Assembly: GCF_017357425.1 (NCBI RefSeq)
Contig: NZ_CP014571.1
Coordinates: forward strand, 1,550,001 to 1,614,000
Length of the DNA: 64,000 bases
Source: Arthrobacter sp. D5-1
GTDB taxonomy: Bacteria; Actinomycetota; Actinomycetes; Actinomycetales; Micrococcaceae
Reading direction: 5' to 3'
Position numbers and translations under genes: made by a program
Notes under the pieces: generated by a model
What the model saw: the letters and a program-made list of their open reading frames with translations, nothing else
The model's database searches: none
Told to the model about the DNA's origin: nothing
Shown: one piece after another, positions 1 through 64,000 of the stretch
How the letters are laid out: every line of letters begins with the position of its first letter
Numbering within the stretch: position 1 is the stretch's first letter

Positions 1-1754
1 AGGTGCCCCGACTCGACACTGAGTTCAGCTGTGATGAATGCGAACTTCCGGATGGACTCGGCCGCGGAGACCAGTTTGTTGGCCTCATCCACGGCGGATT
101 GAACAGCCGCCTTCACCCGGTCGTCGCTGGCCGCTTCCGCAGGTGACAAAGCACCTACCTTGTTCTCGGCGCACCAGTCGGCAAGTCCCTCGGGGTCCAG
201 GCTCACCAGTGCGGCGACGAAGGGACGGCCGTCGCCCACCACCACTGCCTGGCCCACCAGAGGGTGCTCGCGGAGCTTCTCCTCCAAAGGTGCGGGGGCC
301 ACGTTCTTGCCACCGGCAGTGACCAGGAGGTCCTTCTTCCTGCCGGTGATGGTCAGGAAGCCATCGGCGTCGAGTTCGCCGAGGTCGCCGGTACGGAAGA
401 AGCCATCAACAAACGCAGCTTCGGTGGCCGCTTCATTGGCGTGGTAGCCCTTGAAGACGCCAATGCCCTTGACCAGCACCTCCCCGTCCTGGGCCACCCG
501 GATGGTGGTGCCGGGAAGGGGAATCCCGACAGTACCGATACGGGACATGCTGGGCGTATTGACGGTGCACGGTGCGGTGGTCTCCGTCAGGCCGTAGCCC
601 TCCAGTACGGGAACGCCGGCACCATGGAAGAAATGGTTGTCACGCAGGCTGAGGGGACTGGCACCGGAAACCGTGTAGCGCACATTACCGCCGAAAACCT
701 CACGGACCTTGGGATAGAGAAGCTTGTTGAACGCGGTGTGCTTCATGCCCAAAAGCCACCCCGGACCGGGTCCCTGCCCACGCGCGGCGAGGTCCACCGC
801 CGTCGAATACTCCACAGCGGTTGCTGACGCTGCGGAGAAGAGCGCCGACTTTCCACTCATGGCGGCTTTGTGCCCGGCGCCGGCGTAGACCTTTTCAAAG
901 ATGCGCGGCACAGCGAGCAGGAAAGTGGGCTTAAAAGTACTGAGGTCTGCCATCAGCCCATTGGCACCCGCGCTGTGGCCGAGCGTGATGCCCGCGGTGA
1001 GGCACACCACCTGGACTGCCCTGGCGAGTACGTGCGCCAACGGCAGGAACATCAGCGTCCGCGCTCCCTGCTGCATCAGCAGCTCGGGAAGGAACGGGAT
1101 GACGTTCCGTGCCACCAGGACAAAGTTGCCGTGGGTGATTTCGCAGCCTTTGGGCTTGCCAGTGGTTCCGGAGGTGTAGACGATCGAGGCGATGTCGGCG
1201 AGAGTCGCTGCGCTGCGCTGGCGCTCCAGCTCGGCGTCCATGACGCCAACCCCGACGGCGGAGACGCTGGTCAGGTTGGGGGCGTCGCCGTCGTGCTCCA
1301 TCCGCATGATCGCCACGGGATCGTCCCCGAGTGCAGTGGACCGGTTCACCAGGGCGTGGACGAGATCTGCTTTGGCCGTGTCCTCCACGAAGATGCGCCG
1401 GGCGCCTGAATCGGCCAGGATCCACTCGATCTGGCTCGGGGACGACGTCTCGTAAATGGGCACCGTCACGCCGCCGGCCATCCAGATGGCGAAGTCCACC
1501 AACGTCCACTCGAAGCTGGACCGGGAGAGGACCGCTACGGGGTCGCCGGGATTGAGGCCTCCGGCGATCAGTCCTTTGGCGAGTGCACTGACATCGGCGA
1601 GGAACCTGGCTGCGGATACATTCAGCCAACCGTTCGCCGTCTTGTGGGCGTACAGGATGCCGAACGGATCCTTGGCACAGCGTTCCAGGAGGAGGTCAGT
1701 CACATTGCTGTCAGGATGGGCCTCGACCAGAAGCTCCGTGCTGGCTTCCCTCAC
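1..1754 (-). CDS. Long-chain acyl-CoA synthetase (AMP-forming), 3' end outside window
   Basis: Activates fatty acids to acyl-CoA through an acyl-adenylate. The frame is open from a GTG at 1754 to the window edge, giving 584 codons, so only the last few residues are missing. The ANL-family AMP-binding signature YTSGTTGKPKG reads from the minus strand near 1145-1185. The visible end (IRKFAFITAELSVESGHL) matches the C-terminal region of FadD15-type long-chain ligases. The GTG start is supported by an AGGAGG ribosome site that overlaps the stop codon of the upstream mannosyltransferase gene, 10 bp away, so the two are probably co-transcribed. The chain-length preference cannot be read from the sequence. 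Confidence 0.88.
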   Translation of the reverse strand, partial: MREASTELLVEAHPDSNVTDLLLERCAKDPFGILYAHKTANGWLNVSAARFLADVSALAKGLIAGGLNPGDPVAVLSRSSFEWTLVDFAIWMAGGVTVPIYETSSPSQIEWILADSGARRIFVEDTAKADLVHALVNRSTALGDDPVAIMRMEHDGDAPNLTSVSAVGVGVMDAELERQRSAATLADIASIVYTSGTTGKPKGCEITHGNFVLVARNVIPFLPELLMQQGARTLMFLPLAHVLARAVQVVCLTAGITLGHSAGANGLMADLSTFKPTFLLAVPRIFEKVYAGAGHKAAMSGKSALFSAASATAVEYSTAVDLAARGQGPGPGWLLGMKHTAFNKLLYPKVREVFGGNVRYTVSGASPLSLRDNHFFHGAGVPVLEGYGLTETTAPCTVNTPSMSRIGTVGIPLPGTTIRVAQDGEVLVKGIGVFKGYHANEAATEAAFVDGFFRTGDLGELDADGFLTITGRKKDLLVTAGGKNVAPAPLEEKLREHPLVGQAVVVGDGRPFVAALVSLDPEGLADWCAENKVGALSPAEAASDDRVKAAVQSAVDEANKLVSAAESIRKFAFITAELSVESGH

Positions 1755-1764
1755 TGCTTGCCTC

Positions 1765-3582
1765 CTAAATCCACGATGGCATCCACATTCTCATCCGCCA
1801 CTCCTGATAGCTGATGACCTCTGCGGTCAGGACCGGATAGAAGAACGCCGTTGCCAGGACCGCCAGTACCAGGACCAGGCCCACCACATAGAGCCCGGAC
1901 CGTCGCCGCCAAGGGGGATCACTGCTTCGGCCGAGCACCAAGCCCAGGACGTAGGTCAGGCCAAGCACCAGGAACGGTTCGAAGGACACAGCGTAGAAGA
2001 TGAACATGGTGCGTTCCGGATACATGAACCACGGAAGGTATCCGGCGGCAACTCCGGCGAGGATGGCACCTGCGCGCCAATCCCGCCTGCCGGCCCACCA
2101 GAACAGCAAGATGACCAAGGCGATGGTTCCGCCCCACCACACCACTGGATTACCCACCGGCAGGATGGCCGAGGAACAGGTCTCCACCACGCAGCCAGGA
2201 GTGCCCTGCTTGGGTGTTTGGTAATAGAACGAGGTAGGCCGGCCCATGAGGAGCCAGGTCCACGGGCTGGACTCATACGGGTGGTCCGAGCTGAGGCCCT
2301 GATGGAACTTGTACGCCTCAAGGTGGTAGTGCGCCAGGGACCGCACGGAATTGGGCAGCCAATCCCAACCCGCTGAGGGGTTCGTGGCGGCCCATTGACG
2401 GTAGTAGGCGTCCTTGGAGAGGAACCACCCCGTCCACGTTGCCACATAGGTCAAGGCAGCCACTGGAATGATGGTGACGAAGGCAAACAGGCCGTCCTTG
2501 AGGATTCCTGCGCTGAACCAACTGCGGATGCCGGCAATGCGCCGGGCGCTCACGTCCCACAGGACCGTCATCAAACCGAAGGCGGCCACGAAGAACAACG
2601 CTGACCATTTGGTTCCCACAGCCAAACCAAGGCAGATCCCGGCAACCAGGCGCCACCAACGCATTCCGAGCCAAGGGCCGGCCACCAATTGAGTGGGGGA
2701 TGGGCGGCCCAGCGGCGAAGCAGCCGCCTGTGCGGCGAGGCGGGAAGCCAGACGACGGCGGCCGTCGTCGCGGTCCATCAGCAGGGCGCCGAAGGCGGCG
2801 AGGATCCAGAACGCCAGGAAGACGTCCAGCAAAGCCGTCCGGGAGAGCACCAGGTGGTGGCCGTCAATGGCGAGCAGGAGCCCGGCAACGGCGCCAAGTG
2901 TGTGCGAACGGAAGAGCTTCAGGGCGATGAGGGAGACGAGGAAAACGGTCAGGGTCCCCGTCAGCGCTGCACCGAAACGCCAACCGAAAGGATTGTCACC
3001 GCCGAACAGCCACATGCCAAAGGTGATCATCCACTTGCCCACCGGCGGATGGACAACATACTCCGGGGTGTTGAGCAGGACGTTCGGGTTGCCGGCGTTG
3101 AAGGAGTCATTGGCGTTCGCGGGCCAGCTGCGCTCATAGCCGCTCAGCAAATAGGAATAGGCGTCCTTGACGTAGTACGTCTCATCGAACACCAGGCTGT
3201 GCGGGGCATCCAGCCGGAAGAACCGGAGAATGCCGCCCAGCACGGCAGTGATGGTGGGGATCAGCCAGAACCATAGACGCAACGACGCCGGGTAGTCACG
3301 CCAACTCTGGATCCCGCCGATCAGGCGCTCCCTGAGGGCCTGCGCTGTGTAAGCCTCGGTTGGCCGGGCGATCCACCGGTGGTGTTCAAGCCCGCGGCCT
3401 GGAAGGGGCGCTGCCAAGGTGTCGTCCAATGCCGCGGTGCGCCGCGAACGCGTCACGTCCCCGGTGGGCCTGGCCGATGCCTGCCTGTTGCTGTCTGCGG
3501 CAGCGGGGGCATCGGATCCACCGGTTGCAGGGGACGCCACAGGAGTTCCGGAAGTGGTGGCAGGAACGGGCGACTGGTTCAC
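1765..3582 (-). CDS. pmt: Dolichyl-phosphate-mannose-protein mannosyltransferase (GT39)
   Basis: Transfers mannose from polyprenyl-phosphate-mannose to Ser/Thr of secreted proteins at the outer face of the membrane. The protein has 605 aa, with a polar N-terminal tail of about 100 residues followed by many hydrophobic segments. The catalytic acidic motif FDETYYVKDAYS lies in the first extracytoplasmic loop (Asp133-Glu134), as in Pmt proteins. It is orthologous in context to M. tuberculosis Rv1002c, which also lies beside rsmI. The start is GTG at 3582, with only a weak ribosome site. It is divergent from rsmI across 77 bp, and the acyl-CoA synthetase follows it 10 bp downstream. Confidence 0.92.
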   Translation of the reverse strand: MNQSPVPATTSGTPVASPATGGSDAPAAADSNRQASARPTGDVTRSRRTAALDDTLAAPLPGRGLEHHRWIARPTEAYTAQALRERLIGGIQSWRDYPASLRLWFWLIPTITAVLGGILRFFRLDAPHSLVFDETYYVKDAYSYLLSGYERSWPANANDSFNAGNPNVLLNTPEYVVHPPVGKWMITFGMWLFGGDNPFGWRFGAALTGTLTVFLVSLIALKLFRSHTLGAVAGLLLAIDGHHLVLSRTALLDVFLAFWILAAFGALLMDRDDGRRRLASRLAAQAAASPLGRPSPTQLVAGPWLGMRWWRLVAGICLGLAVGTKWSALFFVAAFGLMTVLWDVSARRIAGIRSWFSAGILKDGLFAFVTIIPVAALTYVATWTGWFLSKDAYYRQWAATNPSAGWDWLPNSVRSLAHYHLEAYKFHQGLSSDHPYESSPWTWLLMGRPTSFYYQTPKQGTPGCVVETCSSAILPVGNPVVWWGGTIALVILLFWWAGRRDWRAGAILAGVAAGYLPWFMYPERTMFIFYAVSFEPFLVLGLTYVLGLVLGRSSDPPWRRRSGLYVVGLVLVLAVLATAFFYPVLTAEVISYQEWRMRMWMPSWI

Positions 3583-3659
3583 CCGCCCATGCTACCTTTC
3601 CATCCTTGTCACAGCGTTGAGGTGCGGTGTTGGAGGCACCGCGGCATTAGGCTTGGCAG

Positions 3660-4583
3660 GTGGACGAACAGCGCAGCACCCCGGACGAGGCTCCCTTCAG
3701 CGACGACCTGGACGAGGCAGTTCCTGCTGCCGGCGCCGGCGCAACTGCGGGGATTGGCAGGATTGTGCTTGCGGCTACCCCGATCGGAAACGTGGGCGAC
3801 GCATCGTCCCGGCTGATTGAACTCCTTGCAACTGCGGACATTGTTGCCGCAGAAGACACCCGGCGTCTGCACCGGCTGGTGACGGCCTTGGGCGTGGAGG
3901 TCTCCGGACGGGTTATCAGCTACCACGAGCACAACGAGGTTGCCAAGACCGGCGAATTGCTTGACCACGTTCGCGCCGGAAAGACCATCCTCATGGTCAG
4001 CGACGCTGGAATGCCCGCCGTCTCGGACCCCGGGTTCCGTTTGGTGGAGGGCGCTGTTGCTGCGGGCCTGACCGTCACTGCCGTCCCGGGCCCGTCTGCC
4101 GTGCTGACAGCCTTGGCACTCTCCGGGCTCCCCACTGACCGTTTTTGCTTCGAAGGATTCCTGCCACGTAAGGCGGGGGAGCGGAACTCACGCCTCGCCG
4201 ACCTGGCAGACGAGCGCCGCACCATGGTCTTCTTCGAGGCCCCGCACCGGCTCGAAGTGATGCTCCGGGCACTGCACGAACGGTTTGGAGCCGACCGCCG
4301 CGCAGCTGTATGCCGTGAGCTGACCAAGACCTACGAGGAAGTCATCCGCGGAACGCTGCGCGAACTGCTGGAGTGGGCAGAGAACAACGAAGTCCGCGGC
4401 GAAATCGCGGTGGTGGTTGGTGGTGCGCCTGAACAAGAGCCCGGCAAACCCGAGGACCACGTGGCAGCCGTGAACCAACTCATGTCCCAAGGCATCCGGC
4501 TGAAGGAAGCCGTGGCAGCAGTGGCTGACGATGCCCGCGTCAGCAAGCGGGAGCTGTACTCGGCGGTACTCGCGGCCCGCTGA
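3660..4583 (+). CDS. rsmI: 16S rRNA (cytidine1402-2'-O)-methyltransferase RsmI
   Basis: SAM-dependent 2'-O-methylation of C1402 in the 16S rRNA decoding centre. The 307-aa protein carries the family motifs TPIGNVGDASSR (about residues 40-51), AAEDTRR (63-69) and SDAGMPAVSDPG (114-125), and has normal length except for an acidic N-terminal extension of about 30 residues. The GTG start at 3660 has no clear Shine-Dalgarno site and may lie near the transcript 5' end. It is divergent from pmt, the order seen in mycobacteria. No terminator is evident before the dehydrogenase gene 160 bp downstream. Confidence 0.95.
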   Translation: MDEQRSTPDEAPFSDDLDEAVPAAGAGATAGIGRIVLAATPIGNVGDASSRLIELLATADIVAAEDTRRLHRLVTALGVEVSGRVISYHEHNEVAKTGELLDHVRAGKTILMVSDAGMPAVSDPGFRLVEGAVAAGLTVTAVPGPSAVLTALALSGLPTDRFCFEGFLPRKAGERNSRLADLADERRTMVFFEAPHRLEVMLRALHERFGADRRAAVCRELTKTYEEVIRGTLRELLEWAENNEVRGEIAVVVGGAPEQEPGKPEDHVAAVNQLMSQGIRLKEAVAAVADDARVSKRELYSAVLAAR

Positions 4584-4743
4584 TCCGTGCTGTGCACCTG
4601 CACAAATTGGCGCCTGCATGGCAGTGCGTGAAGGCGTAGACACTCCTTCTCGCGGGGCAGTACCGTGGCAGTAATTCACGCCACTTCCGGCAACGAACCC
4701 CCGTGGTGCAATTCTCCAAAGCACCCAAGACGAAGGAGTCGCC

Positions 4744-6225
4744 ATGACTGTCACGGTTGAACGCGAAAGCGAACTGCTGGCTTCCGTCCCTACCGGCCTG
4801 CTGATCAACGGTCAGTGGCGCCCGGCCGGTTCCGGAAAGACCTTTGATGTTGAGGACCCTGCCACGGGCAAGGTCCTGCTCAGCATCTCCGACGCCGGTG
4901 CTGAAGACGGCGCCGCGGCGCTCGACGCCGCTGCTGCCGCCCAGGCTGATTGGGCCCGCACCGCACCGCGCGAACGCGGCGAAATCCTGCGCCGGGCCTT
5001 TGAACTGGTCACCGAGCGTGCCGAAGACTTTGCACTGCTGATGACACTGGAAATGGGCAAGCCCCTGGCCGAAGCCCGTGGTGAAGTCACCTACGGTGCC
5101 GAATTCCTGCGCTGGTTCTCCGAAGAAGCGGTCCGCGTCTCAGGCCGGTACTCCGCAGCACCTGACGGCAAGAACCGCCTCCTCGTGCAGAAGAAGCCGG
5201 TAGGTCCCTGCCTGCTGATCACCCCGTGGAACTTCCCGCTGGCCATGGCCACCCGCAAGGTAGCCCCCGCCGTCGCCGCTGGCTGCACCATGGTGCTCAA
5301 GCCCGCAAACCTGACCCCGCTGACCAGCCTGCTGTTCGCCCAGGTCATGCAGGAAGCCGGCCTCCCCGCCGGTGTCCTGAACGTCATCCAGACCTCCACC
5401 GCAGGTGCTGTCACCGGCCCCCTGATCAAGGACGACCGCCTCCGCAAGATCTCCTTCACCGGCTCCACGCCGGTGGGCCAGGCCCTGATCCGCGAAGCCG
5501 CGGACAAGGTCCTGCGCACCTCCATGGAGCTCGGTGGCAACGCCCCGTTCGTCGTCTTCGAGGACGCCGACCTGGACAAGGCCGTTGAAGGTGCCATTGC
5601 CGCCAAGATGCGCAACATGGGCGAAGCCTGCACCGCAGCCAACCGCTTCATCGTCCACGAGTCCATCGCCGACTCCTTCGCCGAGAAGTTCGCCGCCAAG
5701 ATCGGCTCCCTCACCACAGCACGCGGCACCGAACCTGAGTCCAAGGTTGGCCCGCTGATCGACGGCAAGGCCCGCGACGGCGTTCACGCCCTCGTCAGCG
5801 AAGCCGTAGCAGGAGGTGCCACCGCCGTCACCGGTGGTGCCGCCGTCGACGGTCCCGGCTACTTCTACCAGCCCACCGTGCTGAAGAACGTCGCCGCCGA
5901 CGCCCGCATCCTCCAGGAAGAGATCTTCGGCCCGGTAGCGCCGATCATCACCTTCTCCACCGAAGACGACGCAGTCCGCCTGGCCAACAACACCGAATAC
6001 GGCCTGGTTGCCTACGTCTTCACCAAGGACCTCAACCGTGGCCTGCGCATCAGCGAACGCATCGAGACCGGCATGCTCGGCCTCAACGCCGGTGTCATCT
6101 CCAACGCCGCCGCACCGTTCGGTGGCGTCAAGCAGTCCGGCCTGGGCCGCGAAGGCGGCTCCGAAGGCATCGAAGAGTACCTCTACACCCAGTACGTAGG
6201 TATCGCGGACCCGTACGCCGACTAG
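4744..6225 (+). CDS. gabD: NAD(P)-dependent aldehyde dehydrogenase, succinate-semialdehyde dehydrogenase type
   Basis: Oxidises an aldehyde, probably succinate semialdehyde, to the acid in the cytoplasm. The 493-aa protein shows the complete ALDH core: TPWNFPLAM (160-168), the nucleotide-binding FTGSTPVGQ (238-246), general-base Glu262 in MELGG and catalytic Cys296 in GEACTAANRF. A strong ribosome site (AAGGAG) precedes the ATG. It stands alone: a 160-bp upstream gap and an 18-bp stem terminator downstream. Codon use is extremely biased to C/G third positions, consistent with high expression. Substrate assignment is from overall resemblance to GabD/SSADH, not from diagnostic residues, so another aldehyde is possible. 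Confidence 0.85.
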   Translation: MTVTVERESELLASVPTGLLINGQWRPAGSGKTFDVEDPATGKVLLSISDAGAEDGAAALDAAAAAQADWARTAPRERGEILRRAFELVTERAEDFALLMTLEMGKPLAEARGEVTYGAEFLRWFSEEAVRVSGRYSAAPDGKNRLLVQKKPVGPCLLITPWNFPLAMATRKVAPAVAAGCTMVLKPANLTPLTSLLFAQVMQEAGLPAGVLNVIQTSTAGAVTGPLIKDDRLRKISFTGSTPVGQALIREAADKVLRTSMELGGNAPFVVFEDADLDKAVEGAIAAKMRNMGEACTAANRFIVHESIADSFAEKFAAKIGSLTTARGTEPESKVGPLIDGKARDGVHALVSEAVAGGATAVTGGAAVDGPGYFYQPTVLKNVAADARILQEEIFGPVAPIITFSTEDDAVRLANNTEYGLVAYVFTKDLNRGLRISERIETGMLGLNAGVISNAAAPFGGVKQSGLGREGGSEGIEEYLYTQYVGIADPYAD

Positions 6226-6289
6226 GCTGCTCTTTCCACCAAAGAGCCCCGTCCGCCGCTCTCGCAACAAGAACGGCTGTGACACGCAA

Positions 6290-6330
6290 GGGCCCGGCTC
6301 CTGGAACCACAAGTTCCAGGAGCCGGGCCC
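6290..6330. terminator. Strong bidirectional terminator hairpin
   Basis: Perfect 18-bp inverted repeat (6290-6307 and 6313-6330) with a 5-nt loop, followed by TTTGCTTT. It lies between the convergent gabD and transglutaminase genes and can serve both strands. Confidence 0.93.
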
Positions 6331-6342
6331 TTTGCTTTCAAG

Positions 6343-8844
6343 CTAGCGCCGTTGTGGAAGCACGCCGCGGAGCGTCCGCCACCACCGGGCGAACCCGCGC
6401 CCAACCACCGTAGCGAGCGACCCCACGGACCGGAACGGCGCCCCGAGCGCGTGGACCCACCGGCGCATCATCGACGGCGGCAGCCAGTCCGCGCGGAAGC
6501 GCACCAACCAGCGGGCATTGTTCCGCAACGTTTCACGCACGACGGCGATCCGCGTCGCCGCAGCTGGTGTCGCCGCTGGTCCCGTCTGGCGGCCATAACG
6601 CTGCCGTTCGAAGTCCGAGGTGAGCGAGGCAACCGCCACGTGCGCGGCGTCGTCCATTCCACTCGCGTCTCCGAGGGCGGCACTGGAGCGAAGCCTGGTG
6701 GAGAAGTGCCTCGGCGTTTCGCTGGGCGTGGAGGGTAAACCGTAGTCCGTCGCCAGGTCCTGCAGTTCCGCCCACGCCAGCTCCGGGGCCGGATCCTTGT
6801 AGCCGGGCTGCAAGGCGTCGGCCTCATCCGGGGGTTTTTGGTTCAGGCGCCGCCGCCGCAGGATGGTCCTGCTCAGCCGCGGAGACCACAGGAAGGCAAG
6901 CAACAACGCCACGGCTGCTGCGGCCCCGCCGATGACCGGCAGCGGGTTCGCACTGGGGGAACCGGTCGCCGGGGTTTCCACGCCAGGAAGCGGAACCGGG
7001 GCGGGCGTGGCCGGGGCCGGTGTGGTCAGGACTTCTTTCTCGTCCGCATTGGTGCTGAGGTTGCTGGGAACAGAGGTTTCCGTCGCGTAATCGGGAGGGA
7101 CGCCACGGGACGGCGTCGGCTCAAACGGGACCCAACCGAGTCCTTCGAAGTACAACTCTGGCCACGCGTGCGCATCCCGGGCGTCTACCTCGTACTCAGG
7201 GAAGGATCCTTGGCCGACCAACGCCACGGACTCGCCCGTGAGCCGGCCTGGTGCGTAGCCCACGGCGATGCGGCTCGGAATACCTTCAGCCCGGGCCATG
7301 ACGGCCATCGCCGAGGAGAAATGGACGCAGTAGCCGCTCTTGACGGCCAGGAAATCGGCCAGGACAGAAAGCCCGTTGCCGTCATATCCGTTCTGCACCG
7401 GCGCCTGCAGGGAGTACGTAAATTCACCGGAGCGCAGGTACTTCTGGATAGCCAAGGCCTTGCCGTAGTTGCTCCCGGCGGACGCCGTAACGGAATCCGC
7501 CGTTTGCCTCACGATGTCAGGAAGGTTGCCCGGAATCCGGAGGAAATCCTCTGAGATGCCTTGGGGAGCCGCTGTGGCCTGGGACAGGGATTCTGCCGTG
7601 ACCTTGGGTGCTCCGGAAAATACCACGTACCGTTGCGCACGCGTGGTGGTCTCGGTGCTCATGATGCTTAGTGTGGCCGGGTCCCAGGTCCAGCGCCCGT
7701 TGAGGCCGTTCACTGAGGCAGGGGCAAACGGGGCAGGAAGGTAGGGGCTGGTGAAGAGGCCGGCATTCACGGACGTCACGGTGTTGACCACTTCTGCCTG
7801 GACGGAGTAGCCCGTTTCCAGTCTGTCGGCGCCCGCGCGCCGCTGGGCCGCACGGTCGTCCGGGGCCCAGGTTTCGCCGTCGAAGTGGTCAATGGTGACG
7901 GACCTCAGGTAGAGCGGCCCGCTGGCACTCGTGGCGTAGGTAATGCGGCCCGACCCCGTGGGGCTCCGGAGGCTGTTGCCCAGGGTGATCATGGGATTGA
8001 GCCCGTTGGAAGTTCCCCACGGACTCAGCCGGGATCCCTGGGGGAAGGTCCCTGTCTCGAACCCCGGGATGGCCAGCGGAACCACCATGGCCAGGGCCAG
8101 CGCCAGGCCGCCCGTCACCAGTGAACGCTTGAACTGGCCGGCGCCCCGCCCCGAACCGGACTGGAGCCTGGCGTCAGGGGCGAACCAGTGGCTGCACCCG
8201 AGAATCAGCAGATATCCCACAGCAGCGCCGAGGAAGCCTGCAACTCCCACGCTCTGGGGTTTGATGGTGGCTGGAACCACCATGACCGAGAGGAGCCCAA
8301 TGCCGCTGGCCGCCGGCATCGCCAAGGGGACTGCCAACGCGTCGATCAAAATCACCAAGAGCCCCAGGCAGGCGCACATGACGAAGACGATCCCGGCGTT
8401 GGGCGCCACAGGAGCGCTTTCGGAGACCACCGTCTCGGCAGCACGTTTGATGAGGCGTCCGACGGCGGTGAACGTCCCGGCCGTGGGGATGAAACCCGCC
8501 AGGCTTTCCTGCCGGAAGAACGTAAAGCTGAGAATCCCCGCGAGCGAGGCAAAGGAACCAAGGGTGGCCAACAGCGGCTTGGCCCGGAGTGCCCGAAGAA
8601 GAGCCAAGGTCAGCGCGACAACCAGCACCGTGGTGATCAAGGGCATGAACCAGGCCCAGCCCCTGAGGACGCCGTTCAAGGACAAGGCAGCGCCCAGAAC
8701 GGCAACAACGATCGACACCGCCATGACCCAGGGGTAAGGCCCTGGCCCCGGGGTTTGCGGCCGCGGGGACCCGGACGGCTTCGGACCGGACGTTCCGCCG
8801 GGTTGGACCGGTGCGGGAGTGCCGAGGTGGGACGTCGCTGTCAT
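6343..8844 (-). CDS. TgpA-like membrane transglutaminase
   Basis: Membrane protein of 833 aa. It has about seven N-terminal transmembrane segments (residues 40-260), an extracytoplasmic transglutaminase-like domain, one further membrane segment near 640-660 and a cytoplasmic tail. The papain-like triad is intact: Cys506 in SGYCVHFSS, His559 in DAHAWPELYF, and an acidic residue at 575 in WVPFEPTPSRG. The start codon overlaps the DUF58 stop by 4 nt (ATGA), and moxR lies further upstream. MoxR-DUF58-TgpA operons are widespread in actinobacteria. Their role is thought to be in envelope protein maturation or processing, but the substrate is unknown. Confidence 0.9.
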   Translation of the reverse strand: MTATSHLGTPAPVQPGGTSGPKPSGSPRPQTPGPGPYPWVMAVSIVVAVLGAALSLNGVLRGWAWFMPLITTVLVVALTLALLRALRAKPLLATLGSFASLAGILSFTFFRQESLAGFIPTAGTFTAVGRLIKRAAETVVSESAPVAPNAGIVFVMCACLGLLVILIDALAVPLAMPAASGIGLLSVMVVPATIKPQSVGVAGFLGAAVGYLLILGCSHWFAPDARLQSGSGRGAGQFKRSLVTGGLALALAMVVPLAIPGFETGTFPQGSRLSPWGTSNGLNPMITLGNSLRSPTGSGRITYATSASGPLYLRSVTIDHFDGETWAPDDRAAQRRAGADRLETGYSVQAEVVNTVTSVNAGLFTSPYLPAPFAPASVNGLNGRWTWDPATLSIMSTETTTRAQRYVVFSGAPKVTAESLSQATAAPQGISEDFLRIPGNLPDIVRQTADSVTASAGSNYGKALAIQKYLRSGEFTYSLQAPVQNGYDGNGLSVLADFLAVKSGYCVHFSSAMAVMARAEGIPSRIAVGYAPGRLTGESVALVGQGSFPEYEVDARDAHAWPELYFEGLGWVPFEPTPSRGVPPDYATETSVPSNLSTNADEKEVLTTPAPATPAPVPLPGVETPATGSPSANPLPVIGGAAAAVALLLAFLWSPRLSRTILRRRRLNQKPPDEADALQPGYKDPAPELAWAELQDLATDYGLPSTPSETPRHFSTRLRSSAALGDASGMDDAAHVAVASLTSDFERQRYGRQTGPAATPAAATRIAVVRETLRNNARWLVRFRADWLPPSMMRRWVHALGAPFRSVGSLATVVGRGFARWWRTLRGVLPQRR

Positions 8845-10268
8845 CGGGGAACCGCCGCTCCACGACGGACGTCCATGGCCGATCCTGCCGCGGCCACGAT
8901 TCCCCCTTCGTCAAAGGAGGACCAAGCGGCCGCCAGTTGGGTCCTGGAGGTCACCACAGCCACGCGCCAACCGGCCAGGCGCAGGATCTCCAATACGTCA
9001 TCATTGTTCCGGGCGGAGTCAGTGACCATCAGCGCGAAAGCATTGGCTCCGTAGGCTGCCGCGGGTGCCAGGGACCTGGCCTCAGCGGGAGTCAGCGTGC
9101 CGAGGAGCGCTAGAAGAGGGCCGCGAAGACGGTGGGCGGCGAGCTTATCCATGAGCCGGTCATCGAAGGCAGCATCGGCGGAATCAGCGGTGGCTGGGCC
9201 CGTTGGAGCGTCTGCCCTGTGGTGCTCCGCCCGGACATGCCTGGGACCGCTGAGTTCGATGGCGGCCAATCCTTCAGCGATGGCCTGCAAGCCTCCGATG
9301 CCCGAGAACTCTTCGGTATCCGGTTCCGGTGCCGAGCGCGAACGGATGAATGCCGGGCTCCCGAAAACATCCAGCACCCGCAACGAGTAATTCCACTCCG
9401 CCAGATGGGCCGCAACGGACATCGCTGCCGTCACCACCCATTCAAAACCGGGGCTGGTTACCAGGTCCGAGTCCTCGTCATGGGCTCCAAACATGGAACC
9501 TGTTCCTGCGGCAAAAGCCGTGAAGCGCTGGTCCAGGATGAGGGTGGCTTCCGGGGTAGTGACCGATTCCTCCTGGCGGACCATCAGTTGCCCGTGGCGT
9601 GCCGTAGCCGCCCAATGCACGCGGCGCATGGGATCGCCGTGCCGGTACTCACGGGTCATGATGTCGTCGTCGCTGGGGTTGGCCCTGATGCGCGTGGCGG
9701 TCACGCCATCGTTGCCGCGCGCGCCGGCAAGTCCGGTGACGGGAAGTTCGACGGCGGCCGGCGTCACGGTGAGGATGTCGCCGTCGTCGATCGCATGCCG
9801 CCGCAGCGACAAACCGAAGGGGTCACTGAACTCTGCCGTCACCGGGCCGATGCGGAACTGTCCGCGTTTGCCGGAGCGGAGATGGTATTCGTAACGGCTG
9901 GTGCCTCCGGATGCTGAGCGGGCCGGAAAACGGAACGCCGGCGGCTCGCCGAAGCGGGGAGGCAGCTGCTCCTCCATGATCACGTGCCCTGTGGAATACG
10001 AGGACCGTGCTACCGCCAAACGAACGGTGGTGGTGCTGGCAGTTTCCACAGTGGAGGGGTTGAACTCCCGGTACACCTGGAATTTGGGCTTCAGAACCCG
10101 CACCCCGGCGAGGGCCACCATTGGCAGGAGAAGCAACAAGACCGCGAGCGTCAGGAGATCCCGCCTGCCCATGACCCAGGCACACCCCAGTGAGACGGCA
10201 CCGGCCGCCAGCAATCCCCAGCCGCGGTTGGTAAATAAATGCTTGGGGAGCCGATCTACGAGCGCCAT
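8841..10268 (-). CDS. DUF58 (vWA-like) protein
   Basis: Protein of 475 aa with two hydrophobic segments near residues 14-32 and 38-55, then a soluble region with the DUF58 hallmark REYRHGDPMRRVHWAATAR at about 206-224. DUF58 proteins are thought to act as partners of MoxR AAA ATPases. The gene starts 9 bp after moxR with an AGGAGG ribosome site and overlaps tgpA by 4 nt, so the three are one operon. Acidic residues in the C-terminal half could form a MIDAS-like metal site, but I cannot confirm this by eye. Confidence 0.92.
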   Translation of the reverse strand: MALVDRLPKHLFTNRGWGLLAAGAVSLGCAWVMGRRDLLTLAVLLLLLPMVALAGVRVLKPKFQVYREFNPSTVETASTTTVRLAVARSSYSTGHVIMEEQLPPRFGEPPAFRFPARSASGGTSRYEYHLRSGKRGQFRIGPVTAEFSDPFGLSLRRHAIDDGDILTVTPAAVELPVTGLAGARGNDGVTATRIRANPSDDDIMTREYRHGDPMRRVHWAATARHGQLMVRQEESVTTPEATLILDQRFTAFAAGTGSMFGAHDEDSDLVTSPGFEWVVTAAMSVAAHLAEWNYSLRVLDVFGSPAFIRSRSAPEPDTEEFSGIGGLQAIAEGLAAIELSGPRHVRAEHHRADAPTGPATADSADAAFDDRLMDKLAAHRLRGPLLALLGTLTPAEARSLAPAAAYGANAFALMVTDSARNNDDVLEILRLAGWRVAVVTSRTQLAAAWSSFDEGGIVAAAGSAMDVRRGAAVPR

Positions 10269-10277
10269 TCCTGCCTC

Positions 10278-11366
10278 CTAGGCGGTGTGCCTGTCCCTGC
10301 GCCACGCATTGGGCGGTTCCTGGGCAACCGGCAGGGCCGCCAGGATGCCCCGAAGGATGCTTTGTGGCGTATCACCTGAGCTTGCCGCTTTGCGGTCCAG
10401 GATGATCCGGTGGGCGAGCACCGATTCGGTAACGTCCACTACGTCGTCCGGGAGAACAAAGTCCCGGCCGTCCAACGCGGCGGTTGCCTTGGCTGCACGC
10501 AACAGCTGCAACAAGGAGCGCGGGCTGGCACCAAGGCGCAGACGGGCACTGTCGCGGGTAGCCCGCCCGATAGCCACGGTGTACTCCTTGATGGCCGTGG
10601 ACACATACACCTGCTGGACGGCAGCGATCATGGCCGCGACGTCGGCGGCAGTGACCACGGGGGTCACTTTGGCCAGGGGAGAGGAAGCCTGGTGCGTCTC
10701 CAGCATTTCGATCTCGGCTTCCTTGTCGGGATAGCCCATGGAAATCCTGGCCATGAAACGGTCCCGCTGGGCTTCGGGCAGCGGGTACGTGCCCTCCATC
10801 TCAATGGGGTTCTGAGTGGCGACCACCATGAAGGGCAGGCCCAGCTGATAGGAATGCCCGTCAACGGTGACTTGATGCTCTTCCATGCACTCAAGAAGCG
10901 CGGACTGGGTCTTGGCCGAAGCCCGGTTGATTTCGTCGCCGATCACAATGTTCGCGAACACTGCACCGGGCCGGAACTCAAATTGCCGGGACGACTGGTT
11001 GTAAATGGAGACACCGGTGACATCTGACGGAAGGAGGTCCGGCGTGAACTGGATGCGGGAGACGGTACAGTCCACGGTCCGCGCCAGTGTCTTGGCCAGC
11101 AGGGTCTTGCCGACGCCGGGAACATCTTCCAGCAGGAGGTGGCCTTGGGCCAGCAGAACCGTCAACGCGAGTTTCGCGGCGTCGGCCTTGCCATCAATGA
11201 CCTTGTTGATGGATCCCAGGATGCGTTCGCTGGCATCGTGGAAGCGTTCCGCATCCATGACCTGCGGCCTGTGTCCATTGAGTGCTGCACCTTCCCGCGG
11301 CAGGGTACTGTAAGCCTCGCCCTGGAACGGGGTAGGTTCAACGGATACTTGTCGCTTGGACTCCAT
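10278..11366 (-). CDS. MoxR-family AAA ATPase
   Basis: Cytoplasmic AAA+ ATPase of 362 aa, first gene of the MoxR-DUF58-TgpA operon. It probably remodels or activates the DUF58/transglutaminase partners. Walker A is EDVPGVGKTLLAK, and a typical MoxR Walker B (VIGDEINRASAKTQSALLE) follows. The motif EGTYPLPEAQRDRFMARISMGYP is characteristic of MoxR, split here only by quotation of its key parts: EGTYPLPEAQRDRF then MARISMGYP. I prefer the ATG at 11366, which has GAAGGG at good spacing. A GTG at 11390 would add eight residues but lacks a ribosome site. Confidence 0.93.
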   Translation of the reverse strand: MESKRQVSVEPTPFQGEAYSTLPREGAALNGHRPQVMDAERFHDASERILGSINKVIDGKADAAKLALTVLLAQGHLLLEDVPGVGKTLLAKTLARTVDCTVSRIQFTPDLLPSDVTGVSIYNQSSRQFEFRPGAVFANIVIGDEINRASAKTQSALLECMEEHQVTVDGHSYQLGLPFMVVATQNPIEMEGTYPLPEAQRDRFMARISMGYPDKEAEIEMLETHQASSPLAKVTPVVTAADVAAMIAAVQQVYVSTAIKEYTVAIGRATRDSARLRLGASPRSLLQLLRAAKATAALDGRDFVLPDDVVDVTESVLAHRIILDRKAASSGDTPQSILRGILAALPVAQEPPNAWRRDRHTA

Positions 11367-11563
11367 GGATTGCCCTTCAGCCGTGGCCACTGCACCAGCA
11401 ATCTTGATGACGTGTTGCTGTTCTTGACCGTCTGTCCGTTCCAGACTACCCAGACATTGGCCGCCGCTGACATAGTGCTCAGGAATTTATGTGCCGAGTG
11501 GAATTTACCTCTGCCCACCCGGCCGCTGCCTCAGGGGGACCATGGTCCGATTAAGGTGGGAGC

Positions 11564-12451
11564 ATGTGTAATTCGCTCGCCCCTGTTGCGTACCGTGCGT
11601 CATCCGAGGATACAGATTCCCGCAAGGAATACCCGCCGGCACCTGAACCCCTCCCCGTTCCGGTCATGGACAACCACACGCACCTGGATTTCCGGCACGG
11701 ACTGATCGAGGTCCCGGTCCGCGACGCGATGGACTCGGCTGAGGCCGTAGGTGTGCAAGGCGCTGTGCAGGTGGGTTGCGATTTGGAGTCGTCCCGCTTC
11801 ACAGTGCAGGCAGTGGACGCGGATCCGCGCCTGCTCGGTGCCGTAGCAATCCACCCCAACGACGCCCCGGTGTACGCCGGGCGCGGTGAACTGGAGTCGG
11901 CGCTCGCAGAGATCGAAGAGCTGGCAGCCCACCCGCGGATCCGCGCCATCGGTGAAACGGGATTGGATTTCTTCCGGACCCACGGGGAAGGGCTGGTGGC
12001 CCAGCGGTACTCGTTCCGGCGCCACATCGACATCGCCAAACGGTTGGGGCTGACTTTGCAGATCCACGACCGCGACGCCCACGACGACGTGGTGAAGGTG
12101 TTGATGGAGGAAGGTGCCCCGGAGCGGGTGGTGTTCCACTGTTTCTCCGGAGACGAAGAACTGGCCCGGATCTGCAACCAGAATGGGTGGTACATGTCGT
12201 TTGCGGGCACCATGACGTTCAAGAATGCCGGGAACCTGCGCGCAGCGCTGGCCATCGCCGAACCACAGCGGATCCTGGTGGAAACCGATTCGCCGTTCTT
12301 GACGCCCCACCCGTACCGTGGCCGGCCTAACGCGAGCTACATGGTTCCTTACACCGTCCGGTCCATGGCGGAAGTGACCGGTGATGACCTCTCCGAGCTC
12401 TGTTCGCGTTTGGCGGAAAACACGCTCCAGGCCTACGGCTCATGGGCCTGA
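11564..12451 (+). CDS. tatD: TatD-family metal-dependent deoxyribonuclease
   Basis: Predicted 3'-5' exonuclease/phosphoesterase with a TIM-barrel amidohydrolase fold, 295 aa. Metal ligands and family motifs are visible: DNHTHLD near residue 37, GETGLDFFR, QIHDRDAHDD, HCFSGDEE and the terminal ETDSPFLTPHPYRGR. About 30 residues at the N-terminus precede the first metal motif. It opens the tatD-rpfB-rsmA-ispE block that is also found in M. tuberculosis. A weak hairpin (12451-12471) starts at the stop codon. It is divergent from moxR across about 200 bp, in which I see no clear regulatory site. Confidence 0.93.
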   Translation: MCNSLAPVAYRASSEDTDSRKEYPPAPEPLPVPVMDNHTHLDFRHGLIEVPVRDAMDSAEAVGVQGAVQVGCDLESSRFTVQAVDADPRLLGAVAIHPNDAPVYAGRGELESALAEIEELAAHPRIRAIGETGLDFFRTHGEGLVAQRYSFRRHIDIAKRLGLTLQIHDRDAHDDVVKVLMEEGAPERVVFHCFSGDEELARICNQNGWYMSFAGTMTFKNAGNLRAALAIAEPQRILVETDSPFLTPHPYRGRPNASYMVPYTVRSMAEVTGDDLSELCSRLAENTLQAYGSWA

Positions 12452-12471
12452 GGCGCTCCTTCGAGGCGCCT
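12451..12471 (+). terminator. Weak hairpin after tatD
   Basis: AGGCGC (12451-12456) pairs with GCGCCT (12466-12471) over a 9-nt loop, followed by TTCC. The stem is short and there is no proper T-run, so termination would be partial. Confidence 0.35.
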
Positions 12472-12521
12472 TCCCCGTGCCCGAAATGAATACCCGGTAT
12501 GCAGAAGTCTTGGTTGGTTTA

Positions 12522-12536
12522 TAACAGATCGGTTAC
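12522..12536 (+). promoter_or_regulatory. Candidate regulator site upstream of rpfB
   Basis: TAACAGATCGGTTAC is an imperfect inverted repeat in an AT-rich stretch that stands out from its GC-rich surroundings, about 210 bp before the rpfB start. GTTAC/GTAAC-type half sites are associated with MtrA, a regulator of actinobacterial cell-wall hydrolases including rpf genes. That link is inference. The promoter probably lies in the same AT-rich patch (12511-12545). Confidence 0.35.
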
Positions 12537-12547
12537 TGTGTTAAACA

Positions 12548-12680
12548 AGTAGCCGGGGTCGGGGAAGGCCTTCGGACAGCTGGGCCGGTTGAATCCGGCC
12601 TTCATCAGTTGAATGTAATTGGCGGCGCAGATGCCGGCAGCAAGTGTGGGACCAGGCTTTGTGCCTGGCCCCTCCGTTTT
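12548..12680 (+). ncRNA. Structured 5' leader of rpfB, possibly ydaO-like (c-di-AMP)
   Basis: Between the AT-rich promoter patch and rpfB lies about 130 nt able to fold. GGCCGG and CCGGCC close over TTGAAT, and a terminator-like hairpin (12648-12672: GGG.CCAGGC, loop TTTGT, GCCTGG.CCC) is followed by TCCGTTTT. Several short elements (GGGGAA, GTTGAATCC, CCGGCAGC) recall the ydaO/c-di-AMP riboswitch that precedes rpf genes in Streptomyces and mycobacteria. The GGTAGGG element is not clear, so a different or diverged leader is equally possible. Confidence 0.35.
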
Positions 12681-12742
12681 GCCGCTGGCATTATTTCTGT
12701 GCTTTTCCCCGTGCCCGGATGGTCTGAGAGTTATGGGCAATC

Positions 12743-13894
12743 GTGATCAAGTTCTTCACAACGGATGGCAAGTTCAGCTTCCTCAAAGTCGGTGCCCAGT
12801 TGCTGGTTGTTGCAGCGCTGGTGGTCGGAGTTGTCGCGTTTGTGGGCAACAACAAGACTGTCACCCTCAACGTGGACGGCAAGGTAAGTTCCATCCAGAC
12901 CTTCGGCGGCACAGTTGACCAGGTGGTCAAGGCGGCCAAGGTTGAGCTGAAGGACGCTGACAGGGTCTCTCCCGCCCTCGACGCCCGTGTGGATAACGGC
13001 TCCGTGGTCAACATCAACCTCGCGAAGGCGGTGTCCATTGAATTGGACGGCGCGCGCAAGACCGTGAACACGAACGCCCCCGATGTCGCCGCACTGGTCA
13101 GCGAACTTGGAGTGGCAAGCTCCTCCGAAATCTCCCAGCCGAAGGAAGCATCGCTGGAAGTCACCGGTTCCTTCGTCTCCATCTCAACTCCCAAGACCAT
13201 CAGTGTTGTTGCCGACGGCAAGGACACCACCACCACCACGACGGCGGCCGACGTCGCCACCGTGCTGAAGGACACCGGCGTCACCGTCGGCGCCAACGAC
13301 CGCATCTCACAGCCTGGCAACGCGCCCATCGTTCAGGACATGGTGATCAAGGTCTCCCGCGTGGACACCAGCAAGACCGCAGAAGCCACGGAGGAAGTGC
13401 CCTTCGAAAGCGTGAAGACCGAAACTGCTGAGCTGTTCAAGGGCGAAGAGAAGGTTACCCAGGAAGGTGTGGCCGGTTCGCTGGTCAAGACGTTCAAGCT
13501 GGTCCTGGTTGACGGGCGTGAAGCGTCACGAGCCCTCGTCTCAAGCAATGTCACCACCAAGCCGGTGACCGAAAAGGTCAGCGTGGGCACCAAAGCCCGC
13601 CCGGTAGCTGCTCCGGCCAAGGCAGCCGCAACCTCCAGCGGCCCCACGGGTGCACCGAACGAAGCTATGTGGGACAGGATTGCCCAGTGTGAGTCCGGTG
13701 GAAACTGGTCCATCAACACCGGCAACGGCTACTACGGCGGCCTCCAGTTCTCCAGCCCGACGTGGCTGGCCAATGGTGGCGGAGCCTACGCTCCCAACGC
13801 CAGCCTGGCCACCAAGGCACAGCAAATTGATATCGCCAACCGCCTCTACGCCAAGAACGGCCTCCGCGACTGGGGCTGCGCGCACGCAGCCTGA
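12743..13894 (+). CDS. rpfB: Resuscitation-promoting factor RpfB (DUF348-G5-Rpf)
   Basis: Secreted or membrane-anchored peptidoglycan-cleaving enzyme that promotes exit from dormancy. The 383-aa protein has an N-terminal signal anchor (about residues 12-32) and DUF348 repeats (about 35-200). A G5 domain (about 210-285), a short Ala/Pro linker and a C-terminal Rpf domain follow, the last containing the catalytic Glu in AQCESGGNW and YYGGLQFSSPTW. The domain order equals RpfB of M. tuberculosis (Rv1009). The start is GTG at 12743: an in-frame stop at 12725 leaves no room upstream, and the ribosome site is weak. rsmA follows after 26 bp. Confidence 0.95.
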   Translation: MIKFFTTDGKFSFLKVGAQLLVVAALVVGVVAFVGNNKTVTLNVDGKVSSIQTFGGTVDQVVKAAKVELKDADRVSPALDARVDNGSVVNINLAKAVSIELDGARKTVNTNAPDVAALVSELGVASSSEISQPKEASLEVTGSFVSISTPKTISVVADGKDTTTTTTAADVATVLKDTGVTVGANDRISQPGNAPIVQDMVIKVSRVDTSKTAEATEEVPFESVKTETAELFKGEEKVTQEGVAGSLVKTFKLVLVDGREASRALVSSNVTTKPVTEKVSVGTKARPVAAPAKAAATSSGPTGAPNEAMWDRIAQCESGGNWSINTGNGYYGGLQFSSPTWLANGGGAYAPNASLATKAQQIDIANRLYAKNGLRDWGCAHAA

Positions 13895-13920
13895 CCCTCC
13901 ACAGGCGATACGATACCTAG

Positions 13921-14802
13921 GTGACTGAACCGAATTCCGAACCCGCCGCCGTCGCGCCTTTGCTGGGCGCCACAGACATCCGACGGCTTGCCGAGGAAAT
14001 CGGTGTACGCCCTACGAAGACCCTTGGGCAGAACTTTGTGATTGACGGCAACACCATCCGCAGGATTGTGGCGGCCGCCAACATCGACTCCGATGAAACC
14101 GTGCTGGAAGTCGGCCCTGGACTTGGCTCGCTGACCCTCGGCTTGCTGGACGCAGCCAAGACTGTTGTGGCGGTGGAGATCGACCCGGTGTTGGCGGAGA
14201 AACTGCCGGCGACTGTGCGTGCCTGGCGGCCCGGAGCGGAAGACAACTTCCACCTGGTGCTCTCCGACGCCATGAAGGTCACCGAACTGCCCGTGCCTCC
14301 CACGGCACTGGTGGCAAACCTGCCGTACAACGTTGCGGTCCCCGTGGTGCTTCACCTCCTGCAGCACTTCCCGAGCCTGCAGCACGGCCTGGTCATGGTG
14401 CAGGACGAGGTAGCTGACAGGCTTGCTGCGACTCCCGGGTCCAAGATCTACGGTGTTCCCTCCGTGAAGGCCGCGTGGTACGGGCACATGCGCAAAGCCG
14501 GTGTCATAGGCATGAACGTGTTCTGGCCTGCGCCCAAGATCCATTCGGGACTCGTGGCTTTCACACGCCACGATCCGCCCCGGACCCATGCCACCCGCGA
14601 GCAGGTCTTCGCCGTTATCGATGCTGCATTTGCCCAACGCCGGAAAACCCTTCGGGCGGCGCTGGCCGGCTGGGCCGGGAGCGCCGCTGAGGCAGAACGG
14701 TGCCTGGTTGCGGCCGGCGTGGACCCCACCGCGCGCGGCGAAGTCCTGGATATCTCCGCCTATGTCAAGATCGCCGAAGCCCGCCACCCCGTGGACGCAT
14801 GA
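13921..14802 (+). CDS. rsmA: 16S rRNA (adenine1518/1519-N6,N6)-dimethyltransferase RsmA/KsgA
   Basis: Dimethylates A1518 and A1519 in helix 45 of 16S rRNA during late small-subunit assembly. The 293-aa protein has [17 protein letters not shown], the SAM-binding motif [16 protein letters not shown], and the catalytic [10 protein letters not shown] (motif IV). The GTG start lies 26 bp after rpfB. The stop overlaps the ispE ATG by 4 nt, so translation of ispE is probably coupled to it. The conserved rpfB-ksgA-ispE order supports the assignment. Confidence 0.96.
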
Positions 14803-15791
14803 ACCCGGGCACCCGCAAACCCAGCAGCCTCCCGTTCGCGGGGGACCGCTTCCATGCCCGGACAGTCCGCGTCAAAGCGCCCGGGAAGGTCAACGTCTCC
14901 CTGAGCGTCGGACCGCTGCGGCCTGATGGCTACCATTCGGTGGCCAGTGTCTACCTTGCCGTTTCCCTCTATGAGGAAGTGGCGGCTACCAGCACCGAGG
15001 CACAGGGAATCACTGTCAGCATCAGCCCCGACAGCACGCTTGACCTCGACGGTGTGGACATTCCGCTGGATGAGCGGAACCTCGCCTACAAGGCCGCGGC
15101 CATCATGGCCGAAATGTCCGAGAAGCCCACCGGTGTGCACCTTGAAATCACCAAGCGCGTGCCGGTGGCCGGTGGCATGGGCGGCGGTTCAGCGGATGCT
15201 GCGGCGACCCTGCTGGCCTGCGATGCCCTGTGGAACAGCGGACTGTCCCGCGAGGAACTCGCGCATCTGGCGGCAGAGTTGGGGGCAGACGTGCCGTTCT
15301 CGCTCCTGGGGGGCACCGCCGTCGGGCTGGGCGTGGGCGACAAACTCTCCCCGGCCCTGGCCAAAGCCCAGATGGACTGGGTGCTGGTCTTTGCAGATTA
15401 CGGGCTCTCGACACCTGACGTCTTCCGGACCCTTGACGGACTGCGGGATTCCGAGGGCGTGGACATTCCGGCACCAGTGGCCGTGGACCCCACCATCCTC
15501 CAAGCGCTCCGTCATGGAGACCCTGAGACCCTCAGCCGGGTGTTGATCAACGACCTTCAGAGGGCTTCCATCACGTTGGCGCCACAACTTCGCGACACCA
15601 TCGGACTGGGCGAAGCACGCGGTGCCCTGGCAGGAATGGTCTCTGGCTCCGGCCCCACTATCGCTCTGCTTGCCCGCGACTCCGTTTCAGCCAGTGTCCT
15701 CGCCGAAGAGTTGACCCACCGCGGCCACACTGCCTTGGCGGTCCACGGCCCGGTGCCCGGCGCCCGGATCATCTCCGATACCCTCCTTTAG
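14799..15791 (+). CDS. ispE: 4-(cytidine 5'-diphospho)-2-C-methyl-D-erythritol kinase IspE
   Basis: GHMP kinase of the MEP isoprenoid pathway; phosphorylates CDP-methylerythritol at the 2-hydroxyl. The 330-aa protein has [14 protein letters not shown] (about 25-38), the ATP-binding [14 protein letters not shown] (123-136, with catalytic Asp133) and the C-terminal [13 protein letters not shown]. The frame is open further upstream inside rsmA, but the ATG at 14799, overlapping the rsmA stop as ATGA, gives the normal length. A 35-bp gap separates it from the ABC-F gene. Confidence 0.95.
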
Positions 15792-15826
15792 TACCTCCGC
15801 ATTCCAGCAGTAGAAAGTAGTACCCA

Positions 15827-17659
15827 TTGGCCCATCTGCTTGGCGGCGAAAACCTCACCGTTTCGTTCGCGACCCGCACTGTCCTCGACGGCGTCACCCT
15901 CGGTTTGGAGGATGGCGACCGCATCGGCATGGTGGGCCGTAACGGCGACGGCAAATCGACCCTCATGCGCCTGCTCGCCCTGCGCTCGACGCCGGACTCC
16001 GGACGGGTCACCAAACGGGGCGATGTCAACGTGGGCTACCTGGACCAAGGCGACGTGCTCGACGGCGACCTGACAGTGGGCGCTGCGATCGTCGGCGACC
16101 GCGCGGACCATGAATGGGCCGCCAACGCCAAGATCCGGGAAGTCATGGGCGGACTGGTGGGCGACGTCGACTGGCACGCCAACGTCCACGCCCTTTCCGG
16201 TGGCCAAAAGCGCCGCGTTGCGCTGGCCAAGCTCCTCATCGAAGACCACGACGTCATCATGCTGGACGAACCCACCAACCACCTCGACGTCGAAGGCGTC
16301 GCCTGGCTGGCCCGGCACCTGAAGACTCGCTGGCGCGCCAACCAAGGCGCGTTCCTGGTGGTCACCCACGATCGCTGGTTCCTCGACGAGGTCTGCAATT
16401 ACACCTGGGAAGTCCACGACGCCATGGTGGACATGTTCGACGGCGGATACGCCGCGTACGTTTTGGCCCGCGCCGAGCGTGACCGCATGGCGTCCGTCGT
16501 CGAAGGTAAACGCCAGCAGCTCGTCAAAAAGGAACTCGCGTGGTTGAGGCGCGGCGCCCCCGCCCGGACCGCCAAGCCGAAGTTCCGCATCGAAGCCGCC
16601 AACGACCTCATTGCCGACGTGCCCGATCCCCGCGACTCGGTGGCGCTCAGCAAGATGGCCACCGCACGTCTCGGCAAAGACGTGCTGGACCTCGAGAACA
16701 TCACCCTGGACTTCTTGGGCGGCGAGAGCGGGCAGAAGCTCTTTGACAACATCACGCTGCGGCTCGCACCGGGCGAACGCCTTGGCCTGGTGGGTGTCAA
16801 CGGTGCCGGAAAGTCCACCCTGCTGAAACTGCTCAACGGCGAAATCCAGCCGACCTCCGGCAAAGTCAAGCGCGGCAAGACCGTGGTCACCGCCGTGCTC
16901 ACCCAGGACGTCAAAGAACTCGACGACGTCTCCGACCTGCGCGTCATTGAAGTCATCGAACGCGAAAAGCGGTCCTTCAGCGTGGGTGGCAAGGAATTCA
17001 CCGCAGGCCAGCTCGTGGAACAACTCGGGTTCACCAAGGAAAAGCAGTGGACACCCGTCAGCGATCTCTCAGGTGGTGAGCGCCGCAGGCTCCAACTCCT
17101 GCGCCTCCTGGTAGGGGAGCCCAACGTCCTCATGCTCGACGAACCAACCAACGACCTCGACACCGACACCCTGGCCGCCGTCGAAGACGTCCTGGACGGC
17201 TGGCCCGGGACCCTGGTGGTTGTCAGCCACGACCGTTACCTGCTGGAACGCGTCACCGACAACCAGATGGCGTTGCTCGGCGACGGAAAACTCCGTGGCC
17301 TGCCGGGTGGCGTCGACCAGTACCTCGAGCTGCGTGAAGCCGCCCTTGCATCCGGCGCTGTTGGTGGGGGCTCCGGCGCGCCGACCTCTGCCAGCGGGTC
17401 CTCTGCTTCCGCTGCTGCTCCGTCCGGTGCCAGCGAAGCCGAAAAGCGGGAGGCCCGCAAGGACCTCAACAGGATCGACCGCCAACTCGGCAAGATCTCG
17501 CAGCAGGAAGAGAAGCTCCACACCCAAATGGCAGCGAAGTCCGAATCCGGCGACTTCGATGCCTTGGGGGAACTCAACGCCAAGCTGCAGGAGTTGCTCG
17601 AGGAAAAGGAAGGGCTGGAGCTGGAGTGGTTGGAGGCCGCTGAAACCCTCGGCGAGTAG
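15827..17659 (+). CDS. ABC-F family ATPase
   Basis: Soluble twin-cassette ATPase of 610 aa without membrane segments, of the ABC-F type that acts on the ribosome. Cassette 1 has Walker A GRNGDGKST (37-45; Asp where Ala is usual), LSGGQKRR and IMLDEPTNHLD. Cassette 2 has GVNGAGKST (about 323), LSGGERRRLQ and LMLDEPTNDLD. A Ser/Ala/Gly-rich linker near residue 510 leads to a C-terminal coiled coil of the Uup type. The start is TTG at 15827 with a poor ribosome site, and no better start exists. I cannot tell a housekeeping factor from an antibiotic-resistance member. Confidence 0.92.
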   Translation: MAHLLGGENLTVSFATRTVLDGVTLGLEDGDRIGMVGRNGDGKSTLMRLLALRSTPDSGRVTKRGDVNVGYLDQGDVLDGDLTVGAAIVGDRADHEWAANAKIREVMGGLVGDVDWHANVHALSGGQKRRVALAKLLIEDHDVIMLDEPTNHLDVEGVAWLARHLKTRWRANQGAFLVVTHDRWFLDEVCNYTWEVHDAMVDMFDGGYAAYVLARAERDRMASVVEGKRQQLVKKELAWLRRGAPARTAKPKFRIEAANDLIADVPDPRDSVALSKMATARLGKDVLDLENITLDFLGGESGQKLFDNITLRLAPGERLGLVGVNGAGKSTLLKLLNGEIQPTSGKVKRGKTVVTAVLTQDVKELDDVSDLRVIEVIEREKRSFSVGGKEFTAGQLVEQLGFTKEKQWTPVSDLSGGERRRLQLLRLLVGEPNVLMLDEPTNDLDTDTLAAVEDVLDGWPGTLVVVSHDRYLLERVTDNQMALLGDGKLRGLPGGVDQYLELREAALASGAVGGGSGAPTSASGSSASAAAPSGASEAEKREARKDLNRIDRQLGKISQQEEKLHTQMAAKSESGDFDALGELNAKLQELLEEKEGLELEWLEAAETLGE

Positions 17660-17678
17660 AGGGTGGGGCCGCCTTCCG

Positions 17679-17695
17679 ACGCTCTCTCACATCCC
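17679..17695 (+). repeat. Left arm of 17-bp inverted repeat flanking the VOC gene
   Basis: ACGCTCTCTCACATCCC is the exact reverse complement of 18292-18308. The motif ACATCCCTCGGG that follows recurs once more at about 17720. It is likely a copy of a short intergenic repeat family. Confidence 0.7.
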
Positions 17696-17744
17696 TCGGG
17701 CTTGCGGCCGACCCTCCTGCACATCCCTCGGGTTCGGGTGGATG

Positions 17745-18146
17745 CTATTGCGTCCCTTCGTAGCCTATGAGCCAGTGGAGGCCGTGGCGGTCCACTACTT
17801 GACCGTCTGATGCACCCCACGGCTTCGGTGCGAGTGGGTCCAAAATTCGGCCGCCGTCCGACAATTTGTCGAACCATTCATGAAGAACTTCGGGATCGGC
17901 AGCTCCCAACAGCGCGAGCATCGCGCCTTGGATTTTGACTGTCGTTTCACCGCCGGCAGCGTCGGATCCGAACAAAGAGACCGCACCGCTCAGGACCCCA
18001 TGGGCGATGGCATCCGACGGACCGTCCGTGCGGTTGAAGTCCTCAAAGCTGTGCAAGGAAAGCTCACCGCCGAAGATCTTCGCGTAAAAGCCAAGCGCCT
18101 CGCGGGCTGTTCCGGGAAAAGTGATATAGAGCTGGGGTGCCGTCAT
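17745..18146 (-). CDS. VOC-family (PhnB/glyoxalase-like) protein
   Basis: Small cytoplasmic protein of 133 aa with the beta-alpha-beta-beta-beta pattern of the vicinal oxygen chelate superfamily: PQLYITFPGTAREALGFYAKIFGG at the start in two pieces (PQLYITFPGTAREAL, GFYAKIFGG) and DRHGLHWLIGYE at the end, as in PhnB-like proteins. Function is unknown for most members; candidates include metal-dependent isomerases and drug-binding proteins. It is a monocistronic gene with an inverted repeat on each side, convergent with the ABC-F gene. Confidence 0.85.
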   Translation of the reverse strand: MTAPQLYITFPGTAREALGFYAKIFGGELSLHSFEDFNRTDGPSDAIAHGVLSGAVSLFGSDAAGGETTVKIQGAMLALLGAADPEVLHEWFDKLSDGGRILDPLAPKPWGASDGQVVDRHGLHWLIGYEGTQ

Positions 18147-18291
18147 GAGCTCATCCTACGAACCAGTACCATGGCACACACCCTTGACACCTCGCCAACC
18201 CGCCATCCCCTTCCAGCCCAACGACGACAATGCCTCGACGGTCGAACCCGAGCCCACATGGGAGGTGAGAGAGGGTTGGGTTTAAGGGCGT

Positions 18292-18308
18292 GGGATGTGA
18301 GAGAGCGT
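18292..18308 (-). repeat. Right arm of 17-bp inverted repeat flanking the VOC gene
   Basis: GGGATGTGAGAGAGCGT is a perfect inverse copy of 17679-17695, in a region (18240-18345) rich in GAGAG and GGTGAG motifs. It is too far from its partner (600 bp) to be a simple terminator. Confidence 0.7.
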
Positions 18309-18351
18309 GCCTTGAGGGCGACGGCGCTGTGGGGGTGACCAAGGGAGGGAC

Positions 18352-19038
18352 CTAAGCCTCGGAACGCAGCCCGGGCTCCTTTTGCAATCCGGTGAGGCCG
18401 TTCCATGCCAGGTTCACCAGGTGGGCGGCGACGGCGCGCTTGTCCGGCGTGCGGCTGTCGAGCCACCACTGGCCGGTCATTGCCACCATCCCTACCAGCA
18501 TCTGCGCATACATGGCACCGTCTGCGGCGCTGAACCCGCGGCGGGCGAATTCGTCGGACAGCAGGTGCTCCACCCGGGCAGTGACGTGGGAGAGCAGTGT
18601 GGAAAAGGCGCCTTCGGGCTGCGATGGCGGGGCGTCACGCATGAGGATCCGGAATCCGTCGGTGCGGTCTTCGATGTAGCCAAGGAGGGCCAGGGCTGCG
18701 CGTTCCACCAGTACCCGGGGTTTGGCTTCGGTACTGAGGGCTTCGGTAATGGAGTCCAGCAGGATCCGGAATTCGGTCTCCACAACCTGCCGGTACAGGC
18801 CTTCCTTGGAGCCGAAGTGCTCGTAGATGACGGGCTTGGAAACTCCCGCGCTGGCAGCGATTTCCTCAATGGTGGTGCCGTCCAGGCCGCGGGCAGCGAA
18901 GAGTGCGCGGCCAATGCCGATGAGCTGGGATTTGCGCTGCTGGCCGGTCATCCTGATGCGGACTGCAGGGCCGGTGGAAACCTGGTCCAAGGGTGCAACG
19001 GTGTCCTCGGGCCGGGGGAGTTCAGTGCGCTTGCTCAC
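18352..19038 (-). CDS. TetR-family transcriptional regulator (Rv1019-like position)
   Basis: Repressor-type regulator of 228 aa. The N-terminal HTH reads IGRALFAARGLDGTTIEEIA and GVSKPVIYEHFGSKEGLYRQ, classic TetR, followed by an all-helical ligand domain. I place the start at GTG 19038; an in-frame upstream start at 19107 would run across a likely operator. A TTACCGGCCGGTTA palindrome 15 bp upstream (19053-19066) is a good autoregulatory site. In M. tuberculosis a TetR gene (Rv1019) occupies the same place between glmU and mfd. The ligand is unknown. Confidence 0.9.
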   Translation of the reverse strand: MSKRTELPRPEDTVAPLDQVSTGPAVRIRMTGQQRKSQLIGIGRALFAARGLDGTTIEEIAASAGVSKPVIYEHFGSKEGLYRQVVETEFRILLDSITEALSTEAKPRVLVERAALALLGYIEDRTDGFRILMRDAPPSQPEGAFSTLLSHVTARVEHLLSDEFARRGFSAADGAMYAQMLVGMVAMTGQWWLDSRTPDKRAVAAHLVNLAWNGLTGLQKEPGLRSEA

Positions 19039-19052
19039 GTGACCATCATGCC

Positions 19053-19066
19053 TTACCGGCCGGTTA
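19053..19066. promoter_or_regulatory. Candidate TetR autoregulatory operator
   Basis: TTACCGGCCGGTTA is a near-perfect palindrome directly in front of the TetR gene. A perfect version (TTACCGGCCGGTAA) occurs at 44633-44646, in front of the flavoprotein gene. Confidence 0.55.
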
Positions 19067-19250
19067 CAGGCCCGGCATGGCGGGTCGGAAAGGGGCGCGG
19101 GAGGCATCGCGGAGTGCGCCGGGGCCGGGGTGCCGGGCGGTCAAGTCGCGAAGCATGCAATGGTCATGGCAAACTAGATTCTTGTGTGTGCATCCCGGTA
19201 GCCCGGGAAACCGTCAAGCCCTGCTGCTTGATGGTGTGAATCATGCACGG

Positions 19251-19322
19251 TCCGCTCTGGTGTAATGGCAGCACCCCGGCCTTTGGAGCCGTGGAGTATA
19301 GGTTCGAATCCTATGGGCGGAA
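19251..19322 (+). tRNA. tRNA-Gln (anticodon TTG)
   Basis: A 72-nt cloverleaf. The acceptor TCCGCTC pairs with GGGCGGA, the D arm is GGTGTAATGGCAGCACC, the anticodon loop CTTTGGA carries TTG (UUG), and the T arm is ATAGG-TTCGAAT-CCTAT with discriminator A. One weak pair closes the anticodon stem. CCA is not encoded. TAGATT at about 19172 could be its -10. Confidence 0.93.
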
Positions 19323-19442
19323 CGGTCGGAAAATGCGCTCCTCTCTGTACCTGGAACGGCTCGAACGGTGCCTGGGTCCATTGGGATGGCAGCATTCCGA
19401 AGCCGGGTTACCCGGGACATACCGAGCAAGGAGAGCCAGTAC

Positions 19443-20936
19443 GTGAGCCCCGAATCCACCGGTCCCGCAGCGGTCATAGTTTTGGCCGCAGGCGCTGGAA
19501 CGCGCATGAAGTCCCGGACCCCCAAGATTCTCCACGAAATTGGCGGACGCTCCATGGTGGGCCACGCTCTCCTGGCAGCCCGTTCCATCACTCCGCTGAA
19601 GCTGGCGCTTGTTGTCCGGCACGAGCGCGACCGCGTGGCCGAGCACGTCACCGGGCTGGATCCCGAAGCATTGATTGTTGACCAGGACGATGTCCCCGGT
19701 ACCGGTCGCGCAGTGGAGGTGGCCCTCAAGGCCCTCGACGCCGAAGCCGAACTTACCGGCACCGTCGTAGTGACGTACGGCGATGTTCCGCTCCTGACGG
19801 GCGAACTGCTCGGCGAACTCGTTACCACCCACGAGGCCGAGGGCAACGCTGTCACGGTACTCACCGCGGTCCTGGACGACGCCACGGGCTATGGCCGGAT
19901 CCTCCGCGCCGAAGACGGAACTGTCACCGGCATCCGTGAACACAAAGATGCGAGCGAGTCCGAGCGCAGCATCCGCGAGGTCAACTCCGGTATCTACGCC
20001 TTCGATGCCGCCGTGCTGCGCACCGCGCTGGCGAAGGTGACCACGGACAACGCGCAAGGCGAGATGTACCTCACTGACGTCCTGGGATTGGCGCGCGACG
20101 CCGGTGGCCGGGTTGCCGCCGTCGTGACCGAAGACCGCTGGCAGGTTGAAGGCGCCAACGACCGCATCCAGCTTTCGGCGCTGGGCGCCGAGCACAACCG
20201 CCGCATCATCGAATCCTGGATGCGTGCCGGCGTGACCGTGGTTGACCCGGCCACCACCTGGATCGATTCGACGGTGACCCTCGACGAAGACGTCCGTCTG
20301 CTGCCCAACACCCAACTGCACGGTTCCACCACAGTGGCCCGCGACGCCGTCGTGGGTCCTGACACCACCTTGACCGATGTCAACGTGGGCGAGGGCGCGA
20401 AGGTGATCCGCACGCATGGTTCCGGTTCAACCATTGGCGCCAAGGCGAGCGTAGGACCGTTCACGTACCTCCGCCCGGGCACGGTGCTGGGGGAGACCGG
20501 CAAGATCGGCGCGTTCTACGAAACCAAGAACGTGACCATCGGCCGCGGTTCGAAGCTGTCCCACCTGGGCTACGCCGGCGACGCGGAAATCGGTGAGGAC
20601 ACCAATATCGGCTGCGGCAACATCACGGCCAACTACGACGGCGAGAAGAAGCACCGTACGGTCATCGGCTCGGGCGTCCGCACCGGTTCCAACACGGTCT
20701 TCGTTGCTCCCGTGACGGTAGGCGACGGTGCCTACAGTGGCGCCGGGGCCGTCATCCGCAAGGATGTTCCCGCAGGCGCCCTCGCCCTCAGCCTGGCCGC
20801 GCAGCGGAACGCCGAAGGTTGGGTCATTGCCAACCGTCCGGGGACCTCTTCCGCTGCTTTGGCTGAAGCCGCCCAGGAACCGGCGTCCGCCTCCACATCC
20901 TCACAATCCCCGGCAACCATAGAAGAAGGCAAATAG
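19443..20936 (+). CDS. glmU: Bifunctional GlcNAc-1-phosphate uridyltransferase / GlcN-1-phosphate acetyltransferase GlmU
   Basis: Makes UDP-GlcNAc for peptidoglycan in two steps. The 497-aa protein has an N-terminal pyrophosphorylase domain (VLAAGAGTRMKSRTPKILHE near residue 13) and a C-terminal left-handed beta-helix acetyltransferase (GPFTYLRPGTVLGE, FYETKNVTIGRGSK, GNITANYDG). The tail is Ala/Ser-rich, as in actinobacteria. The GTG at 19443, preceded by AAGGAG, is the start; in-frame ATGs upstream lie close to the tRNA and would add non-conserved residues. prs starts 2 bp after its stop. Confidence 0.96.
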   Translation: MSPESTGPAAVIVLAAGAGTRMKSRTPKILHEIGGRSMVGHALLAARSITPLKLALVVRHERDRVAEHVTGLDPEALIVDQDDVPGTGRAVEVALKALDAEAELTGTVVVTYGDVPLLTGELLGELVTTHEAEGNAVTVLTAVLDDATGYGRILRAEDGTVTGIREHKDASESERSIREVNSGIYAFDAAVLRTALAKVTTDNAQGEMYLTDVLGLARDAGGRVAAVVTEDRWQVEGANDRIQLSALGAEHNRRIIESWMRAGVTVVDPATTWIDSTVTLDEDVRLLPNTQLHGSTTVARDAVVGPDTTLTDVNVGEGAKVIRTHGSGSTIGAKASVGPFTYLRPGTVLGETGKIGAFYETKNVTIGRGSKLSHLGYAGDAEIGEDTNIGCGNITANYDGEKKHRTVIGSGVRTGSNTVFVAPVTVGDGAYSGAGAVIRKDVPAGALALSLAAQRNAEGWVIANRPGTSSAALAEAAQEPASASTSSQSPATIEEGK

Positions 20937-20938
20937 GC

Positions 20939-21919
20939 ATGAGCGAAATTACCGCACACGGAGAGAAGAAATTAATTCTCGCCGCCGGAAGGGCACATCC
21001 GGAGCTGGCGCAGGAAATCGCGAAGGAGCTGGAGACTGAGCTCCTGCCCATCGACGCCTACGACTTCGCCAATGGGGAAATCTACGTCCGTTCGGCCGAG
21101 AGCGTGCGAGGCACCGATGCCTTCGTCATCCAGGCCCACCCGGCACCGCTGAACAACTGGCTGATGGAGCAGTTGATCATGATCGACTCCCTGAAGCGCG
21201 CCTCTGCCAAGAGGATCACGGTTGTTTCGCCGTTCTACCCCTACTCCCGCCAGGACAAGAAGGGCCGCGGCCGCGAGCCCATCTCGGCCCGCCTGGTTGC
21301 CGACCTGTACAAGACTGCCGGCGCGGACCGCATCATGTCCGTGGACCTGCACACCTCGCAGATCCAGGGCTTCTTCGACGGCCCCGTTGACCACCTCATG
21401 GCCATCCCGCTGTTGGCTGACTACATCCGCACCAAGGTTGAGGCTGACAACATCACCGTTGTTTCCCCCGACACTGGCCGCGTCCGCGTTGCCGAGCAGT
21501 GGGCCGAACGACTGGGCGGCGCCCCGCTGGCGTTCGTGCACAAGAGCCGCGACCTCACGGTTCCCAACCAGGCTGTTTCCAAGACCGTTGTTGGCCAGGT
21601 GGAAGGCCGCACCTGCGTCCTGATCGATGACATGATCGACACCGGTGGAACCATCTCCGGTGCTGTCCAGGTCCTGAAGAACGCCGGTGCCAAGGACGTC
21701 ATCATCGCCTGCACCCACGCGGTCTTCTCCGACCCCGCGGCGCAGCGCCTGGCCGATTCCGGCGCCCGCGAAGTCGTGGTCACCAACACGCTGCCCATCC
21801 CTGCCGAGAAGCGCTTCCCGTCATTGACGGTGTTGTCGATCGCACCGCTGATTGCACGCGCCATCCGTGAAGTGTTCGACGACGGTTCGGTCACCAGCCT
21901 GTTTGACGGCAAGGCATAA
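20939..21919 (+). CDS. prs: Ribose-phosphate pyrophosphokinase (PRPP synthase)
   Basis: Forms PRPP from ribose-5-phosphate and ATP, feeding nucleotide, His and Trp synthesis and, in actinobacteria, decaprenylphosphoryl-arabinose. The 326-aa protein has the flexible-loop region YSRQDKKGRGREPISARL, SVDLHTSQIQGFF, and the PRPP-binding CVLIDDMIDTGGTISGA. The start lies 2 bp after glmU; the glmU-prs pair is conserved in actinobacteria. A hairpin terminator (21932-21978) follows. Confidence 0.97.
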   Translation: MSEITAHGEKKLILAAGRAHPELAQEIAKELETELLPIDAYDFANGEIYVRSAESVRGTDAFVIQAHPAPLNNWLMEQLIMIDSLKRASAKRITVVSPFYPYSRQDKKGRGREPISARLVADLYKTAGADRIMSVDLHTSQIQGFFDGPVDHLMAIPLLADYIRTKVEADNITVVSPDTGRVRVAEQWAERLGGAPLAFVHKSRDLTVPNQAVSKTVVGQVEGRTCVLIDDMIDTGGTISGAVQVLKNAGAKDVIIACTHAVFSDPAAQRLADSGAREVVVTNTLPIPAEKRFPSLTVLSIAPLIARAIREVFDDGSVTSLFDGKA

Positions 21920-21931
21920 GACTGCCTGAAT

Positions 21932-21978
21932 CAGAACGGGCCATCCGCTGCCTCCGGGCATGCGGGTGGCCCGTTCTG
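21932..21978 (+). terminator. Rho-independent-type terminator after prs
   Basis: CAGAACGGGCCA (21932-21943) pairs perfectly with TGGCCCGTTCTG (21967-21978). An inner CCGC/GCGG pair extends the stem, and CTGCCCGTTTTC follows. Confidence 0.85.
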
Positions 21979-22235
21979 CTGCCCGTTTTCATGTTGGACG
22001 TGTTCCGCTGCTAAACTCTTGGGGATACCTTGGCGAGGGAGAGCACATCCGGTCCACGTTGCGTGGGCCTGGGTTGCGGGTCTCCGTTATCGACTGGGTC
22101 TGCATCTCCTTCGACACAGGCGGAACGGCTGCGCAGCGGCCGCCCTCAGCCGGGCGTAGAAGGTCTCCAGACCTCCGCCCTTGCTGATAGACCAGCCCGG
22201 ATTTTACCGGGCGCCACAGTAATCAAGGAGTACAC
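21979..22235 (+). other. Long leader region of rplY
   Basis: About 260 bp without a credible gene between the prs terminator and rplY. TAAACT at about 22012 is a possible -10. Further down are small hairpins: GGTCT/AGACC near 22163 and GCCCGG-ATTTTA-CCGGGC at 22196-22213. The last is close to the ribosome site (AAGGAG), so a structured or autoregulated 5' UTR is possible. I recognise no known riboswitch. Confidence 0.4.
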
Positions 22236-22805
22236 ATGTCTGAGCAGAAGCTCACCGCAGAACTGCGCACCGAATTCGGCAAGGGTTTCGCCCGCCGTGC
22301 ACGCATGGCCGGCCAGATCCCGGCTGTCATCTACGGCCACGGCGCAGAGCCGATCCACATCAACCTGCCGGGCCGCGCCACCACGCTGGCAGTGCGCGTT
22401 TCCAACGCCCTTCTGGCGATCGACGTCGAGGGCGAGCAGCACCTGACGCTCGTCAAGGACATCCAGCGCGATCCCGTAAAGCAGATCATCGAGCACGTTG
22501 ACCTGCAGACCGTGAAGGCTGGCGAGAAGGTTACCGTCGACATCGCGATCCACGTTTCAGGTGAAGTTGCTCCGGGTGCTGTTGCCAGCCTCGAAGCCAC
22601 CACGGTTTCCCTCGAGGCTGAGGCAACCCACGTTCCCACCGCCGTCGAGGTCAGCATCGAAGGCCTCAAGGCCGGCGAGAGCATCCACGCTTCCGACCTC
22701 GTCCTGCCGAAGGGTTCCACCCTCCTCACCGAAGGCGACACCCTGGTGGTCCGCATCGCTGAGACCGCTTCCGAGGCTGAAGAAGAAGCACCGGCCGCTG
22801 AGTAG
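22236..22805 (+). CDS. rplY: 50S ribosomal protein L25 / general stress protein Ctc
   Basis: Binds 5S rRNA in the central protuberance of the large subunit. The 189-aa protein is the long Ctc form: an N-terminal L25 domain (LTAELRTEFGKGFARRARMA, about 5-24) and a C-terminal TL5-like beta domain ending in an acidic tail (EAEEEAPAAE). An AAGGAG ribosome site lies before the ATG. It is separated from prs by a terminator and long leader, and is followed by its own terminator and then pth, the rplY-pth order typical of actinobacteria. Confidence 0.96.
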   Translation: MSEQKLTAELRTEFGKGFARRARMAGQIPAVIYGHGAEPIHINLPGRATTLAVRVSNALLAIDVEGEQHLTLVKDIQRDPVKQIIEHVDLQTVKAGEKVTVDIAIHVSGEVAPGAVASLEATTVSLEAEATHVPTAVEVSIEGLKAGESIHASDLVLPKGSTLLTEGDTLVVRIAETASEAEEEAPAAE

Positions 22806-22836
22806 TCTTGTGACTGCTTGAGGCGCAAGCCGTTGA

Positions 22837-22865
22837 GTGGCCGGGTACCTTCGGGTCCCGGCCAC
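22837..22865 (+). terminator. Terminator after rplY
   Basis: GTGGCCGGG (22837-22845) and CCCGGCCAC (22857-22865) form a perfect 9-bp stem followed by TTTCCTTTGT. Confidence 0.9.
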
Positions 22866-22952
22866 TTTCCTTTGTCCTTGCCCTGTTCAAGACCAGTCCC
22901 GCCGGCACATCAGTTCCCGCTGATACATCGAAACGTTCCCTAGGATGAGACC

Positions 22953-23537
22953 ATGAGTGACACTTGGCTGATTGTCGGCCTCGGCAACCCCGGCAGTGAG
23001 TACAGCAACAACCGGCACAACGTGGGCCAGATGGTGCTGGATGAACTTGCTGCCCGCATGGGCGGAAAGTTCAAGGTCCATAAGGCCCGGGCCCAGGTAG
23101 TGGACGGCCGGCTGGGTATCGGTGGCCCCCGCGTGGTGTTGGCCAAGCCCATGACGTACATGAACACGTCAGGGGGGCCGGTTGCGGGCTTGTGCAACTT
23201 TTTCGACATCGCCGCGGACCATGTCATAGCGGTCCACGACGAAATCGATATTCCTTTTAACACAGTCAAGCTAAAACTGGGCGGAGGCGAGGGCGGGCAT
23301 AACGGCCTGCGGGACATCTCCAAAGCTCTCGCCACCAAGGACTATTTGCGCGTCCGCGTAGGAGTGGGGCGGCCTCCGGGCCGGATGGAGACCGCCGATT
23401 ACGTCCTCCGGGATTTCGCCACCGCCGAAAAGAAGGAACTGCCGTTCCTGTTGGACGAGGCCGCCGACGCCGTGCAGTTGCTGATGGACCAGGGCTTGTT
23501 GTCTGCGCAGCAGAAACACCACCCCGCCAAAGCTTGA
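22953..23537 (+). CDS. pth: Peptidyl-tRNA hydrolase
   Basis: Releases tRNA from peptidyl-tRNAs that drop off ribosomes. The 194-aa protein has GLGNPGSEYSNNRHNVGQMV (Asn11 and catalytic His22), KPMTYMNTSGGPV with the second conserved Asn, and HDEIDIPFNTVKLKLGGGEG. The ATG has AGGATGAG upstream. The stop codon falls within the first of four 11-bp repeats that precede the LAL genes. Confidence 0.97.
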   Translation: MSDTWLIVGLGNPGSEYSNNRHNVGQMVLDELAARMGGKFKVHKARAQVVDGRLGIGGPRVVLAKPMTYMNTSGGPVAGLCNFFDIAADHVIAVHDEIDIPFNTVKLKLGGGEGGHNGLRDISKALATKDYLRVRVGVGRPPGRMETADYVLRDFATAEKKELPFLLDEAADAVQLLMDQGLLSAQQKHHPAKA

Positions 23538-23576
23538 GCAAATCTTGAGGTAAGCCTGAGGAAAGCCTGACGGTCC
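23533..23576 (+). promoter_or_regulatory. Four tandem 11-bp imperfect repeats upstream of LAL gene 1
   Basis: CTTGAGCAAAT, CTTGAGGTAAG, CCTGAGGAAAG and CCTGACGGTCC follow each other with an exact 11-bp period (TGAG cores at 23535, 23546, 23557 and 23568). Helical-phase direct repeats of this kind are the usual binding sites of OmpR/PhoB-type response regulators. The first overlaps the pth stop. A plausible -10 (TAGTGT) lies at about 23612. Confidence 0.5.
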
Positions 23577-23678
23577 CAAAGACCCTAAGGCCTACAAACT
23601 GTCGGCGCCCGGCGGTAGTGTGCATGGTACGCAGGTAAGCGGTGGGGGACTGTCGCGGATGTGTAGCGAAGGATGCGA

Positions 23679-26411
23679 ATGTCGGCGGAGTTGCTAAACA
23701 AGGGCGGGGGAGGCGCAGCAAGGGCTGCGGCTCCCGATCTTGTGGGCGGACCAACGGACAGGCAAACGTGGTCGCTGCTGGCCCGCAGCCGCGATCTGTC
23801 CAAGGCGGGAAAATTCCTCGACTCACCCGATTCGTATGGGGTGGTCCTCACTGGTCAACGGGGAATCGGCAAATCCGGCCTCGCCCGCGCCGTAGTCTCC
23901 TCGCTGGGCCCCAAGGTCCACAGCCTTCAACTGCGGAACACTGTTGCCAATGGCCAAACTCCGTATGGATGCCTGGGTTTCCTGCTGGCCCGCCTGCCAT
24001 CCGAAGCCGTCAGTTCTCCCACCGGCATCCTGCATGCAGTGACAAGCCTGATCAGGCAGGAAGCGGCGGGCCGGGACACCGTTCTCATTGTGGACAACGC
24101 CGGCGGCATGGACCCCATGAGTACAGGCGTGCTGCTGAACCTCATGGCCACCGGAACCGCCAAGGTAGTTGCCACAGTGCAGCGAGCCAGCGACCTGCCA
24201 GCCGACTTCCACCGTCTGGTCCTCGAAGGCGAGCTGGGGGAGGTCCATCTCAATACCCTGAGCGAAGAACAGACCAAGCAGGTGTTGGGATCGGTCCTGG
24301 GACACTACGTATCATCAACGCTGGTTGGTTCGCTGCACGCGGCAGTGGGCGGAAACCCGATGCTGTTGCATGCCCTCCTGGAAGAGCAGCGGCAAACCGG
24401 CAACTTGGTACTCAACGATTCCGTTTGGACGCTGCGTGACCGGATCAAACTGGAGGGCGCCACGGTGGTGGAGGACTTCGTCCGCTCCAAACTGGCGCGC
24501 GAAACACAGGCCAGCAGGACCGTCGTCGAAATCCTCGCCTGTGCGCAGCGCGCAACCCTGGTGGACCTGGCAGGCATCTTTGGCACCGAAGTTCTGGTAG
24601 AGATGGAAGACTCCGGGCTGCTCGCCGTTGAACGGGGCGAAAACCACTGGGTATCCCTGAGGGATCCCTATGTGGGCGAGGTGGTCCACAGCTGGCTGAG
24701 CACCCGCCGCAGACGCGAACTGCGGCTGATGCTTCATGGCCCCAAAGAGCCTGAACTGCAGGGCCTCGCCGCGCAGGATCTCCTGAGCTATGCCGCATGG
24801 ATGCACTCCTGCGAAGACGAACCAATGCCCTCGCCTGCCCACGCCTTGGCAGCCGGACGCGCAGCCCTGGACAACTACGATCCCAACTTTGCCATCCAGT
24901 GCACGCTGTCCTTGGATCCCAAAGACGAAGAGTGGGTCCCGGGGCAGCGGCTGAAAGCTGCGGCGTACCTCATGCTGGACCTGCCGTTGCACGCCGCCCA
25001 GGCTCTGGATGAGGTGTCCGAGTCCCACCTTGCCGCGCTGGACCCGGTGGAGTTCGCGGAAGTAACCGCCGCGAAATGCCAGGCAATGACGTGGATTGAT
25101 GGTCGGGCGGGCATGGTGCCGGGGGTCATCTCCGACGGACTTGAGACTCTCGGGGCCATGGCCGGCAACTACCCGCCTGAGACAGTGGCCAAGGCCTATA
25201 ACCGCCTTCACCTGTGCAGTTATGAGTACAACACCTACATGGGTGAGTACGCCTCCATCATCGATCAATTGGAGGAAGAACTGGCCAAGGATCCTCAAGT
25301 GGACCGGGAGCACTGGTTAAGGTCGGCGTTCTTCCTGGTTGAGGCCCGCTGCATTCTGGGCCGGGAGCTTGAGGCGCAGGAACTTGCGCGGACCGTTTCA
25401 CGGCATCTGGGCGATACTGACCGGCCTGCCCAGCTTGAAGAAGCCTTTGCCAAGCACGCTTTCCTGGTCCTCTTGCTGTCCGGGCAGTGGAGGCAATGCA
25501 TCGAACTCATGCGTCGCACACCGTCCCGGTCGTCGCGGCTTCAGTACAGGGGTGCCCTGACTGAACTGGGCATCGGCCTCGCCTACGCCTACGCCGGTAA
25601 ACCTGCCAGTGCCATTGAGCCCCTCAGATCCGCGGTTGCCCAGCTGGAACTCCGCCCGGCAATGAACATGAACAAGGTAGCCTACGCTGCCACCGCTTTT
25701 GCCTATGCGCAGGTGGGCAATTCCGTGGAAGCGGGCCGTTATCTGGACCTGTACAGGACATGCCGTGGTGAGGGAACCTATTTCTCCGAATCCGTGGCTG
25801 ATTTCTGTGCTGAGATGGCTGGGCGATGGATGGGGGATCCGGACGTCAAGCAGCGGCTCCTGGCCCGGGTCCGCGACGACGTCGAGAAACAGCGGGTGAC
25901 CACTGCCGGCATCTGCCTCTTCGGCGCCACGGTTGAAGGCACCGACGAAGAGTACCGGCTGCTCGAGGATATTGCCGGGCGCCGCCAGGGGCCACTGGCC
26001 CGGATTTCCGGGAACCTCGCCCGCGGTGCACTGGACAGGAGTTCACGGTCCCTGCTGGAGGCAGCCGACGCCGCTGCCGCGCTGGACCTGTTGGTGGTCG
26101 AAGCCAGGTGCGTGGCCATGGCACTGGACTTTGCCCGGGACGCGGGTGAGACAACCGTTGCCCGCACGGCGCAGCTGAGGCTGGAACGGCTGGAGCATTC
26201 CGTGTCCGCGTTGCCGATACAACCGCGCAGCGACGCGCCGGTATTGACGGAGCGGGAACGCCAAATTGCTAAACTCGCCGGGAAGGGTGTCAGCAACCGT
26301 GAAATCGCGATGGATATTGGGGTGTCTGTGCGAACTGTCGAAGGCCATTTGTACCAGGTGTTCACAAAGTTGGGTGTTTCGTCTCGAGGCGAGCTCAATG
26401 GGCTCCTATGA
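23679..26411 (+). CDS. LuxR-family LAL regulator 1 (STAND ATPase with C-terminal HTH)
   Basis: Large ATP-binding LuxR-type regulator, 910 aa, expected to bind DNA after ligand- and ATP-driven rearrangement, like MalT. Walker A GQRGIGKS is at 59-66 and Walker B TVLIVDNAGG at 133-142, with Asn-Ala where LAL proteins usually have Asp. A long helical repeat region leads to the C-terminal LuxR HTH (LTERERQIAKLAGKGVSNRE, GVSVRTVEGHLYQVFTKLGV). The start at 23679 has GAAGGA at ideal spacing; an ATG six bases earlier lacks one. Gene 2 follows after 32 bp, so they form an operon. The effector is unknown. Confidence 0.9.
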   Translation: MSAELLNKGGGGAARAAAPDLVGGPTDRQTWSLLARSRDLSKAGKFLDSPDSYGVVLTGQRGIGKSGLARAVVSSLGPKVHSLQLRNTVANGQTPYGCLGFLLARLPSEAVSSPTGILHAVTSLIRQEAAGRDTVLIVDNAGGMDPMSTGVLLNLMATGTAKVVATVQRASDLPADFHRLVLEGELGEVHLNTLSEEQTKQVLGSVLGHYVSSTLVGSLHAAVGGNPMLLHALLEEQRQTGNLVLNDSVWTLRDRIKLEGATVVEDFVRSKLARETQASRTVVEILACAQRATLVDLAGIFGTEVLVEMEDSGLLAVERGENHWVSLRDPYVGEVVHSWLSTRRRRELRLMLHGPKEPELQGLAAQDLLSYAAWMHSCEDEPMPSPAHALAAGRAALDNYDPNFAIQCTLSLDPKDEEWVPGQRLKAAAYLMLDLPLHAAQALDEVSESHLAALDPVEFAEVTAAKCQAMTWIDGRAGMVPGVISDGLETLGAMAGNYPPETVAKAYNRLHLCSYEYNTYMGEYASIIDQLEEELAKDPQVDREHWLRSAFFLVEARCILGRELEAQELARTVSRHLGDTDRPAQLEEAFAKHAFLVLLLSGQWRQCIELMRRTPSRSSRLQYRGALTELGIGLAYAYAGKPASAIEPLRSAVAQLELRPAMNMNKVAYAATAFAYAQVGNSVEAGRYLDLYRTCRGEGTYFSESVADFCAEMAGRWMGDPDVKQRLLARVRDDVEKQRVTTAGICLFGATVEGTDEEYRLLEDIAGRRQGPLARISGNLARGALDRSSRSLLEAADAAAALDLLVVEARCVAMALDFARDAGETTVARTAQLRLERLEHSVSALPIQPRSDAPVLTERERQIAKLAGKGVSNREIAMDIGVSVRTVEGHLYQVFTKLGVSSRGELNGLL

Positions 26412-26443
26412 GGCAGGCAACACTGTAGAAGTGCGGAGCGCCC

Positions 26444-29125
26444 ATGCGGGCTGAGCACCTTGTAGGCCGGGACGCCGAGCTGGAACTGGCCATGAAGATC
26501 CTGCGCCAGGAAGGTGCGGGGGCTGTGCTTCTGGTAGCGGACCCCGGCATCGGAAAGACGGCCCTTGCCGCCGAAATTGCGAGCCGCCTGGCAGGGGAAA
26601 TGGTGGTAATGCGGGTCCACGGAAGCCCCGCATTGTCTGCTGTGCCCTACGGTGTCCTGGCGCCCTATTTGCTGGACTTGCCTGTGGAACAAGCTACCTC
26701 GCCGGTGGCGATCCTGCGGGAGTTCTGGGCACAGTTCGAGAAACGCCGTGGCGGCCAAGGTGCACGGCTCTTGCTTATTGTGGACGATGCCCACGACCTT
26801 GACGAAGGCAGCACCCAGATCCTGGCCGAATTGGTGACGGCAGGGTGGGCCAGGCTCGTGGCCACGGGCAGGCCTCGCCCGGGTCTGCCCCCCGCGCTGC
26901 TTCAGCTGTGGTACGACGGCCTCGCCGAGCGGCTGGAGCTTCATCCCCTGGACCATGAGGGCGTCACCGAGCTCGCGGAGAAGACACTGGACGGAACCGT
27001 CATGGCCAGTGCCGCGGACGTGCTGCACTCCGTGTCCGAGGGCAATCCATTACTCCTTCGCTGCCTCCTGGACGACTCAAGGGCGGACGGAAACCTGGTC
27101 CGGCGGAACGGTGTCTGGTTCCTGACACGAGCCCTCTCGGGCAGCGGCGAAGGCTTGGCCGAGGTAGTGCGGAACCGTGTACTGCGGAGCAGCGAGGCTG
27201 AGAGGGAAGCGATGTACGTCATCGCTCTCTCCGAACCCGTCCCTGCCGCCGTGCTGGACACACAAGTTGGCAGGGAAACCGTGCGGGCGCTGATGGACAG
27301 CCGGCTGGTGCTGTCCACCAACGGGCCCGGAAGCCCCCTCAAGATGTGGCACCCCATGTACAGCGAGGCGCTGCGCCAGCTTGTTTCGCCTGCCCGCAGC
27401 CTCCAGATCCGCCAGCGCATGGTCCAACACCTGATCGCGGAGCCGCCCACGGCCGAGGGGCTGCTCCGGTTGGTGAGCTGGGCGCTGGACTGTGGTGCCG
27501 ACGTCGATGATGAACAACTGCTGGAGGCAGCTTTCCTGGCTGCAAAACTGCTCCAGAACCCCCTGGCGCTGGCAGCAGCCGGCAAGGTCCGCTCCGAGGC
27601 GTTGCGCCCGCGCGCCCGCGCAGTCATGGCCATGGTCAGCTACAACGACGGCGACTTTGGCACTGCGGTGCGGCTGTTGGAAGAGGGCCTGGGGTACTTG
27701 GACGCCGATCCGTCGGGTCCCCTGGGGGCAGGGCTTTTGTGGGCCGCCGCGCGGGCGGCCATGGGTGACTCATCGCCGGACATCGTGGCCGATGCCCGGA
27801 CCGCGGCGGCAGCCCTCGTCAACGGACTTCCGGAATCAGACCCCGTGGTGGGGCTTGTGGGGCGGCATGCCAAGGCACTGGAGTTGGCGGCGCTTGCCCA
27901 CGAGGGCCACTACGCAGAAGTCCGTGAAGGCCTGGAGAGATTTGGGGCAGCGCTCAGCCCGGAACAACCGGATTTTGTCATGAACCGGGTATTCCTCCTG
28001 GCCATCCAGTGCGAACTCCTGACGGTCGAGGGCCAGGCCGTGGAGGCCCTCGACGCCGGCCGTGAAGCGTTGGCGCTGCTGGACGAGCAGGCTGATGACC
28101 TCCTGTACTTCAGCGACTTTGTGCTGGCGCGCTACACCCTTGCCGCACTGGGAGCGGGGGACTGGAGTGCCGCAGGGACTGCCCTGGAACGTTACTCAGC
28201 GAGATCGGCCATGGGCCTCATCGTCTTTGGTGGGGACATCCAAACCCTCAAAGGGTTGTCACTGCTGCGTCAAGGCAGGCTGGAGCAGGCCGCGGAGCTG
28301 GTGACTCCGGCCGTCGAGGCACTCAGGGTCAGGGACCCCCAACAGCTGAAGAATCTGGGCAATGCACTCGCGTTCTACGCCGCGGCGAGGTCCGGCGACA
28401 CCGCGCTTGCTGAGCGCCTGGCCGGGGAACAGGCTGGCCAGGCAGGCCAGCAGGCCGGTGCAGCGGCCGGAGGAGCCTACGTGGAGGCCCTTGCGGAACT
28501 TTTTACCCTGGCCGGCCAGGAGTTGGTGGCCAAAGGCTCAGGACTGGACAAGCTCAGGAAGCTCCCGGAATCCATACGGCTGCATCAGGAGCCCGGTGTC
28601 CTGCTGCAAAACCTGGTGCTCCGTGCCGAGCTCGGCGACGTACAGGCCATGGAGTCCATCAAGGGGATCACACCATCCATGTCAGGTGCCTGGGCCGCCG
28701 GATGGCTTTCCCTGGCGGAAGCACATCTGGGCGCTGACGGCCAAGGATTCGTCAACGCCGGCAACCTTCTGGCCGCGGCCGGCATGCCCGGACCAGCCGC
28801 CGTGGCGTTCGATAAAGCGGCGTTGTCCTTCGACGCCGAAGGAAAGCGACCGGAGGCCCGGCAGGCAGCGGTGCTGCGCGATGTCAGCGAAGCCAGCCTT
28901 GGTGATGCCCTGGTCCATGACCCCAGCACCGAAGCGGACCGCTCGGTGCCGTTGACCCGCCGTGAGCAGGACATCGTGGCGTTGGCAGTCTCAGGGCTCA
29001 CCGACCGCCAGATCGCGGAGAAACTCATGGTGTCCGTACGCACGGTAGAGGGCCACCTCTACCGCAGTTACGCCAAGTTGGGCATCCGCCGTCGCGAAGA
29101 TCTCGGGGCTGCTGTCCGTCATTGA
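26444..29125 (+). CDS. LuxR-family LAL regulator 2
   Basis: Paralogue of the preceding gene, 893 aa. Walker A VADPGIGKTALA is at 31-42 and Walker B LLLIVDDAHDLD at 109-120 (canonical Asp-Asp). The middle is Ala/Leu-rich and TPR-like. The C-terminal LuxR HTH is LTRREQDIVALAVSGLTDRQ plus VSVRTVEGHLYRSYAKLGI. The start has GCGGAG 5 nt upstream. Its HTH recognition helix closely resembles that of regulator 1 (VSVRTVEGHLY in both), so the two may share targets. A 472-bp gap, not an immediate continuation, separates it from the third member. Confidence 0.9.
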   Translation: MRAEHLVGRDAELELAMKILRQEGAGAVLLVADPGIGKTALAAEIASRLAGEMVVMRVHGSPALSAVPYGVLAPYLLDLPVEQATSPVAILREFWAQFEKRRGGQGARLLLIVDDAHDLDEGSTQILAELVTAGWARLVATGRPRPGLPPALLQLWYDGLAERLELHPLDHEGVTELAEKTLDGTVMASAADVLHSVSEGNPLLLRCLLDDSRADGNLVRRNGVWFLTRALSGSGEGLAEVVRNRVLRSSEAEREAMYVIALSEPVPAAVLDTQVGRETVRALMDSRLVLSTNGPGSPLKMWHPMYSEALRQLVSPARSLQIRQRMVQHLIAEPPTAEGLLRLVSWALDCGADVDDEQLLEAAFLAAKLLQNPLALAAAGKVRSEALRPRARAVMAMVSYNDGDFGTAVRLLEEGLGYLDADPSGPLGAGLLWAAARAAMGDSSPDIVADARTAAAALVNGLPESDPVVGLVGRHAKALELAALAHEGHYAEVREGLERFGAALSPEQPDFVMNRVFLLAIQCELLTVEGQAVEALDAGREALALLDEQADDLLYFSDFVLARYTLAALGAGDWSAAGTALERYSARSAMGLIVFGGDIQTLKGLSLLRQGRLEQAAELVTPAVEALRVRDPQQLKNLGNALAFYAAARSGDTALAERLAGEQAGQAGQQAGAAAGGAYVEALAELFTLAGQELVAKGSGLDKLRKLPESIRLHQEPGVLLQNLVLRAELGDVQAMESIKGITPSMSGAWAAGWLSLAEAHLGADGQGFVNAGNLLAAAGMPGPAAVAFDKAALSFDAEGKRPEARQAAVLRDVSEASLGDALVHDPSTEADRSVPLTRREQDIVALAVSGLTDRQIAEKLMVSVRTVEGHLYRSYAKLGIRRREDLGAAVRH

Positions 29126-29345
29126 CGGCAGTGTTCCTCGAGTACTCACTAACCACCCACCACGCCACTTGGCCCCGCCACCGCACGGGTTTTGGCCAAT
29201 CACTGGAGTAACCCGTGGGAGTGTTGCGCCCAAACCAAGTAGTGCGCCTCTGAGGGACTGAGTACAACAAGGTAGAGGCCCGGAAAAAGCTCCGGACTAA
29301 TCGAGTACCAACTACTGGTGTACCCCGTTCGCCACCCCGGCAGTA

Positions 29346-29492
29346 TTGATCTTGGAAGAACGGTTCAGCCCCAAGCATCACCGGGATTCCGAAAGTCGCA
29401 TCATCCGCATCGGTGGTCTCTTTGAGCCGATGCACCGGACACCGAAAGGTGTTCCGGCCCTGGACGAAGCCGGCGGCGACAGAGTCTTCTGA
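29346..29492 (+). CDS. Candidate 48-aa leader peptide/small protein
   Basis: Open frame from TTG 29346 (alternatively TTG 29352) to TGA 29492, encoding a charged peptide with ERFSPKHHRDSESRIIRIGG in its first half and PKGVPALDEAGGDRVF at its end. There is no convincing ribosome site, so translation is unproven. What makes it notable is position: its stop codon lies in the loop of the hairpin at 29466-29526, the arrangement expected of translation-sensitive attenuation. It could equally be chance. Confidence 0.25.
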   Translation: MILEERFSPKHHRDSESRIIRIGGLFEPMHRTPKGVPALDEAGGDRVF

Positions 29493-29526
29493 GACCGAGA
29501 CTCTCCCCCCAGCCGCCGCCGGCTTC
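29466..29526 (+). promoter_or_regulatory. Composite long hairpin in leader of LAL-like gene 3
   Basis: A perfect 13-bp outer stem (GAAGCCGGCGGCG 29466-29478 with CGCCGCCGGCTTC 29514-29526) encloses an inner stem (AGAGTC 29481-29486 with GACTCT 29499-29504). No T-run follows. It ends 71 bp before the start codon. Confidence 0.65.
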
Positions 29527-29597
29527 TAGGCCAGGTAGCCCGCACTTCGCGGAAATCACCCCTCCCGGACCATGGGACTGCTGCTATTGGAGTGCGC

Positions 29598-32069
29598 ATG
29601 CTGCCGGATCCCTGGCTGGACGAAGACACCGTCACAGTCGGGCTGAGGCCATCACCCTTCCCGGACCGGACGAGGCTCCTGGACATCATCCTTTCCGCAG
29701 TACCGTCGCCCTCCACCAGTGGCATCGTGGTGGTAGGGGACCGAGGATCCGGAAAGACCCACCTGTTGCTCTCGGTCAAAGAGGGCCTCGCCGAAACCAT
29801 GGATGTCAGAAGTTTCGCCGGGAAACCAGAGCTGAAGACCACCAGTTACGGCGCCTTGGGCGCGGCAGCTGAACCCGGCGGTGAAGACACACTGCCGCCG
29901 GGGCTTCACGTCCTCCGGGCCCTGACCAGCACCCTGGGTGCCGCTGAATATTTGTACACACCACAGATGGGCCGACGCCGGAACAAACGCCGGGCTCACA
30001 CGGCAAGGCCGCCGCTGGTGCTGTTGGTGGACGACATCCACTACGTAGACCCAGCCTCCTTGGCCGTCCTGCTGCAACTGATACCCGGCTTCGGGGCAAC
30101 CTTGGTTGCAACTGCCGACAGCCGCCGGCCCCTTCCTCCGGACCTCTACCAACTCTGGGAAGACGGCTTCCTGGAACAGTACGTTCTTCCGCCCTTTACC
30201 TTCAGCGAGGCTCATGCGCTGTCCGAATCCATCCTGAATGGAAAGGTCCAACGCCGTGCCAGCAGCCTTTTAGCCGCCATGAGCGGCTTCAATGTGGGGC
30301 TGCTGGGGATCGCCATCAACGATGCACGGAATGCTGGTCTGCTGGTGCAGAAGGACGGCTTCTGGACCATTGATGTCCGGGCCCACTGCGACTGGCCAGG
30401 TGTGGTGGCACAAGTGCAGGCAGAAAACGCCGCCCGGCCTGCCGAGGAACGGCACGCACTCGAACTCATTGCGCTCGCTGAACCAGTGGCGCTGGACGTT
30501 GTGGAACACCATTTTGGCCGGAGCGCCGTTGAACACCTTCTGGCCAACCGGCACATCCGGCTGCTGGCGGGGCGGCCGCCGCTGGTCAGGACCAGTTCCT
30601 GGCTGCGTGGCGAGGGTACCCGGCTGGCCGTGCCACAACCCAGGAGCCTGGCCCTCCGCCTTGGCGTTGAGGAACCCGCACTCACGCGCGAATCCGCCCC
30701 CACCCTGCTGCGGTGGATGACATGGACCCTTGACTGTGGCCTGACCCTTTCCGATGAAGTACTTCTGGCTACCGCCCCGGCCGCTGACAGGCCGTCAACT
30801 GCAGAACTCGTCATGCGGGCCGCCGCAGCAGTGGCCGGGCCGGGCCGGAAAAACGAGGCCAGGCTCCTCAGGGCGCGGGCCTTGGTTGCAGAAGGCCTGG
30901 TGGGCGAAGCCGCCCCGGAACTGCGGGAGTTGGCAGCAGGTGGGGGATCGCCGGAGGTAAAGGCCGATGCCGGCAGCCGCCTGTTGGCATTGGAACTCCT
31001 GGGGGCTGTCCCGGGTGGAGCAACGTCCGGTCTTTCGGAGGACGCCGGTTCAGGGGAGTCTGCTTCCGGCGCCGGCCAGCCGCAGACCCTGCAGGAAATT
31101 TCCGGCCACGTGGTGTGGAACGTCCGGGAAGCCGAACGGCTCTTACTCGCTGGATCCGCCCCGGAAGCGTTGGAGCGGTCAACTGCGGCAATGGCGGCCG
31201 TTGACGCGGACCCTGCCCTGGAGATGTTCCGGCCTGGGGTGCTGCTCCGGCACGTAGTATGCCTTCGCAACAATCTGGCCTGGAGCCAAATGGATTCACT
31301 CCTGGAGTGTCCTGCGGCCTTTGTCCTCCCCACATACCTGGCCGTGTGCTTGGACGTTGCCCGGGGGTACGCCGAACTCAGCCAGGGGCTTCCCCGCGCC
31401 GCGCGGGGAACTTTGGAGCCGGTCCTCGCGGAACTGTCCGACGCCGGCCTTCCGCCGGTACTGGCATTCGCTGCAGCACTGCTGGCCTACTCCGAGGCGC
31501 TGTGCGGAAACCCTGCGCAGGCGATGGAGCGTAGTGGGCAGAGCCTCGCTGCTTTGCGGGAAGTCGGGGATCCCGCTGGCCTCCTTCCCCAGCTCGGCTC
31601 CGTCTATTTGGCGGCGGCGCAGGACCAGATGGCCGGTAAGCCGGGCCATCTGTTGGCGCTGGCAGAACAACTCCACCACCAGGGCAGCACGTTGTTGGAA
31701 GCCGAGGCAGTGTCCCTCCTGACGCTGAACGCAAGCAGTGCCGCCGTCGACGACCTTGTGGTCCAGCGGCGGCTGTCAGGACTTGCTGCGGAAATTCACG
31801 GAGCCGGAGGAGCCGCCCTGGGAACGTTTGCAGAGGCACTGCTGGACAACGATCCCAAGACGTTGGAAGCTGCGGGAAGAAGTTTGTCTGCCGACAGGCT
31901 GTTTGCCCATGCTTCCGTGTGCTTCTCCCGTGCGGCCAGCGGGTATGAAGCCCGAACCCGGAGTGCAGCAAGCCGGCGCACATTGGTCCTGGTTGAACGG
32001 TTGCGTAACGCGTTCGACAGCGGGGCTGTTCCGCCGCTGGGGTGGGTACCCGGGAGGGCCGGCGGCTGA
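29598..32069 (+). CDS. LAL-like STAND ATPase 3 lacking a DNA-binding domain
   Basis: Third tandem paralogue, 823 aa. Walker A GDRGSGKT (47-54) and Walker B LVLLVDDIHYVD (140-151) are intact, and the remainder is helical and Ala/Leu-rich as in genes 1 and 2. The protein ends (SGAVPPLGWVPGRAGG) without any LuxR HTH. No HTH-like sequence follows in another frame before sufS, so this looks like a genuine architecture and not a frameshift. ATG 29598 has GGAG 5 nt upstream; GTG 29592 is less likely. It may act as a partner or antagonist of the two DNA-binding paralogues; this is inference. Confidence 0.85.
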   Translation: MLPDPWLDEDTVTVGLRPSPFPDRTRLLDIILSAVPSPSTSGIVVVGDRGSGKTHLLLSVKEGLAETMDVRSFAGKPELKTTSYGALGAAAEPGGEDTLPPGLHVLRALTSTLGAAEYLYTPQMGRRRNKRRAHTARPPLVLLVDDIHYVDPASLAVLLQLIPGFGATLVATADSRRPLPPDLYQLWEDGFLEQYVLPPFTFSEAHALSESILNGKVQRRASSLLAAMSGFNVGLLGIAINDARNAGLLVQKDGFWTIDVRAHCDWPGVVAQVQAENAARPAEERHALELIALAEPVALDVVEHHFGRSAVEHLLANRHIRLLAGRPPLVRTSSWLRGEGTRLAVPQPRSLALRLGVEEPALTRESAPTLLRWMTWTLDCGLTLSDEVLLATAPAADRPSTAELVMRAAAAVAGPGRKNEARLLRARALVAEGLVGEAAPELRELAAGGGSPEVKADAGSRLLALELLGAVPGGATSGLSEDAGSGESASGAGQPQTLQEISGHVVWNVREAERLLLAGSAPEALERSTAAMAAVDADPALEMFRPGVLLRHVVCLRNNLAWSQMDSLLECPAAFVLPTYLAVCLDVARGYAELSQGLPRAARGTLEPVLAELSDAGLPPVLAFAAALLAYSEALCGNPAQAMERSGQSLAALREVGDPAGLLPQLGSVYLAAAQDQMAGKPGHLLALAEQLHHQGSTLLEAEAVSLLTLNASSAAVDDLVVQRRLSGLAAEIHGAGGAALGTFAEALLDNDPKTLEAAGRSLSADRLFAHASVCFSRAASGYEARTRSAASRRTLVLVERLRNAFDSGAVPPLGWVPGRAGG

Positions 32070-32114
32070 ACGTGCTGTACGGCACACCTTCGGCACCGCA
32101 CGGCAGGGGCCACC

Positions 32115-32128
32115 GTGGGATAATAGGG
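32115..32128 (+). promoter_or_regulatory. Candidate promoter -10 of sufS-sufU
   Basis: GGGATAATAGGGAG contains a good -10 (GATAAT/TAATAG) about 35 bp before the sufS start, within the 89-bp gap after LAL-like gene 3. No strong -35 is visible. Confidence 0.4.
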
Positions 32129-32137
32129 AGTCCCTGA

Positions 32138-33484
<1,347 letters not shown>

Positions 33485-33551
33485 CCTTCGGCAGCCCTGG
33501 AAGCCAGGCAGCCTCAACCAACGATTTTTCGCAGAACAGGCAACAACCACC

Positions 33552-34004
33552 ATGAGTCTTGACCAGCTGTACCAGCAGATCATCCTGGACCACTCCAAGC
33601 AGCGGCACGGCAGCGGCTTGGCTGAAACGCCAGCCCCCGAAGGTGCGTCCACCGGCCAATCACACCAGCTGAACCCGGTGTGCGGCGACGAAGTAACGCT
33701 GCGGTTGGCCGTTGCTGACGGAACGGTCCGGCAGATCAGCTGGGACGGCGCGGGTTGCTCGATTTCCATGGCCTCGGCCTCGGTGCTCAGTGAACTGGCC
33801 GAGGGCATGTCCGTGGAGGAATTGCACTCTGTGATCGAGAACTTCCGTGAGGTCCTGCGGTCCCGTGGCAAAGTCCAGGCGGACCCGGAGATCCTGGGCG
33901 ACGCTGCCGCTTTCGAGGGCGTTGCCCGTTACGTGGCGCGCGTGAAGTGCGCCATGATCTCCTGGGTTGCTGCCGAGGACGCGCTCAACCAGGCCACCGC
34001 CTGA
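33552..34004 (+). CDS. sufU: SufU sulfurtransferase / Fe-S assembly protein
   Basis: Zinc-dependent sulfur acceptor that relays persulfide sulfur from SufS. The 150-aa protein has the ligands Cys44 and Asp46 (LNPVCGDEVTL), Cys69 (GAGCSIS) and Cys133 (VKCAMISW). It also has the insertion between Cys69 and Cys133 that separates SufU from IscU. The ATG at 33552 is chosen by homology: the frame extends upstream into the sufS end, but the first family residues are MSLDQLYQQIILDH. The ribosome site is weak. It converges on nhaA with only 28 bp between and no obvious terminator. Confidence 0.95.
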   Translation: MSLDQLYQQIILDHSKQRHGSGLAETPAPEGASTGQSHQLNPVCGDEVTLRLAVADGTVRQISWDGAGCSISMASASVLSELAEGMSVEELHSVIENFREVLRSRGKVQADPEILGDAAAFEGVARYVARVKCAMISWVAAEDALNQATA

Positions 34005-34032
34005 CCTTCAGCAGCAGCCCAGCACCCGCGCG

Positions 34033-35352
34033 TCAGTGGCGGGCAAAGACATCCGGTACGCCGTCGCCGTCGTCGTCCCGTTCTTCATCCGCCTGCACCT
34101 GACGGTACCGCCGGTTACGGGCCCTGAGTACGACGGCGGCCAGCAGCGCCGAAATCAGGGACCCTGCCAGGATGGCCACCTTGGCGTGGTCATTGTGGGC
34201 TGAACCGGTGCCAAAGCTCAGTTCGCCAATGAGAAGCGAAACCGTGAAGCCGATGCCCGCCAGAAGAGCCAGCCCAAAAAGGTCGATCCAGGCAATGCTG
34301 GAATCGAGGCTTGCGCGGGTGGTTTTGGTGACCAGGTACGTGGTGCCGAAAACGCCCACTGCCTTGCCCACCACCAGTGCTGCCACAATGCCGACGGCCA
34401 CGGGATCCGTGAGCGCTGCCCCCATGCCATCGAATCCGCCCAAGGCCACGCCTGCGGAGAAGAACGCGAAGACGGGCACGGCGAAGCCTGCCGAGAACGG
34501 GCGCAGCCGGTGCTCGAAGTGCTCAGCCAGGCCTTCGGCCGGTTCTCCCTTCTTGCCGCTGGCCAGGACCGGAACGGCGAAGCCCAACAGCACCCCCGCC
34601 ACCGTGGCGTGGATCCCGGAAGCGTGGACGAAGCCCCACGTGGCCAAAGCAAGGGGTACGAGCAAGTACCAGCTGCGAATCCGCTTCTGGACCAGGAACG
34701 TGAAGAGGGCCAACGGCACCAAGGCGGCCAACAGCATGAGCGGCTGCAGTCCCGTGGAATAGAAGAAGGCGATGATGCCGATGGCGATGAGGTCGTCCAC
34801 CACGGCGAGGGTCAGCAGGAACGTCCGGAGAGCGGCCGGCAGGTGGGTGTTGATGACGGCCAGTACGGCCAGGGCGAAAGCGATGTCCGTGGCGGTAGGA
34901 GTGGCCCAGCCCTTGAGCGTCTCAGGGGACCCGAGGTTGAAGAGGACAAAGATGGCGGCCGGAACCACTACGCCGCCGATCGCCGCGGCGACGGGAACAA
35001 CTGCTTTCGCGGGTTTGCGGAGTTCGCCGGCCACGAACTCGCGTTTGAGCTCAAGGCCTGCCAAGAAGAAGAACACCGCCAGGAGGCCGTCCGAGGCCCA
35101 ATGGCCGAGGCTCAGCTCAAGATGCCAGGGCTCGAAGCCGATCTTGACGTCGCGGAATGCGAAGTAGCCGTCGGCCACGGGAGAGTTGGCCCAGATCAGG
35201 GCGACTACGGTGGCTGCCAGGAGGAGCGCGCCGCCCACTGTTTCCGTGCGAAGGATCGAGAGGATCCTGCGGTACTCGGGGTAACTGGAGCGCGAGAAAA
35301 CTGCGCTTGAGCTGCTGGGTTGCTGAGGGGCTGCAGGGGGCTTCTGGGCCAC
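34033..35352 (-). CDS. nhaA: Na+/H+ antiporter NhaA
   Basis: Electrogenic Na+/H+ exchange at the plasma membrane for pH and salt homeostasis. The 439-aa protein has about 11-12 membrane segments, the signature [37 protein letters not shown] with the ion-binding Asp, and [17 protein letters not shown] with the Asp pair. N-terminal (about 30 residues) and C-terminal (charged) tails are cytoplasmic extensions. Monocistronic, with a long palindromic repeat upstream. Confidence 0.95.
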
Positions 35353-35442
35353 GGGGGCTCCTTACTTGCGCAAAATCAATCGGTCTCAGGGGAGCACAAA
35401 GGCTCCGCCGACCAGACTTCCCGGCACACCAATAACCATCTT

Positions 35443-35510
35443 ACCCAACTGAGTAACAGCAGAGCGCGTTATCAGCTCCCATAACGCGCTCTGCTGCTAC
35501 TTAGTTGGGT
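35443..35510. repeat. 68-bp near-perfect palindrome (30-nt arms)
   Basis: The arms 35443-35472 and 35481-35510 are complementary at 28 of 30 positions around an 8-nt loop (CAGCTCCC). The outer ends read ACCCAACT and AGTTGGGT. It begins 5 bp past the stop of the SCO4848-like gene (minus strand) and could terminate it, but no T-run follows on either strand. It looks like a copy of a dispersed extragenic palindrome; only one copy is in the window. Confidence 0.85.
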
Positions 35511-35515
35511 GAAAC

Positions 35516-35737
35516 CTAGGCGACGAGGCCCGCAATCCCAATGGCTGCCGTCGCGAGTCCCAGCACCATGGAGATGGTGACCAGCACAACGTGGACCGTG
35601 AGGAACTTGGTGGCCTTGCCTGCGGCATCGCGGGCGCGGGGATCCTTCATGACGCGCTTGAGGAACTGCGGCCACACCACCAGGGACCAGGCCCCGGCAA
35701 CGATCAGGACAACCGCAAGGACAGCGGGGATCTCCAC
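35516..35737 (-). CDS. SCO4848-family small membrane protein
   Basis: Protein of 73 aa with two membrane segments (about residues 4-22 and 46-70) joined by a short basic loop (FLKRVMKDPRARDAAGK). It resembles the conserved actinobacterial SCO4848 family, whose function is unknown. The GTG start lies 1 bp after the stop of the DUF2505 gene, with the ribosome site inside that gene's end, so the two are coupled. Confidence 0.75.
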   Translation of the reverse strand: MEIPAVLAVVLIVAGAWSLVVWPQFLKRVMKDPRARDAAGKATKFLTVHVVLVTISMVLGLATAAIGIAGLVA

Positions 35738-35738
35738 C

Positions 35739-36236
35739 TTAGTGGCTTTCGAGCCAGGCCTGGGCCTGCTGCGACTGGATGTTCAGGGCTTTGCCCACCA
35801 TCGGCTCAGCGGCGTCTGCGATCTTGCCACCGAGGAACGGCACCGAAGAAGACACGTTGCCTTCGAGCTCGATCCGGGTGTTGCTGCCATCAGCCACGAG
35901 GCGCTGGACGGCCGTGACGTCCAGGGGAGCACCCGAGATCTTGAGAGCGATGTTGCTGGCGCGCGAACCGTCGGCGGCGGGAGCTTCCCACTGCTCGGTC
36001 TGGGTGACCTTCAGGGTTTCGCCAACAAACTTGCGGGCAATATCCGGCAGGCGGGTGGTGGGCAGGGTGCGGACGGTGGTGGTGCTGAAGGCGCCGGCGG
36101 GGTCGCCGTCGATGGTGAACGATTCCAGGGAGCCGCCCACCAGTTCGCTCGTGTGACGCAGGAAATCTTCGTTGACGAATACGGCAGCAACGCGGTCAAC
36201 GCTGTGCGGCAGGGTGGTGGATGCGCTCAGGGCCAT
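35739..36236 (-). CDS. DUF2505 domain protein
   Basis: Protein of 165 aa resembling the DUF2505/SRPBCC-like family found in actinobacteria: a start such as MALSASTTLPHSVDRVAAVF, a run of beta-strands and a C-terminal helix. The fold suggests a hydrophobic-ligand pocket, but the function is unknown. First gene of a two-gene unit with the SCO4848-like membrane protein; 47 bp separate it from the SDR gene upstream. Confidence 0.8.
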   Translation of the reverse strand: MALSASTTLPHSVDRVAAVFVNEDFLRHTSELVGGSLESFTIDGDPAGAFSTTTVRTLPTTRLPDIARKFVGETLKVTQTEQWEAPAADGSRASNIALKISGAPLDVTAVQRLVADGSNTRIELEGNVSSSVPFLGGKIADAAEPMVGKALNIQSQQAQAWLESH

Positions 36237-36283
36237 GGGTCCTCCGTGAATGGTGGTGGTGAAGCTTTTTAGCTCCCAACATC

Positions 36284-37825
36284 CTACGGGGTCTCGCTGG
36301 CCACTCCTGAACCGGCGGTCTTGGGCGGGCTTTCCTGGAGGGCGATGGCCGCTGCCGAGATGTTGCGGGCCATGGACGGGAAGATCAAGCCGTGGAACGG
36401 GTAGACACCCAGCCAGTAGAGCCGCCCGGCCAAGCCTCGCGGGAAGAAAATGGCGCGCTGTTTGTAAAGGCTGCCATTACCGTCGGGTTCCACCGCCAGC
36501 TCCAACCATGCCCCTCCCGGTGCCCGCATCTCGGCCCGCAGGCGCAGCAGGTGCCCCCGGTCAATGGCCTCCACCCGCCACCAATCCACTACCTCGCCGG
36601 TGTTCAGCGTCTTGGGATGCCGGCGTCCCCGCAACAATCCGGCGCCGCCTTGGAGCTTGTCAAGCCACCCGCGGATCCGCCAGGCCAAGGGCAGGGAGTA
36701 CCATCCGTTCTTGCCGCCGATGCCCTCGATGATGGTCCAGACATGTTCCGGCGTCGCCTCGCTGTGGAAGGCCCGTTCGTCCAGGAACACTTTGTAACCG
36801 GCCCAGTCGGGGTCGCTGGGAAGCGGATCGGCGTCGATGCCGGCGTTGGCCCAGGTGGTCTCCACCTGCCCGTCCCGTTCCTTGCCGAGCGCCAAGGCGA
36901 CGGCGCGGCGGTAGGGCGTCAGGCCGCCGTCGGGCTGCGGGAAGTAACGGTCGACGTCGTGCTCCCGCGACACCGCGTCATGCTGCAGCGACTGCACCAA
37001 CGGCAGGGACATGGACAACGGAATGGGGGTCACCAAGGCGACCCACAAACCGGCAAGCTTCGGTGCAGGCACAGGGAGCGCAATGACCAGCCGCCGGGGG
37101 AGCCCACGCTCCACGGCGTACTCGTTCATCATCTCCTTGTACTTCAGGACGTCCCGGGACCCAATGTCGAAGGAACGGTTCACCTTCTCCGGGAGCGCCG
37201 CGGCAGCTACGAGGTAATGCAGGACGTCACGGACCGCGATGGCCTCAACCCGGTTGCCAACCCAACTTGGCGCGGGCATCACGGGAAGGGTTTCGGCGAG
37301 GTGCCGGATCATCTCGAACGACGCCGACCCGGAACCAATCACCACACCGGCCTGGAACACGATCGCGTCCACCGGCGAATCGAGGAACACCTTTCCCACG
37401 GTCTCGCGGGACCGCATGTGGACGGAAAGTTCCTCGTTCTCCGGGTGCAGTCCGCCGAGGTAGACAACCCTGTCCACGCCGGCCTCGGCTGCGGCTTCTG
37501 CCACGAGCCGGGCCATTGCTTCTTCCTTGGCCTCGAATCCGCTGCCGGACGCCATGGAGTGGACCAGGTAATACAGGACGTCCACGCCAGCCAGGGCCTC
37601 GGTGAGGCCTTCGGCGTCGGACAAGCTGTTCTCGATGATCTCCACGCGGTCATGCCAGGGAACGTCGGCGATCTTCTGTGGCGTGCGGACCAGGACTTTG
37701 ACCCTGTGGCCGGCCTCGAGGAGCCGGGGGACAAGGCGGCCGCCGATGTAGCCGGTGGCGCCGGTCACCAGAACGGTCTTGGTGTCCTGCGGGGTGTTGG
37801 AATGGGTGGCTTCCGAAGGCTGCAA
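36284..37825 (-). CDS. NAD(P)-binding SDR protein with DUF2867 C-terminal domain
   Basis: 513 aa. The N-terminal atypical SDR Rossmann domain has the nucleotide motif VTGATGYIGGRLVPRLLEAG (about residues 19-38) and YYLVHSMASGSGF. The C-terminal half (from about residue 320) matches DUF2867, an SRPBCC-like domain often fused to such reductases. The family is related to NADH-ubiquinone-subunit-like reductases, and the substrate is unknown. TTG start at 37825 has AGGAG upstream. Divergent from mfd across 109 bp. Confidence 0.88.
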   Translation of the reverse strand: MQPSEATHSNTPQDTKTVLVTGATGYIGGRLVPRLLEAGHRVKVLVRTPQKIADVPWHDRVEIIENSLSDAEGLTEALAGVDVLYYLVHSMASGSGFEAKEEAMARLVAEAAAEAGVDRVVYLGGLHPENEELSVHMRSRETVGKVFLDSPVDAIVFQAGVVIGSGSASFEMIRHLAETLPVMPAPSWVGNRVEAIAVRDVLHYLVAAAALPEKVNRSFDIGSRDVLKYKEMMNEYAVERGLPRRLVIALPVPAPKLAGLWVALVTPIPLSMSLPLVQSLQHDAVSREHDVDRYFPQPDGGLTPYRRAVALALGKERDGQVETTWANAGIDADPLPSDPDWAGYKVFLDERAFHSEATPEHVWTIIEGIGGKNGWYSLPLAWRIRGWLDKLQGGAGLLRGRRHPKTLNTGEVVDWWRVEAIDRGHLLRLRAEMRAPGGAWLELAVEPDGNGSLYKQRAIFFPRGLAGRLYWLGVYPFHGLIFPSMARNISAAAIALQESPPKTAGSGVASETP

Positions 37826-37934
37826 AGGAACTCCTGGGGCTGGGGGTAGAGGTAGGCTGGAATGACCCGGCGTTCATCTGAATTTCCGGGCATTTGTGTT
37901 GCCTGCCCTTGGACCCACCCTAGGAGTTTCTGTC

Positions 37935-40900
37935 ATGAGCCTCAACGGTCTGCGCCGCGCATTGGCGGAGGACAAGACTTTCGCGCGCGTCCGAACGGAA
38001 GCTCAGCGGCCCTTCAGCGACCGCAACACTGACTACCAGATCAGCGCGCCCACGGGCATGCGGGCTGTGCTGCTCGCCGAAATGGCCGACGCGCTGTCGG
38101 ATGCCGGTGCTGGCGTTGATGGCGCTGGCACTCCCGTGGTCCTCGCCATCACAGCTACTGGCCGCGAAGCCGAAGACCTCACCGCTGCTCTGGCCTCCTA
38201 TCTTCCGGCCGGGTCCGTGGCCGCCTTCCCCAGCTGGGAAACCCTCCCGCACGAGCGGCTGTCGCCCCGCTCGGACACCGTGGGCCGGCGCCTATCCGTC
38301 TTGCGCCGCCTGACCCACCCGGAGACGTCGACGGCGGCCCCCCTGCGCGTAGTGGTGGCTCCTGTCCGCGCCGTGGTCCAGCCTCTTGTGGCCGGCCTGG
38401 GTGACCTGGTTCCGGTGACGCTGCAGGTGGGACAGGAACGCTCGTTCACGGAGGTGGTCCGCGCGCTGTCCGATGCCGCGTATGCCCGTGTGGACATGGT
38501 GACCCACCGTGGCGAATTCGCCGTCCGTGGTGGCATCCTTGACGTTTTCCCGCCCACCGAGGACCATCCCATCCGCGTGGAATTCTTCGGTGATGAAGTG
38601 GACCAGATGCGCTGGTTCGCCGTAGCCGACCAGCGCTCGCTGTCCGCCCCCGGCATCCACCACCCCACGGCGCTCCATGCTCCGCCGTGCCGCGAAATCC
38701 TGATCACGCCCTCCGTGATGTCCCGCGCCTCCAAGCTGAAGGCGGACATGCCGGCAGCTGCGGACATGCTGGAAAAGATCGCCGGCGGCATCGCCGTTGA
38801 AGGCATGGAATCGCTGGCGCCCGTGCTGGTGGACGCCATGGTCCCGTTCGTGGACCAGCTCCCGGCCGGGTCCTTGTCCGTTGTCATCGAACCAGAGAAG
38901 GTACGCACCCGCGCGCACGATCTCGCGGCCACCAACGAGGAATTCCTGGAAGCCGCCTGGTCAACAGCGTCCGACGGCGGTGCGGCGCCCCTTGACCTGT
39001 CGTCCCAGGCCTCCACGGACCTGCATGCTGCCAGTTTCCGGTCCCTGACCGACACCCGCTCGGCTGCCCTTGCCCACAACGTCTCCTGGTGGTCCATCAC
39101 CTCACTGGCCACTGATGAGGACCTGGTCCTGGACATCGACGTCCTGAACATGCGTGCCCGTGAACCTCGGGGCTACCAAGGTGAAGTGGCGGAGATGCTG
39201 GAATTCATCGGCTCCCGCGTCCGCGAGCAATGGCGGGTGGTGGTGGTGACCGATGGTCCCGGGCCTGCCCAACGCCTGGCAGAGCTGTTCCACGACGCCG
39301 ATATTCCGTGTTCCCGCGTTGAGTCGCTGGAGAAGGATCCGCAGCCAGGCATCATCGAGGTGACCACCGCCGCCGTCGGACGTGGTTTTGTCCTGGACGG
39401 CCTCAAACTGGGCCTGTTGACCGAAGCCGACCTGCTGGGTCGCGCGACGGCCAGTTCCACCAAGGACATGCGCCGCATGCCGTCCAAGCGCCGCAACGCC
39501 GTGGATCCGTTGCAGCTGCACGCCGGCGATTTTGTGGTGCACGAGCAGCACGGCATCGGCAGGTTCGTGGAGCTCATCCAGCGCAAAGTGGCTGGCACGT
39601 CGTCGTCCGATGCCGGGCTGCGCGAGTACCTCGTGCTGGAGTATGCGCCGTCCAAACGCGGCGCCCCCGGGGACAGGCTCTTTGTGCCCACCGACCAGTT
39701 GGACCAGGTGACCCGCTACGTCGGCGGAGACACCCCCGCGTTGAGCAAAATGGGTGGTGCCGATTGGGCCAGCACCAAGTCCAAGGCCCGCAAGGCGGTC
39801 AAGGAAATCGCCGGAGAGTTGATCCGGCTGTACTCCGCCCGCATGGCATCCCGCGGACATGCCTTCGCCCCCGATACCCCGTGGCAGCGCGAACTGGAGG
39901 AAGCTTTCCCGTATGTGGAGACGCCCGACCAGTTGACCACCATCAACGAGGTCAAGGCGGACATGGAACGGGAGATTCCCATGGACCGGCTGGTGTCCGG
40001 TGACGTGGGCTACGGCAAGACGGAAATCGCCGTCCGTGCAGCGTTCAAGGCCGTTCAGGATGGCAAGCAAGTAGCTGTGCTGGTGCCCACCACACTGTTG
40101 GCGCAGCAACACTATGAAACCTTCACGGAGCGCTTCTCCGGGTTCCCGTTGCGGGTGAAGCCGCTGTCCCGTTTCCAGAGCACCAAAGAAGCCAAGGAAA
40201 CGGCCGAGGGCGTCAAGAGCGGGGCCGTGGACGTAGTGATCGGCACGCACCGGCTGCTGTCCAAGGACTTCGAGTTCAAGGACCTGGGCCTGGTGATCGT
40301 GGACGAAGAACAACGCTTCGGGGTGGAGCACAAGGAAGCGCTCAAGAAAATGCGCACCAACGTTGATGTACTGGCGATGAGTGCAACGCCGATTCCCCGA
40401 ACCCTCGAAATGTCCCTCACTGGCATCCGGGAAACATCCACCCTGGCCACGCCGCCTGAGGAACGCCACCCCGTACTGACCTACGTGGGCCCGTACACGA
40501 ACAAGCAGACCTCTGCAGCGATCCGTCGCGAACTTATGCGCGAGGGACAGGTGTTCTTTGTCCACAACCGGGTTTCCTCGATCGAGCGCATCGCCGCACA
40601 AATCCGCGAACTTGTTCCGGAAGCCCGCGTGGAAGTTGCCCACGGACAGATGTCCGAAAGTCGCCTCGAGAAGATCATCGTGGACTTCTGGGAGAAGCGG
40701 TTCGACGTCCTGGTCTGCACCACCATCATTGAGACGGGCCTGGACATCTCCAACGCCAACACCCTGATTGTGGATGGCGCGGACAAGTACGGCCTCTCGC
40801 AACTCCACCAGCTCCGTGGACGGGTTGGCCGTGGCCGTGAACGCGCCTACGCCTACTTCCTGTACCCCTCCGAGAAGCCATTGGGCGAGGTAGCGCTGGA

Positions 40901-41573
40901 ACGCCTCAAAGCCGTGGCAGCGCACAACGAACTCGGGGCCGGGATGCAGCTGGCCATGAAGGACCTTGAAATCCGTGGCGCGGGAAACCTCCTGGGCGGT
41001 GAGCAGTCAGGTCACATCCAAGGCGTCGGCTTTGACCTTTACATCCGCCTGGTGGGCGAGGCTGTGGCCGAGTACCGCGGTGAGGCCGAGGAAAAGGCGG
41101 CGGAAATGAAGATCGAACTGCCCGTCAACGCCCACCTTCCGCACGACTACGTGCCGGGGGAAAGGTTGCGCCTGGAGGCCTACCGCAAACTGGCCGCTGC
41201 CATCACGTACGAAGCGATCGACGAAGTCCTGGCCGAACTGGTGGACCGTTACGGCGAGCCACCGCTGCCTGCGCAGAACCTCATTGCCGTGGCGCGCTTC
41301 AGGGTGGGGGCCCGCGAAGCCGGCCTGTCCGACGTCGCGCTCCAAGGCAACTTCATCCGATTCTCGCCGGCGCAACTGCCCGAATCCAAAACCATGCGCC
41401 TGAACCGCATGTACCCGGGCTCCCAAGTGAAGCCCGCACTGGATGCCGTCCTGATTCCCAAGCCCAAAACCGCCAGGATCGGCGGGCGCGACCTCCAGGA
41501 TGCCGAAATCCTGCAGTGGGCCAACACCGTCATTGAAGCGATTTTCACCGACGTACCTGTGAAGGCTGGCTAA
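37935..41573 (+). CDS. mfd: Transcription-repair coupling factor Mfd
   Basis: Removes RNA polymerase stalled at DNA lesions and recruits UvrA. The 1212-aa protein has an N-terminal UvrB-like region, the RNA-polymerase-interaction/CarD-like domain (GDFVVHEQHGIGRFVEL, about 528), the RecG-like motor (SGDVGYGKTEIAVRAAF, IVDEEQRFGVEH, SATPIPRTLEMSL) and the C-terminal TRCF domain (ELVDRYGEPP). I choose ATG 37935 with AGGAG upstream; an in-frame start at 37896 lacks one. The next gene starts 4 bp after the stop. Confidence 0.97.
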   Translation: MSLNGLRRALAEDKTFARVRTEAQRPFSDRNTDYQISAPTGMRAVLLAEMADALSDAGAGVDGAGTPVVLAITATGREAEDLTAALASYLPAGSVAAFPSWETLPHERLSPRSDTVGRRLSVLRRLTHPETSTAAPLRVVVAPVRAVVQPLVAGLGDLVPVTLQVGQERSFTEVVRALSDAAYARVDMVTHRGEFAVRGGILDVFPPTEDHPIRVEFFGDEVDQMRWFAVADQRSLSAPGIHHPTALHAPPCREILITPSVMSRASKLKADMPAAADMLEKIAGGIAVEGMESLAPVLVDAMVPFVDQLPAGSLSVVIEPEKVRTRAHDLAATNEEFLEAAWSTASDGGAAPLDLSSQASTDLHAASFRSLTDTRSAALAHNVSWWSITSLATDEDLVLDIDVLNMRAREPRGYQGEVAEMLEFIGSRVREQWRVVVVTDGPGPAQRLAELFHDADIPCSRVESLEKDPQPGIIEVTTAAVGRGFVLDGLKLGLLTEADLLGRATASSTKDMRRMPSKRRNAVDPLQLHAGDFVVHEQHGIGRFVELIQRKVAGTSSSDAGLREYLVLEYAPSKRGAPGDRLFVPTDQLDQVTRYVGGDTPALSKMGGADWASTKSKARKAVKEIAGELIRLYSARMASRGHAFAPDTPWQRELEEAFPYVETPDQLTTINEVKADMEREIPMDRLVSGDVGYGKTEIAVRAAFKAVQDGKQVAVLVPTTLLAQQHYETFTERFSGFPLRVKPLSRFQSTKEAKETAEGVKSGAVDVVIGTHRLLSKDFEFKDLGLVIVDEEQRFGVEHKEALKKMRTNVDVLAMSATPIPRTLEMSLTGIRETSTLATPPEERHPVLTYVGPYTNKQTSAAIRRELMREGQVFFVHNRVSSIERIAAQIRELVPEARVEVAHGQMSESRLEKIIVDFWEKRFDVLVCTTIIETGLDISNANTLIVDGADKYGLSQLHQLRGRVGRGRERAYAYFLYPSEKPLGEVALERLKAVAAHNELGAGMQLAMKDLEIRGAGNLLGGEQSGHIQGVGFDLYIRLVGEAVAEYRGEAEEKAAEMKIELPVNAHLPHDYVPGERLRLEAYRKLAAAITYEAIDEVLAELVDRYGEPPLPAQNLIAVARFRVGAREAGLSDVALQGNFIRFSPAQLPESKTMRLNRMYPGSQVKPALDAVLIPKPKTARIGGRDLQDAEILQWANTVIEAIFTDVPVKAG

Positions 41574-41577
41574 CTGA

Positions 41578-42387
41578 ATGATGGGAGGACATCACGCCGC
41601 GTCGGGAGCCGCGGCGTGGATAGCTATTGCCTCAACCGGCCCGTACGCCCTGGGTTGGTACCCCTTGGATTCCACCGGGATCCTGATCGGTGCCATGGCG
41701 ACGGCGGGAACTGCTTTGGTGGTGGACTGGGACCACCGCCACAGCACGATCGCCAACTCCCTGCCGCCGTTGTCCAACATGATTGCGGTGGGAATTGAGA
41801 AGGCCAGCGGCGGGCACCGCCAAGGGACGCATTCCCTGTTGGGGGCCTCGGCCTTTGTTGTGCTGGCAGCAATGGCCGCGCAGTTCCAGATGGTGACGCC
41901 CATGGGAAAGTTGTCTGTGGGCGCGGGGTTGCTGTGCATGTTCATGATCAACCTGGCGGCCAAGGCGTTGAACCTGTTCCCGAAGTCAGGCTGGATTACC
42001 AACTGGCTGTTCGCATTGGTCATGGCCGGCCTGGTGACGTGGTTCGCGCCGGATCAGTGGGGTTGGTTGCCGCTGTCCATGCTCACCGGCGTAGTGGTGC
42101 ACATTGTGGGGGACATGATCACGGTTGGGGGAGTTCCGCTGTTATGGCCGATTGTCATCAAGCCACCTAAATTCCTGCGCAAATCGGTGATCAGCGGAAT
42201 TTGGCGGTCCAACGGGGCCTTCTCCATTCCACTCCTGGGGCGGGCTGGTTCCCGACGCGAGTGGCTGGTCCTGATTCCCGTCAGCGGTTATGCCATGGTG
42301 GGCATGGGAGCCGCGGCATGGACACTGGCGCAACAGCACTGGCCCGGTGTCCTGGCGGCCTTGGGCGGCGTGGTGCAGTTACCGTGA
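41578..42387 (+). CDS. Membrane-bound metal-dependent hydrolase (YdjM/DUF457 type)
   Basis: 269-aa polytopic membrane protein (about six segments) with the family metal motifs: HHAASGAAAW at the start, DWDHRHST near residue 51 and GHRQGTHSLLG near 78, plus HIVGDMITVGG near 178. Family members are called LexA-regulated, membrane-interacting hydrolases; the biochemical role is unresolved. It starts 4 bp after mfd and is likely co-transcribed, which fits a DNA-damage link. A terminator lies at 42448-42473. Confidence 0.85.
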   Translation: MMGGHHAASGAAAWIAIASTGPYALGWYPLDSTGILIGAMATAGTALVVDWDHRHSTIANSLPPLSNMIAVGIEKASGGHRQGTHSLLGASAFVVLAAMAAQFQMVTPMGKLSVGAGLLCMFMINLAAKALNLFPKSGWITNWLFALVMAGLVTWFAPDQWGWLPLSMLTGVVVHIVGDMITVGGVPLLWPIVIKPPKFLRKSVISGIWRSNGAFSIPLLGRAGSRREWLVLIPVSGYAMVGMGAAAWTLAQQHWPGVLAALGGVVQLP

Positions 42388-42447
42388 CGGCCTGGCGGGA
42401 TCGCCCCTGACTGCATCGCGGGCGGGCGTCCAATTGGTTAAAAGAAA

Positions 42448-42473
42448 GCGGCCCAGGCATCAACCTGGGCCGC
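42448..42473. terminator. Bidirectional terminator
   Basis: GCGGCCCAGG (42448-42457) and CCTGGGCCGC (42464-42473) pair perfectly over a 6-nt loop, between the convergent YdjM-like and small membrane protein genes. An A-rich stretch on the left serves the minus strand and TTCGCTGTAT lies on the right. Confidence 0.88.
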
Positions 42474-42491
42474 TTCGCTGTATCTAAAGGT

Positions 42492-42719
42492 TTAGCTTTC
42501 GCCGGCGGAATCAGAACGGCCAAGAATGGTCTGCGGGATCCAGAAAGCCAGCGCGAACAGGCCCAGGCAAACGGCCATCGGCCACGGGTTGTCCAAGCTC
42601 AGGAAGGACAGCGAGTAGATGGAGCCCAGGAAGAGCACGATCATGACCACGAACAGCACAATGCTTGTGCCCAGGTTGTTCTCGCGTTCAATGGGGGCGC
42701 TTGTTGCGTTCTTGGACAT
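42492..42719 (-). CDS. Small membrane protein, unknown function
   Basis: 75 aa with a polar N-terminus and two membrane segments (about 17-40 and 45-65), ending in RSDSAGES. I do not recognise a family. It is supported by a clean frame, by a ribosome site (GAGGAACG) before the ATG, and by its terminator. It lies 54 bp downstream of deoC in the same direction and may be read through from it. Confidence 0.75.
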   Translation of the reverse strand: MSKNATSAPIERENNLGTSIVLFVVMIVLFLGSIYSLSFLSLDNPWPMAVCLGLFALAFWIPQTILGRSDSAGES

Positions 42720-42773
42720 TCGTTCCTCCTCGGCCCCGCGGGGCTCAAAAATTCTTTGGCAGTTGCGGAAGCC

Positions 42774-43466
42774 TCAGTAGGCGGATGAACCTTGTTCACC
42801 CTTGACGATGGCAATTCCGGAACTTGCTCCGATACGTGTTGCACCAGCAGCAATCATAGCCTGTGCATCGGCGAGGGAGCGCACGCCACCGGAGGCTTTG
42901 ACCCCGAGGTCCGGTCCAACGGTCTTGCGCATCAAGGCGACGTCCTCAACCGTTGCACCCCCGCCATTGAAGCCGGTGGAGGTCTTCACGAAGTCCGCAC
43001 CTGCTTCCACGGCCGCTTCGCAGGCGATGACCTTCTGCTCGTCGGTCAACATGGACGTCTCGATGATGACCTTCAGGATGGCCTCACCGGCGTGGACCGT
43101 CTCGGCTACAGCCCTGATGTCGTCCACCAGCGCACCCTTGTCATTGGCCCGGGCAGAGGCCATGTTGATCACCATGTCGATCTCGTCCGCACCATCGAGC
43201 ACTGCTCCGCGGGCCTCAAAAGACTTGACGTCACTGGGCGTAGCGCCCAGTGGGAATCCGATGACCGAACACGTCAGCACACCGGAGCCTTTGAGGGCCT
43301 TGGTGACGGTCTTGACCCAGACCGGGTTCACGCAGACGGACTTGAACCGGTATTCGATGGCCTCGGCGCAGACCTTGAGGACGTCTGCTTCACTGGCCTC
43401 CGGCTTCAGCAAGGTGTGGTCGATGTAGGAGGCGATGTTCGCCGGGGCGACGGCTTGGTTGCTCAT
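42774..43466 (-). CDS. deoC: Deoxyribose-phosphate aldolase
   Basis: Class I aldolase of 230 aa that cleaves 2-deoxyribose-5-phosphate to glyceraldehyde-3-phosphate and acetaldehyde in deoxynucleoside catabolism. Visible motifs are [10 protein letters not shown] near residue 14, [14 protein letters not shown], and the Schiff-base lysine in [17 protein letters not shown] 43466 is preceded by AAGGA; a longer frame upstream lacks a ribosome site. It is not flanked by other deo genes. Confidence 0.95.
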
Positions 43467-43601
43467 GGGATCCTTCCGTGCAGGGCGTGGCCGGCCCGGT
43501 GGCCGCAGGGTTGTCACTGCCCGTCAAAGGACCATCTTGCCACATGGGTTGCCTGCCGCAGGGAGGGCCTGGGTGCCGTGGAAGGCGGGCCCCAGGACGG
43601 G

Positions 43602-44522
43602 CTAAGCCGCCATGGGGACCTGCTGGTCAGAGCTGCCCCGTGTCCCCAACAACATGCCGGATGCGCACAACATCGCAGAAGACTCAGCGGAGAGAAGCAG
43701 GCCAAGGCGGAGGCCGTCGCACGAAGCGGCGTCGCCGATCGCCCAGATGCCCGGGACGGAGGTGGCGAGGTCGCGCCCCACGGAAATGCCGCCGTCGGAC
43801 GCCACCGCCAAGCCGGCGCTCGCGGCCAGGTCGTTACGGGCCGTGCGTTCCTCGGCAATCACCACGAGGTCCCCCTTCATGCTGCTGCCGTCCTCGAACA
43901 GGATGCCAGTGGCCGGCAGGTTGGACTCCGGTGCGCCTGCGGCAGGGGACGCAACAGGAGTTGTGGAAGCAACGGGAATGGGATCGGCAATCACCGCGGC
44001 GGGGCGAAGGGTGGTGCGGACTGGCCGGACTCCACGGGCACGGAGCACGGCCTCTGCCTGGCCGGCGGCAGGCCCACTGCCCACCAGGATTCCGAGGGGA
44101 CGGCGGCCCACCATCCTCGTGACCTCCTTGACGGCCTCACCGATGGTCGCGGCGTCGTCGATGGTGGAGTAGCTCAGGCCAGCTTCGGCTCCGGCTACGG
44201 GCGGGAGGGAAGGGGCAGAGCCGGTGGCGATGACCAACTGGTCGTAGGAAAATTCCAGGCCGTCCACGGTGGTGACCATTTTGGCGTCGGAGTCGATGAA
44301 GCTGGCCGGCTGCCCGAAACGGACCGAAACCTGGGGGAGCTCGGCGAGTTCCAATAAAGCGTCAGGGCACTCATCGCGGTTGCTGAGGACGGTGATGGTT
44401 CCGTCGAAAGCGCGTTGCCGGGAGTCTGACCTTCCTGCAAGCCGCCGCACCAATGCCTGGGCCGCTGGGCCTGCGCCTGCGATGACGATGTGGAGGGAGG
44501 GTGCGGACGGGATGGCGGACAT
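43602..44522 (-). CDS. FAD-dependent pyridine-nucleotide oxidoreductase-like protein
   Basis: 306 aa with an N-terminal dinucleotide-binding fold (VIAGAGPAAQALVRRL), the ATG motif LVIATGSAPSLPP, a second nucleotide motif (GILVGSGPAAGQAEAVLR) and the FAD-proximal IWAIGDAASCDG. It resembles the N-terminal flavin domain of assimilatory nitrite reductase NirB and related rubredoxin-type reductases, but is short and has no Fe-S or siroheme domain. The partner is unknown. A perfect palindrome (44633-44646), matching that before the TetR gene, lies 110 bp upstream. Confidence 0.8.
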   Translation of the reverse strand: MSAIPSAPSLHIVIAGAGPAAQALVRRLAGRSDSRQRAFDGTITVLSNRDECPDALLELAELPQVSVRFGQPASFIDSDAKMVTTVDGLEFSYDQLVIATGSAPSLPPVAGAEAGLSYSTIDDAATIGEAVKEVTRMVGRRPLGILVGSGPAAGQAEAVLRARGVRPVRTTLRPAAVIADPIPVASTTPVASPAAGAPESNLPATGILFEDGSSMKGDLVVIAEERTARNDLAASAGLAVASDGGISVGRDLATSVPGIWAIGDAASCDGLRLGLLLSAESSAMLCASGMLLGTRGSSDQQVPMAA

Positions 44523-44632
44523 GTTTGGCCCTTTCGCTCAGATGACCTGCTGTTGATCATCAGCGTAGGCGGCCGGTTTTTCGCGGGTGTTTCCCCGCTG
44601 TTGCCATCTTTGGCGGATCTGAAGCATGGTGT

Positions 44633-44646
44633 TTACCGGCCGGTAA
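44633..44646. promoter_or_regulatory. Palindromic operator candidate TTACCGGCCGGTAA
   Basis: Perfect 14-bp palindrome between the patatin gene end and the flavoprotein gene start. Differs at one position from the palindrome before the TetR gene (19053-19066). It may place the flavoprotein under that regulator. Confidence 0.5.
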
Positions 44647-44678
44647 TAACGTGCGTCACATTGGGCCTGCCGCCGGCG

Positions 44679-46034
44679 TCAGTATCGGCGCAGGAGCTCA
44701 CGGAAACCGTTCCCGGCGAAGCCTGCCACCGCGCCCGCACGGTCCACGAAACCGTGGGCGCCGACGGGTTCAACGGAAGCCAGAAAGCTGGCAGCGTCGG
44801 CCAGGCTCATGGTCAGATCGGCCACCAGTCCACCCACTTCCAGCCTGGCTCGCCGCGAATCCGCCCAGGCGTCCGGCCCCGGGTCATCGTGCAATGTGCG
44901 GGTCACCGCAAGACTCTGCCACCCGCCGTCGACCCTTATGCGGGCACGGTAGGTGACGTCGTCGCCGTGGGTCTCTACGCGCCCGCCCGCCAGGAAGACC
45001 CGCCCGAACCGGGAGTGTTCCAGATAGCCGCTGAGCTGCGGCGCTTCGTCCCCGGGATCGGTGGGAAGGACCACCGTGGCTTTGAACGTCACGGGCGATC
45101 CGTCCAAGTCGCCCCGGAGGGTGTCGTTGACGCGGACACCCGGCGCAGGCTCTGTCATCGCCGTGCAGTTGGCATCCTTGGCCAATCCGGTGTCAGTCCT
45201 CGAATCGAGGTAGGCGCGGGCGTCCCTGTAGCCCATGCCGATCAGCGTATCGGCATCGATCCTGCCCAGATAGAACTCTGGATCCAGAGGAAGGGGGTGC
45301 CGGGGACGGACTACGTGCAGCACAAATTCGCGTCCGGCAGCCTCGGCAGCCTCGAAATCAGCCAGGAGGGCGCCCATGGCACTCATCTCGATCATGTGCA
45401 CGTACTGTTCCAGCGGTCCGTCGCCCCAGTAAGGCGTATTTCCGATGCACCAGACCAACCACACTTCGTCGGCCCCACGCCGCAGTGCCTCGGCCACATT
45501 GGCGTCCCTGATCCAGACGGCATCGGTCCAGACTTTTCCGTCCCGCCGCAGAGGCGGGAGAAAGATCGGAAGTGACATGCCGGCAGCCATGAGCCCGGCA
45601 TCAATGTCCGTGGCGTCGATGGCGTGGCAGCGCTTTCCGGTGAACTCCACCACGTTGAAGGAACCCTCGACGGCGTCCGGTTCCGCTGCGTGGGCCCGGA
45701 TGGTGGCGTCGTTGATGCCCAAGGCGGGGAAGACCTTGCTGAGGATACCGTCGGCGTCGCCAACGGCGGGCAACGACCACGGACCCTTGAGGTAGTCGCC
45801 CACGGGCAGTGCTGAGCCGAAGTCCTTGACGTCGACGCCCGACCACCGGGCACACATCTCATCCGGCGAGACGCCGGAGAGAATCATGCCGGCCGTGAGG
45901 ATCCCGCCGGAGGTGCCGTCGACGTGCTGGAATTCCAAGCCTTCCTCGGTGAGCGCCTTTACCACTCCGGCTTGCCAAGCCACCCGCATGCCGCCGCCGG
46001 CGAGGACCAGTGAGCGTTTTGCCGGGTGCTTCAT
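44679..46034 (-). CDS. Patatin-like phospholipase
   Basis: Lipid acyl hydrolase of 451 aa with a Ser-Asp dyad. The N-terminal LVLAGGGMRVAWQAG carries the oxyanion glycines, the nucleophile elbow is HVDGTSGG (GTSGG), and a candidate Asp lies in VWTDAVWIRDANV. A C-terminal region of about 150 residues (from about 290) is beta-rich and of unknown function. ATG 46034 overlaps the stop of the previous gene by 4 nt. Last gene of the seven-gene coupled operon; no clear terminator follows. Confidence 0.88.
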   Translation of the reverse strand: MKHPAKRSLVLAGGGMRVAWQAGVVKALTEEGLEFQHVDGTSGGILTAGMILSGVSPDEMCARWSGVDVKDFGSALPVGDYLKGPWSLPAVGDADGILSKVFPALGINDATIRAHAAEPDAVEGSFNVVEFTGKRCHAIDATDIDAGLMAAGMSLPIFLPPLRRDGKVWTDAVWIRDANVAEALRRGADEVWLVWCIGNTPYWGDGPLEQYVHMIEMSAMGALLADFEAAEAAGREFVLHVVRPRHPLPLDPEFYLGRIDADTLIGMGYRDARAYLDSRTDTGLAKDANCTAMTEPAPGVRVNDTLRGDLDGSPVTFKATVVLPTDPGDEAPQLSGYLEHSRFGRVFLAGGRVETHGDDVTYRARIRVDGGWQSLAVTRTLHDDPGPDAWADSRRARLEVGGLVADLTMSLADAASFLASVEPVGAHGFVDRAGAVAGFAGNGFRELLRRY

Positions 46035-46507
46035 CCTGCCAACCCGGAGTTGGCAGGTGCGGCGCTGAGACGGCGCCAATACACGTAGAGGAGAATCCCG
46101 GTTGCGAGGTCAAAGAAGGCCACCATCAGGGCAATGGGCGCGAACACACCGTTGAGGACGCCGATGCCCACGGCCCCGAACGCGCCGGTTTTCTGGAGCC
46201 CGGACCACAACACCACCTCGGGGGAGGGAACAGCGTTGAGGAGGGTGTGGAGGAGCAGTCCGCCCACCACCACCATGAACATTCCCACGGTGCCGAAGAG
46301 TTGGCGGGTTTCGGGGGTGGAGTCTGCGCCGATCAGTTGCAGGACTGGCCCACCGAACGGGACCTGCACGGCGCCGGTCAGGACGGTGATGACGGCGATG
46401 ACCGCGAGGACGGCGCGGAGGGGATCGGCCACGGCCCAGGCTACGGTGCCCGGCGGGTGTGTTTTCCGGGGGTGGCTCCCGGAGTGTGCCGGCTGGTGCG
46501 CGGTCAT
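46031..46507 (-). CDS. Four-helix membrane protein, unknown
   Basis: 158 aa with about four hydrophobic segments (VLAVIAVITVLTGAVQVPF, FGTVGMFMVVVGGLLLHTLL, TGAFGAVGIGVLNGVFAPIA, LMVAFFDLATGILLYVYW). I recognise no family. Both ends overlap neighbours by 4 nt (ATGA at start and end), which fixes the coordinates. Probably a membrane partner for the lipid-active enzymes of the operon. Confidence 0.78.
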   Translation of the reverse strand: MTAHQPAHSGSHPRKTHPPGTVAWAVADPLRAVLAVIAVITVLTGAVQVPFGGPVLQLIGADSTPETRQLFGTVGMFMVVVGGLLLHTLLNAVPSPEVVLWSGLQKTGAFGAVGIGVLNGVFAPIALMVAFFDLATGILLYVYWRRLSAAPANSGLAG

Positions 46508-46986
46508 GCGTAGGACTCCAGCAGCCGGCCGCGGTCCACCAACAGCCACACCATGGCCGCCCAGGTCAGGGTTGAGACGTAGAAACGGATGTCGTTGAGC
46601 ATCATCCAGCGTTTGAGCAGCGACCTGAGCTCGGCGTCGTCCGCGAAGTCGCCGCCACGGATCCGGACGTTGATGGGGATGATGATCCCTTGGCCCACCC
46701 AGGTCAGGACAATGATTCCCAGCAGGCAAATGATGGCGGGGATGACTCGGACGGTTCCCCATTCGGACCAGACGAGAATGCCGCCGGAGATGAACATGAT
46801 GGGCACCACGATGGTGAAAAACTTGGTGGCCGCCCGGGTGGGGATGCCGAAGTGCATGTCCACGTTGTCCCGGGCCAACGATTCCCAGGTGGGGTAGAGG
46901 AAGAACTTGAGGACCCACATGGTGCCCACATACATGGTGGCCCCGAAGAGGAAGTAGAGGGCGTTGAGCAGGAGGAGCCAGTTCAC
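46504..46986 (-). CDS. Membrane protein, possibly DUF1772-like
   Basis: 160 aa, four hydrophobic segments, with polar motifs between them: YPTWESLARDNVDMHFGIP, IPINVRIRGGDF and the terminal WMMLNDIRFYVSTLTW. The pattern of a Pro-Asn in a loop and W..LN..R before the last helix recalls DUF1772 (anthrone-oxygenase-like) membrane proteins, but the match is weak. The GTG start at 46986 overlaps the decarboxylase-like stop (GTGA), and the stop overlaps the next ATG. Confidence 0.75.
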   Translation of the reverse strand: MNWLLLLNALYFLFGATMYVGTMWVLKFFLYPTWESLARDNVDMHFGIPTRAATKFFTIVVPIMFISGGILVWSEWGTVRVIPAIICLLGIIVLTWVGQGIIIPINVRIRGGDFADDAELRSLLKRWMMLNDIRFYVSTLTWAAMVWLLVDRGRLLESYA

Positions 46987-47966
46987 TGGACACCACCACG
47001 GGAGTCGGCACTTGGTGCGGCAGCGCCCGGGACCCGGCTCCGGTCCGGTGGCGCCAGCCATTCCTGCCCTTGGCCCAGGTCCACCACGCTGTCCATCATG
47101 TCCCCGCCGCGAAGGGCCACGGCCTCCAGTTGGGTGGGAGCCGTGAGGAACCACGCTTCGTAGTGGTCATCCAGGACCCCGTGGGCTTGGGGCAGCCAGG
47201 CGGTGAACACCGGTTTGCTCTCTACCTGCAGGTCCCTTAAAGGCTCGACGCCGGGCGCGTCACCGAGGATGAGCCGCGCCTTGGCCTGGGCGCCGAGGGC
47301 GATGTCCCCGGTGGCTTCGAAGTAGATGTCCGATTTCCAGAGCATGTTCCGGAACACACAGTAGTTGGACGCGGCAAGTTTGAGGGGAAGCTGGGTTGCC
47401 CCTGGTCCGGCCGGCCGTTCAATTTCGAAGTAGCAACCCAACTGGCCGTCCTTGTCGTATTGGGCTGACACGGTGGTGTCCGTAACCACGAAGTCCAGAT
47501 TGGCCTGGTGCTTGGGCATGCCCCAGATTCCTTTGCCCCCTTTCACGGAAACTTCGGTACTGACGGGCAGGTCCACTACGAACTGGCCGAGCTTGAACGT
47601 CTTTTGGAAAAGCAGGGGAAGGATGGGCGGGGCAGGCCTGCTGCCGTGGGTGATGGCGATGGCCAGGGAGTACTCGATGTACTTGCCGATGTCCGTGGAT
47701 TTGTAGTTGACCACTGTCACCACCAGGAGCCCTTTGCCGCCGAGGGTGAACGGCCGCATTTCCGAACCGGGGAGCGCAGCGGCGGCTGCCCGCTTGTTGA
47801 TGGGAAAGGCCGCCATCAACACCGGTGAGTCGTCGGAATTGACCGGCATGACGTATTTGATCCCGTCCGCGAACGCATGCTGTCCGCGAAGCCGTTCTTG
47901 CCTCCGCGGAACCGGGGACGGGAGGAGCTTGAGCAAGGGTGCGGCCAGTTCGGTGAGGTTTTTCAT
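46983..47966 (-). CDS. Acetoacetate decarboxylase-family protein
   Basis: 327 aa with the ADC fold core: YVMPVNSDDSPVLMAAFPIN early, SLAIAITHG, and VSVKGGKGIWGMPKHQANLD containing lysines where ADC has its Schiff-base lysine. Family members decarboxylate beta-keto acids or act as aldolases/dehydratases. The C-terminal 40 residues are low-complexity. ATG 47966 overlaps the alpha/beta hydrolase stop. The context (GMC oxidase, esterases) suggests processing of a keto-lipid or keto-acid; this is inference. Confidence 0.8.
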   Translation of the reverse strand: MKNLTELAAPLLKLLPSPVPRRQERLRGQHAFADGIKYVMPVNSDDSPVLMAAFPINKRAAAAALPGSEMRPFTLGGKGLLVVTVVNYKSTDIGKYIEYSLAIAITHGSRPAPPILPLLFQKTFKLGQFVVDLPVSTEVSVKGGKGIWGMPKHQANLDFVVTDTTVSAQYDKDGQLGCYFEIERPAGPGATQLPLKLAASNYCVFRNMLWKSDIYFEATGDIALGAQAKARLILGDAPGVEPLRDLQVESKPVFTAWLPQAHGVLDDHYEAWFLTAPTQLEAVALRGGDMMDSVVDLGQGQEWLAPPDRSRVPGAAAPSADSRGGVQ

Positions 47967-49018
47967 GGCTTCGACTCCGGGTTTCGGTTCAGCTCGTCGA
48001 CGATGATGGGGAAGGTGTCCTGCCAGGCGTGGTCGCCGAAAAAGACGTCCAGGTGGCCGTACCCGGGGATGAGGTGGAGTGAATCCTTCCCGGGGCGGTG
48101 CTTTTGGAAGAATTCGTAGGTGCGTTGCTGGCTTTCGGGCAGGAAACACAGGTTGTCCAGACCTGCGATGAATGCGAACCTCGCATCGGTCTGGGGGGCT
48201 TCGGCCACCAGGTTGTCCGGCAATTCCGGATGGTCGCCGGCGGCCACCATGTGCCCGGCCTTGATGCTGCGGCCCATTTCCTCGAAGAACGTCACGGGCA
48301 CCTCGGCGAACTCGCCGGTGAGCCATTGGTGGGTGGCGTCGTCGAGGTTCTCATGGGACCAGAGGGCGGGGCGGCCGCTGCCGTAGGTGAAGCTGACCAT
48401 CTTGCAGACAGTGTTGTCGCACTCATGGTGGGTGGCTTTGACCAGGCCCCGGATGGCCCGGGTGAAGTAGCCCTGGGACTTGTACCCCCACGCCGGCGAC
48501 AGGTACGGCGTGAAGGCTTTGACTACGGGCGTGAGGTAGTTGATTTTCAGCCGCGAGAACGCCGGCACTACGGGGTGCAGGGACACCGCGTTGGACACGA
48601 TGGTGTCCACCTGCGGCAGCAGCCCCGCCACGGCCGACATCGTGAACGACGTAGAGCCCTGGCAATGGATGACGGCTTTCATGGTCTCCGCGCCGGTAGC
48701 GTTCAGGACGTGCTCGACGGCAGCAGGATGGTCGTACACGGCGGCATCGGCAAGCGTCCAGGACAGGGGATCAAGGTCGATCGATGCCCGCCAGTTCAGC
48801 ATCCAAACATCCCACCCGTCTTCGAGGAGGACATCGACGATGGTGGTGCGGACCGGCGGCCTGAACAGCTCGGCCCGCACTCCGGAACCGTGAACCAGGA
48901 TCACCGGCCCCTTGACCGCTTCAAGGGGTGAGGTGACGTGGACCAGGCTCAAGGGCGTGTTGTCCCGGGCACGGAGAGGAATGACCTCGGTCCTGTGCTC
49001 GGCACGGGTGATGATCAT
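47963..49018 (-). CDS. Alpha/beta-fold hydrolase (lipase/PHA-synthase-like)
   Basis: 351 aa. The strand-turn motif PVILVHGSGVRAELF forms the oxyanion region. The probable nucleophile lies in VIHCQGSTSF (Gln-Gly-Ser in place of a strict GxSxG), and a C-terminal His is in IPGYGHLDVFFG. Overall it resembles the hydrolases encoded next to GMC cholesterol-oxidase-like genes in actinobacteria. ATG 49018 overlaps the metallophosphoesterase stop by 4 nt. The substrate is unknown. Confidence 0.82.
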   Translation of the reverse strand: MIITRAEHRTEVIPLRARDNTPLSLVHVTSPLEAVKGPVILVHGSGVRAELFRPPVRTTIVDVLLEDGWDVWMLNWRASIDLDPLSWTLADAAVYDHPAAVEHVLNATGAETMKAVIHCQGSTSFTMSAVAGLLPQVDTIVSNAVSLHPVVPAFSRLKINYLTPVVKAFTPYLSPAWGYKSQGYFTRAIRGLVKATHHECDNTVCKMVSFTYGSGRPALWSHENLDDATHQWLTGEFAEVPVTFFEEMGRSIKAGHMVAAGDHPELPDNLVAEAPQTDARFAFIAGLDNLCFLPESQQRTYEFFQKHRPGKDSLHLIPGYGHLDVFFGDHAWQDTFPIIVDELNRNPESKP

Positions 49019-51048
49019 GGGGTGTTTCCCTTCCGTGCGATGGTGATGGGTTCTTCAAGCAGCCGCACGGCAGGCAGGCCGGTCACCGGAACCAGCCGCG
49101 CGCCGTCGTCGTTCGTTGCCAGTTGCCAGTCGCGGCAGACGGTGTCCACCATCAACGGGTAGACAGTGAGGTTGCCGTCGGGTGAGAGGTGGATGCGGAG
49201 GAAGCCTTTGTGGTCCTCGATCGCCTGGCCTGACATCTTCCACGAGGCCACCTCGCCACTGGGTGTCGCCAGGATGTACAGGGCGAAGGCCTCGCTGCCA
49301 AGCGCCCACCCGCCCAGATGTACCAGGCCCAGCACCAGGAGCAGGATCACGACGTCCGGCCAGATCTCCGTCCAAGAAACAAGGATCACGACGGCGGTAC
49401 TCACCGCGAGCGCGGACAGCTGGTACAGGGCGCCGCGGGCGAAAACGACGATGCCCGCCTGGGCCACGCCCAGCGAACGCGCGGACAACGAGGCAATCGC
49501 CAGGAGGAGCGGCCCTGCAAGGATCAGGACACTGACAAGTACCGGGGTGTCTCCGCGGCTCAGGCTGCGCAGGCTGTCCACGAATCCTTCCCCGCGAAAG
49601 GCGCTGAAGACCGTCCACAGCGTCAGGGCGGCCACCACGTGCATGATGCCCAGCGATAGTCCGAAGCCGGGGTTGCGGATGGGGAGCCAGAACTGCGAGA
49701 AGGGGTTGGCCAGTTGCGGGCCGAGCAGGCGGGAGTTCCCTTGGCCGGGGAAGGTGGTGGTCGTGCGGGTGAAGGCGCGGCCTGGGCCCGACTGTTGTGG
49801 GCCCGACCGTTGTGTGTCCCGCACACTGGACGATTCACCGGGAGTAGCCGGCGCGGCAGGCAGGGTGAGATGTTCCGGCAGTCCGTGGGTATCCGAGAGG
49901 TAAGCGCCGCCCAGCCCGCAGGTGATCATCTGGGTCCTGCCCGGATCCGTGGTCTGGTGCTGGTTGGGGGAGTGATGGTGGGAAGGGGAGTCCTCGTAGC
50001 GGGAGTAGTGGTGGAGGTCTCCGGTGAGCCAGAGCCTGACGCTGGCACCTGTGGCGTCGAAGAGGCCCGTTTCAGGGTTGAAGCGGCGGCGCAGATAGTC
50101 CTGCTCGAAGAAATTCACCTGCCGGAATTCACCCCACCCGGGTTGAGTGGCGTCAACCCAGAACGGAGCAGCGACGCAGAGGATGATCGCATCGCCGGGC
50201 TGCAGTTGCAGAGTGACGTTCCGGTAGAAATAGTCCAGTTGTGGCTCGTCGATGTACTGCCCCAGTTGGCTGTCCAAGCCCAGCAACCACCAGCCGGGGG
50301 TGCCGTTCCGGCCCGGTCCGGGAGGGATTCCGGTCAGCCGGAGGGCAAAGTAGCTCCGGGTTTGGATGGTCCGCCAGTTTCCGATGCTCCGCTGCCTGGT
50401 GAACACCCGGATGAACGAGGTGAGGCCGTCGTACCAGTCGTGGTTGCCAGGAAGCGCCAGCATGACCGGAGGAGCGTTGTGGGGCCCGTTGTGCGCGGCG
50501 CCGGCGCTTCCTGGGCCGCTCACCGGGCCACTCGACACAGGTGGGAACGCCGTCCGGTACGGGCCCGCCATCCGGTTCTCGTACGCCGCAGGCGAAGCCA
50601 CCGGGTAGACCTCGTCCCCGCCAAGGACCAGCACCCTTCCACGGGGAAGTTCATGCCCGTCCACCGTCAGGGTGTCCTGGGCCAGCAAGGATGCCACCGT
50701 GTAGGTGGCATCGAAGCCATCGCCGAGGTCGGCCGTGAAATCGAGCCACATCTCCGTCGTTGCCGGAGCCGCGGCGGGCTCATCCTCGAGATCGGCCGGT
50801 GAGGGAAGCCCGCGGCTGCTGACAACGGGCTGCGCCGGTTGGCCCGGGACGGGAAGTTTGTCCAAACGCAAGGGGTCCGCTGGAAAGCTTCCCTCAAGCT
50901 CGCGCTTATCGCCAAAATCGGCAAAGACTGTGGCCGCCGCGACCTTCAACGCGGTTCTGGCCAAGGACAGGGGCGAGAGCCAACGAACCGCCGTCTGGGG
51001 TGTGAAGCCCAGTGCGGCGTGGTGTTTCGCGAGCTCCCGGCTTTTCAT
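49015..51048 (-). CDS. Membrane-anchored metallophosphoesterase
   Basis: 677 aa. The calcineurin-like phosphoesterase domain reads in order: FTADLGDGFDATY, VLVLGGDEVYPVAS, LALPGNHDWYDG, and WLTGDLHHYSRYED, so most metal ligands are present (the first motif has D-LGD in place of DxH). About five C-terminal membrane segments (residues 450-620) end in a soluble tail. It may remove phosphate from a membrane lipid or a polyprenyl carrier; this is inference. Overlaps both neighbours by 4 nt. Confidence 0.85.
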   Translation of the reverse strand: MKSRELAKHHAALGFTPQTAVRWLSPLSLARTALKVAAATVFADFGDKRELEGSFPADPLRLDKLPVPGQPAQPVVSSRGLPSPADLEDEPAAAPATTEMWLDFTADLGDGFDATYTVASLLAQDTLTVDGHELPRGRVLVLGGDEVYPVASPAAYENRMAGPYRTAFPPVSSGPVSGPGSAGAAHNGPHNAPPVMLALPGNHDWYDGLTSFIRVFTRQRSIGNWRTIQTRSYFALRLTGIPPGPGRNGTPGWWLLGLDSQLGQYIDEPQLDYFYRNVTLQLQPGDAIILCVAAPFWVDATQPGWGEFRQVNFFEQDYLRRRFNPETGLFDATGASVRLWLTGDLHHYSRYEDSPSHHHSPNQHQTTDPGRTQMITCGLGGAYLSDTHGLPEHLTLPAAPATPGESSSVRDTQRSGPQQSGPGRAFTRTTTTFPGQGNSRLLGPQLANPFSQFWLPIRNPGFGLSLGIMHVVAALTLWTVFSAFRGEGFVDSLRSLSRGDTPVLVSVLILAGPLLLAIASLSARSLGVAQAGIVVFARGALYQLSALAVSTAVVILVSWTEIWPDVVILLLVLGLVHLGGWALGSEAFALYILATPSGEVASWKMSGQAIEDHKGFLRIHLSPDGNLTVYPLMVDTVCRDWQLATNDDGARLVPVTGLPAVRLLEEPITIARKGNTP

Positions 51049-53786
51049 TGTTTTGACGTGAACGGGAACGGTACGCGTCTGAGACCCTGGCCGTAGACCT
51101 GCCAGAGTTCGCCGGCGAACAGTTTGCCGAAGGTCATCAAGCCTGCGGCCGGGGCCGGTCCTTCGGCCCGGAACGTGGTCAGTTGCCTGGCGAAGTCGAG
51201 AGGCCGGATGAAGAGGATCCCGGCGCCAACTACGCCTGCCTGGGCAGCGCCGCTTGCAACGGGCCGACCGGCGTCCGGCGGTGCAACGTCCGGCGTCCCT
51301 GGATCGGGTGGCACAGCATCCGGCGGCACATGGCCGCGGAGGATGGTGGCGTACAGGGTGGTGGTGTCCGCCCAGAGGTCGAAACCTGCCTCGTTATGGA
51401 TCAGTTTGTGCCCGGTGAACGTGAACGGCGTGCCACCTGGGTCCCGAAGCCACAAGCGGTAGAGCATGCGCCTGGCTGGTGCGCCGTCGTCGGACGCATC
51501 CGGAATGAAGAGATTGAACCAGCCCCGCTCTACCGGCATCCGGCCACCAAAGTAGTCCGCCAGCACGTAGCCCTCGGCCTTGGCAGGGTGGTTCGGATCG
51601 GTCGCGAACGCCTCCATGTCCTCGGCGGTAATGGTCAGTTCGAACATGATCTTCCGGCTGCGGTCCCGGCCCAGGCTCCGCCCCTTTTCCGGATCGGTGG
51701 TGCCGGGACTGAACCAACCGTGCATCTGCTCGGTGAACCGCACGGAGGTGGTCTCTGGGGCGTCGGGAGCGCCAGGCCCGCCGAGTCCGCGGCTGCGCGC
51801 CTGAGGTACCTCAGGCGCTGCGCTCGCGGGCAGTTCCGCTGGTGCCGCCTTGCCTTTGGTAGCGTCCGGCGCCAACGCGCGCGGAGCGGATGCACCGACG
51901 TCGACGACGGCGCCTGCTGCCTCCCGTTCAACGGCCACCTTTTCGCGGGCCCCGCCGGAGCCTTCAGTGTCTTCCGGACGGATGCCCCGGTGTTGCGCCT
52001 TGTCTGCGTTCTCGATGATGTGGGCGCAGGTACGCTCTGCGAATGCGGCGATGGTCAGGGACGGGTTGGCGCCCACCGGACCGGGCATTGCGGCCCCGTC
52101 AACGACGAATAGTCCCGGGTATCCGAACACCTCCCCATACGAATCGCAGACGGCTTCCCCCGGATGCCGGCCGGACGGGGCGCCTCCAATGGGGTGAACC
52201 GTAATGACACGCTTGGCCCACCACAGGGGGTTGTCAATGAAGTCCCCGTCCAAGTCCTTGGAAATCGCCTCCATGGTCTCGCGGACGCGGCCGAAATACT
52301 CCTTGGACGTTGCCATGGTCCAGGCGATGGCCAGCCTCCCGTCGCGAAGGGTCATGACGCCGTCGGGAATGTCCCTTCCCATTCCCAGCAGAGGCACCGA
52401 ACTGGACGACAATCGGCCGTCGCCCAGTGCTGCGGCGAGGTCGGCGGAGACGTTGGAGCGGCCGGCGTCGAACAACCTGTCCTTGAGCAGTTGCCCCGCC
52501 AGTTTCACCGTCCGTTTCATGGTGGTGCGCAGTTGTGCTGTTTCCATGAGCCAGTTCATGAAGGCCGGATACCCGGCATCCTCCACGTAGTAGCCGCGAC
52601 CATCGCCGTCGTCGTCGTTCGAATCCGGGACCCTGATGGCTGTGGTGATCACCGGCCCGCGGCTTCCGGTCAATGTCCGGACACCCGGGCGTGAGCCATT
52701 GGCCGGGGGAGTCTTGGCGCCCATGATGAACGTCAAAAGGTCGCCGTTGCCGCTGAAGCGGGTGCCCAGGGCGTCGCTGAGCGCCGGAAGGGAGCCACGG
52801 TTGCGGAGCAGGAGGAAGTTGGTGCCGAACGTGCCGGCCCCCAGGATGAGCCGGCGGCAATGGATGATGCGTTCTGTGAGGAGTTCGCCGTGTCGATCCG
52901 GATGGTGCACCACATAGCGGACTTCATAGCCCCCGCCCTGCGTTCCAGCGTCCAACGGCCGAATACCGCGGACATCGTGGAACGTCCTGACATCGGCACC
53001 CCTGAAGGACGCCGCTGAAATGTAGTTGTGGTCCAGCGTATTCTTGGCGCCGGCGTTGCACCCGATGTCGCATTCACCGCTCAGCGTGCAGGTGGTCCGC
53101 ACCGTGGTGGGACCATGGATGCTCCCGTAGCCGGGAAGGGGCAAGGCGTGATTTGTCCGGGGCTCCGTGCCAGGCGCCGTTGAGAACGTGACGGCAATGG
53201 GAGGCCGGGTGATGGACAGCCCCAGGTTCGCGGCGGACTTCTCCATGGCAAGGGTCTTCGCGGTGTCCTTGTAGGGATACGGCACAGGCTGCAGCATGGC
53301 TTCGGCGGCATCGTAATAGGGATCAAGGTCAGCCCGGGTGAAGGGCCAGTTCTCGTAACCACCGCCGGGGATCGGGGACTCGTTGACGAACCACTTTTCG
53401 TCCTTTCGCAGGAGGACGTTGGCATAGATGAGTGAGCCGCCGCCCAACCCGCTGGACACCAGTCCCTCCGTGCCGCGGAACGTCCAGGCATCAAAGAGTC
53501 CATACAAGCCGCGGTCCGGATCCCAGAAGTTCCGGCCCATCTCCGACGGCGAGCGCGCGAAGCTGCCCGGCGGGTATGGTTTGCCGCGTTCCATGAGCAC
53601 AACGGACTGTCCGGCTTCGGCCAGTCGAAGCGCCGCAACGGAACCTCCAAAGCCGGAGCCCACCACCACTGCGTCGACTTTTTCGATGCCGATGCCGATG
53701 CCGATGCCGCTGCCGCGGTGGCGTGGCGGATCAGACGCGGGCTCAAACCCCGCATCCCCACTGTTCCCGGTCCCCAGACGACCCAT
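51045..53786 (-). CDS. GMC-family oxidoreductase, cholesterol-oxidase-like, with extra C-terminal domain
   Basis: 913-aa flavoenzyme. The FAD motif VVVGSGFGGSVAALRLAEAG begins near residue 39; SSGLGGGSLIYANV, HPIGGAPSGRHPGEAV and DGAAMPGPVGANPSLT mark a ChoD-type GMC oxidase. From about residue 600 a proline/alanine linker leads to a roughly 250-residue beta-rich domain (WFSPGTTDPEKGRSLGRDRS, LADYFGGRMPVERGWFNLF) not found in classic cholesterol oxidases. The ATG has AGAGGA upstream. The N-terminus contains a GI repeat encoded by four GATGCC hexamers. First gene of the coupled operon. Sterol specificity is unproven. Confidence 0.88.
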   Translation of the reverse strand: MGRLGTGNSGDAGFEPASDPPRHRGSGIGIGIGIEKVDAVVVGSGFGGSVAALRLAEAGQSVVLMERGKPYPPGSFARSPSEMGRNFWDPDRGLYGLFDAWTFRGTEGLVSSGLGGGSLIYANVLLRKDEKWFVNESPIPGGGYENWPFTRADLDPYYDAAEAMLQPVPYPYKDTAKTLAMEKSAANLGLSITRPPIAVTFSTAPGTEPRTNHALPLPGYGSIHGPTTVRTTCTLSGECDIGCNAGAKNTLDHNYISAASFRGADVRTFHDVRGIRPLDAGTQGGGYEVRYVVHHPDRHGELLTERIIHCRRLILGAGTFGTNFLLLRNRGSLPALSDALGTRFSGNGDLLTFIMGAKTPPANGSRPGVRTLTGSRGPVITTAIRVPDSNDDDGDGRGYYVEDAGYPAFMNWLMETAQLRTTMKRTVKLAGQLLKDRLFDAGRSNVSADLAAALGDGRLSSSSVPLLGMGRDIPDGVMTLRDGRLAIAWTMATSKEYFGRVRETMEAISKDLDGDFIDNPLWWAKRVITVHPIGGAPSGRHPGEAVCDSYGEVFGYPGLFVVDGAAMPGPVGANPSLTIAAFAERTCAHIIENADKAQHRGIRPEDTEGSGGAREKVAVEREAAGAVVDVGASAPRALAPDATKGKAAPAELPASAAPEVPQARSRGLGGPGAPDAPETTSVRFTEQMHGWFSPGTTDPEKGRSLGRDRSRKIMFELTITAEDMEAFATDPNHPAKAEGYVLADYFGGRMPVERGWFNLFIPDASDDGAPARRMLYRLWLRDPGGTPFTFTGHKLIHNEAGFDLWADTTTLYATILRGHVPPDAVPPDPGTPDVAPPDAGRPVASGAAQAGVVGAGILFIRPLDFARQLTTFRAEGPAPAAGLMTFGKLFAGELWQVYGQGLRRVPFPFTSKQ
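53685..53708. repeat. Hexanucleotide tandem repeat (GATGCC)4
   Basis: Four exact GATGCC copies (GGCATC on the coding strand) encode Gly-Ile repeats just before the FAD-binding motif of the GMC oxidoreductase. Copy-number change would keep the frame. Confidence 0.9.
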
Positions 53787-53934
53787 GGCCGTTCCTCTCA
53801 GAGGAGAGCTGACTACATAGCTGCAGCTGACGCCGCCGGGTGTGGCCGGGCGTTGCCTCCGCGGACTATGGGGCTTATGTTCCCACCGGGCAGGGGATCT
53901 GTAAATGAGGTGGCGTACTTGGGTTCAGGGTGCA

Positions 53935-54366
53935 CTAGACGATCCGGGTGTAGATCATGTCGAAGTCGTGCTCCAGCGGCCCGCCCGGGTAGGTGCCGCG
54001 CTCCAGGCGGGCGGTGATGGTGTTGCCGTCCTCGGTGAGGCGGCCAACGAAGCGCTGGGGCCAGTCCGGGCCATCCCGGAAGAGAATCCAGACGTAATCC
54101 TTGAGCGTCATGTCATAGATCCGGGCGACCCCTCGGGAATCGAAATAGTGCTGCTGGAAGGCTCCGTCCGAGCCGGTGGCACCAATGACGCTGACCGCAT
54201 TGGGGTACTCCGGCCGCTGGACCGTGGATCGTTGGATGAGGAAACCGCCACCCTCCAGCCATTCGAAAGTCGTCCGGCCGGAGACCTCCTGGCCAGGTAC
54301 TGACGTTTCCCACTCGCCGACGAGGATCGTCAGTTGCTCCAACGTGGGTTTTGGATCCCGTGCCAT
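53935..54366 (-). CDS. DUF1579-like protein
   Basis: 143-aa soluble protein. It starts MARDPKPTLEQLTILVGEWE and contains RTTFEWLEGGGFLIQRSTV and SDGAFQQHYFDSRGVAR, the lipocalin-like pattern of DUF1579 proteins, which have no established function. ATG 54366 with GAGG upstream is chosen; the frame continues upstream without a ribosome site. It is followed by the GMC operon in the same direction (148-bp gap) and is divergent from the DHFR-like gene. Confidence 0.75.
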   Translation of the reverse strand: MARDPKPTLEQLTILVGEWETSVPGQEVSGRTTFEWLEGGGFLIQRSTVQRPEYPNAVSVIGATGSDGAFQQHYFDSRGVARIYDMTLKDYVWILFRDGPDWPQRFVGRLTEDGNTITARLERGTYPGGPLEHDFDMIYTRIV

Positions 54367-54421
54367 GGCTGCCTCTTTTCGCGTCGTCGCGCTGGTGGAC
54401 AGGTTCAGCGTAGGGCTCGTC

Positions 54422-54473
54422 CGTTCTGCCGTACAGATGCGCCGCCGGATGCTCCGCATGGAACGGCAGAACG
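54422..54473. promoter_or_regulatory. Inverted repeat in the divergent DUF1579/DHFR-like promoter region
   Basis: CGTTCTGCCGT (54422-54432) and ACGGCAGAACG (54463-54473) are perfect inverse copies 30 bp apart, between two divergent genes. It may be a pair of operators or a cruciform; I know no regulator for it. Confidence 0.4.
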
Positions 54474-54544
54474 CCATGCAGGTGGTGCTGTGATGGCCGG
54501 GCTGGCCCCTGGCCGCACCGGGCGTGCGGTGGCAGGATGGGCGC

Positions 54545-55141
54545 ATGAGCCGTGTCACTTGTGATCTGACTGTTTCCCTTGACGGATTTGTTGCCGGGCC
54601 CAACCAGTCCCCGGACAAGCCGCTGGGGGAGGGCGGCGAGAGCCTGCACCGTTGGCAGTTCGAGGAGCGGGAGGCCAGCGCAGCAGAGATCGCGGGCATC
54701 CTCGAAGCTGGTGCTTACATCATGGGCCGGAACATGTTCGCCGGTCCCGGATCGGGCCGGTGGGATCAGGAATGGCGCGGCTGGTGGGGTGAGGAACCCC
54801 CGTATCATGCACCTGTTTTCGTCCTGACCCATCACCAGCGCGAGCCGCTGGCGATGGAAGGTGGCACCACTTTTCACTTCGTCACTGACGGCATCGAATC
54901 GGCCTTGGCCCAGGCCCGGGAAGCCGCCGGGGATAGGGATGTGGCGATTGCGGGGGGAGCGCAAACCGCTCGTCAGTATCTCTCCGCAGGCCTCATGGAC
55001 GAACTGCGGCTTCACATCTCGCCGGTGATCCTGGGTGGTGGCGAACGGCTGCTCGACGGCGTGGGGGACGTGACGCTTGAACCGATCGAAGCGCGCGGGA
55101 CCGGACTCGTCACCCACGTGCGGTATCGGGTGCAGCGCTGA
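54545..55141 (+). CDS. Dihydrofolate reductase-family (RibD C-terminal domain) protein
   Basis: 198-aa NADPH-binding protein. The start MSRVTCDLTVSLDGFVAGPN, the middle YIMGRNMFAGPGSG and VAIAGGAQTARQYL, and the end LRLHISPVILGGGERLLDG are typical of stand-alone RibD_C/DHFR-like reductases. Such proteins are common in actinobacteria and are rarely true folate or riboflavin enzymes. ATG 54545 is preceded by AGGATGGG. Monocistronic. Confidence 0.88.
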   Translation: MSRVTCDLTVSLDGFVAGPNQSPDKPLGEGGESLHRWQFEEREASAAEIAGILEAGAYIMGRNMFAGPGSGRWDQEWRGWWGEEPPYHAPVFVLTHHQREPLAMEGGTTFHFVTDGIESALAQAREAAGDRDVAIAGGAQTARQYLSAGLMDELRLHISPVILGGGERLLDGVGDVTLEPIEARGTGLVTHVRYRVQR

Positions 55142-55165
55142 TCCGGACCTGGCGCCATCGCGGTA

Positions 55166-55597
55166 TCAGTGCTGGCGGGTGACCCTGCGTGTCTCACGGA
55201 ACTCCGCGGGTACCGTGATAGCGCCCTTTGGGACGGCGACGGTAATGCCCTTCTTCGTCACGCTGGTGACGTTCTGACCCCACTGCTTCGCGTACTCGAC
55301 GATGGGTCGCGCTGCAGCCCTGTTGCGGACGATGGCGACGAGCACGATCGTGAGGAACCCGAGGGTCAGCAGCCCCGGCACCATGATGGCGACCACCGGG
55401 CTGATGAGGCCGTTCAGGAACAGAGCCGGACCGAGGAACCACAGCGCAACCGAGGAGAACATGAACGCGAGAACCAATTTCTCGGAGCGTGCGTGGACGG
55501 CCTGCGCGCGTGCCAGCTCATCCGGGTAGCGTTCCTTGACTATGCGTGTGACATCGGCGCTGAGCGCATCAGCGACGTCCTTGCTCCGGGCGGTCAT
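55166..55597 (-). CDS. Two-helix membrane protein, possibly SOS-linked
   Basis: 143 aa. A charged helical N-terminus (about 40 residues) precedes two hydrophobic segments (LVLAFMFSSVALWFLGPALF and VAIMVPGLLTLGFLTIVLVA); a basic C-terminal tail follows. I recognise no family. The ATG overlaps the stop of a 69-aa frame by 4 nt, so it is probably the second gene of a unit that starts beside the LexA box at 55822-55837. That arrangement recalls SOS-induced membrane division inhibitors; this is inference only. Confidence 0.75.
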   Translation of the reverse strand: MTARSKDVADALSADVTRIVKERYPDELARAQAVHARSEKLVLAFMFSSVALWFLGPALFLNGLISPVVAIMVPGLLTLGFLTIVLVAIVRNRAAARPIVEYAKQWGQNVTSVTKKGITVAVPKGAITVPAEFRETRRVTRQH

Positions 55598-55803
55598 GGC
55601 TCTCCAATGCGCGATATCCGGCCACCACGGTATTGAACCCTGTAGCCGAAGACGGTGGTTTGTTCAGTTCCTGCCAAGTAGCAGTTCGCTTGACCTTCCC
55701 TAAAATACCTGTCTTTCGCCAAGACGCATGAACGGCGGCCCTCCATACCGCCGGCTTCCTGGCGCCGCAGCAAACTTCGCGGAGTGACAACAATGTCCGT
55801 CAT
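55594..55803 (-). CDS. Small basic protein next to SOS box, unknown
   Basis: Frame of 69 aa from ATG 55803, beginning MTDIVVTPRSLLRRQEAGG and ending GGRISRIGEP, rich in Arg and Gly with two Cys. Evidence that it is real: the stop overlaps the next ATG (ATGA), and a GATACT -10 (minus strand, about 55819-55824) lies beside the LexA box. The ribosome site is poor and the codon use is less GC-biased than neighbours. It may have been acquired, or it may be only leader sequence. Confidence 0.4.
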   Translation of the reverse strand: MTDIVVTPRSLLRRQEAGGMEGRRSCVLAKDRYFREGQANCYLAGTEQTTVFGYRVQYRGGRISRIGEP

Positions 55804-55821
55804 CCGCTGTACACTCGAGTA

Positions 55822-55837
55822 TCGAACATATATTCGA
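55822..55837. promoter_or_regulatory. SOS (LexA) box, umuD divergent promoter
   Basis: TCGAACATATATTCGA matches the actinobacterial/Gram-positive SOS consensus (CGAAC-N4-GTTCG type). It lies 13 bp before the umuD GTG and 18 bp before the divergent small gene, so one LexA dimer could control both directions. Its exact reverse complement is found before umuC (63341-63356). Confidence 0.9.
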
Positions 55838-55850
55838 ATAAAGGTGTGTT

Positions 55851-56282
55851 GTGGGCGTGATAGTCGGCCCCCGCGTGATAGATGCGGGCTTTTCCCTGAT
55901 GTCGGTTTTGCTGGCACCTCTCCCGGTGGCGGCCGGGTATCCGTCGCCGGCGCAGGACTATTTTGATGGCCGGATCGATCTCAACGAGCACCTTATCAAG
56001 GACGTCACCAGCACTTTTGTGGTCAGGGTGACGGGGCAGTCCATGGAAGGTGCCGGGATCAGTGATGGAGACGAGCTGATCGTCAACCGTGCGCTGGAGC
56101 CGAAGGATGGGTCCGTCGTCGTGGCTGTCCTCGATGGTGAACTGACCATCAAAAGGCTCCGCGTCAGGCCTTCGGGAGTGATCCTTCAAGCGGACAATCC
56201 CAAGTATCCGGACATCCGTGTGCCGGCACTGTCCGAACTCACCATCTGGGGAGTTGCCACCACGTGCCTGCACCACATCTGA
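55851..56282 (+). CDS. umuD: UmuD-like S24 peptidase (polymerase V accessory)
   Basis: 143 aa, self-cleaving subunit of an error-prone polymerase. Cleavage site Ala28-Gly29 (PVAAGYPSP), catalytic Ser64 (GQSMEGAGI) and Lys101 (ELTIKRLRV) are all present. The GTG start is preceded by AAGG and lies directly after an SOS box, so damage induction is expected. In most genomes umuC follows directly. Here it lies 7.1 kb away behind the arsenic genes. A hypothetical gene overlaps the umuD 3' end. Confidence 0.93.
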   Translation: MGVIVGPRVIDAGFSLMSVLLAPLPVAAGYPSPAQDYFDGRIDLNEHLIKDVTSTFVVRVTGQSMEGAGISDGDELIVNRALEPKDGSVVVAVLDGELTIKRLRVRPSGVILQADNPKYPDIRVPALSELTIWGVATTCLHHI

Positions 56283-56695
56283 GTTCGACCCGTTGGCAAG
56301 GCCCAATTCCCAGCGGGCTTTGGGAGCGGATGGGCGCCGAGTTCGGCCTGCCAAGCCTGGAAAGGGTCCGGAGCCGGCTTGCGCAGATACATGAGGATCC
56401 GGAACCGGTGATGCAACAAGTGGTGCGGGTGTTTTCCGCAGAGGGCACCTACTGCCCGGGCTTCCAGTTCCGGGAAGACCTGTCCTTGCACCCCGTGGTG
56501 ATGGGGCTGTTTGCGCGGGCCATGGCCCTGAGGATTCCACATAACTACTTTGCTGCGTGGATGGTCACCGGATGCCCGGCGCTGCGCGAGGGCAGGCCGG
56601 TGGACCTCGTGGACCGGCTGGCGCCAGCTGTTCTCATCGCTGCCTTGGAACGATCTTTCGAGCACGGCCCTGGAGTTGGTCGTGGTTCAGTGTGA
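56264..56695 (+). CDS. Hypothetical protein with weak similarity to the MbcA/ParS antitoxin C-terminal domain
   Basis: 143 aa from a GTG that overlaps the end of umuD by 19 nt; an ATG at 56332 (GGGAG upstream) would give a shorter form. The last third (FAAWMVTGCPALREGRPVDL followed by VLIAALERSF) follows the W..(x)P.aL.GR.P.dL...VL.AL pattern of the DUF2384/MbcA toxin-binding domain, but I see no HTH and no RES-type toxin gene beside it. SOS co-expression with umuD is likely because they overlap. The assignment is tentative. Confidence 0.55.
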   Translation: MPAPHLSSTRWQGPIPSGLWERMGAEFGLPSLERVRSRLAQIHEDPEPVMQQVVRVFSAEGTYCPGFQFREDLSLHPVVMGLFARAMALRIPHNYFAAWMVTGCPALREGRPVDLVDRLAPAVLIAALERSFEHGPGVGRGSV

Positions 56696-56741
56696 TGGGT
56701 GTCAGGGCCCTGCGTCCAGCTCGACGGCGAGCCTTGTCGGG

Positions 56742-57158
56742 TTAGGTTGTCGCGAGATCGCTGTAGAGGGTTTGGACGCGGGTTTTGATGTCGTCGCGGA
56801 CCAGGCGCATGCGTTCCATGCCTCCGATGCCACGTTCTGAGGGTTCGTCGGTTTCCCAGATTTCGAAGCGTTTCCCGGTCGGTGGGTCGAGTTTGGCTTC
56901 GGTTCCCAGAACGATGACGGCGTCCACGGTGTCGAGGACTTCGTCGGTGACCGGTTTGGGATACTCGCCGGTGACGTCGATGCCCAGTTCGGCCAGGGAT
57001 TCCACGGACTGGGCGTTCAACGCCGCGCCGGGTTTTGTTCCGGCTGAGTAGACGGTGACGTTGTCCCCAGCCAGTTCCCGCATGAGAGCTGCGGCGAGCT
57101 GGGATTTGCCGCCGTTCTTGCTGCAGACGAACAGGACGGCGGGATGTTCCGAGGTCAT
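56742..57158 (-). CDS. arsC: Mycothiol-type arsenate reductase (arsenate-mycothiol transferase)
   Basis: 138-aa LMW-phosphatase-fold protein. The P-loop is VCSKNGGKSQ: Cys12 followed after five residues by Lys18 instead of the usual Arg. This GNGGKSQ-like loop, together with SAGTKPG and GGMERMRLVRDDI, matches Corynebacterium glutamicum ArsC1/ArsC2. Those enzymes attach mycothiol to arsenate for reduction by mycoredoxin. The ATG overlaps the preceding arsC stop (TAATG). Last gene of the five-gene ars operon. Confidence 0.88.
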   Translation of the reverse strand: MTSEHPAVLFVCSKNGGKSQLAAALMRELAGDNVTVYSAGTKPGAALNAQSVESLAELGIDVTGEYPKPVTDEVLDTVDAVIVLGTEAKLDPPTGKRFEIWETDEPSERGIGGMERMRLVRDDIKTRVQTLYSDLATT

Positions 57159-57814
57159 TAGAGTGCAGTCTCTTTCGTCAGGGAGGCGACCAGGTTCTTC
57201 ACACGGCCGTGGATTTCATCACGGATGGTCCGGACGGTGTCGAGGGGCTGGTCAGCGGGGTCGGTGAGTTCCCAGTCTTCGTAGCGTTTGCCGGGGTAGA
57301 TCGGGCAGGAGTCGCCGCAGCCCATGGTGATGACCACGTCGGAGGCGCGGACGACGTCGTCGGTGAGCGGTTTGGGGTATTCCTTGCCCAGATCCAAGCC
57401 CATCTCGTTCATGACTGTCACGACGTTGGCGTCGAGTTCTGATGCGGGCAGGGACCCGGCGGAGCGGACGCGGATCTTGCCTTTGGCTTCGGCTGTGAGC
57501 AGGGCCGCGGCCATTTGGGAGCGGCCGGCGTTCTGTACGCAAACGAACAACACCTCCGGGATCTCCGAGGCGAGGGAGCTTTTTGACTTGGCCAGGGCGT
57601 GGAGCCTGTCGTTGGCGAAGTGCTCGGTGGTCGCGGGCAGGTAGGCGCTGACCTTCGCGGTGCGGGCCAGTGCTGTGTAGGACTCGAAGACGTAGCGTTC
57701 GACGGTTTCTGCGGCGAAGATCCCTGCGTAACGTCCGGCGAGCCGGTCACTGATGCGGTGGAGTACTTCGGTGTTGTCCTGCAGGCCGAGCGTGGTTTCC
57801 TGGTGGTCGGTCAT
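57158..57814 (-). CDS. arsC: Arsenate reductase with N-terminal three-helix domain
   Basis: 218 aa. Residues 1-80 form a helical domain (VLHRISDRLAGRYAGIFA) of the three-helix dimerization type found before some actinobacterial LMW-phosphatase-like proteins. Residues 86-218 are an ArsC domain with Cys92 and Arg98 (VCVQNAGRSQ) and the redox cysteines Cys166 and Cys170 ([18 protein letters not shown]). Thioredoxin-type reduction is therefore likely, unlike the next gene. ATG 57814 has GGAG upstream; the gap to arsO is 35 bp. Confidence 0.9.
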   Translation of the reverse strand: MTDHQETTLGLQDNTEVLHRISDRLAGRYAGIFAAETVERYVFESYTALARTAKVSAYLPATTEHFANDRLHALAKSKSSLASEIPEVLFVCVQNAGRSQMAAALLTAEAKGKIRVRSAGSLPASELDANVVTVMNEMGLDLGKEYPKPLTDDVVRASDVVITMGCGDSCPIYPGKRYEDWELTDPADQPLDTVRTIRDEIHGRVKNLVASLTKETAL

Positions 57815-57849
57815 GACAGTGCTCCAATGGTTGTTTTGGTGACTGGCTT

Positions 57850-59235
57850 TCAGCTGGTGGTGCCGGATCGGCCGTGTGCGAGCCCGGTCGGGAAGCCGAC
57901 AAATGCCGGTTCCGGTGTGGAGCAGCAGCCTGACTCGGGCTCCTGCGACCCGGTGGTGGCAGGGGCGGGAACATCGCAGCTGGTACCGGCGTCCGCGGAG
58001 CATACCCCCGTTTCGGGCAGTTCAAGGAGGACGGTGTCCGCCGATTCCTGGTCACCGGCGAGGGCTGCGGCGACGGAACGGACTTGCTCGTAGCCGGTAG
58101 CGAGGAGGAAGGTCGGTGCCCGGCCGTAGGACTTCATCCCGACGATGTAGAAGTCTTTTTCAGGGTGGGTCAGGACCTTCGCGCCGTGCGCCGGGACCGT
58201 GCCGCAGGAGTGGAATTCAGGGTCGATCAGCGGGCCGAGCCCGGTGGGAGCTTCAACGGCGGGGTCCAGGTCCAGGCGCAGTTCCCGCAGGATCTCCAAG
58301 TCCGGGCGGAAGCCGGTGCAAGGGACGATGACGTCGGCGTCGATGGTGCGTCCATCGACGGCTTCGACGCTCACATGCGAGTCGAGGTTTTTCAGGGCAG
58401 CGATGCCGAACCCGGTGTGCAGTTCGATGGTGCCGGCCTCGACCAGACGGCGGAGGCGGGAGCCGAGCTGGCCGCGTGCAGGGAGCCCGTCGGCGTCACC
58501 GCCGCCGTAGACCTTCTCGGCGGAGTTGCCGCGGACGGCCCACAGGATGCGGGTATCGGGTTCGTCCTTGGCGAGGTCTGCGAGGTTGATCAGGGTGTTC
58601 GCTGCCGAGTGGCCCGCCCCGACAACGAGGGCGCGGCGGCCGGCGAAAGCGGCGCGGTCGCGGCCAACAACGTCGGGCAGCGGCGAGGAGATCCGGTCAG
58701 CTGCCAGGCCTTCGCCGATGGCGGGCAGGCCGGAGGTGCCAAGCGGGTTGCGGGTGGACCAGGTGCCGGAGGCGTCGATGACGGCAGCGACGGTGTGGTC
58801 CCGTGTTTCTCCGCCGCCGTGCTCAACCCGGACAACGAAGGGGGTGGTGTCGCGGTCCCGGACGTGGGTTTTGTCCATGCCCTGCCGGGTCACGGCGATG
58901 ACGCGGGAGCCGGTCTGGAGCCGGGAAGCGATCTGGGGTGTATCCGCCAGTGGGGTGAGGTAGTTGTCGATGAGTTCGCCGCCGTAGGGCAGTGCGGTGG
59001 GACGGGGTGATTCCCAGCCGGTGGGTTCGAGCAGGCGGACGGCGGCGTCGTCGAGGTTGAAGCGCCAGGGTGAGAACAAACGGATTTGCCGCCACTGTTC
59101 GATGGCGGCGCCGGCGGAGGGGCCTGCTTCGAAGATGACCGGTTCGAGTCCGCGTTCGAGCAGGTGGGCCGCGGTGGCGAGTCCTACCGGGCCTGCGCCG
59201 ATCACTGCGATGGGAAAGTTCGTCACTGAGTCCAT
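57850..59235 (-). CDS. arsO: ArsO-like flavin-dependent monooxygenase with Cys-rich tail
   Basis: 461 aa. FAD motif IAVIGAGPVGLATAAHLLE (about 8-26), NADPH motif ALVVGAGHSAANT and the distal ATGYEQVRS identify an FMO-like enzyme of the type called ArsO in Streptomyces ars clusters, where it accompanies arsT. The reaction is unproven; oxidation of an organoarsenical or arsenite has been considered. Unusually, the last 50 residues carry four cysteines (412, 420, 437, 438) in a Pro/Ser/Gly-rich tail. ATG 59235 with AGAGGA upstream is preferred to an earlier ATG at 59253. Confidence 0.85.
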   Translation of the reverse strand: MDSVTNFPIAVIGAGPVGLATAAHLLERGLEPVIFEAGPSAGAAIEQWRQIRLFSPWRFNLDDAAVRLLEPTGWESPRPTALPYGGELIDNYLTPLADTPQIASRLQTGSRVIAVTRQGMDKTHVRDRDTTPFVVRVEHGGGETRDHTVAAVIDASGTWSTRNPLGTSGLPAIGEGLAADRISSPLPDVVGRDRAAFAGRRALVVGAGHSAANTLINLADLAKDEPDTRILWAVRGNSAEKVYGGGDADGLPARGQLGSRLRRLVEAGTIELHTGFGIAALKNLDSHVSVEAVDGRTIDADVIVPCTGFRPDLEILRELRLDLDPAVEAPTGLGPLIDPEFHSCGTVPAHGAKVLTHPEKDFYIVGMKSYGRAPTFLLATGYEQVRSVAAALAGDQESADTVLLELPETGVCSADAGTSCDVPAPATTGSQEPESGCCSTPEPAFVGFPTGLAHGRSGTTS

Positions 59236-59277
59236 GCTGTCCTCTTGTTTCATCCGTTGGCGTGGCGTTTCGAGTGG

Positions 59278-60267
59278 TTAGGCGTGGGTTGGTTCTTCGA
59301 CCAGGGCGGTGGCGATGCTGTGGGCGTCATCCAGGGCGGCAAGGAACCGTTCGGCATCCAGCGCGGCCGCGCAGCCGGTTCCGGCTGCGGTGATGGCTTG
59401 ACGGTAGCGGTGGTCCACGGCGTCCCCGCAGGCGAAAACGCCGGAGAGGTTGGTAACCGTGGTGGGTGAGTCGACCTTGATGTAGCCCTCGTCGTCCAAG
59501 TCGACTTGTCCGGCAACCAGCTCGGTGCGGGGCAGGTGGCCGATGGCCACGAAGATCCCGGTGGCGTCCTGTTCACGGGTTTCTCCGGTGCGGGTGTCCG
59601 TGAGGGTCACGCCGGTGACTTTGCTGTCGCCGTGGATGGTGGTGATGGCCGAGTTCCAGGCGAACTTGATCTTGGGGTTGTCCTTGGCGCGCTGGGCCAT
59701 GATCCGGGAGGCGCGGAGTTCGTCCTTGCGCACTACGACCGTGACGGTCCTGGCGAAGCGGGTCAGGAAGGTCGCTTCCTCCATGGCGGAGTCGCCGCCA
59801 CCAACCACGATGATGTCCTGTTCGCGGAAGAAGAACCCGTCGCAGGTGGCGCACCAGGACACTCCGTGGCCGCTGAGTTTCTTCTCCTCCGGAAGGCCCA
59901 GTTCCTTATACGCGGAACCGGTGGCAAGGATGACGGCCGGGGCCTCGTGGGTCTCGCCGCCTCCAGTGACCACACGCTTGAGGTGACCCTTCAGATCAAC
60001 TTCAGTGACGTCGTCGAACACTATCCGGGCGCCGAACTTTTCCGCCTGTTCCTGGAGCCCATCCATGAGCTCAGGGCCTTGGATGCCGCCGGGGAAGCCG
60101 GGGAAATTCTCCACTTCGGTGGTGTTCATCAGCGCACCGCCGGCGGTGACCGACCCGGCCAGGACCAGCGGGTTCAGGCCTGCGCGGGCGGCGTAGATCG
60201 CCGCGGTGTAGCCGGCTGGGCCGGAGCCGATGATGATCAGTTGCTCGGTCTGGACGTCGGTGCTCAC
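59278..60267 (-). CDS. arsT: Thioredoxin reductase (ArsT-like)
   Basis: 329-aa low-molecular-weight NADPH-thioredoxin reductase with [20 protein letters not shown], the redox-active Cys139-Ala-Thr-Cys142 and [15 protein letters not shown]. In this operon it most likely regenerates the thioredoxin that reduces the ArsC enzymes, as proposed for arsT in Streptomyces. No thioredoxin gene accompanies it. GTG start with AGGAGA upstream; 31 bp after the first arsC. Confidence 0.93.
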
Positions 60268-60298
60268 GGGAGACTCTCCTGGTGCTCGAAAAAGTGGG

Positions 60299-60721
60299 CT
60301 ATTTGGCAGCCGGGACGAGGGAGGCGATCAGGCCCTCGATGCGGGTCTTGATTTCATCGCGGATCGGGCGGACGGCGTCCACGCCTTGGCCGGCGGGGTC
60401 TTCCAGGACCCAGTCTTCGTAGCGCTTGCCGGGGAAGTATGGGCATTCGTCGCCGCAGCCCATGGTGATGACGACGTCGGATTCCTTGACGGCCTCGGTG
60501 GTGAGGACCTTGGGGATTTCGGCTGACATGTCGATACCCAGTTCGGCCATGGCTTCGACGGCGGCCGGGTTGACCTTGTCGGCGGGCTGGGAGCCTGCGG
60601 AGCGGACTTCGATCCCACCCTTGCCAAGAGTTGTCAGGAACGCTGCGGCCATTTGGGAACGTCCGGCGTTGTGGACGCAGACGAAGAGGACAGAGGGCTT
60701 CTTGATGGTTTCGTAGCTCAC
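60299..60721 (-). CDS. arsC: Arsenate reductase, thioredoxin-coupled type
   Basis: 140 aa. CX5R P-loop at Cys15-Arg21 ([10 protein letters not shown]), redox cysteines Cys89 and Cys93 ([18 protein letters not shown]). These three cysteines are those of the thioredoxin-dependent ArsC class. GTG 60721 has AGGAGA at good spacing; about 100 nt of untranslated leader precede it. First gene of the minus-strand operon arsC-arsT-arsO-arsC-arsC, controlled from the operator at 60841-60856. Confidence 0.92.
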
Positions 60722-60825
60722 GGGTTTCTCTCCTGGAATCGTTGTGTGAACGGGTGGCTGGTTTGAAGCGGTGCGCCCGAGCGCGAAGCTCTCCGTAGCG
60801 AACATTGATGATGGTCGATATAGCG

Positions 60826-60856
60826 AGTATCGGACGATAGATTGATGAATGTCAAT
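60826..60856 (-). promoter_or_regulatory. ars operon promoter overlapped by ArsR operator
   Basis: On the minus strand TTGACA (60850-60855) and GATACT (60826-60831), 18 bp apart, form a good promoter. ATTGATGAATGTCAAT (60841-60856), with ATTGA/TCAAT half sites, covers the -35. The identical 16-mer occurs before arsR (62354-62369). Confidence 0.8.
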
Positions 60857-60876
60857 ATTTCAATGCTGCCAGATGG

Positions 60877-61551
60877 TCAGGCGGCGGTGATGCGTGGCGC
60901 GAGGTCGTTGATCCGGCGGGTGATGTCATCGAAGGCATGGTCAAAGGCAGCCGCCGTGTCCAGGCGGAGGGGATCCGGCACGGACCAATGGATTCCGCCC
61001 AGCCCGGTCAGTTCTTCGTGGGCGTTGTCGCAGACGGTCACTACCAGGTCGGCCTCCTCCGCAACCTCTTCCAGGGTGCGCGGTGCGATGTCGGGCAGGT
61101 CCAGCCCATGACGCCGGGCGGTCTCGATGGCTCCGCGGGCGATGCGGTTTGCGGGGCGCGTTCCGGCCGAGGCTGCTGGGATGTCGCTGACCTGCCGCCA
61201 CAGGGCGGTGGCCAGCTGGGAGCGGGCACTGTTGCGCGTACAGACGAACAGGACACGGCTCGCTGTATGTGCCGCCCCGGGCACGAGCCCACTGAGGGCG
61301 CCGGTGGCGAGGCGGAGGTAGCTGCGGCGCTTGTCGGCTTCGGAGCGGTGGCGGGTTGCCAGGCCGGCTTCCTCCAGGGTGCGGAGGTGGTGGGAGAGCA
61401 GGTTGGCGGGCATGCCCAGTTCGGCCTGCAGTTCCGATGGCGAGAAGTCGCCCAGGGTCAGCAGGTCCATGATTCGCAGGCGTGCCGGATCGGCAAGGGC
61501 TGCGTGCCTGGCTACGCGGGCCTGGAATGTGTCGACTGCTTCAATATTCAT
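60877..61551 (-). CDS. ArsR-type HTH fused to an ArsC/LMW-phosphatase domain
   Basis: 224 aa. Residues about 10-85 are an ArsR winged helix (LADPARLRIMDLLTLGDFSP, ANLLSHHLRTLEEAGLATR). Residues about 97-224 are an ArsC-like domain with an intact P-loop (VCTRNSARSQ) but without the paired redox cysteines of the other ArsC proteins. It may sense or use arsenate, or act only as a regulator. ATG 61551 overlaps the palindrome ATTGATTCAAT (61550-61560), a probable autoregulatory site, and the mRNA may be leaderless. Divergent from the aquaporin gene. Confidence 0.88.
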   Translation of the reverse strand: MNIEAVDTFQARVARHAALADPARLRIMDLLTLGDFSPSELQAELGMPANLLSHHLRTLEEAGLATRHRSEADKRRSYLRLATGALSGLVPGAAHTASRVLFVCTRNSARSQLATALWRQVSDIPAASAGTRPANRIARGAIETARRHGLDLPDIAPRTLEEVAEEADLVVTVCDNAHEELTGLGGIHWSVPDPLRLDTAAAFDHAFDDITRRINDLAPRITAA

Positions 61552-61560
61552 TGATTCAAT
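61550..61560. promoter_or_regulatory. ArsR-like palindrome at the start of the arsR-arsC fusion
   Basis: ATTGATTCAAT uses the same ATTGA/TCAAT half sites as the two 16-bp operators but with a 1-bp spacer. It lies in the short divergent region shared with the aquaporin gene. Confidence 0.45.
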
Positions 61561-61596
61561 TTTGACTGAGTTAATTCCATGCGTCAAGCTGTTGGC

Positions 61597-62337
61597 ATGA
61601 CTTCACTCCAGCCGCCCCTGTGGCGCCGTGCCATCGCTGAATTCCTCGGCACCGGCCTGCTCGTTGCCATCGTCGTTGGTTCCGGAATCGCCGCAGCCCA
61701 GCTCTCGCCCAATGACACAGGCCTGCAGTTGCTGCAAAACAGCACGGCCACGGTGCTTGGCCTGACGGTGTTGATCCTGATGTTCGGGCCGGTCAGTGGC
61801 GCCCACTTCAACCCGGTTGTCTCCATGGTGGACTGGTTCCTCGGACGGCGCGGCGGATCCGGCTTGTCCTTGCCGGACCTCGGCCTCTACGTCCTGGCCC
61901 AGATTGCCGGTGCCATCGGTGGCAGTGTCTTGGCGAACGCGATGTTTGAGGTGGGTACGTCCATCTCGACCAAGGGGCGGGCAACGGCGGGTCATCTGCT
62001 GGCCGAGGTGGTCGCGACTGCCGGTCTGGTCCTGCTGATCTTCTCCCTTGCGGCCACCAAACGCGGCGCTTTGGCCGCCCCGGCTGTAGGTGCCTACATC
62101 GGCGCTGCGTACTGGTTTACGTCCTCCACGTCGTTCGCGAACCCGGCCGTGACCATCGGCCGTATCTTCAGCGACACTTTCGCTGGCATTGCGCCGGGTT
62201 CCGTCCCACCATTCCTCGCCGTCCAGGTCCTCGGTGCGGCTGTTGGCGTTGGAATCCTGCTCCTGCTTTTCCCGCATGCCGGCCGGGCCGCCGCCGACGT
62301 TGTCATCCCTCACTCCGTAGAAGCGGCCAAGCAGTAG
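61597..62337 (+). CDS. MIP-family aquaglyceroporin, probable arsenite channel
   Basis: Six-helix channel of 246 aa with the two pore boxes HFNPVVS (NPV) and FANPAVTIGR (NPA). In Sinorhizobium meliloti the ars-operon aquaglyceroporin AqpS lets arsenite made by ArsC flow out. The same role is likely here because no ArsB or Acr3 gene is present. Start is either ATG 61597 (MTSLQPPLWRRAIAEFLGTG) or ATG 61579; neither has a good ribosome site. Divergent from the arsR-arsC fusion. Confidence 0.88.
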   Translation: MTSLQPPLWRRAIAEFLGTGLLVAIVVGSGIAAAQLSPNDTGLQLLQNSTATVLGLTVLILMFGPVSGAHFNPVVSMVDWFLGRRGGSGLSLPDLGLYVLAQIAGAIGGSVLANAMFEVGTSISTKGRATAGHLLAEVVATAGLVLLIFSLAATKRGALAAPAVGAYIGAAYWFTSSTSFANPAVTIGRIFSDTFAGIAPGSVPPFLAVQVLGAAVGVGILLLLFPHAGRAAADVVIPHSVEAAKQ

Positions 62338-62353
62338 TCCCCCCGGCCTAAAC

Positions 62354-62384
62354 ATTGATGAATGTCAATGTTGCGGCATAATAG
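62354..62384 (+). promoter_or_regulatory. arsR promoter and operator
   Basis: ATTGATGAATGTCAAT (62354-62369) is identical to the site before the arsC operon. It covers a -35 (TTGATG, 62355-62360); TAATAG (62379-62384) is the -10 after 18 bp. The arsR ATG at 62389 coincides with the expected transcription start, so the mRNA is probably leaderless. Confidence 0.75.
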
Positions 62385-62388
62385 GTAG

Positions 62389-62736
62389 ATGACCTCGCTG
62401 CCCTTGCTCGAACCGGACACGCAGACCATCTGCTGCCCGCCAGCTACCCCAGCCCTTGGTGCTGAAGAAGCGCAGCGCCGGGCCATCGTGTTCAAAGCGC
62501 TGGCGGATCCCAACCGGCTGCGCCTGCTCTCCATCGTCAAGGCCGCCGACGGCGGTGAGTCCTGCGTCTGCGACCTCACCGAACCGCTGGATCTGGGTCA
62601 ACCCACCGTCTCCCACCATCTGAAGATCCTGGTCGAGGCCGGTCTGTTGCATCGCGAAAAGCGCGGCACCTGGGCGTACTACTCGCTGGTCCCCGGAGCC
62701 CTGGATGACGTCGCCGGAGTCCTCACTGCCCTATGA
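62389..62736 (+). CDS. arsR: ArsR/SmtB arsenite-responsive repressor
   Basis: 115 aa. Winged helix with LADPNRLRLLSIV and GQPTVSHHLKILVEAGLLHR. Cys15-Cys16 near the N-terminus and Cys59/Cys61 (ESCVCDLT) give the As(III) site of the C. glutamicum ArsR type, in which an N-terminal Cys pair joins a Cys near the DNA-binding helix. Likely repressor of both 16-bp operators in the island. The arsN-like gene overlaps its stop by 4 nt. Confidence 0.92.
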   Translation: MTSLPLLEPDTQTICCPPATPALGAEEAQRRAIVFKALADPNRLRLLSIVKAADGGESCVCDLTEPLDLGQPTVSHHLKILVEAGLLHREKRGTWAYYSLVPGALDDVAGVLTAL

Positions 62737-63245
62737 GGCGTGATTTTGATGTCCGGCCCATGCGGGAAGGCGACTGGCCCGCTGTCCGGCGCATCTTCCA
62801 GCAAGGCATCGAGACGGGGCACGCCACCTTTGAGGAAAAGGCTCCCGATTGGGAATCCTTCGACACCTCCAGGTTGAAGGCGCACCGGATCGTCGCCGAA
62901 GCGCCCGGACGGGGTGTTCTGGGTTGGGCCGCCGTCTCCGCCGTCTCGTCCCGGCCTGCCTACGCGGGCGTGGTCGAACACTCCATTTATGTGGCGGCCG
63001 AAGCCCGCGGCCTCGGTCTGGGCAAAGCCATTTTGCAGGCACTCATCGACTCCACCGAGCGCGACGGGGTGTGGACTATCCAATCCAGCGTCTTCCCGGA
63101 GAACCAGTCCAGCCTCCGGATCCACGAATCCGCCGGTTTCCGGGTCATTGGACACAGGAGCCGCATCGCCCGCATGACCTACGGTCCCGCCGCCGGCCAG
63201 TGGCGCGACACACTCCTGCTCGAACGCCGCTCACCCGCAGTGTAA
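62733..63245 (+). CDS. arsN: GNAT acetyltransferase, ArsN/phosphinothricin-acetyltransferase-like
   Basis: 170 aa. The Pat/ArsN start pattern VRPMREGDWPAVRRIFQQGI then TGHATFEEKAPDW, and the acetyl-CoA motif AEARGLGLGKAILQALI, point to the family that acetylates arsinothricin or phosphinothricin. The ATG overlaps the arsR stop, which supports an arsenical substrate such as arsinothricin; this is inference from context. A hairpin (63257-63281) follows. Confidence 0.82.
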   Translation: MRRDFDVRPMREGDWPAVRRIFQQGIETGHATFEEKAPDWESFDTSRLKAHRIVAEAPGRGVLGWAAVSAVSSRPAYAGVVEHSIYVAAEARGLGLGKAILQALIDSTERDGVWTIQSSVFPENQSSLRIHESAGFRVIGHRSRIARMTYGPAAGQWRDTLLLERRSPAV

Positions 63246-63256
63246 CTATCTGATTG

Positions 63257-63281
63257 ATGCCGCTCACTAAACCGGCGGCAT
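63257..63281 (+). terminator. Putative terminator after arsN
   Basis: ATGCCGC (63257-63263) and GCGGCAT (63275-63281), 11-nt loop, followed by TCTTGT. Short but well placed. Confidence 0.55.
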
Positions 63282-63340
63282 TCTTGTCGGCGGTCAGGCC
63301 GAAGCCGTCTTGTCGGTGCGTGGCAGTACAGTAAAGGTAT

Positions 63341-63356
63341 TCGAATATATGTTCGA
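63341..63356. promoter_or_regulatory. SOS (LexA) box before umuC
   Basis: TCGAATATATGTTCGA is the exact reverse complement of the box before umuD. It lies 65 bp upstream of the umuC ATG, so umuC has its own damage-inducible promoter. Confidence 0.9.
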
Positions 63357-63421
63357 ATGCGCGGCGTGTCCTGCAGGGGAACAGCAGCGTGCGTGCTAAG
63401 GCCGAACGGAGGAGGAGGACG

Positions 63422-64000
63422 ATGTCCAAGCCAGCACTCATGCATCAGATGCAGGAGATCGCCCACGTGGATATCAACTGCTTCTATGCGTCGGCCGAGC
63501 GTGCGTTCAATCCCTCGCTGGAGGGCAAGCCGCTGATCGTGCTGTCCAACAACGACGGTTGTGCAGTCACCAGGTCTCCGGAAGCCAAGAAGCTGGGGAT
63601 CGGGCTGGGGGAGCCATGGTTCAAACTTGCTCCACGGGCCAAGGAATGGGGGCTCATTGCCCTCTCCAGCAACTACGAACTGTATGGGGACATCAGCTCC
63701 CGTGTCATGGAGCTCCTGGCCCGCTACTCGGCGTGGCAGGAGGTCTACTCCATTGATGAGGCGTTTCTCGGAGTGAAAGGGCAGCCCGAAGAGCTGCTGG
63801 AGTTGGGACGCACCATTAAAGCGGCGTGCCAACGGCACGTGGGGGTTCCGGTCTGCGTAGGTATCGCCAGAACCAAGACCCTCGCCAAGCTGGCCAACAA
63901 ATGGGCCAAACACAATCCGGGCTTCAACGGAGTGTGCCGGTGGGACTCGATTCCAGAAGCCCACCGTGAAGCACTCATGGCACGGCTCTCCGTGATGGAG
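63422..64000 (+). CDS. umuC: Y-family DNA polymerase UmuC (polymerase V subunit), 3' end outside window
   Basis: Catalytic subunit of the translesion polymerase. 193 codons are present. The catalytic Asp region HVDINCFYASAERAF, the steric region VLSNNDGCAVTRS, YSIDEAFLGV with the Asp-Glu pair, and VGIARTKTLAKLANKWAK match UmuC rather than DinB. The ATG is preceded by GGAGGAGG. An SOS box lies upstream. The expected UmuD partner is at 55851-56282. Confidence 0.95.
   Translation, partial: MSKPALMHQMQEIAHVDINCFYASAERAFNPSLEGKPLIVLSNNDGCAVTRSPEAKKLGIGLGEPWFKLAPRAKEWGLIALSSNYELYGDISSRVMELLARYSAWQEVYSIDEAFLGVKGQPEELLELGRTIKAACQRHVGVPVCVGIARTKTLAKLANKWAKHNPGFNGVCRWDSIPEAHREALMARLSVME

Follow-up and report, generated by a model that had tools for sequence, protein, structure and literature searches.

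The question raised by this locus is whether seven consecutive minus-strand genes of Arthrobacter sp. D5-1 form one functional unit and, if so, what they act on. Between positions 44679 and 53786 of the window (the whole 64,000-nucleotide stretch of DNA that was analysed) the genes are tightly packed and joined via six 4-nt overlaps, the stop codon of the upstream gene overlapping the next in-frame start by 4 nt at 6/6 junctions (Table 1), just as the first-pass annotation had reported. Among the other genus genomes, a start codon that would allow such an overlap, its use not being implied, is available in 18/18 at each of MPE>ABH, ABH>ADC and ADC>mem1, in 17/17 at mem2>patatin, in 13/17 at mem1>mem2 and in 10/18 at GMC>MPE. 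With the possible overlaps mostly kept in the 18 other genus genomes, they appear to exceed chance. Purifying selection acts on each of the seven genes, with dN/dS values of 0.03-0.26 across three pairwise comparisons. Promoter and terminator scans scored no better than shuffles. The GMC, patatin, ADC-like and alpha/beta hydrolase identities proposed earlier were borne out by Pfam matches above the curated cut-offs. A reading of the operon as an anti-phage defence system was dropped, as 0/7 operon proteins matched a PADLOC model at E<=0.01.

Table 1. Features of the operon and its 3' neighbour (coordinates in the window)
Feature	Coordinates	Strand	Remarks
GMC, probable FAD alcohol dehydrogenase of the cholesterol-oxidase branch	51045..53786	-	Fe-S-type cysteines, His/Asn pair, C-terminal beta-barrel
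Beta-barrel domain of GMC, about residues 679-910	51057..51752	-	common to patatin C-terminus
GMC/MPE junction	51045	-	ATGA overlap
MPE, metallophosphoesterase-like	49015..51048	-	about 4-5 C-terminal membrane segments
MPE/ABH junction	49015	-	ATGA overlap
ABH, acid-lipase-like alpha/beta hydrolase	47963..49018	-	Cys119-Asn289-His322 for Ser-Asp-His
ABH/ADC junction	47963	-	ATGA overlap
ADC, acetoacetate-decarboxylase-family	46983..47966	-	Lys152, Glu98 invariant
ADC/mem1 junction	46983	-	GTGA overlap
mem1, small membrane protein	46504..46986	-	GTG start; anthrone-oxygenase-like, below Pfam cut-off
mem1/mem2 junction	46504	-	ATGA overlap
mem2, small membrane protein	46031..46507	-	weak DUF4345 match in 2/7 members, no family assigned
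mem2/patatin junction	46031	-	ATGA overlap
Patatin-like acyl hydrolase	44679..46034	-	Ser42/Asp171; divergent barrel copy at C-terminus
FAD/NAD(P)H oxidoreductase	43602..44522	-	possible further member

Conservation of all seven genes in order had been named as a check on the operon, and the order is indeed the same in 18 related genus genomes, one of them cut by a contig end. In a co-occurrence count over 121 genus genomes, which covered MPE, patatin, GMC and ADC, strong matches to the first three fell in exactly the same 19 genomes, and ADC in these 19 and 3 more. Gene distances correlate at 0.87-0.98 over 23 loci and at 0.84-0.95 over 18 genus loci, values that partly reflect species phylogeny and were obtained with L124 and L035 dropped as incomplete or split. 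Outside the genus, full seven-gene sets are found in Streptomyces, Microbacterium, a Solirubrobacteraceae MAG, a distant actinobacterium (L149) and Aquiflexum (Bacteroidota), and all seven genes are present at 13 of the 80 named loci. The order ABH-ADC-mem1-mem2-patatin is kept across Actinomycetota and Bacteroidota; it is not strictly unbroken, an eighth gene, mem3, being inserted between mem2 and patatin in three distant sets (L084, L093, L149), and the window's operon is without it. GMC and MPE have moved in some full sets of other Actinomycetota and Bacteroidota.

The gene set is nested rather than all-or-none. MPE occurs without the other operon genes at 47/80 loci, and 24 of the 25 MPE-only genomes searched have no barrel elsewhere; ADC occurs without the other six in 3/121 genus genomes, ABH, mem1 and mem2 having been sought there within the fetched stretch. 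Two loci (L157 and L160, the latter a 4 kb contig) have GMC-[barrel-ABH]-ADC without MPE, and neither genome gave an MPE match. Two plasmids also carry incomplete sets: one from Cupriavidus encodes MPE and GMC but no barrel within 19.5 kb, and one from Pseudonocardia combines GMC, barrel and ABH and lacks MPE within 19.6 kb. The solitary MPE and ADC genes would be expected if unrelated lipid enzymes had simply been gathered under common regulation, with overlaps arising from genome compaction. We nevertheless regard such a loose gathering as very unlikely, given the five-gene order held in two phyla with one gene added in three sets, the three genes with strong matches in the same 19/121 genomes, the domain fusions and the barrel common to GMC and patatin. 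The seven genes are very probably one functional unit. Independent occurrence in relatives had been named as a finding that would count against unity, and here the outcome is divided: the genes are co-inherited within the genus, whereas MPE, ADC and GMC-barrel-ABH fusions also occur apart from the set. What stands of the claimed unity is one co-inherited genus unit that recurs across phyla; a complete pathway and fixed stoichiometry are unsupported as stated. The gene caller used for the relatives' loci was crude, and shadow ORFs appear in its output. In the surroundings of loci with MPE only, some neighbour clusters are found again in 8-15 sets rich in Micromonosporaceae, and ten neighbour proteins of six loci yielded no further partner in common.

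The protein encoded by the first gene belongs to the GMC oxidoreductase superfamily (GMC_oxred_C, 53.5 bits against a cut-off of 24.6; an FAD motif is present). Its His531/Asn574 pair is invariant in 18 sequences, and Cys233, Cys239 and Cys243 form a C-x5-C-x3-C motif whose spacing is kept in 18/18 GMC sequences of alignment A2 and in 16/16 of a second set, 13 of these outside A2. In the FAD-glucose dehydrogenase BcGDH, as reported in PMC6719666, the cysteines that ligate the 3Fe-4S cluster are likewise spaced by 6 and 4 and the His/Asn pair by 43. Because C-x5-C-x3-C matches this ligand spacing, GMC is probably a dehydrogenase and not an oxidase. The case for an Fe-S cluster draws on the cysteine spacing, the ranking of 6a2u in sequence searches and a Foldseek ranking in which cholesterol oxidase is followed by fructose and FAD-glucose dehydrogenase; residues 236-247 are poorly modelled in the predicted structure (pLDDT under 50), and the alignments listed by two region searches with the cysteines were those to cholesterol oxidase, ferredoxin and hydrogenase, none being to BcGDH. 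Dehydrogenases of the BcGDH/FDH type have a multiheme cytochrome c subunit, whereas the operon encodes none: the CxxCH heme motif is absent from the seven operon proteins, two downstream neighbours and one upstream neighbour. Nor did Pfam and NCBIfam scans recognise a hitchhiker subunit of that type among the other six genes. The label 'GMC oxidase' survives as to family, by Pfam, and probably gives way as to oxidase, by the Fe-S-type cysteines.

By overall sequence GMC is nearer to cholesterol oxidase than to FAD-glucose or fructose dehydrogenase, and the Streptomyces and Brevibacterium cholesterol oxidases (1mxt, 1coy) share its fold and its His/Asn pair and are its best sequence and structure matches. 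It differs from them in the additional C-x5-C-x3-C motif and beta-barrel domain, and in that no secretion signal was seen on inspection by eye. Against the cholesterol oxidase model NF058674 it scored 201.9 bits, far below the curated cut-off of 850.

The barrel links GMC to other members of the set. The patatin profile drew in GMC barrel sequences while iterating, and the link was for this reason taken from a separate profile comparison, in which the two barrels matched with hhalign 98.2% and E 5.7e-14. Each of the 32 named loci with a GMC also has a barrel somewhere in the locus, and in other bacteria it is fused to ABH or encoded as a stand-alone protein; several of the 26 sequences in alignment A9 come from such fusions or stand-alone barrels. 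No convincing Pfam family was found for the domain. A fold search with whole GMC returned GMC enzymes only, and the barrel, then predicted separately, had no convincing relative among solved folds by Foldseek and VIA-align.

Fusions joining parts of the operon take the forms GMC-barrel-ABH, barrel-ABH and GMC-ABH. At four loci (L082, L091, L102, L144) a GMC-barrel-ABH fusion lies near MPE, with ADC, mem1, mem2 and patatin absent nearby. Proteins of this kind, ~1135 aa long, go under the annotations 'cholesterol oxidase' and 'alpha/beta fold hydrolase'; they contain the same GMC, barrel and ABH as the operon but, at the loci examined, in one chain. The family counts 6446 matches at E<=1e-50 (7992 candidates scored), and a four-cysteine form of the motif is present in 119 of the best 120 (928-1167 aa); the window's GMC lacks the second of these cysteines. 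Literature searches found no experimental work on the ~1135-aa proteins.

The ABH profile matches gastric lipase over nearly its whole length (E 3.6e-17), in line with the acid lipases, gastric and lysosomal. These use a Ser nucleophile and an Asp acid, whereas in ABH, aligned to gastric lipase, the corresponding residues are Cys119 and Asn289, each unchanged across 18 sequences, so that the Ser-Asp-His triad is not present. With a Cys nucleophile and Asn in the acid position, the ester cleavage assigned earlier to this protein is doubtful.

These features bear on whether the operon is a sterol or sterol-ester catabolic one, in which ABH and patatin would cleave esters, GMC would act as a cholesterol oxidase and the other proteins would alter the side chain or the A ring. 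That GMC has cholesterol oxidases as its nearest solved relatives, that acid (cholesteryl ester) lipases, gastric and lysosomal, are matched by the profile of ABH and that mem1 resembles anthrone oxygenases all speak for it; the low cholesterol-oxidase score, the Fe-S-type cysteines and the missing lipase Ser and Asp speak against it. KstD, the sole steroid-degradation proxy tested, did not clearly track the cluster: KstD-like proteins (E<1e-60) occur in 12/19 genomes with the cluster, leaving 7/19 without, and in 40/102 genomes lacking it (a weak association, p=0.08), and 0/121 exceeded the curated cut-off. We consider sterol catabolism unlikely. From the lipid/sterol theme first proposed for the locus, a membrane-linked lipid role fits the data and a sterol substrate is unsupported as stated.

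PHA synthases use a Cys nucleophile, and the ABH profile matches them weakly over 104 positions (best E 2.9e-8). ABH might thus be an acyltransferase of this kind within a set that builds or remodels a membrane ketone, polyketide or terpenoid lipid, a reading with which the anthrone-oxygenase-like mem1 and the patchy spread (19/121 genus genomes) agree. Yet ABH scored far below the PHA-synthase cut-offs (TIGR01836, 18.1 bits against 365.3; TIGR01838, 14.9 against 622.65), and ketosynthase, acyl carrier protein and CoA ligase are absent from the seven and the adjacent genes examined, leaving biosynthesis rather improbable.

ADC resembles the acetoacetate decarboxylase family in passing the cut-off of PF06314 (55.2 bits against 29.8) and in keeping its Lys and Glu; Lys152, which we take to be the catalytic Lys of acetoacetate decarboxylase, is invariant in 11 sequences. 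Patatin scored 92.7 bits against PF01734 (cut-off 27.7), and its Ser42 and Asp171 dyad is invariant in 11 sequences. The window's MPE has no Pfam match, while 11/11 aligned relatives match Metallophos (PF00149) at E<=1 (best 4.1e-5), and among 120 homologues listed the metal-ligand motifs GNHDW and GDxHHY are present in 120 and 115, respectively. PDB sequence searches with MPE and with ADC gave no match. Hydropathy predicts five partly overlapping membrane segments in the C-terminal part of MPE, two in mem1 and three in mem2. Anthrone oxygenases act on polycycles; mem1 falls short of their family cut-off (PF08592, 24.5 bits against 27.3), and weak matches come from 6/6 aligned members (best E 2.8e-6).

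A joint lipid role of the seven genes is likely. On balance we favour lipid alcohol oxidation as the function, by a narrow margin of confidence. Our preferred reading, held with middling confidence, is a co-inherited, translationally coupled module that would act on a single hydrophobic substrate with a hydroxyl group, lipid or sterol-like, at the inner membrane face. It builds on genes that are intact and conserved, with invariant active-site residues, on a barrel common to two of them and on the recurrence of the set across phyla. In such a module the barrel may hold the same lipid or pass it to GMC, patatin and also ABH, its fusion partner elsewhere. Patatin would remove an acyl group from the substrate, and ABH, via its Cys nucleophile, could transfer or cleave an acyl or thioester bond. 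The freed secondary alcohol would be oxidized to a ketone by GMC, whose electrons would pass via a 3Fe-4S cluster, perhaps 4Fe-4S in ancestral forms, to a carrier rather than mainly to O2. The ADC lysine could form a Schiff base with the ketone or a beta-keto product for decarboxylation or aldol-type chemistry; MPE may remove a phosphate head group, and mem1 and mem2 may serve as membrane anchors of the complex or connect it with the respiratory chain. Most probably, a beta-hydroxy lipid would be broken down or remodelled. There is a small chance that the steps run in the order proposed.

The fusions allow a wider, tentative proposal, which is possible at best. The seven-gene operon (eight in some distant bacteria) might be an enlarged version of a widespread system for lipid oxidation, with MPE plus a GMC-barrel-ABH fusion as its compact version. 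On this view the thousands of fusions that bear the label 'cholesterol oxidase' would be Fe-S dehydrogenases delivering electrons from lipid alcohols to respiration, coupled via a lipid-holding barrel to Cys-type acyl transfer, and a second, carbon-carbon step would be supplied by ADC, mem1, mem2 and patatin. The operon gives a concrete reason to doubt those labels across a large protein family, and its function can be tested because the system exists as a graded series, with two genes at one end and seven or eight at the other. The operon also ties together a barrel without a Pfam model, a Cys-type relative of lipases and small membrane proteins. Literature searches, with subscription literature mostly outside their coverage, found no description of the seven-gene set, in agreement with the earlier statement that no described pathway of this composition is known.

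A FAD/NAD(P)H oxidoreductase gene 3' of patatin is a possible further operon member. It follows patatin in 16/18 fetched genus regions, the two in which it was not found being L124 (a cut contig) and L138, and it follows ADC in all three ADC-only genomes.

All six 4-nt overlaps proposed in the first-pass annotation to join the seven minus-strand genes, from GMC to patatin, are confirmed in the window. A further 18 genomes from the genus share the seven-gene order (the cut contig of one, L124, ends within mem1). The overlap is retained there in 18/18, 18/18, 18/18 and 17/17 cases at four junctions, and in 13/17 and 10/18 at the remaining two; three pairwise comparisons give dN/dS values between 0.03 and 0.26 for the operon. 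The nearest named MPE relatives belong to Paenarthrobacter and Arthrobacter, and the host genome is Paenarthrobacter-like.

Coordinates of the operon genes, the additional membrane protein region (mem3) of distant loci, and other stretches discussed
Feature	Position	Strand
GMC, FAD alcohol dehydrogenase-like	51045-53786	minus
MPE, membrane metallophosphoesterase-like	49015-51048	minus
ABH, acid-lipase-like alpha/beta hydrolase	47963-49018	minus
ADC, acetoacetate-decarboxylase family	46983-47966	minus
mem1, small membrane protein	46504-46986	minus
mem2, small membrane protein	46031-46507	minus
patatin	44679-46034	minus
FAD/NAD(P)H oxidoreductase gene	43602-44522	minus
Arsenate reductase-, ArsO- and thioredoxin reductase-like genes	57158-60267	minus
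mem3 region	L084:8178-8594
mem3 region	L093:7084-7875
mem3 region	L149:3131-4123
Cupriavidus plasmid stretch	L145:4183-10533
[Mycobacterium] manitobense stretch	L082:934-9871

The genus sample of 121 genomes, including the window's own, was searched for MPE, patatin, GMC and ADC. MPE was detected in 19 genomes, and the same 19 carry the strong matches to patatin (two additional matches have E about 1e-5) and to GMC (three others hold partial matches of 36-37% identity), while ADC is found in these 19 and three additional genomes. In the ADC-only relatives (L140, L141 and L142), ADC is followed by an FAD oxidoreductase gene and deoC, matching what follows the window operon, and no match to the other six genes was found in the 14.5 kb stretch; the rest of the operon may have been lost. 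On the opposite side, a gene resembling a LacI-type regulator by eye flanks ADC in all three. Of the 18 genus regions fetched, 16 have the FAD/NAD(P)H oxidoreductase gene downstream of the operon; in the other two the contig is cut (L124) or the gene was not found (L138). It also accompanies ADC in three genomes where the other six genes are not nearby, and may be an additional operon member.

Among 80 named MPE loci, all seven genes are present in 13 (some being genus members), MPE is alone in 47 and intermediate sets occur in 20, several contigs being so short that some absences are unsure. The intermediate sets comprise MPE-GMC-barrel-ABH (n=10) and MPE-GMC-barrel (n=4), the barrel being the C-terminal domain of GMC and patatin, as well as sets with patatin (n=2), with ABH and ADC (n=2), missing mem1 only (n=1), and MPE-ABH on a 3.3 kb contig (n=1). 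Since MPE so often stands alone, and the barrel is absent from 24 of 25 such genomes searched whole, MPE has an independent existence. The earlier view of the seven genes as one unit agrees with the shared genus distribution of MPE, patatin and GMC, and is partly countered by the solitary MPE genes. Solitary MPE, 34-38% identical, is common in Micromonosporaceae (loci such as L039, L048 and L064), with no barrel in the genomes searched.

The window's gene order recurs in genus members, Streptomyces torulosus, Microbacterium and L149, a distant actinobacterium. In a Solirubrobacteraceae MAG (L093) it reads MPE-GMC-ABH-ADC-mem1-mem2-patatin, and in Aquiflexum, Bacteroidota (L084), ABH-ADC-mem1-mem2-patatin-MPE-GMC; the order from ABH to patatin is therefore constant while GMC and MPE shift. 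The five-gene run is not strictly unbroken, because an eighth gene, encoding a membrane protein of ~139 aa, lies between mem2 and patatin in L084, L093 and L149. Its product passes the DUF4345 cut-off (43.5 vs 26.5 bits, L084), and a profile of it detected the gene neither in the window nor in the other loci searched. In a Rhodocyclales MAG the set is split, mem1 lying on a separate contig, and on an Azospirillum oryzae plasmid MPE adjoins a single GMC-barrel-ABH protein. Two plasmids do not fit the pattern: the Cupriavidus one carries MPE and GMC but no barrel within the stretch examined, and the Pseudonocardia one lacks MPE but carries GMC, ABH and a separately encoded barrel. The Cupriavidus pair lies downstream of two ORFs resembling, by eye, a molybdenum-type oxidoreductase and a 2Fe-2S subunit. 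In [Mycobacterium] manitobense, a second GMC and then a 1102-aa cyclase/AAA ATPase protein are encoded between the GMC-barrel-ABH fusion and MPE.

In profile and fold searches GMC ranks beside cholesterol oxidase, followed by fructose and FAD-glucose dehydrogenases. By the curated score it is not a cholesterol oxidase, and with its Fe-S-type cysteines it is probably a dehydrogenase rather than the oxidase proposed earlier. Cysteines 233, 239 and 243 are invariant (n=18), and the motif occurs once per protein in 16/16 members checked, 13 of them outside the 18-sequence alignment. A four-cysteine form is found in 119 of 120 listed fused relatives; the window GMC has Ser in place of its second cysteine. 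According to PMC6719666, the FAD-glucose dehydrogenase BcGDH binds its 3Fe-4S cluster through Cys212, Cys218 and Cys222, with His476/Asn519 as the likely catalytic pair; GMC has equal spacings (6 and 4 for Cys, 43 for His/Asn), a likeness of spacing rather than of directly aligned cysteines. Known Fe-S GMC dehydrogenases have a heme subunit, whereas the operon is without one.

In profile comparison ABH matches gastric lipase over nearly its full length, but Cys and Asn, invariant (n=18), replace the lipase Ser and Asp, so that judged by its triad it is not a lipase. Among fused relatives the Cys box is found in 98/120, with 21 outside the search pattern and 1 different. Lys152 and Glu98 of ADC, and Ser42 and Asp171 of patatin, are invariant (n=11 each); mem1 distantly resembles anthrone oxygenases, and mem2 could be placed in no family. 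A PHA synthase identity was rejected. No CxxCH heme site or twin-arginine-like start occurs in any of the seven proteins and no signal peptide was seen by eye, so the soluble parts are probably cytoplasmic.

The C-terminal parts of GMC and patatin are homologous (98.2%, E 5.7e-14 in profile comparison), with no convincing Pfam family for any of 26 members. The isolated barrel is predicted well (pLDDT 86.6) as a beta-barrel with flanking helices, and the model has no clear relative among solved structures. Elsewhere the domain stands alone, is fused to ABH or forms GMC-barrel-ABH; such fusions speak most strongly for GMC, patatin and ABH acting on one molecule.

Read from family knowledge, GMC would yield a carbonyl product, carbonyls being the groups attacked by ADC-type lysines; patatins free acyl groups, which Cys-type hydrolases transfer. 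Substrate, step order, direction and electron acceptor are conjectural. By analogy, the operon would be most like an Fe-S GMC dehydrogenase combined with lipid acyl enzymes. No description of the seven-gene set was found in the literature, which is weak evidence that none exists, since subscription papers were poorly covered. Elsewhere in the window, the row of arsenate reductase-like, ArsO flavin monooxygenase-like and thioredoxin reductase-like genes suggests an arsenic-resistance cluster.
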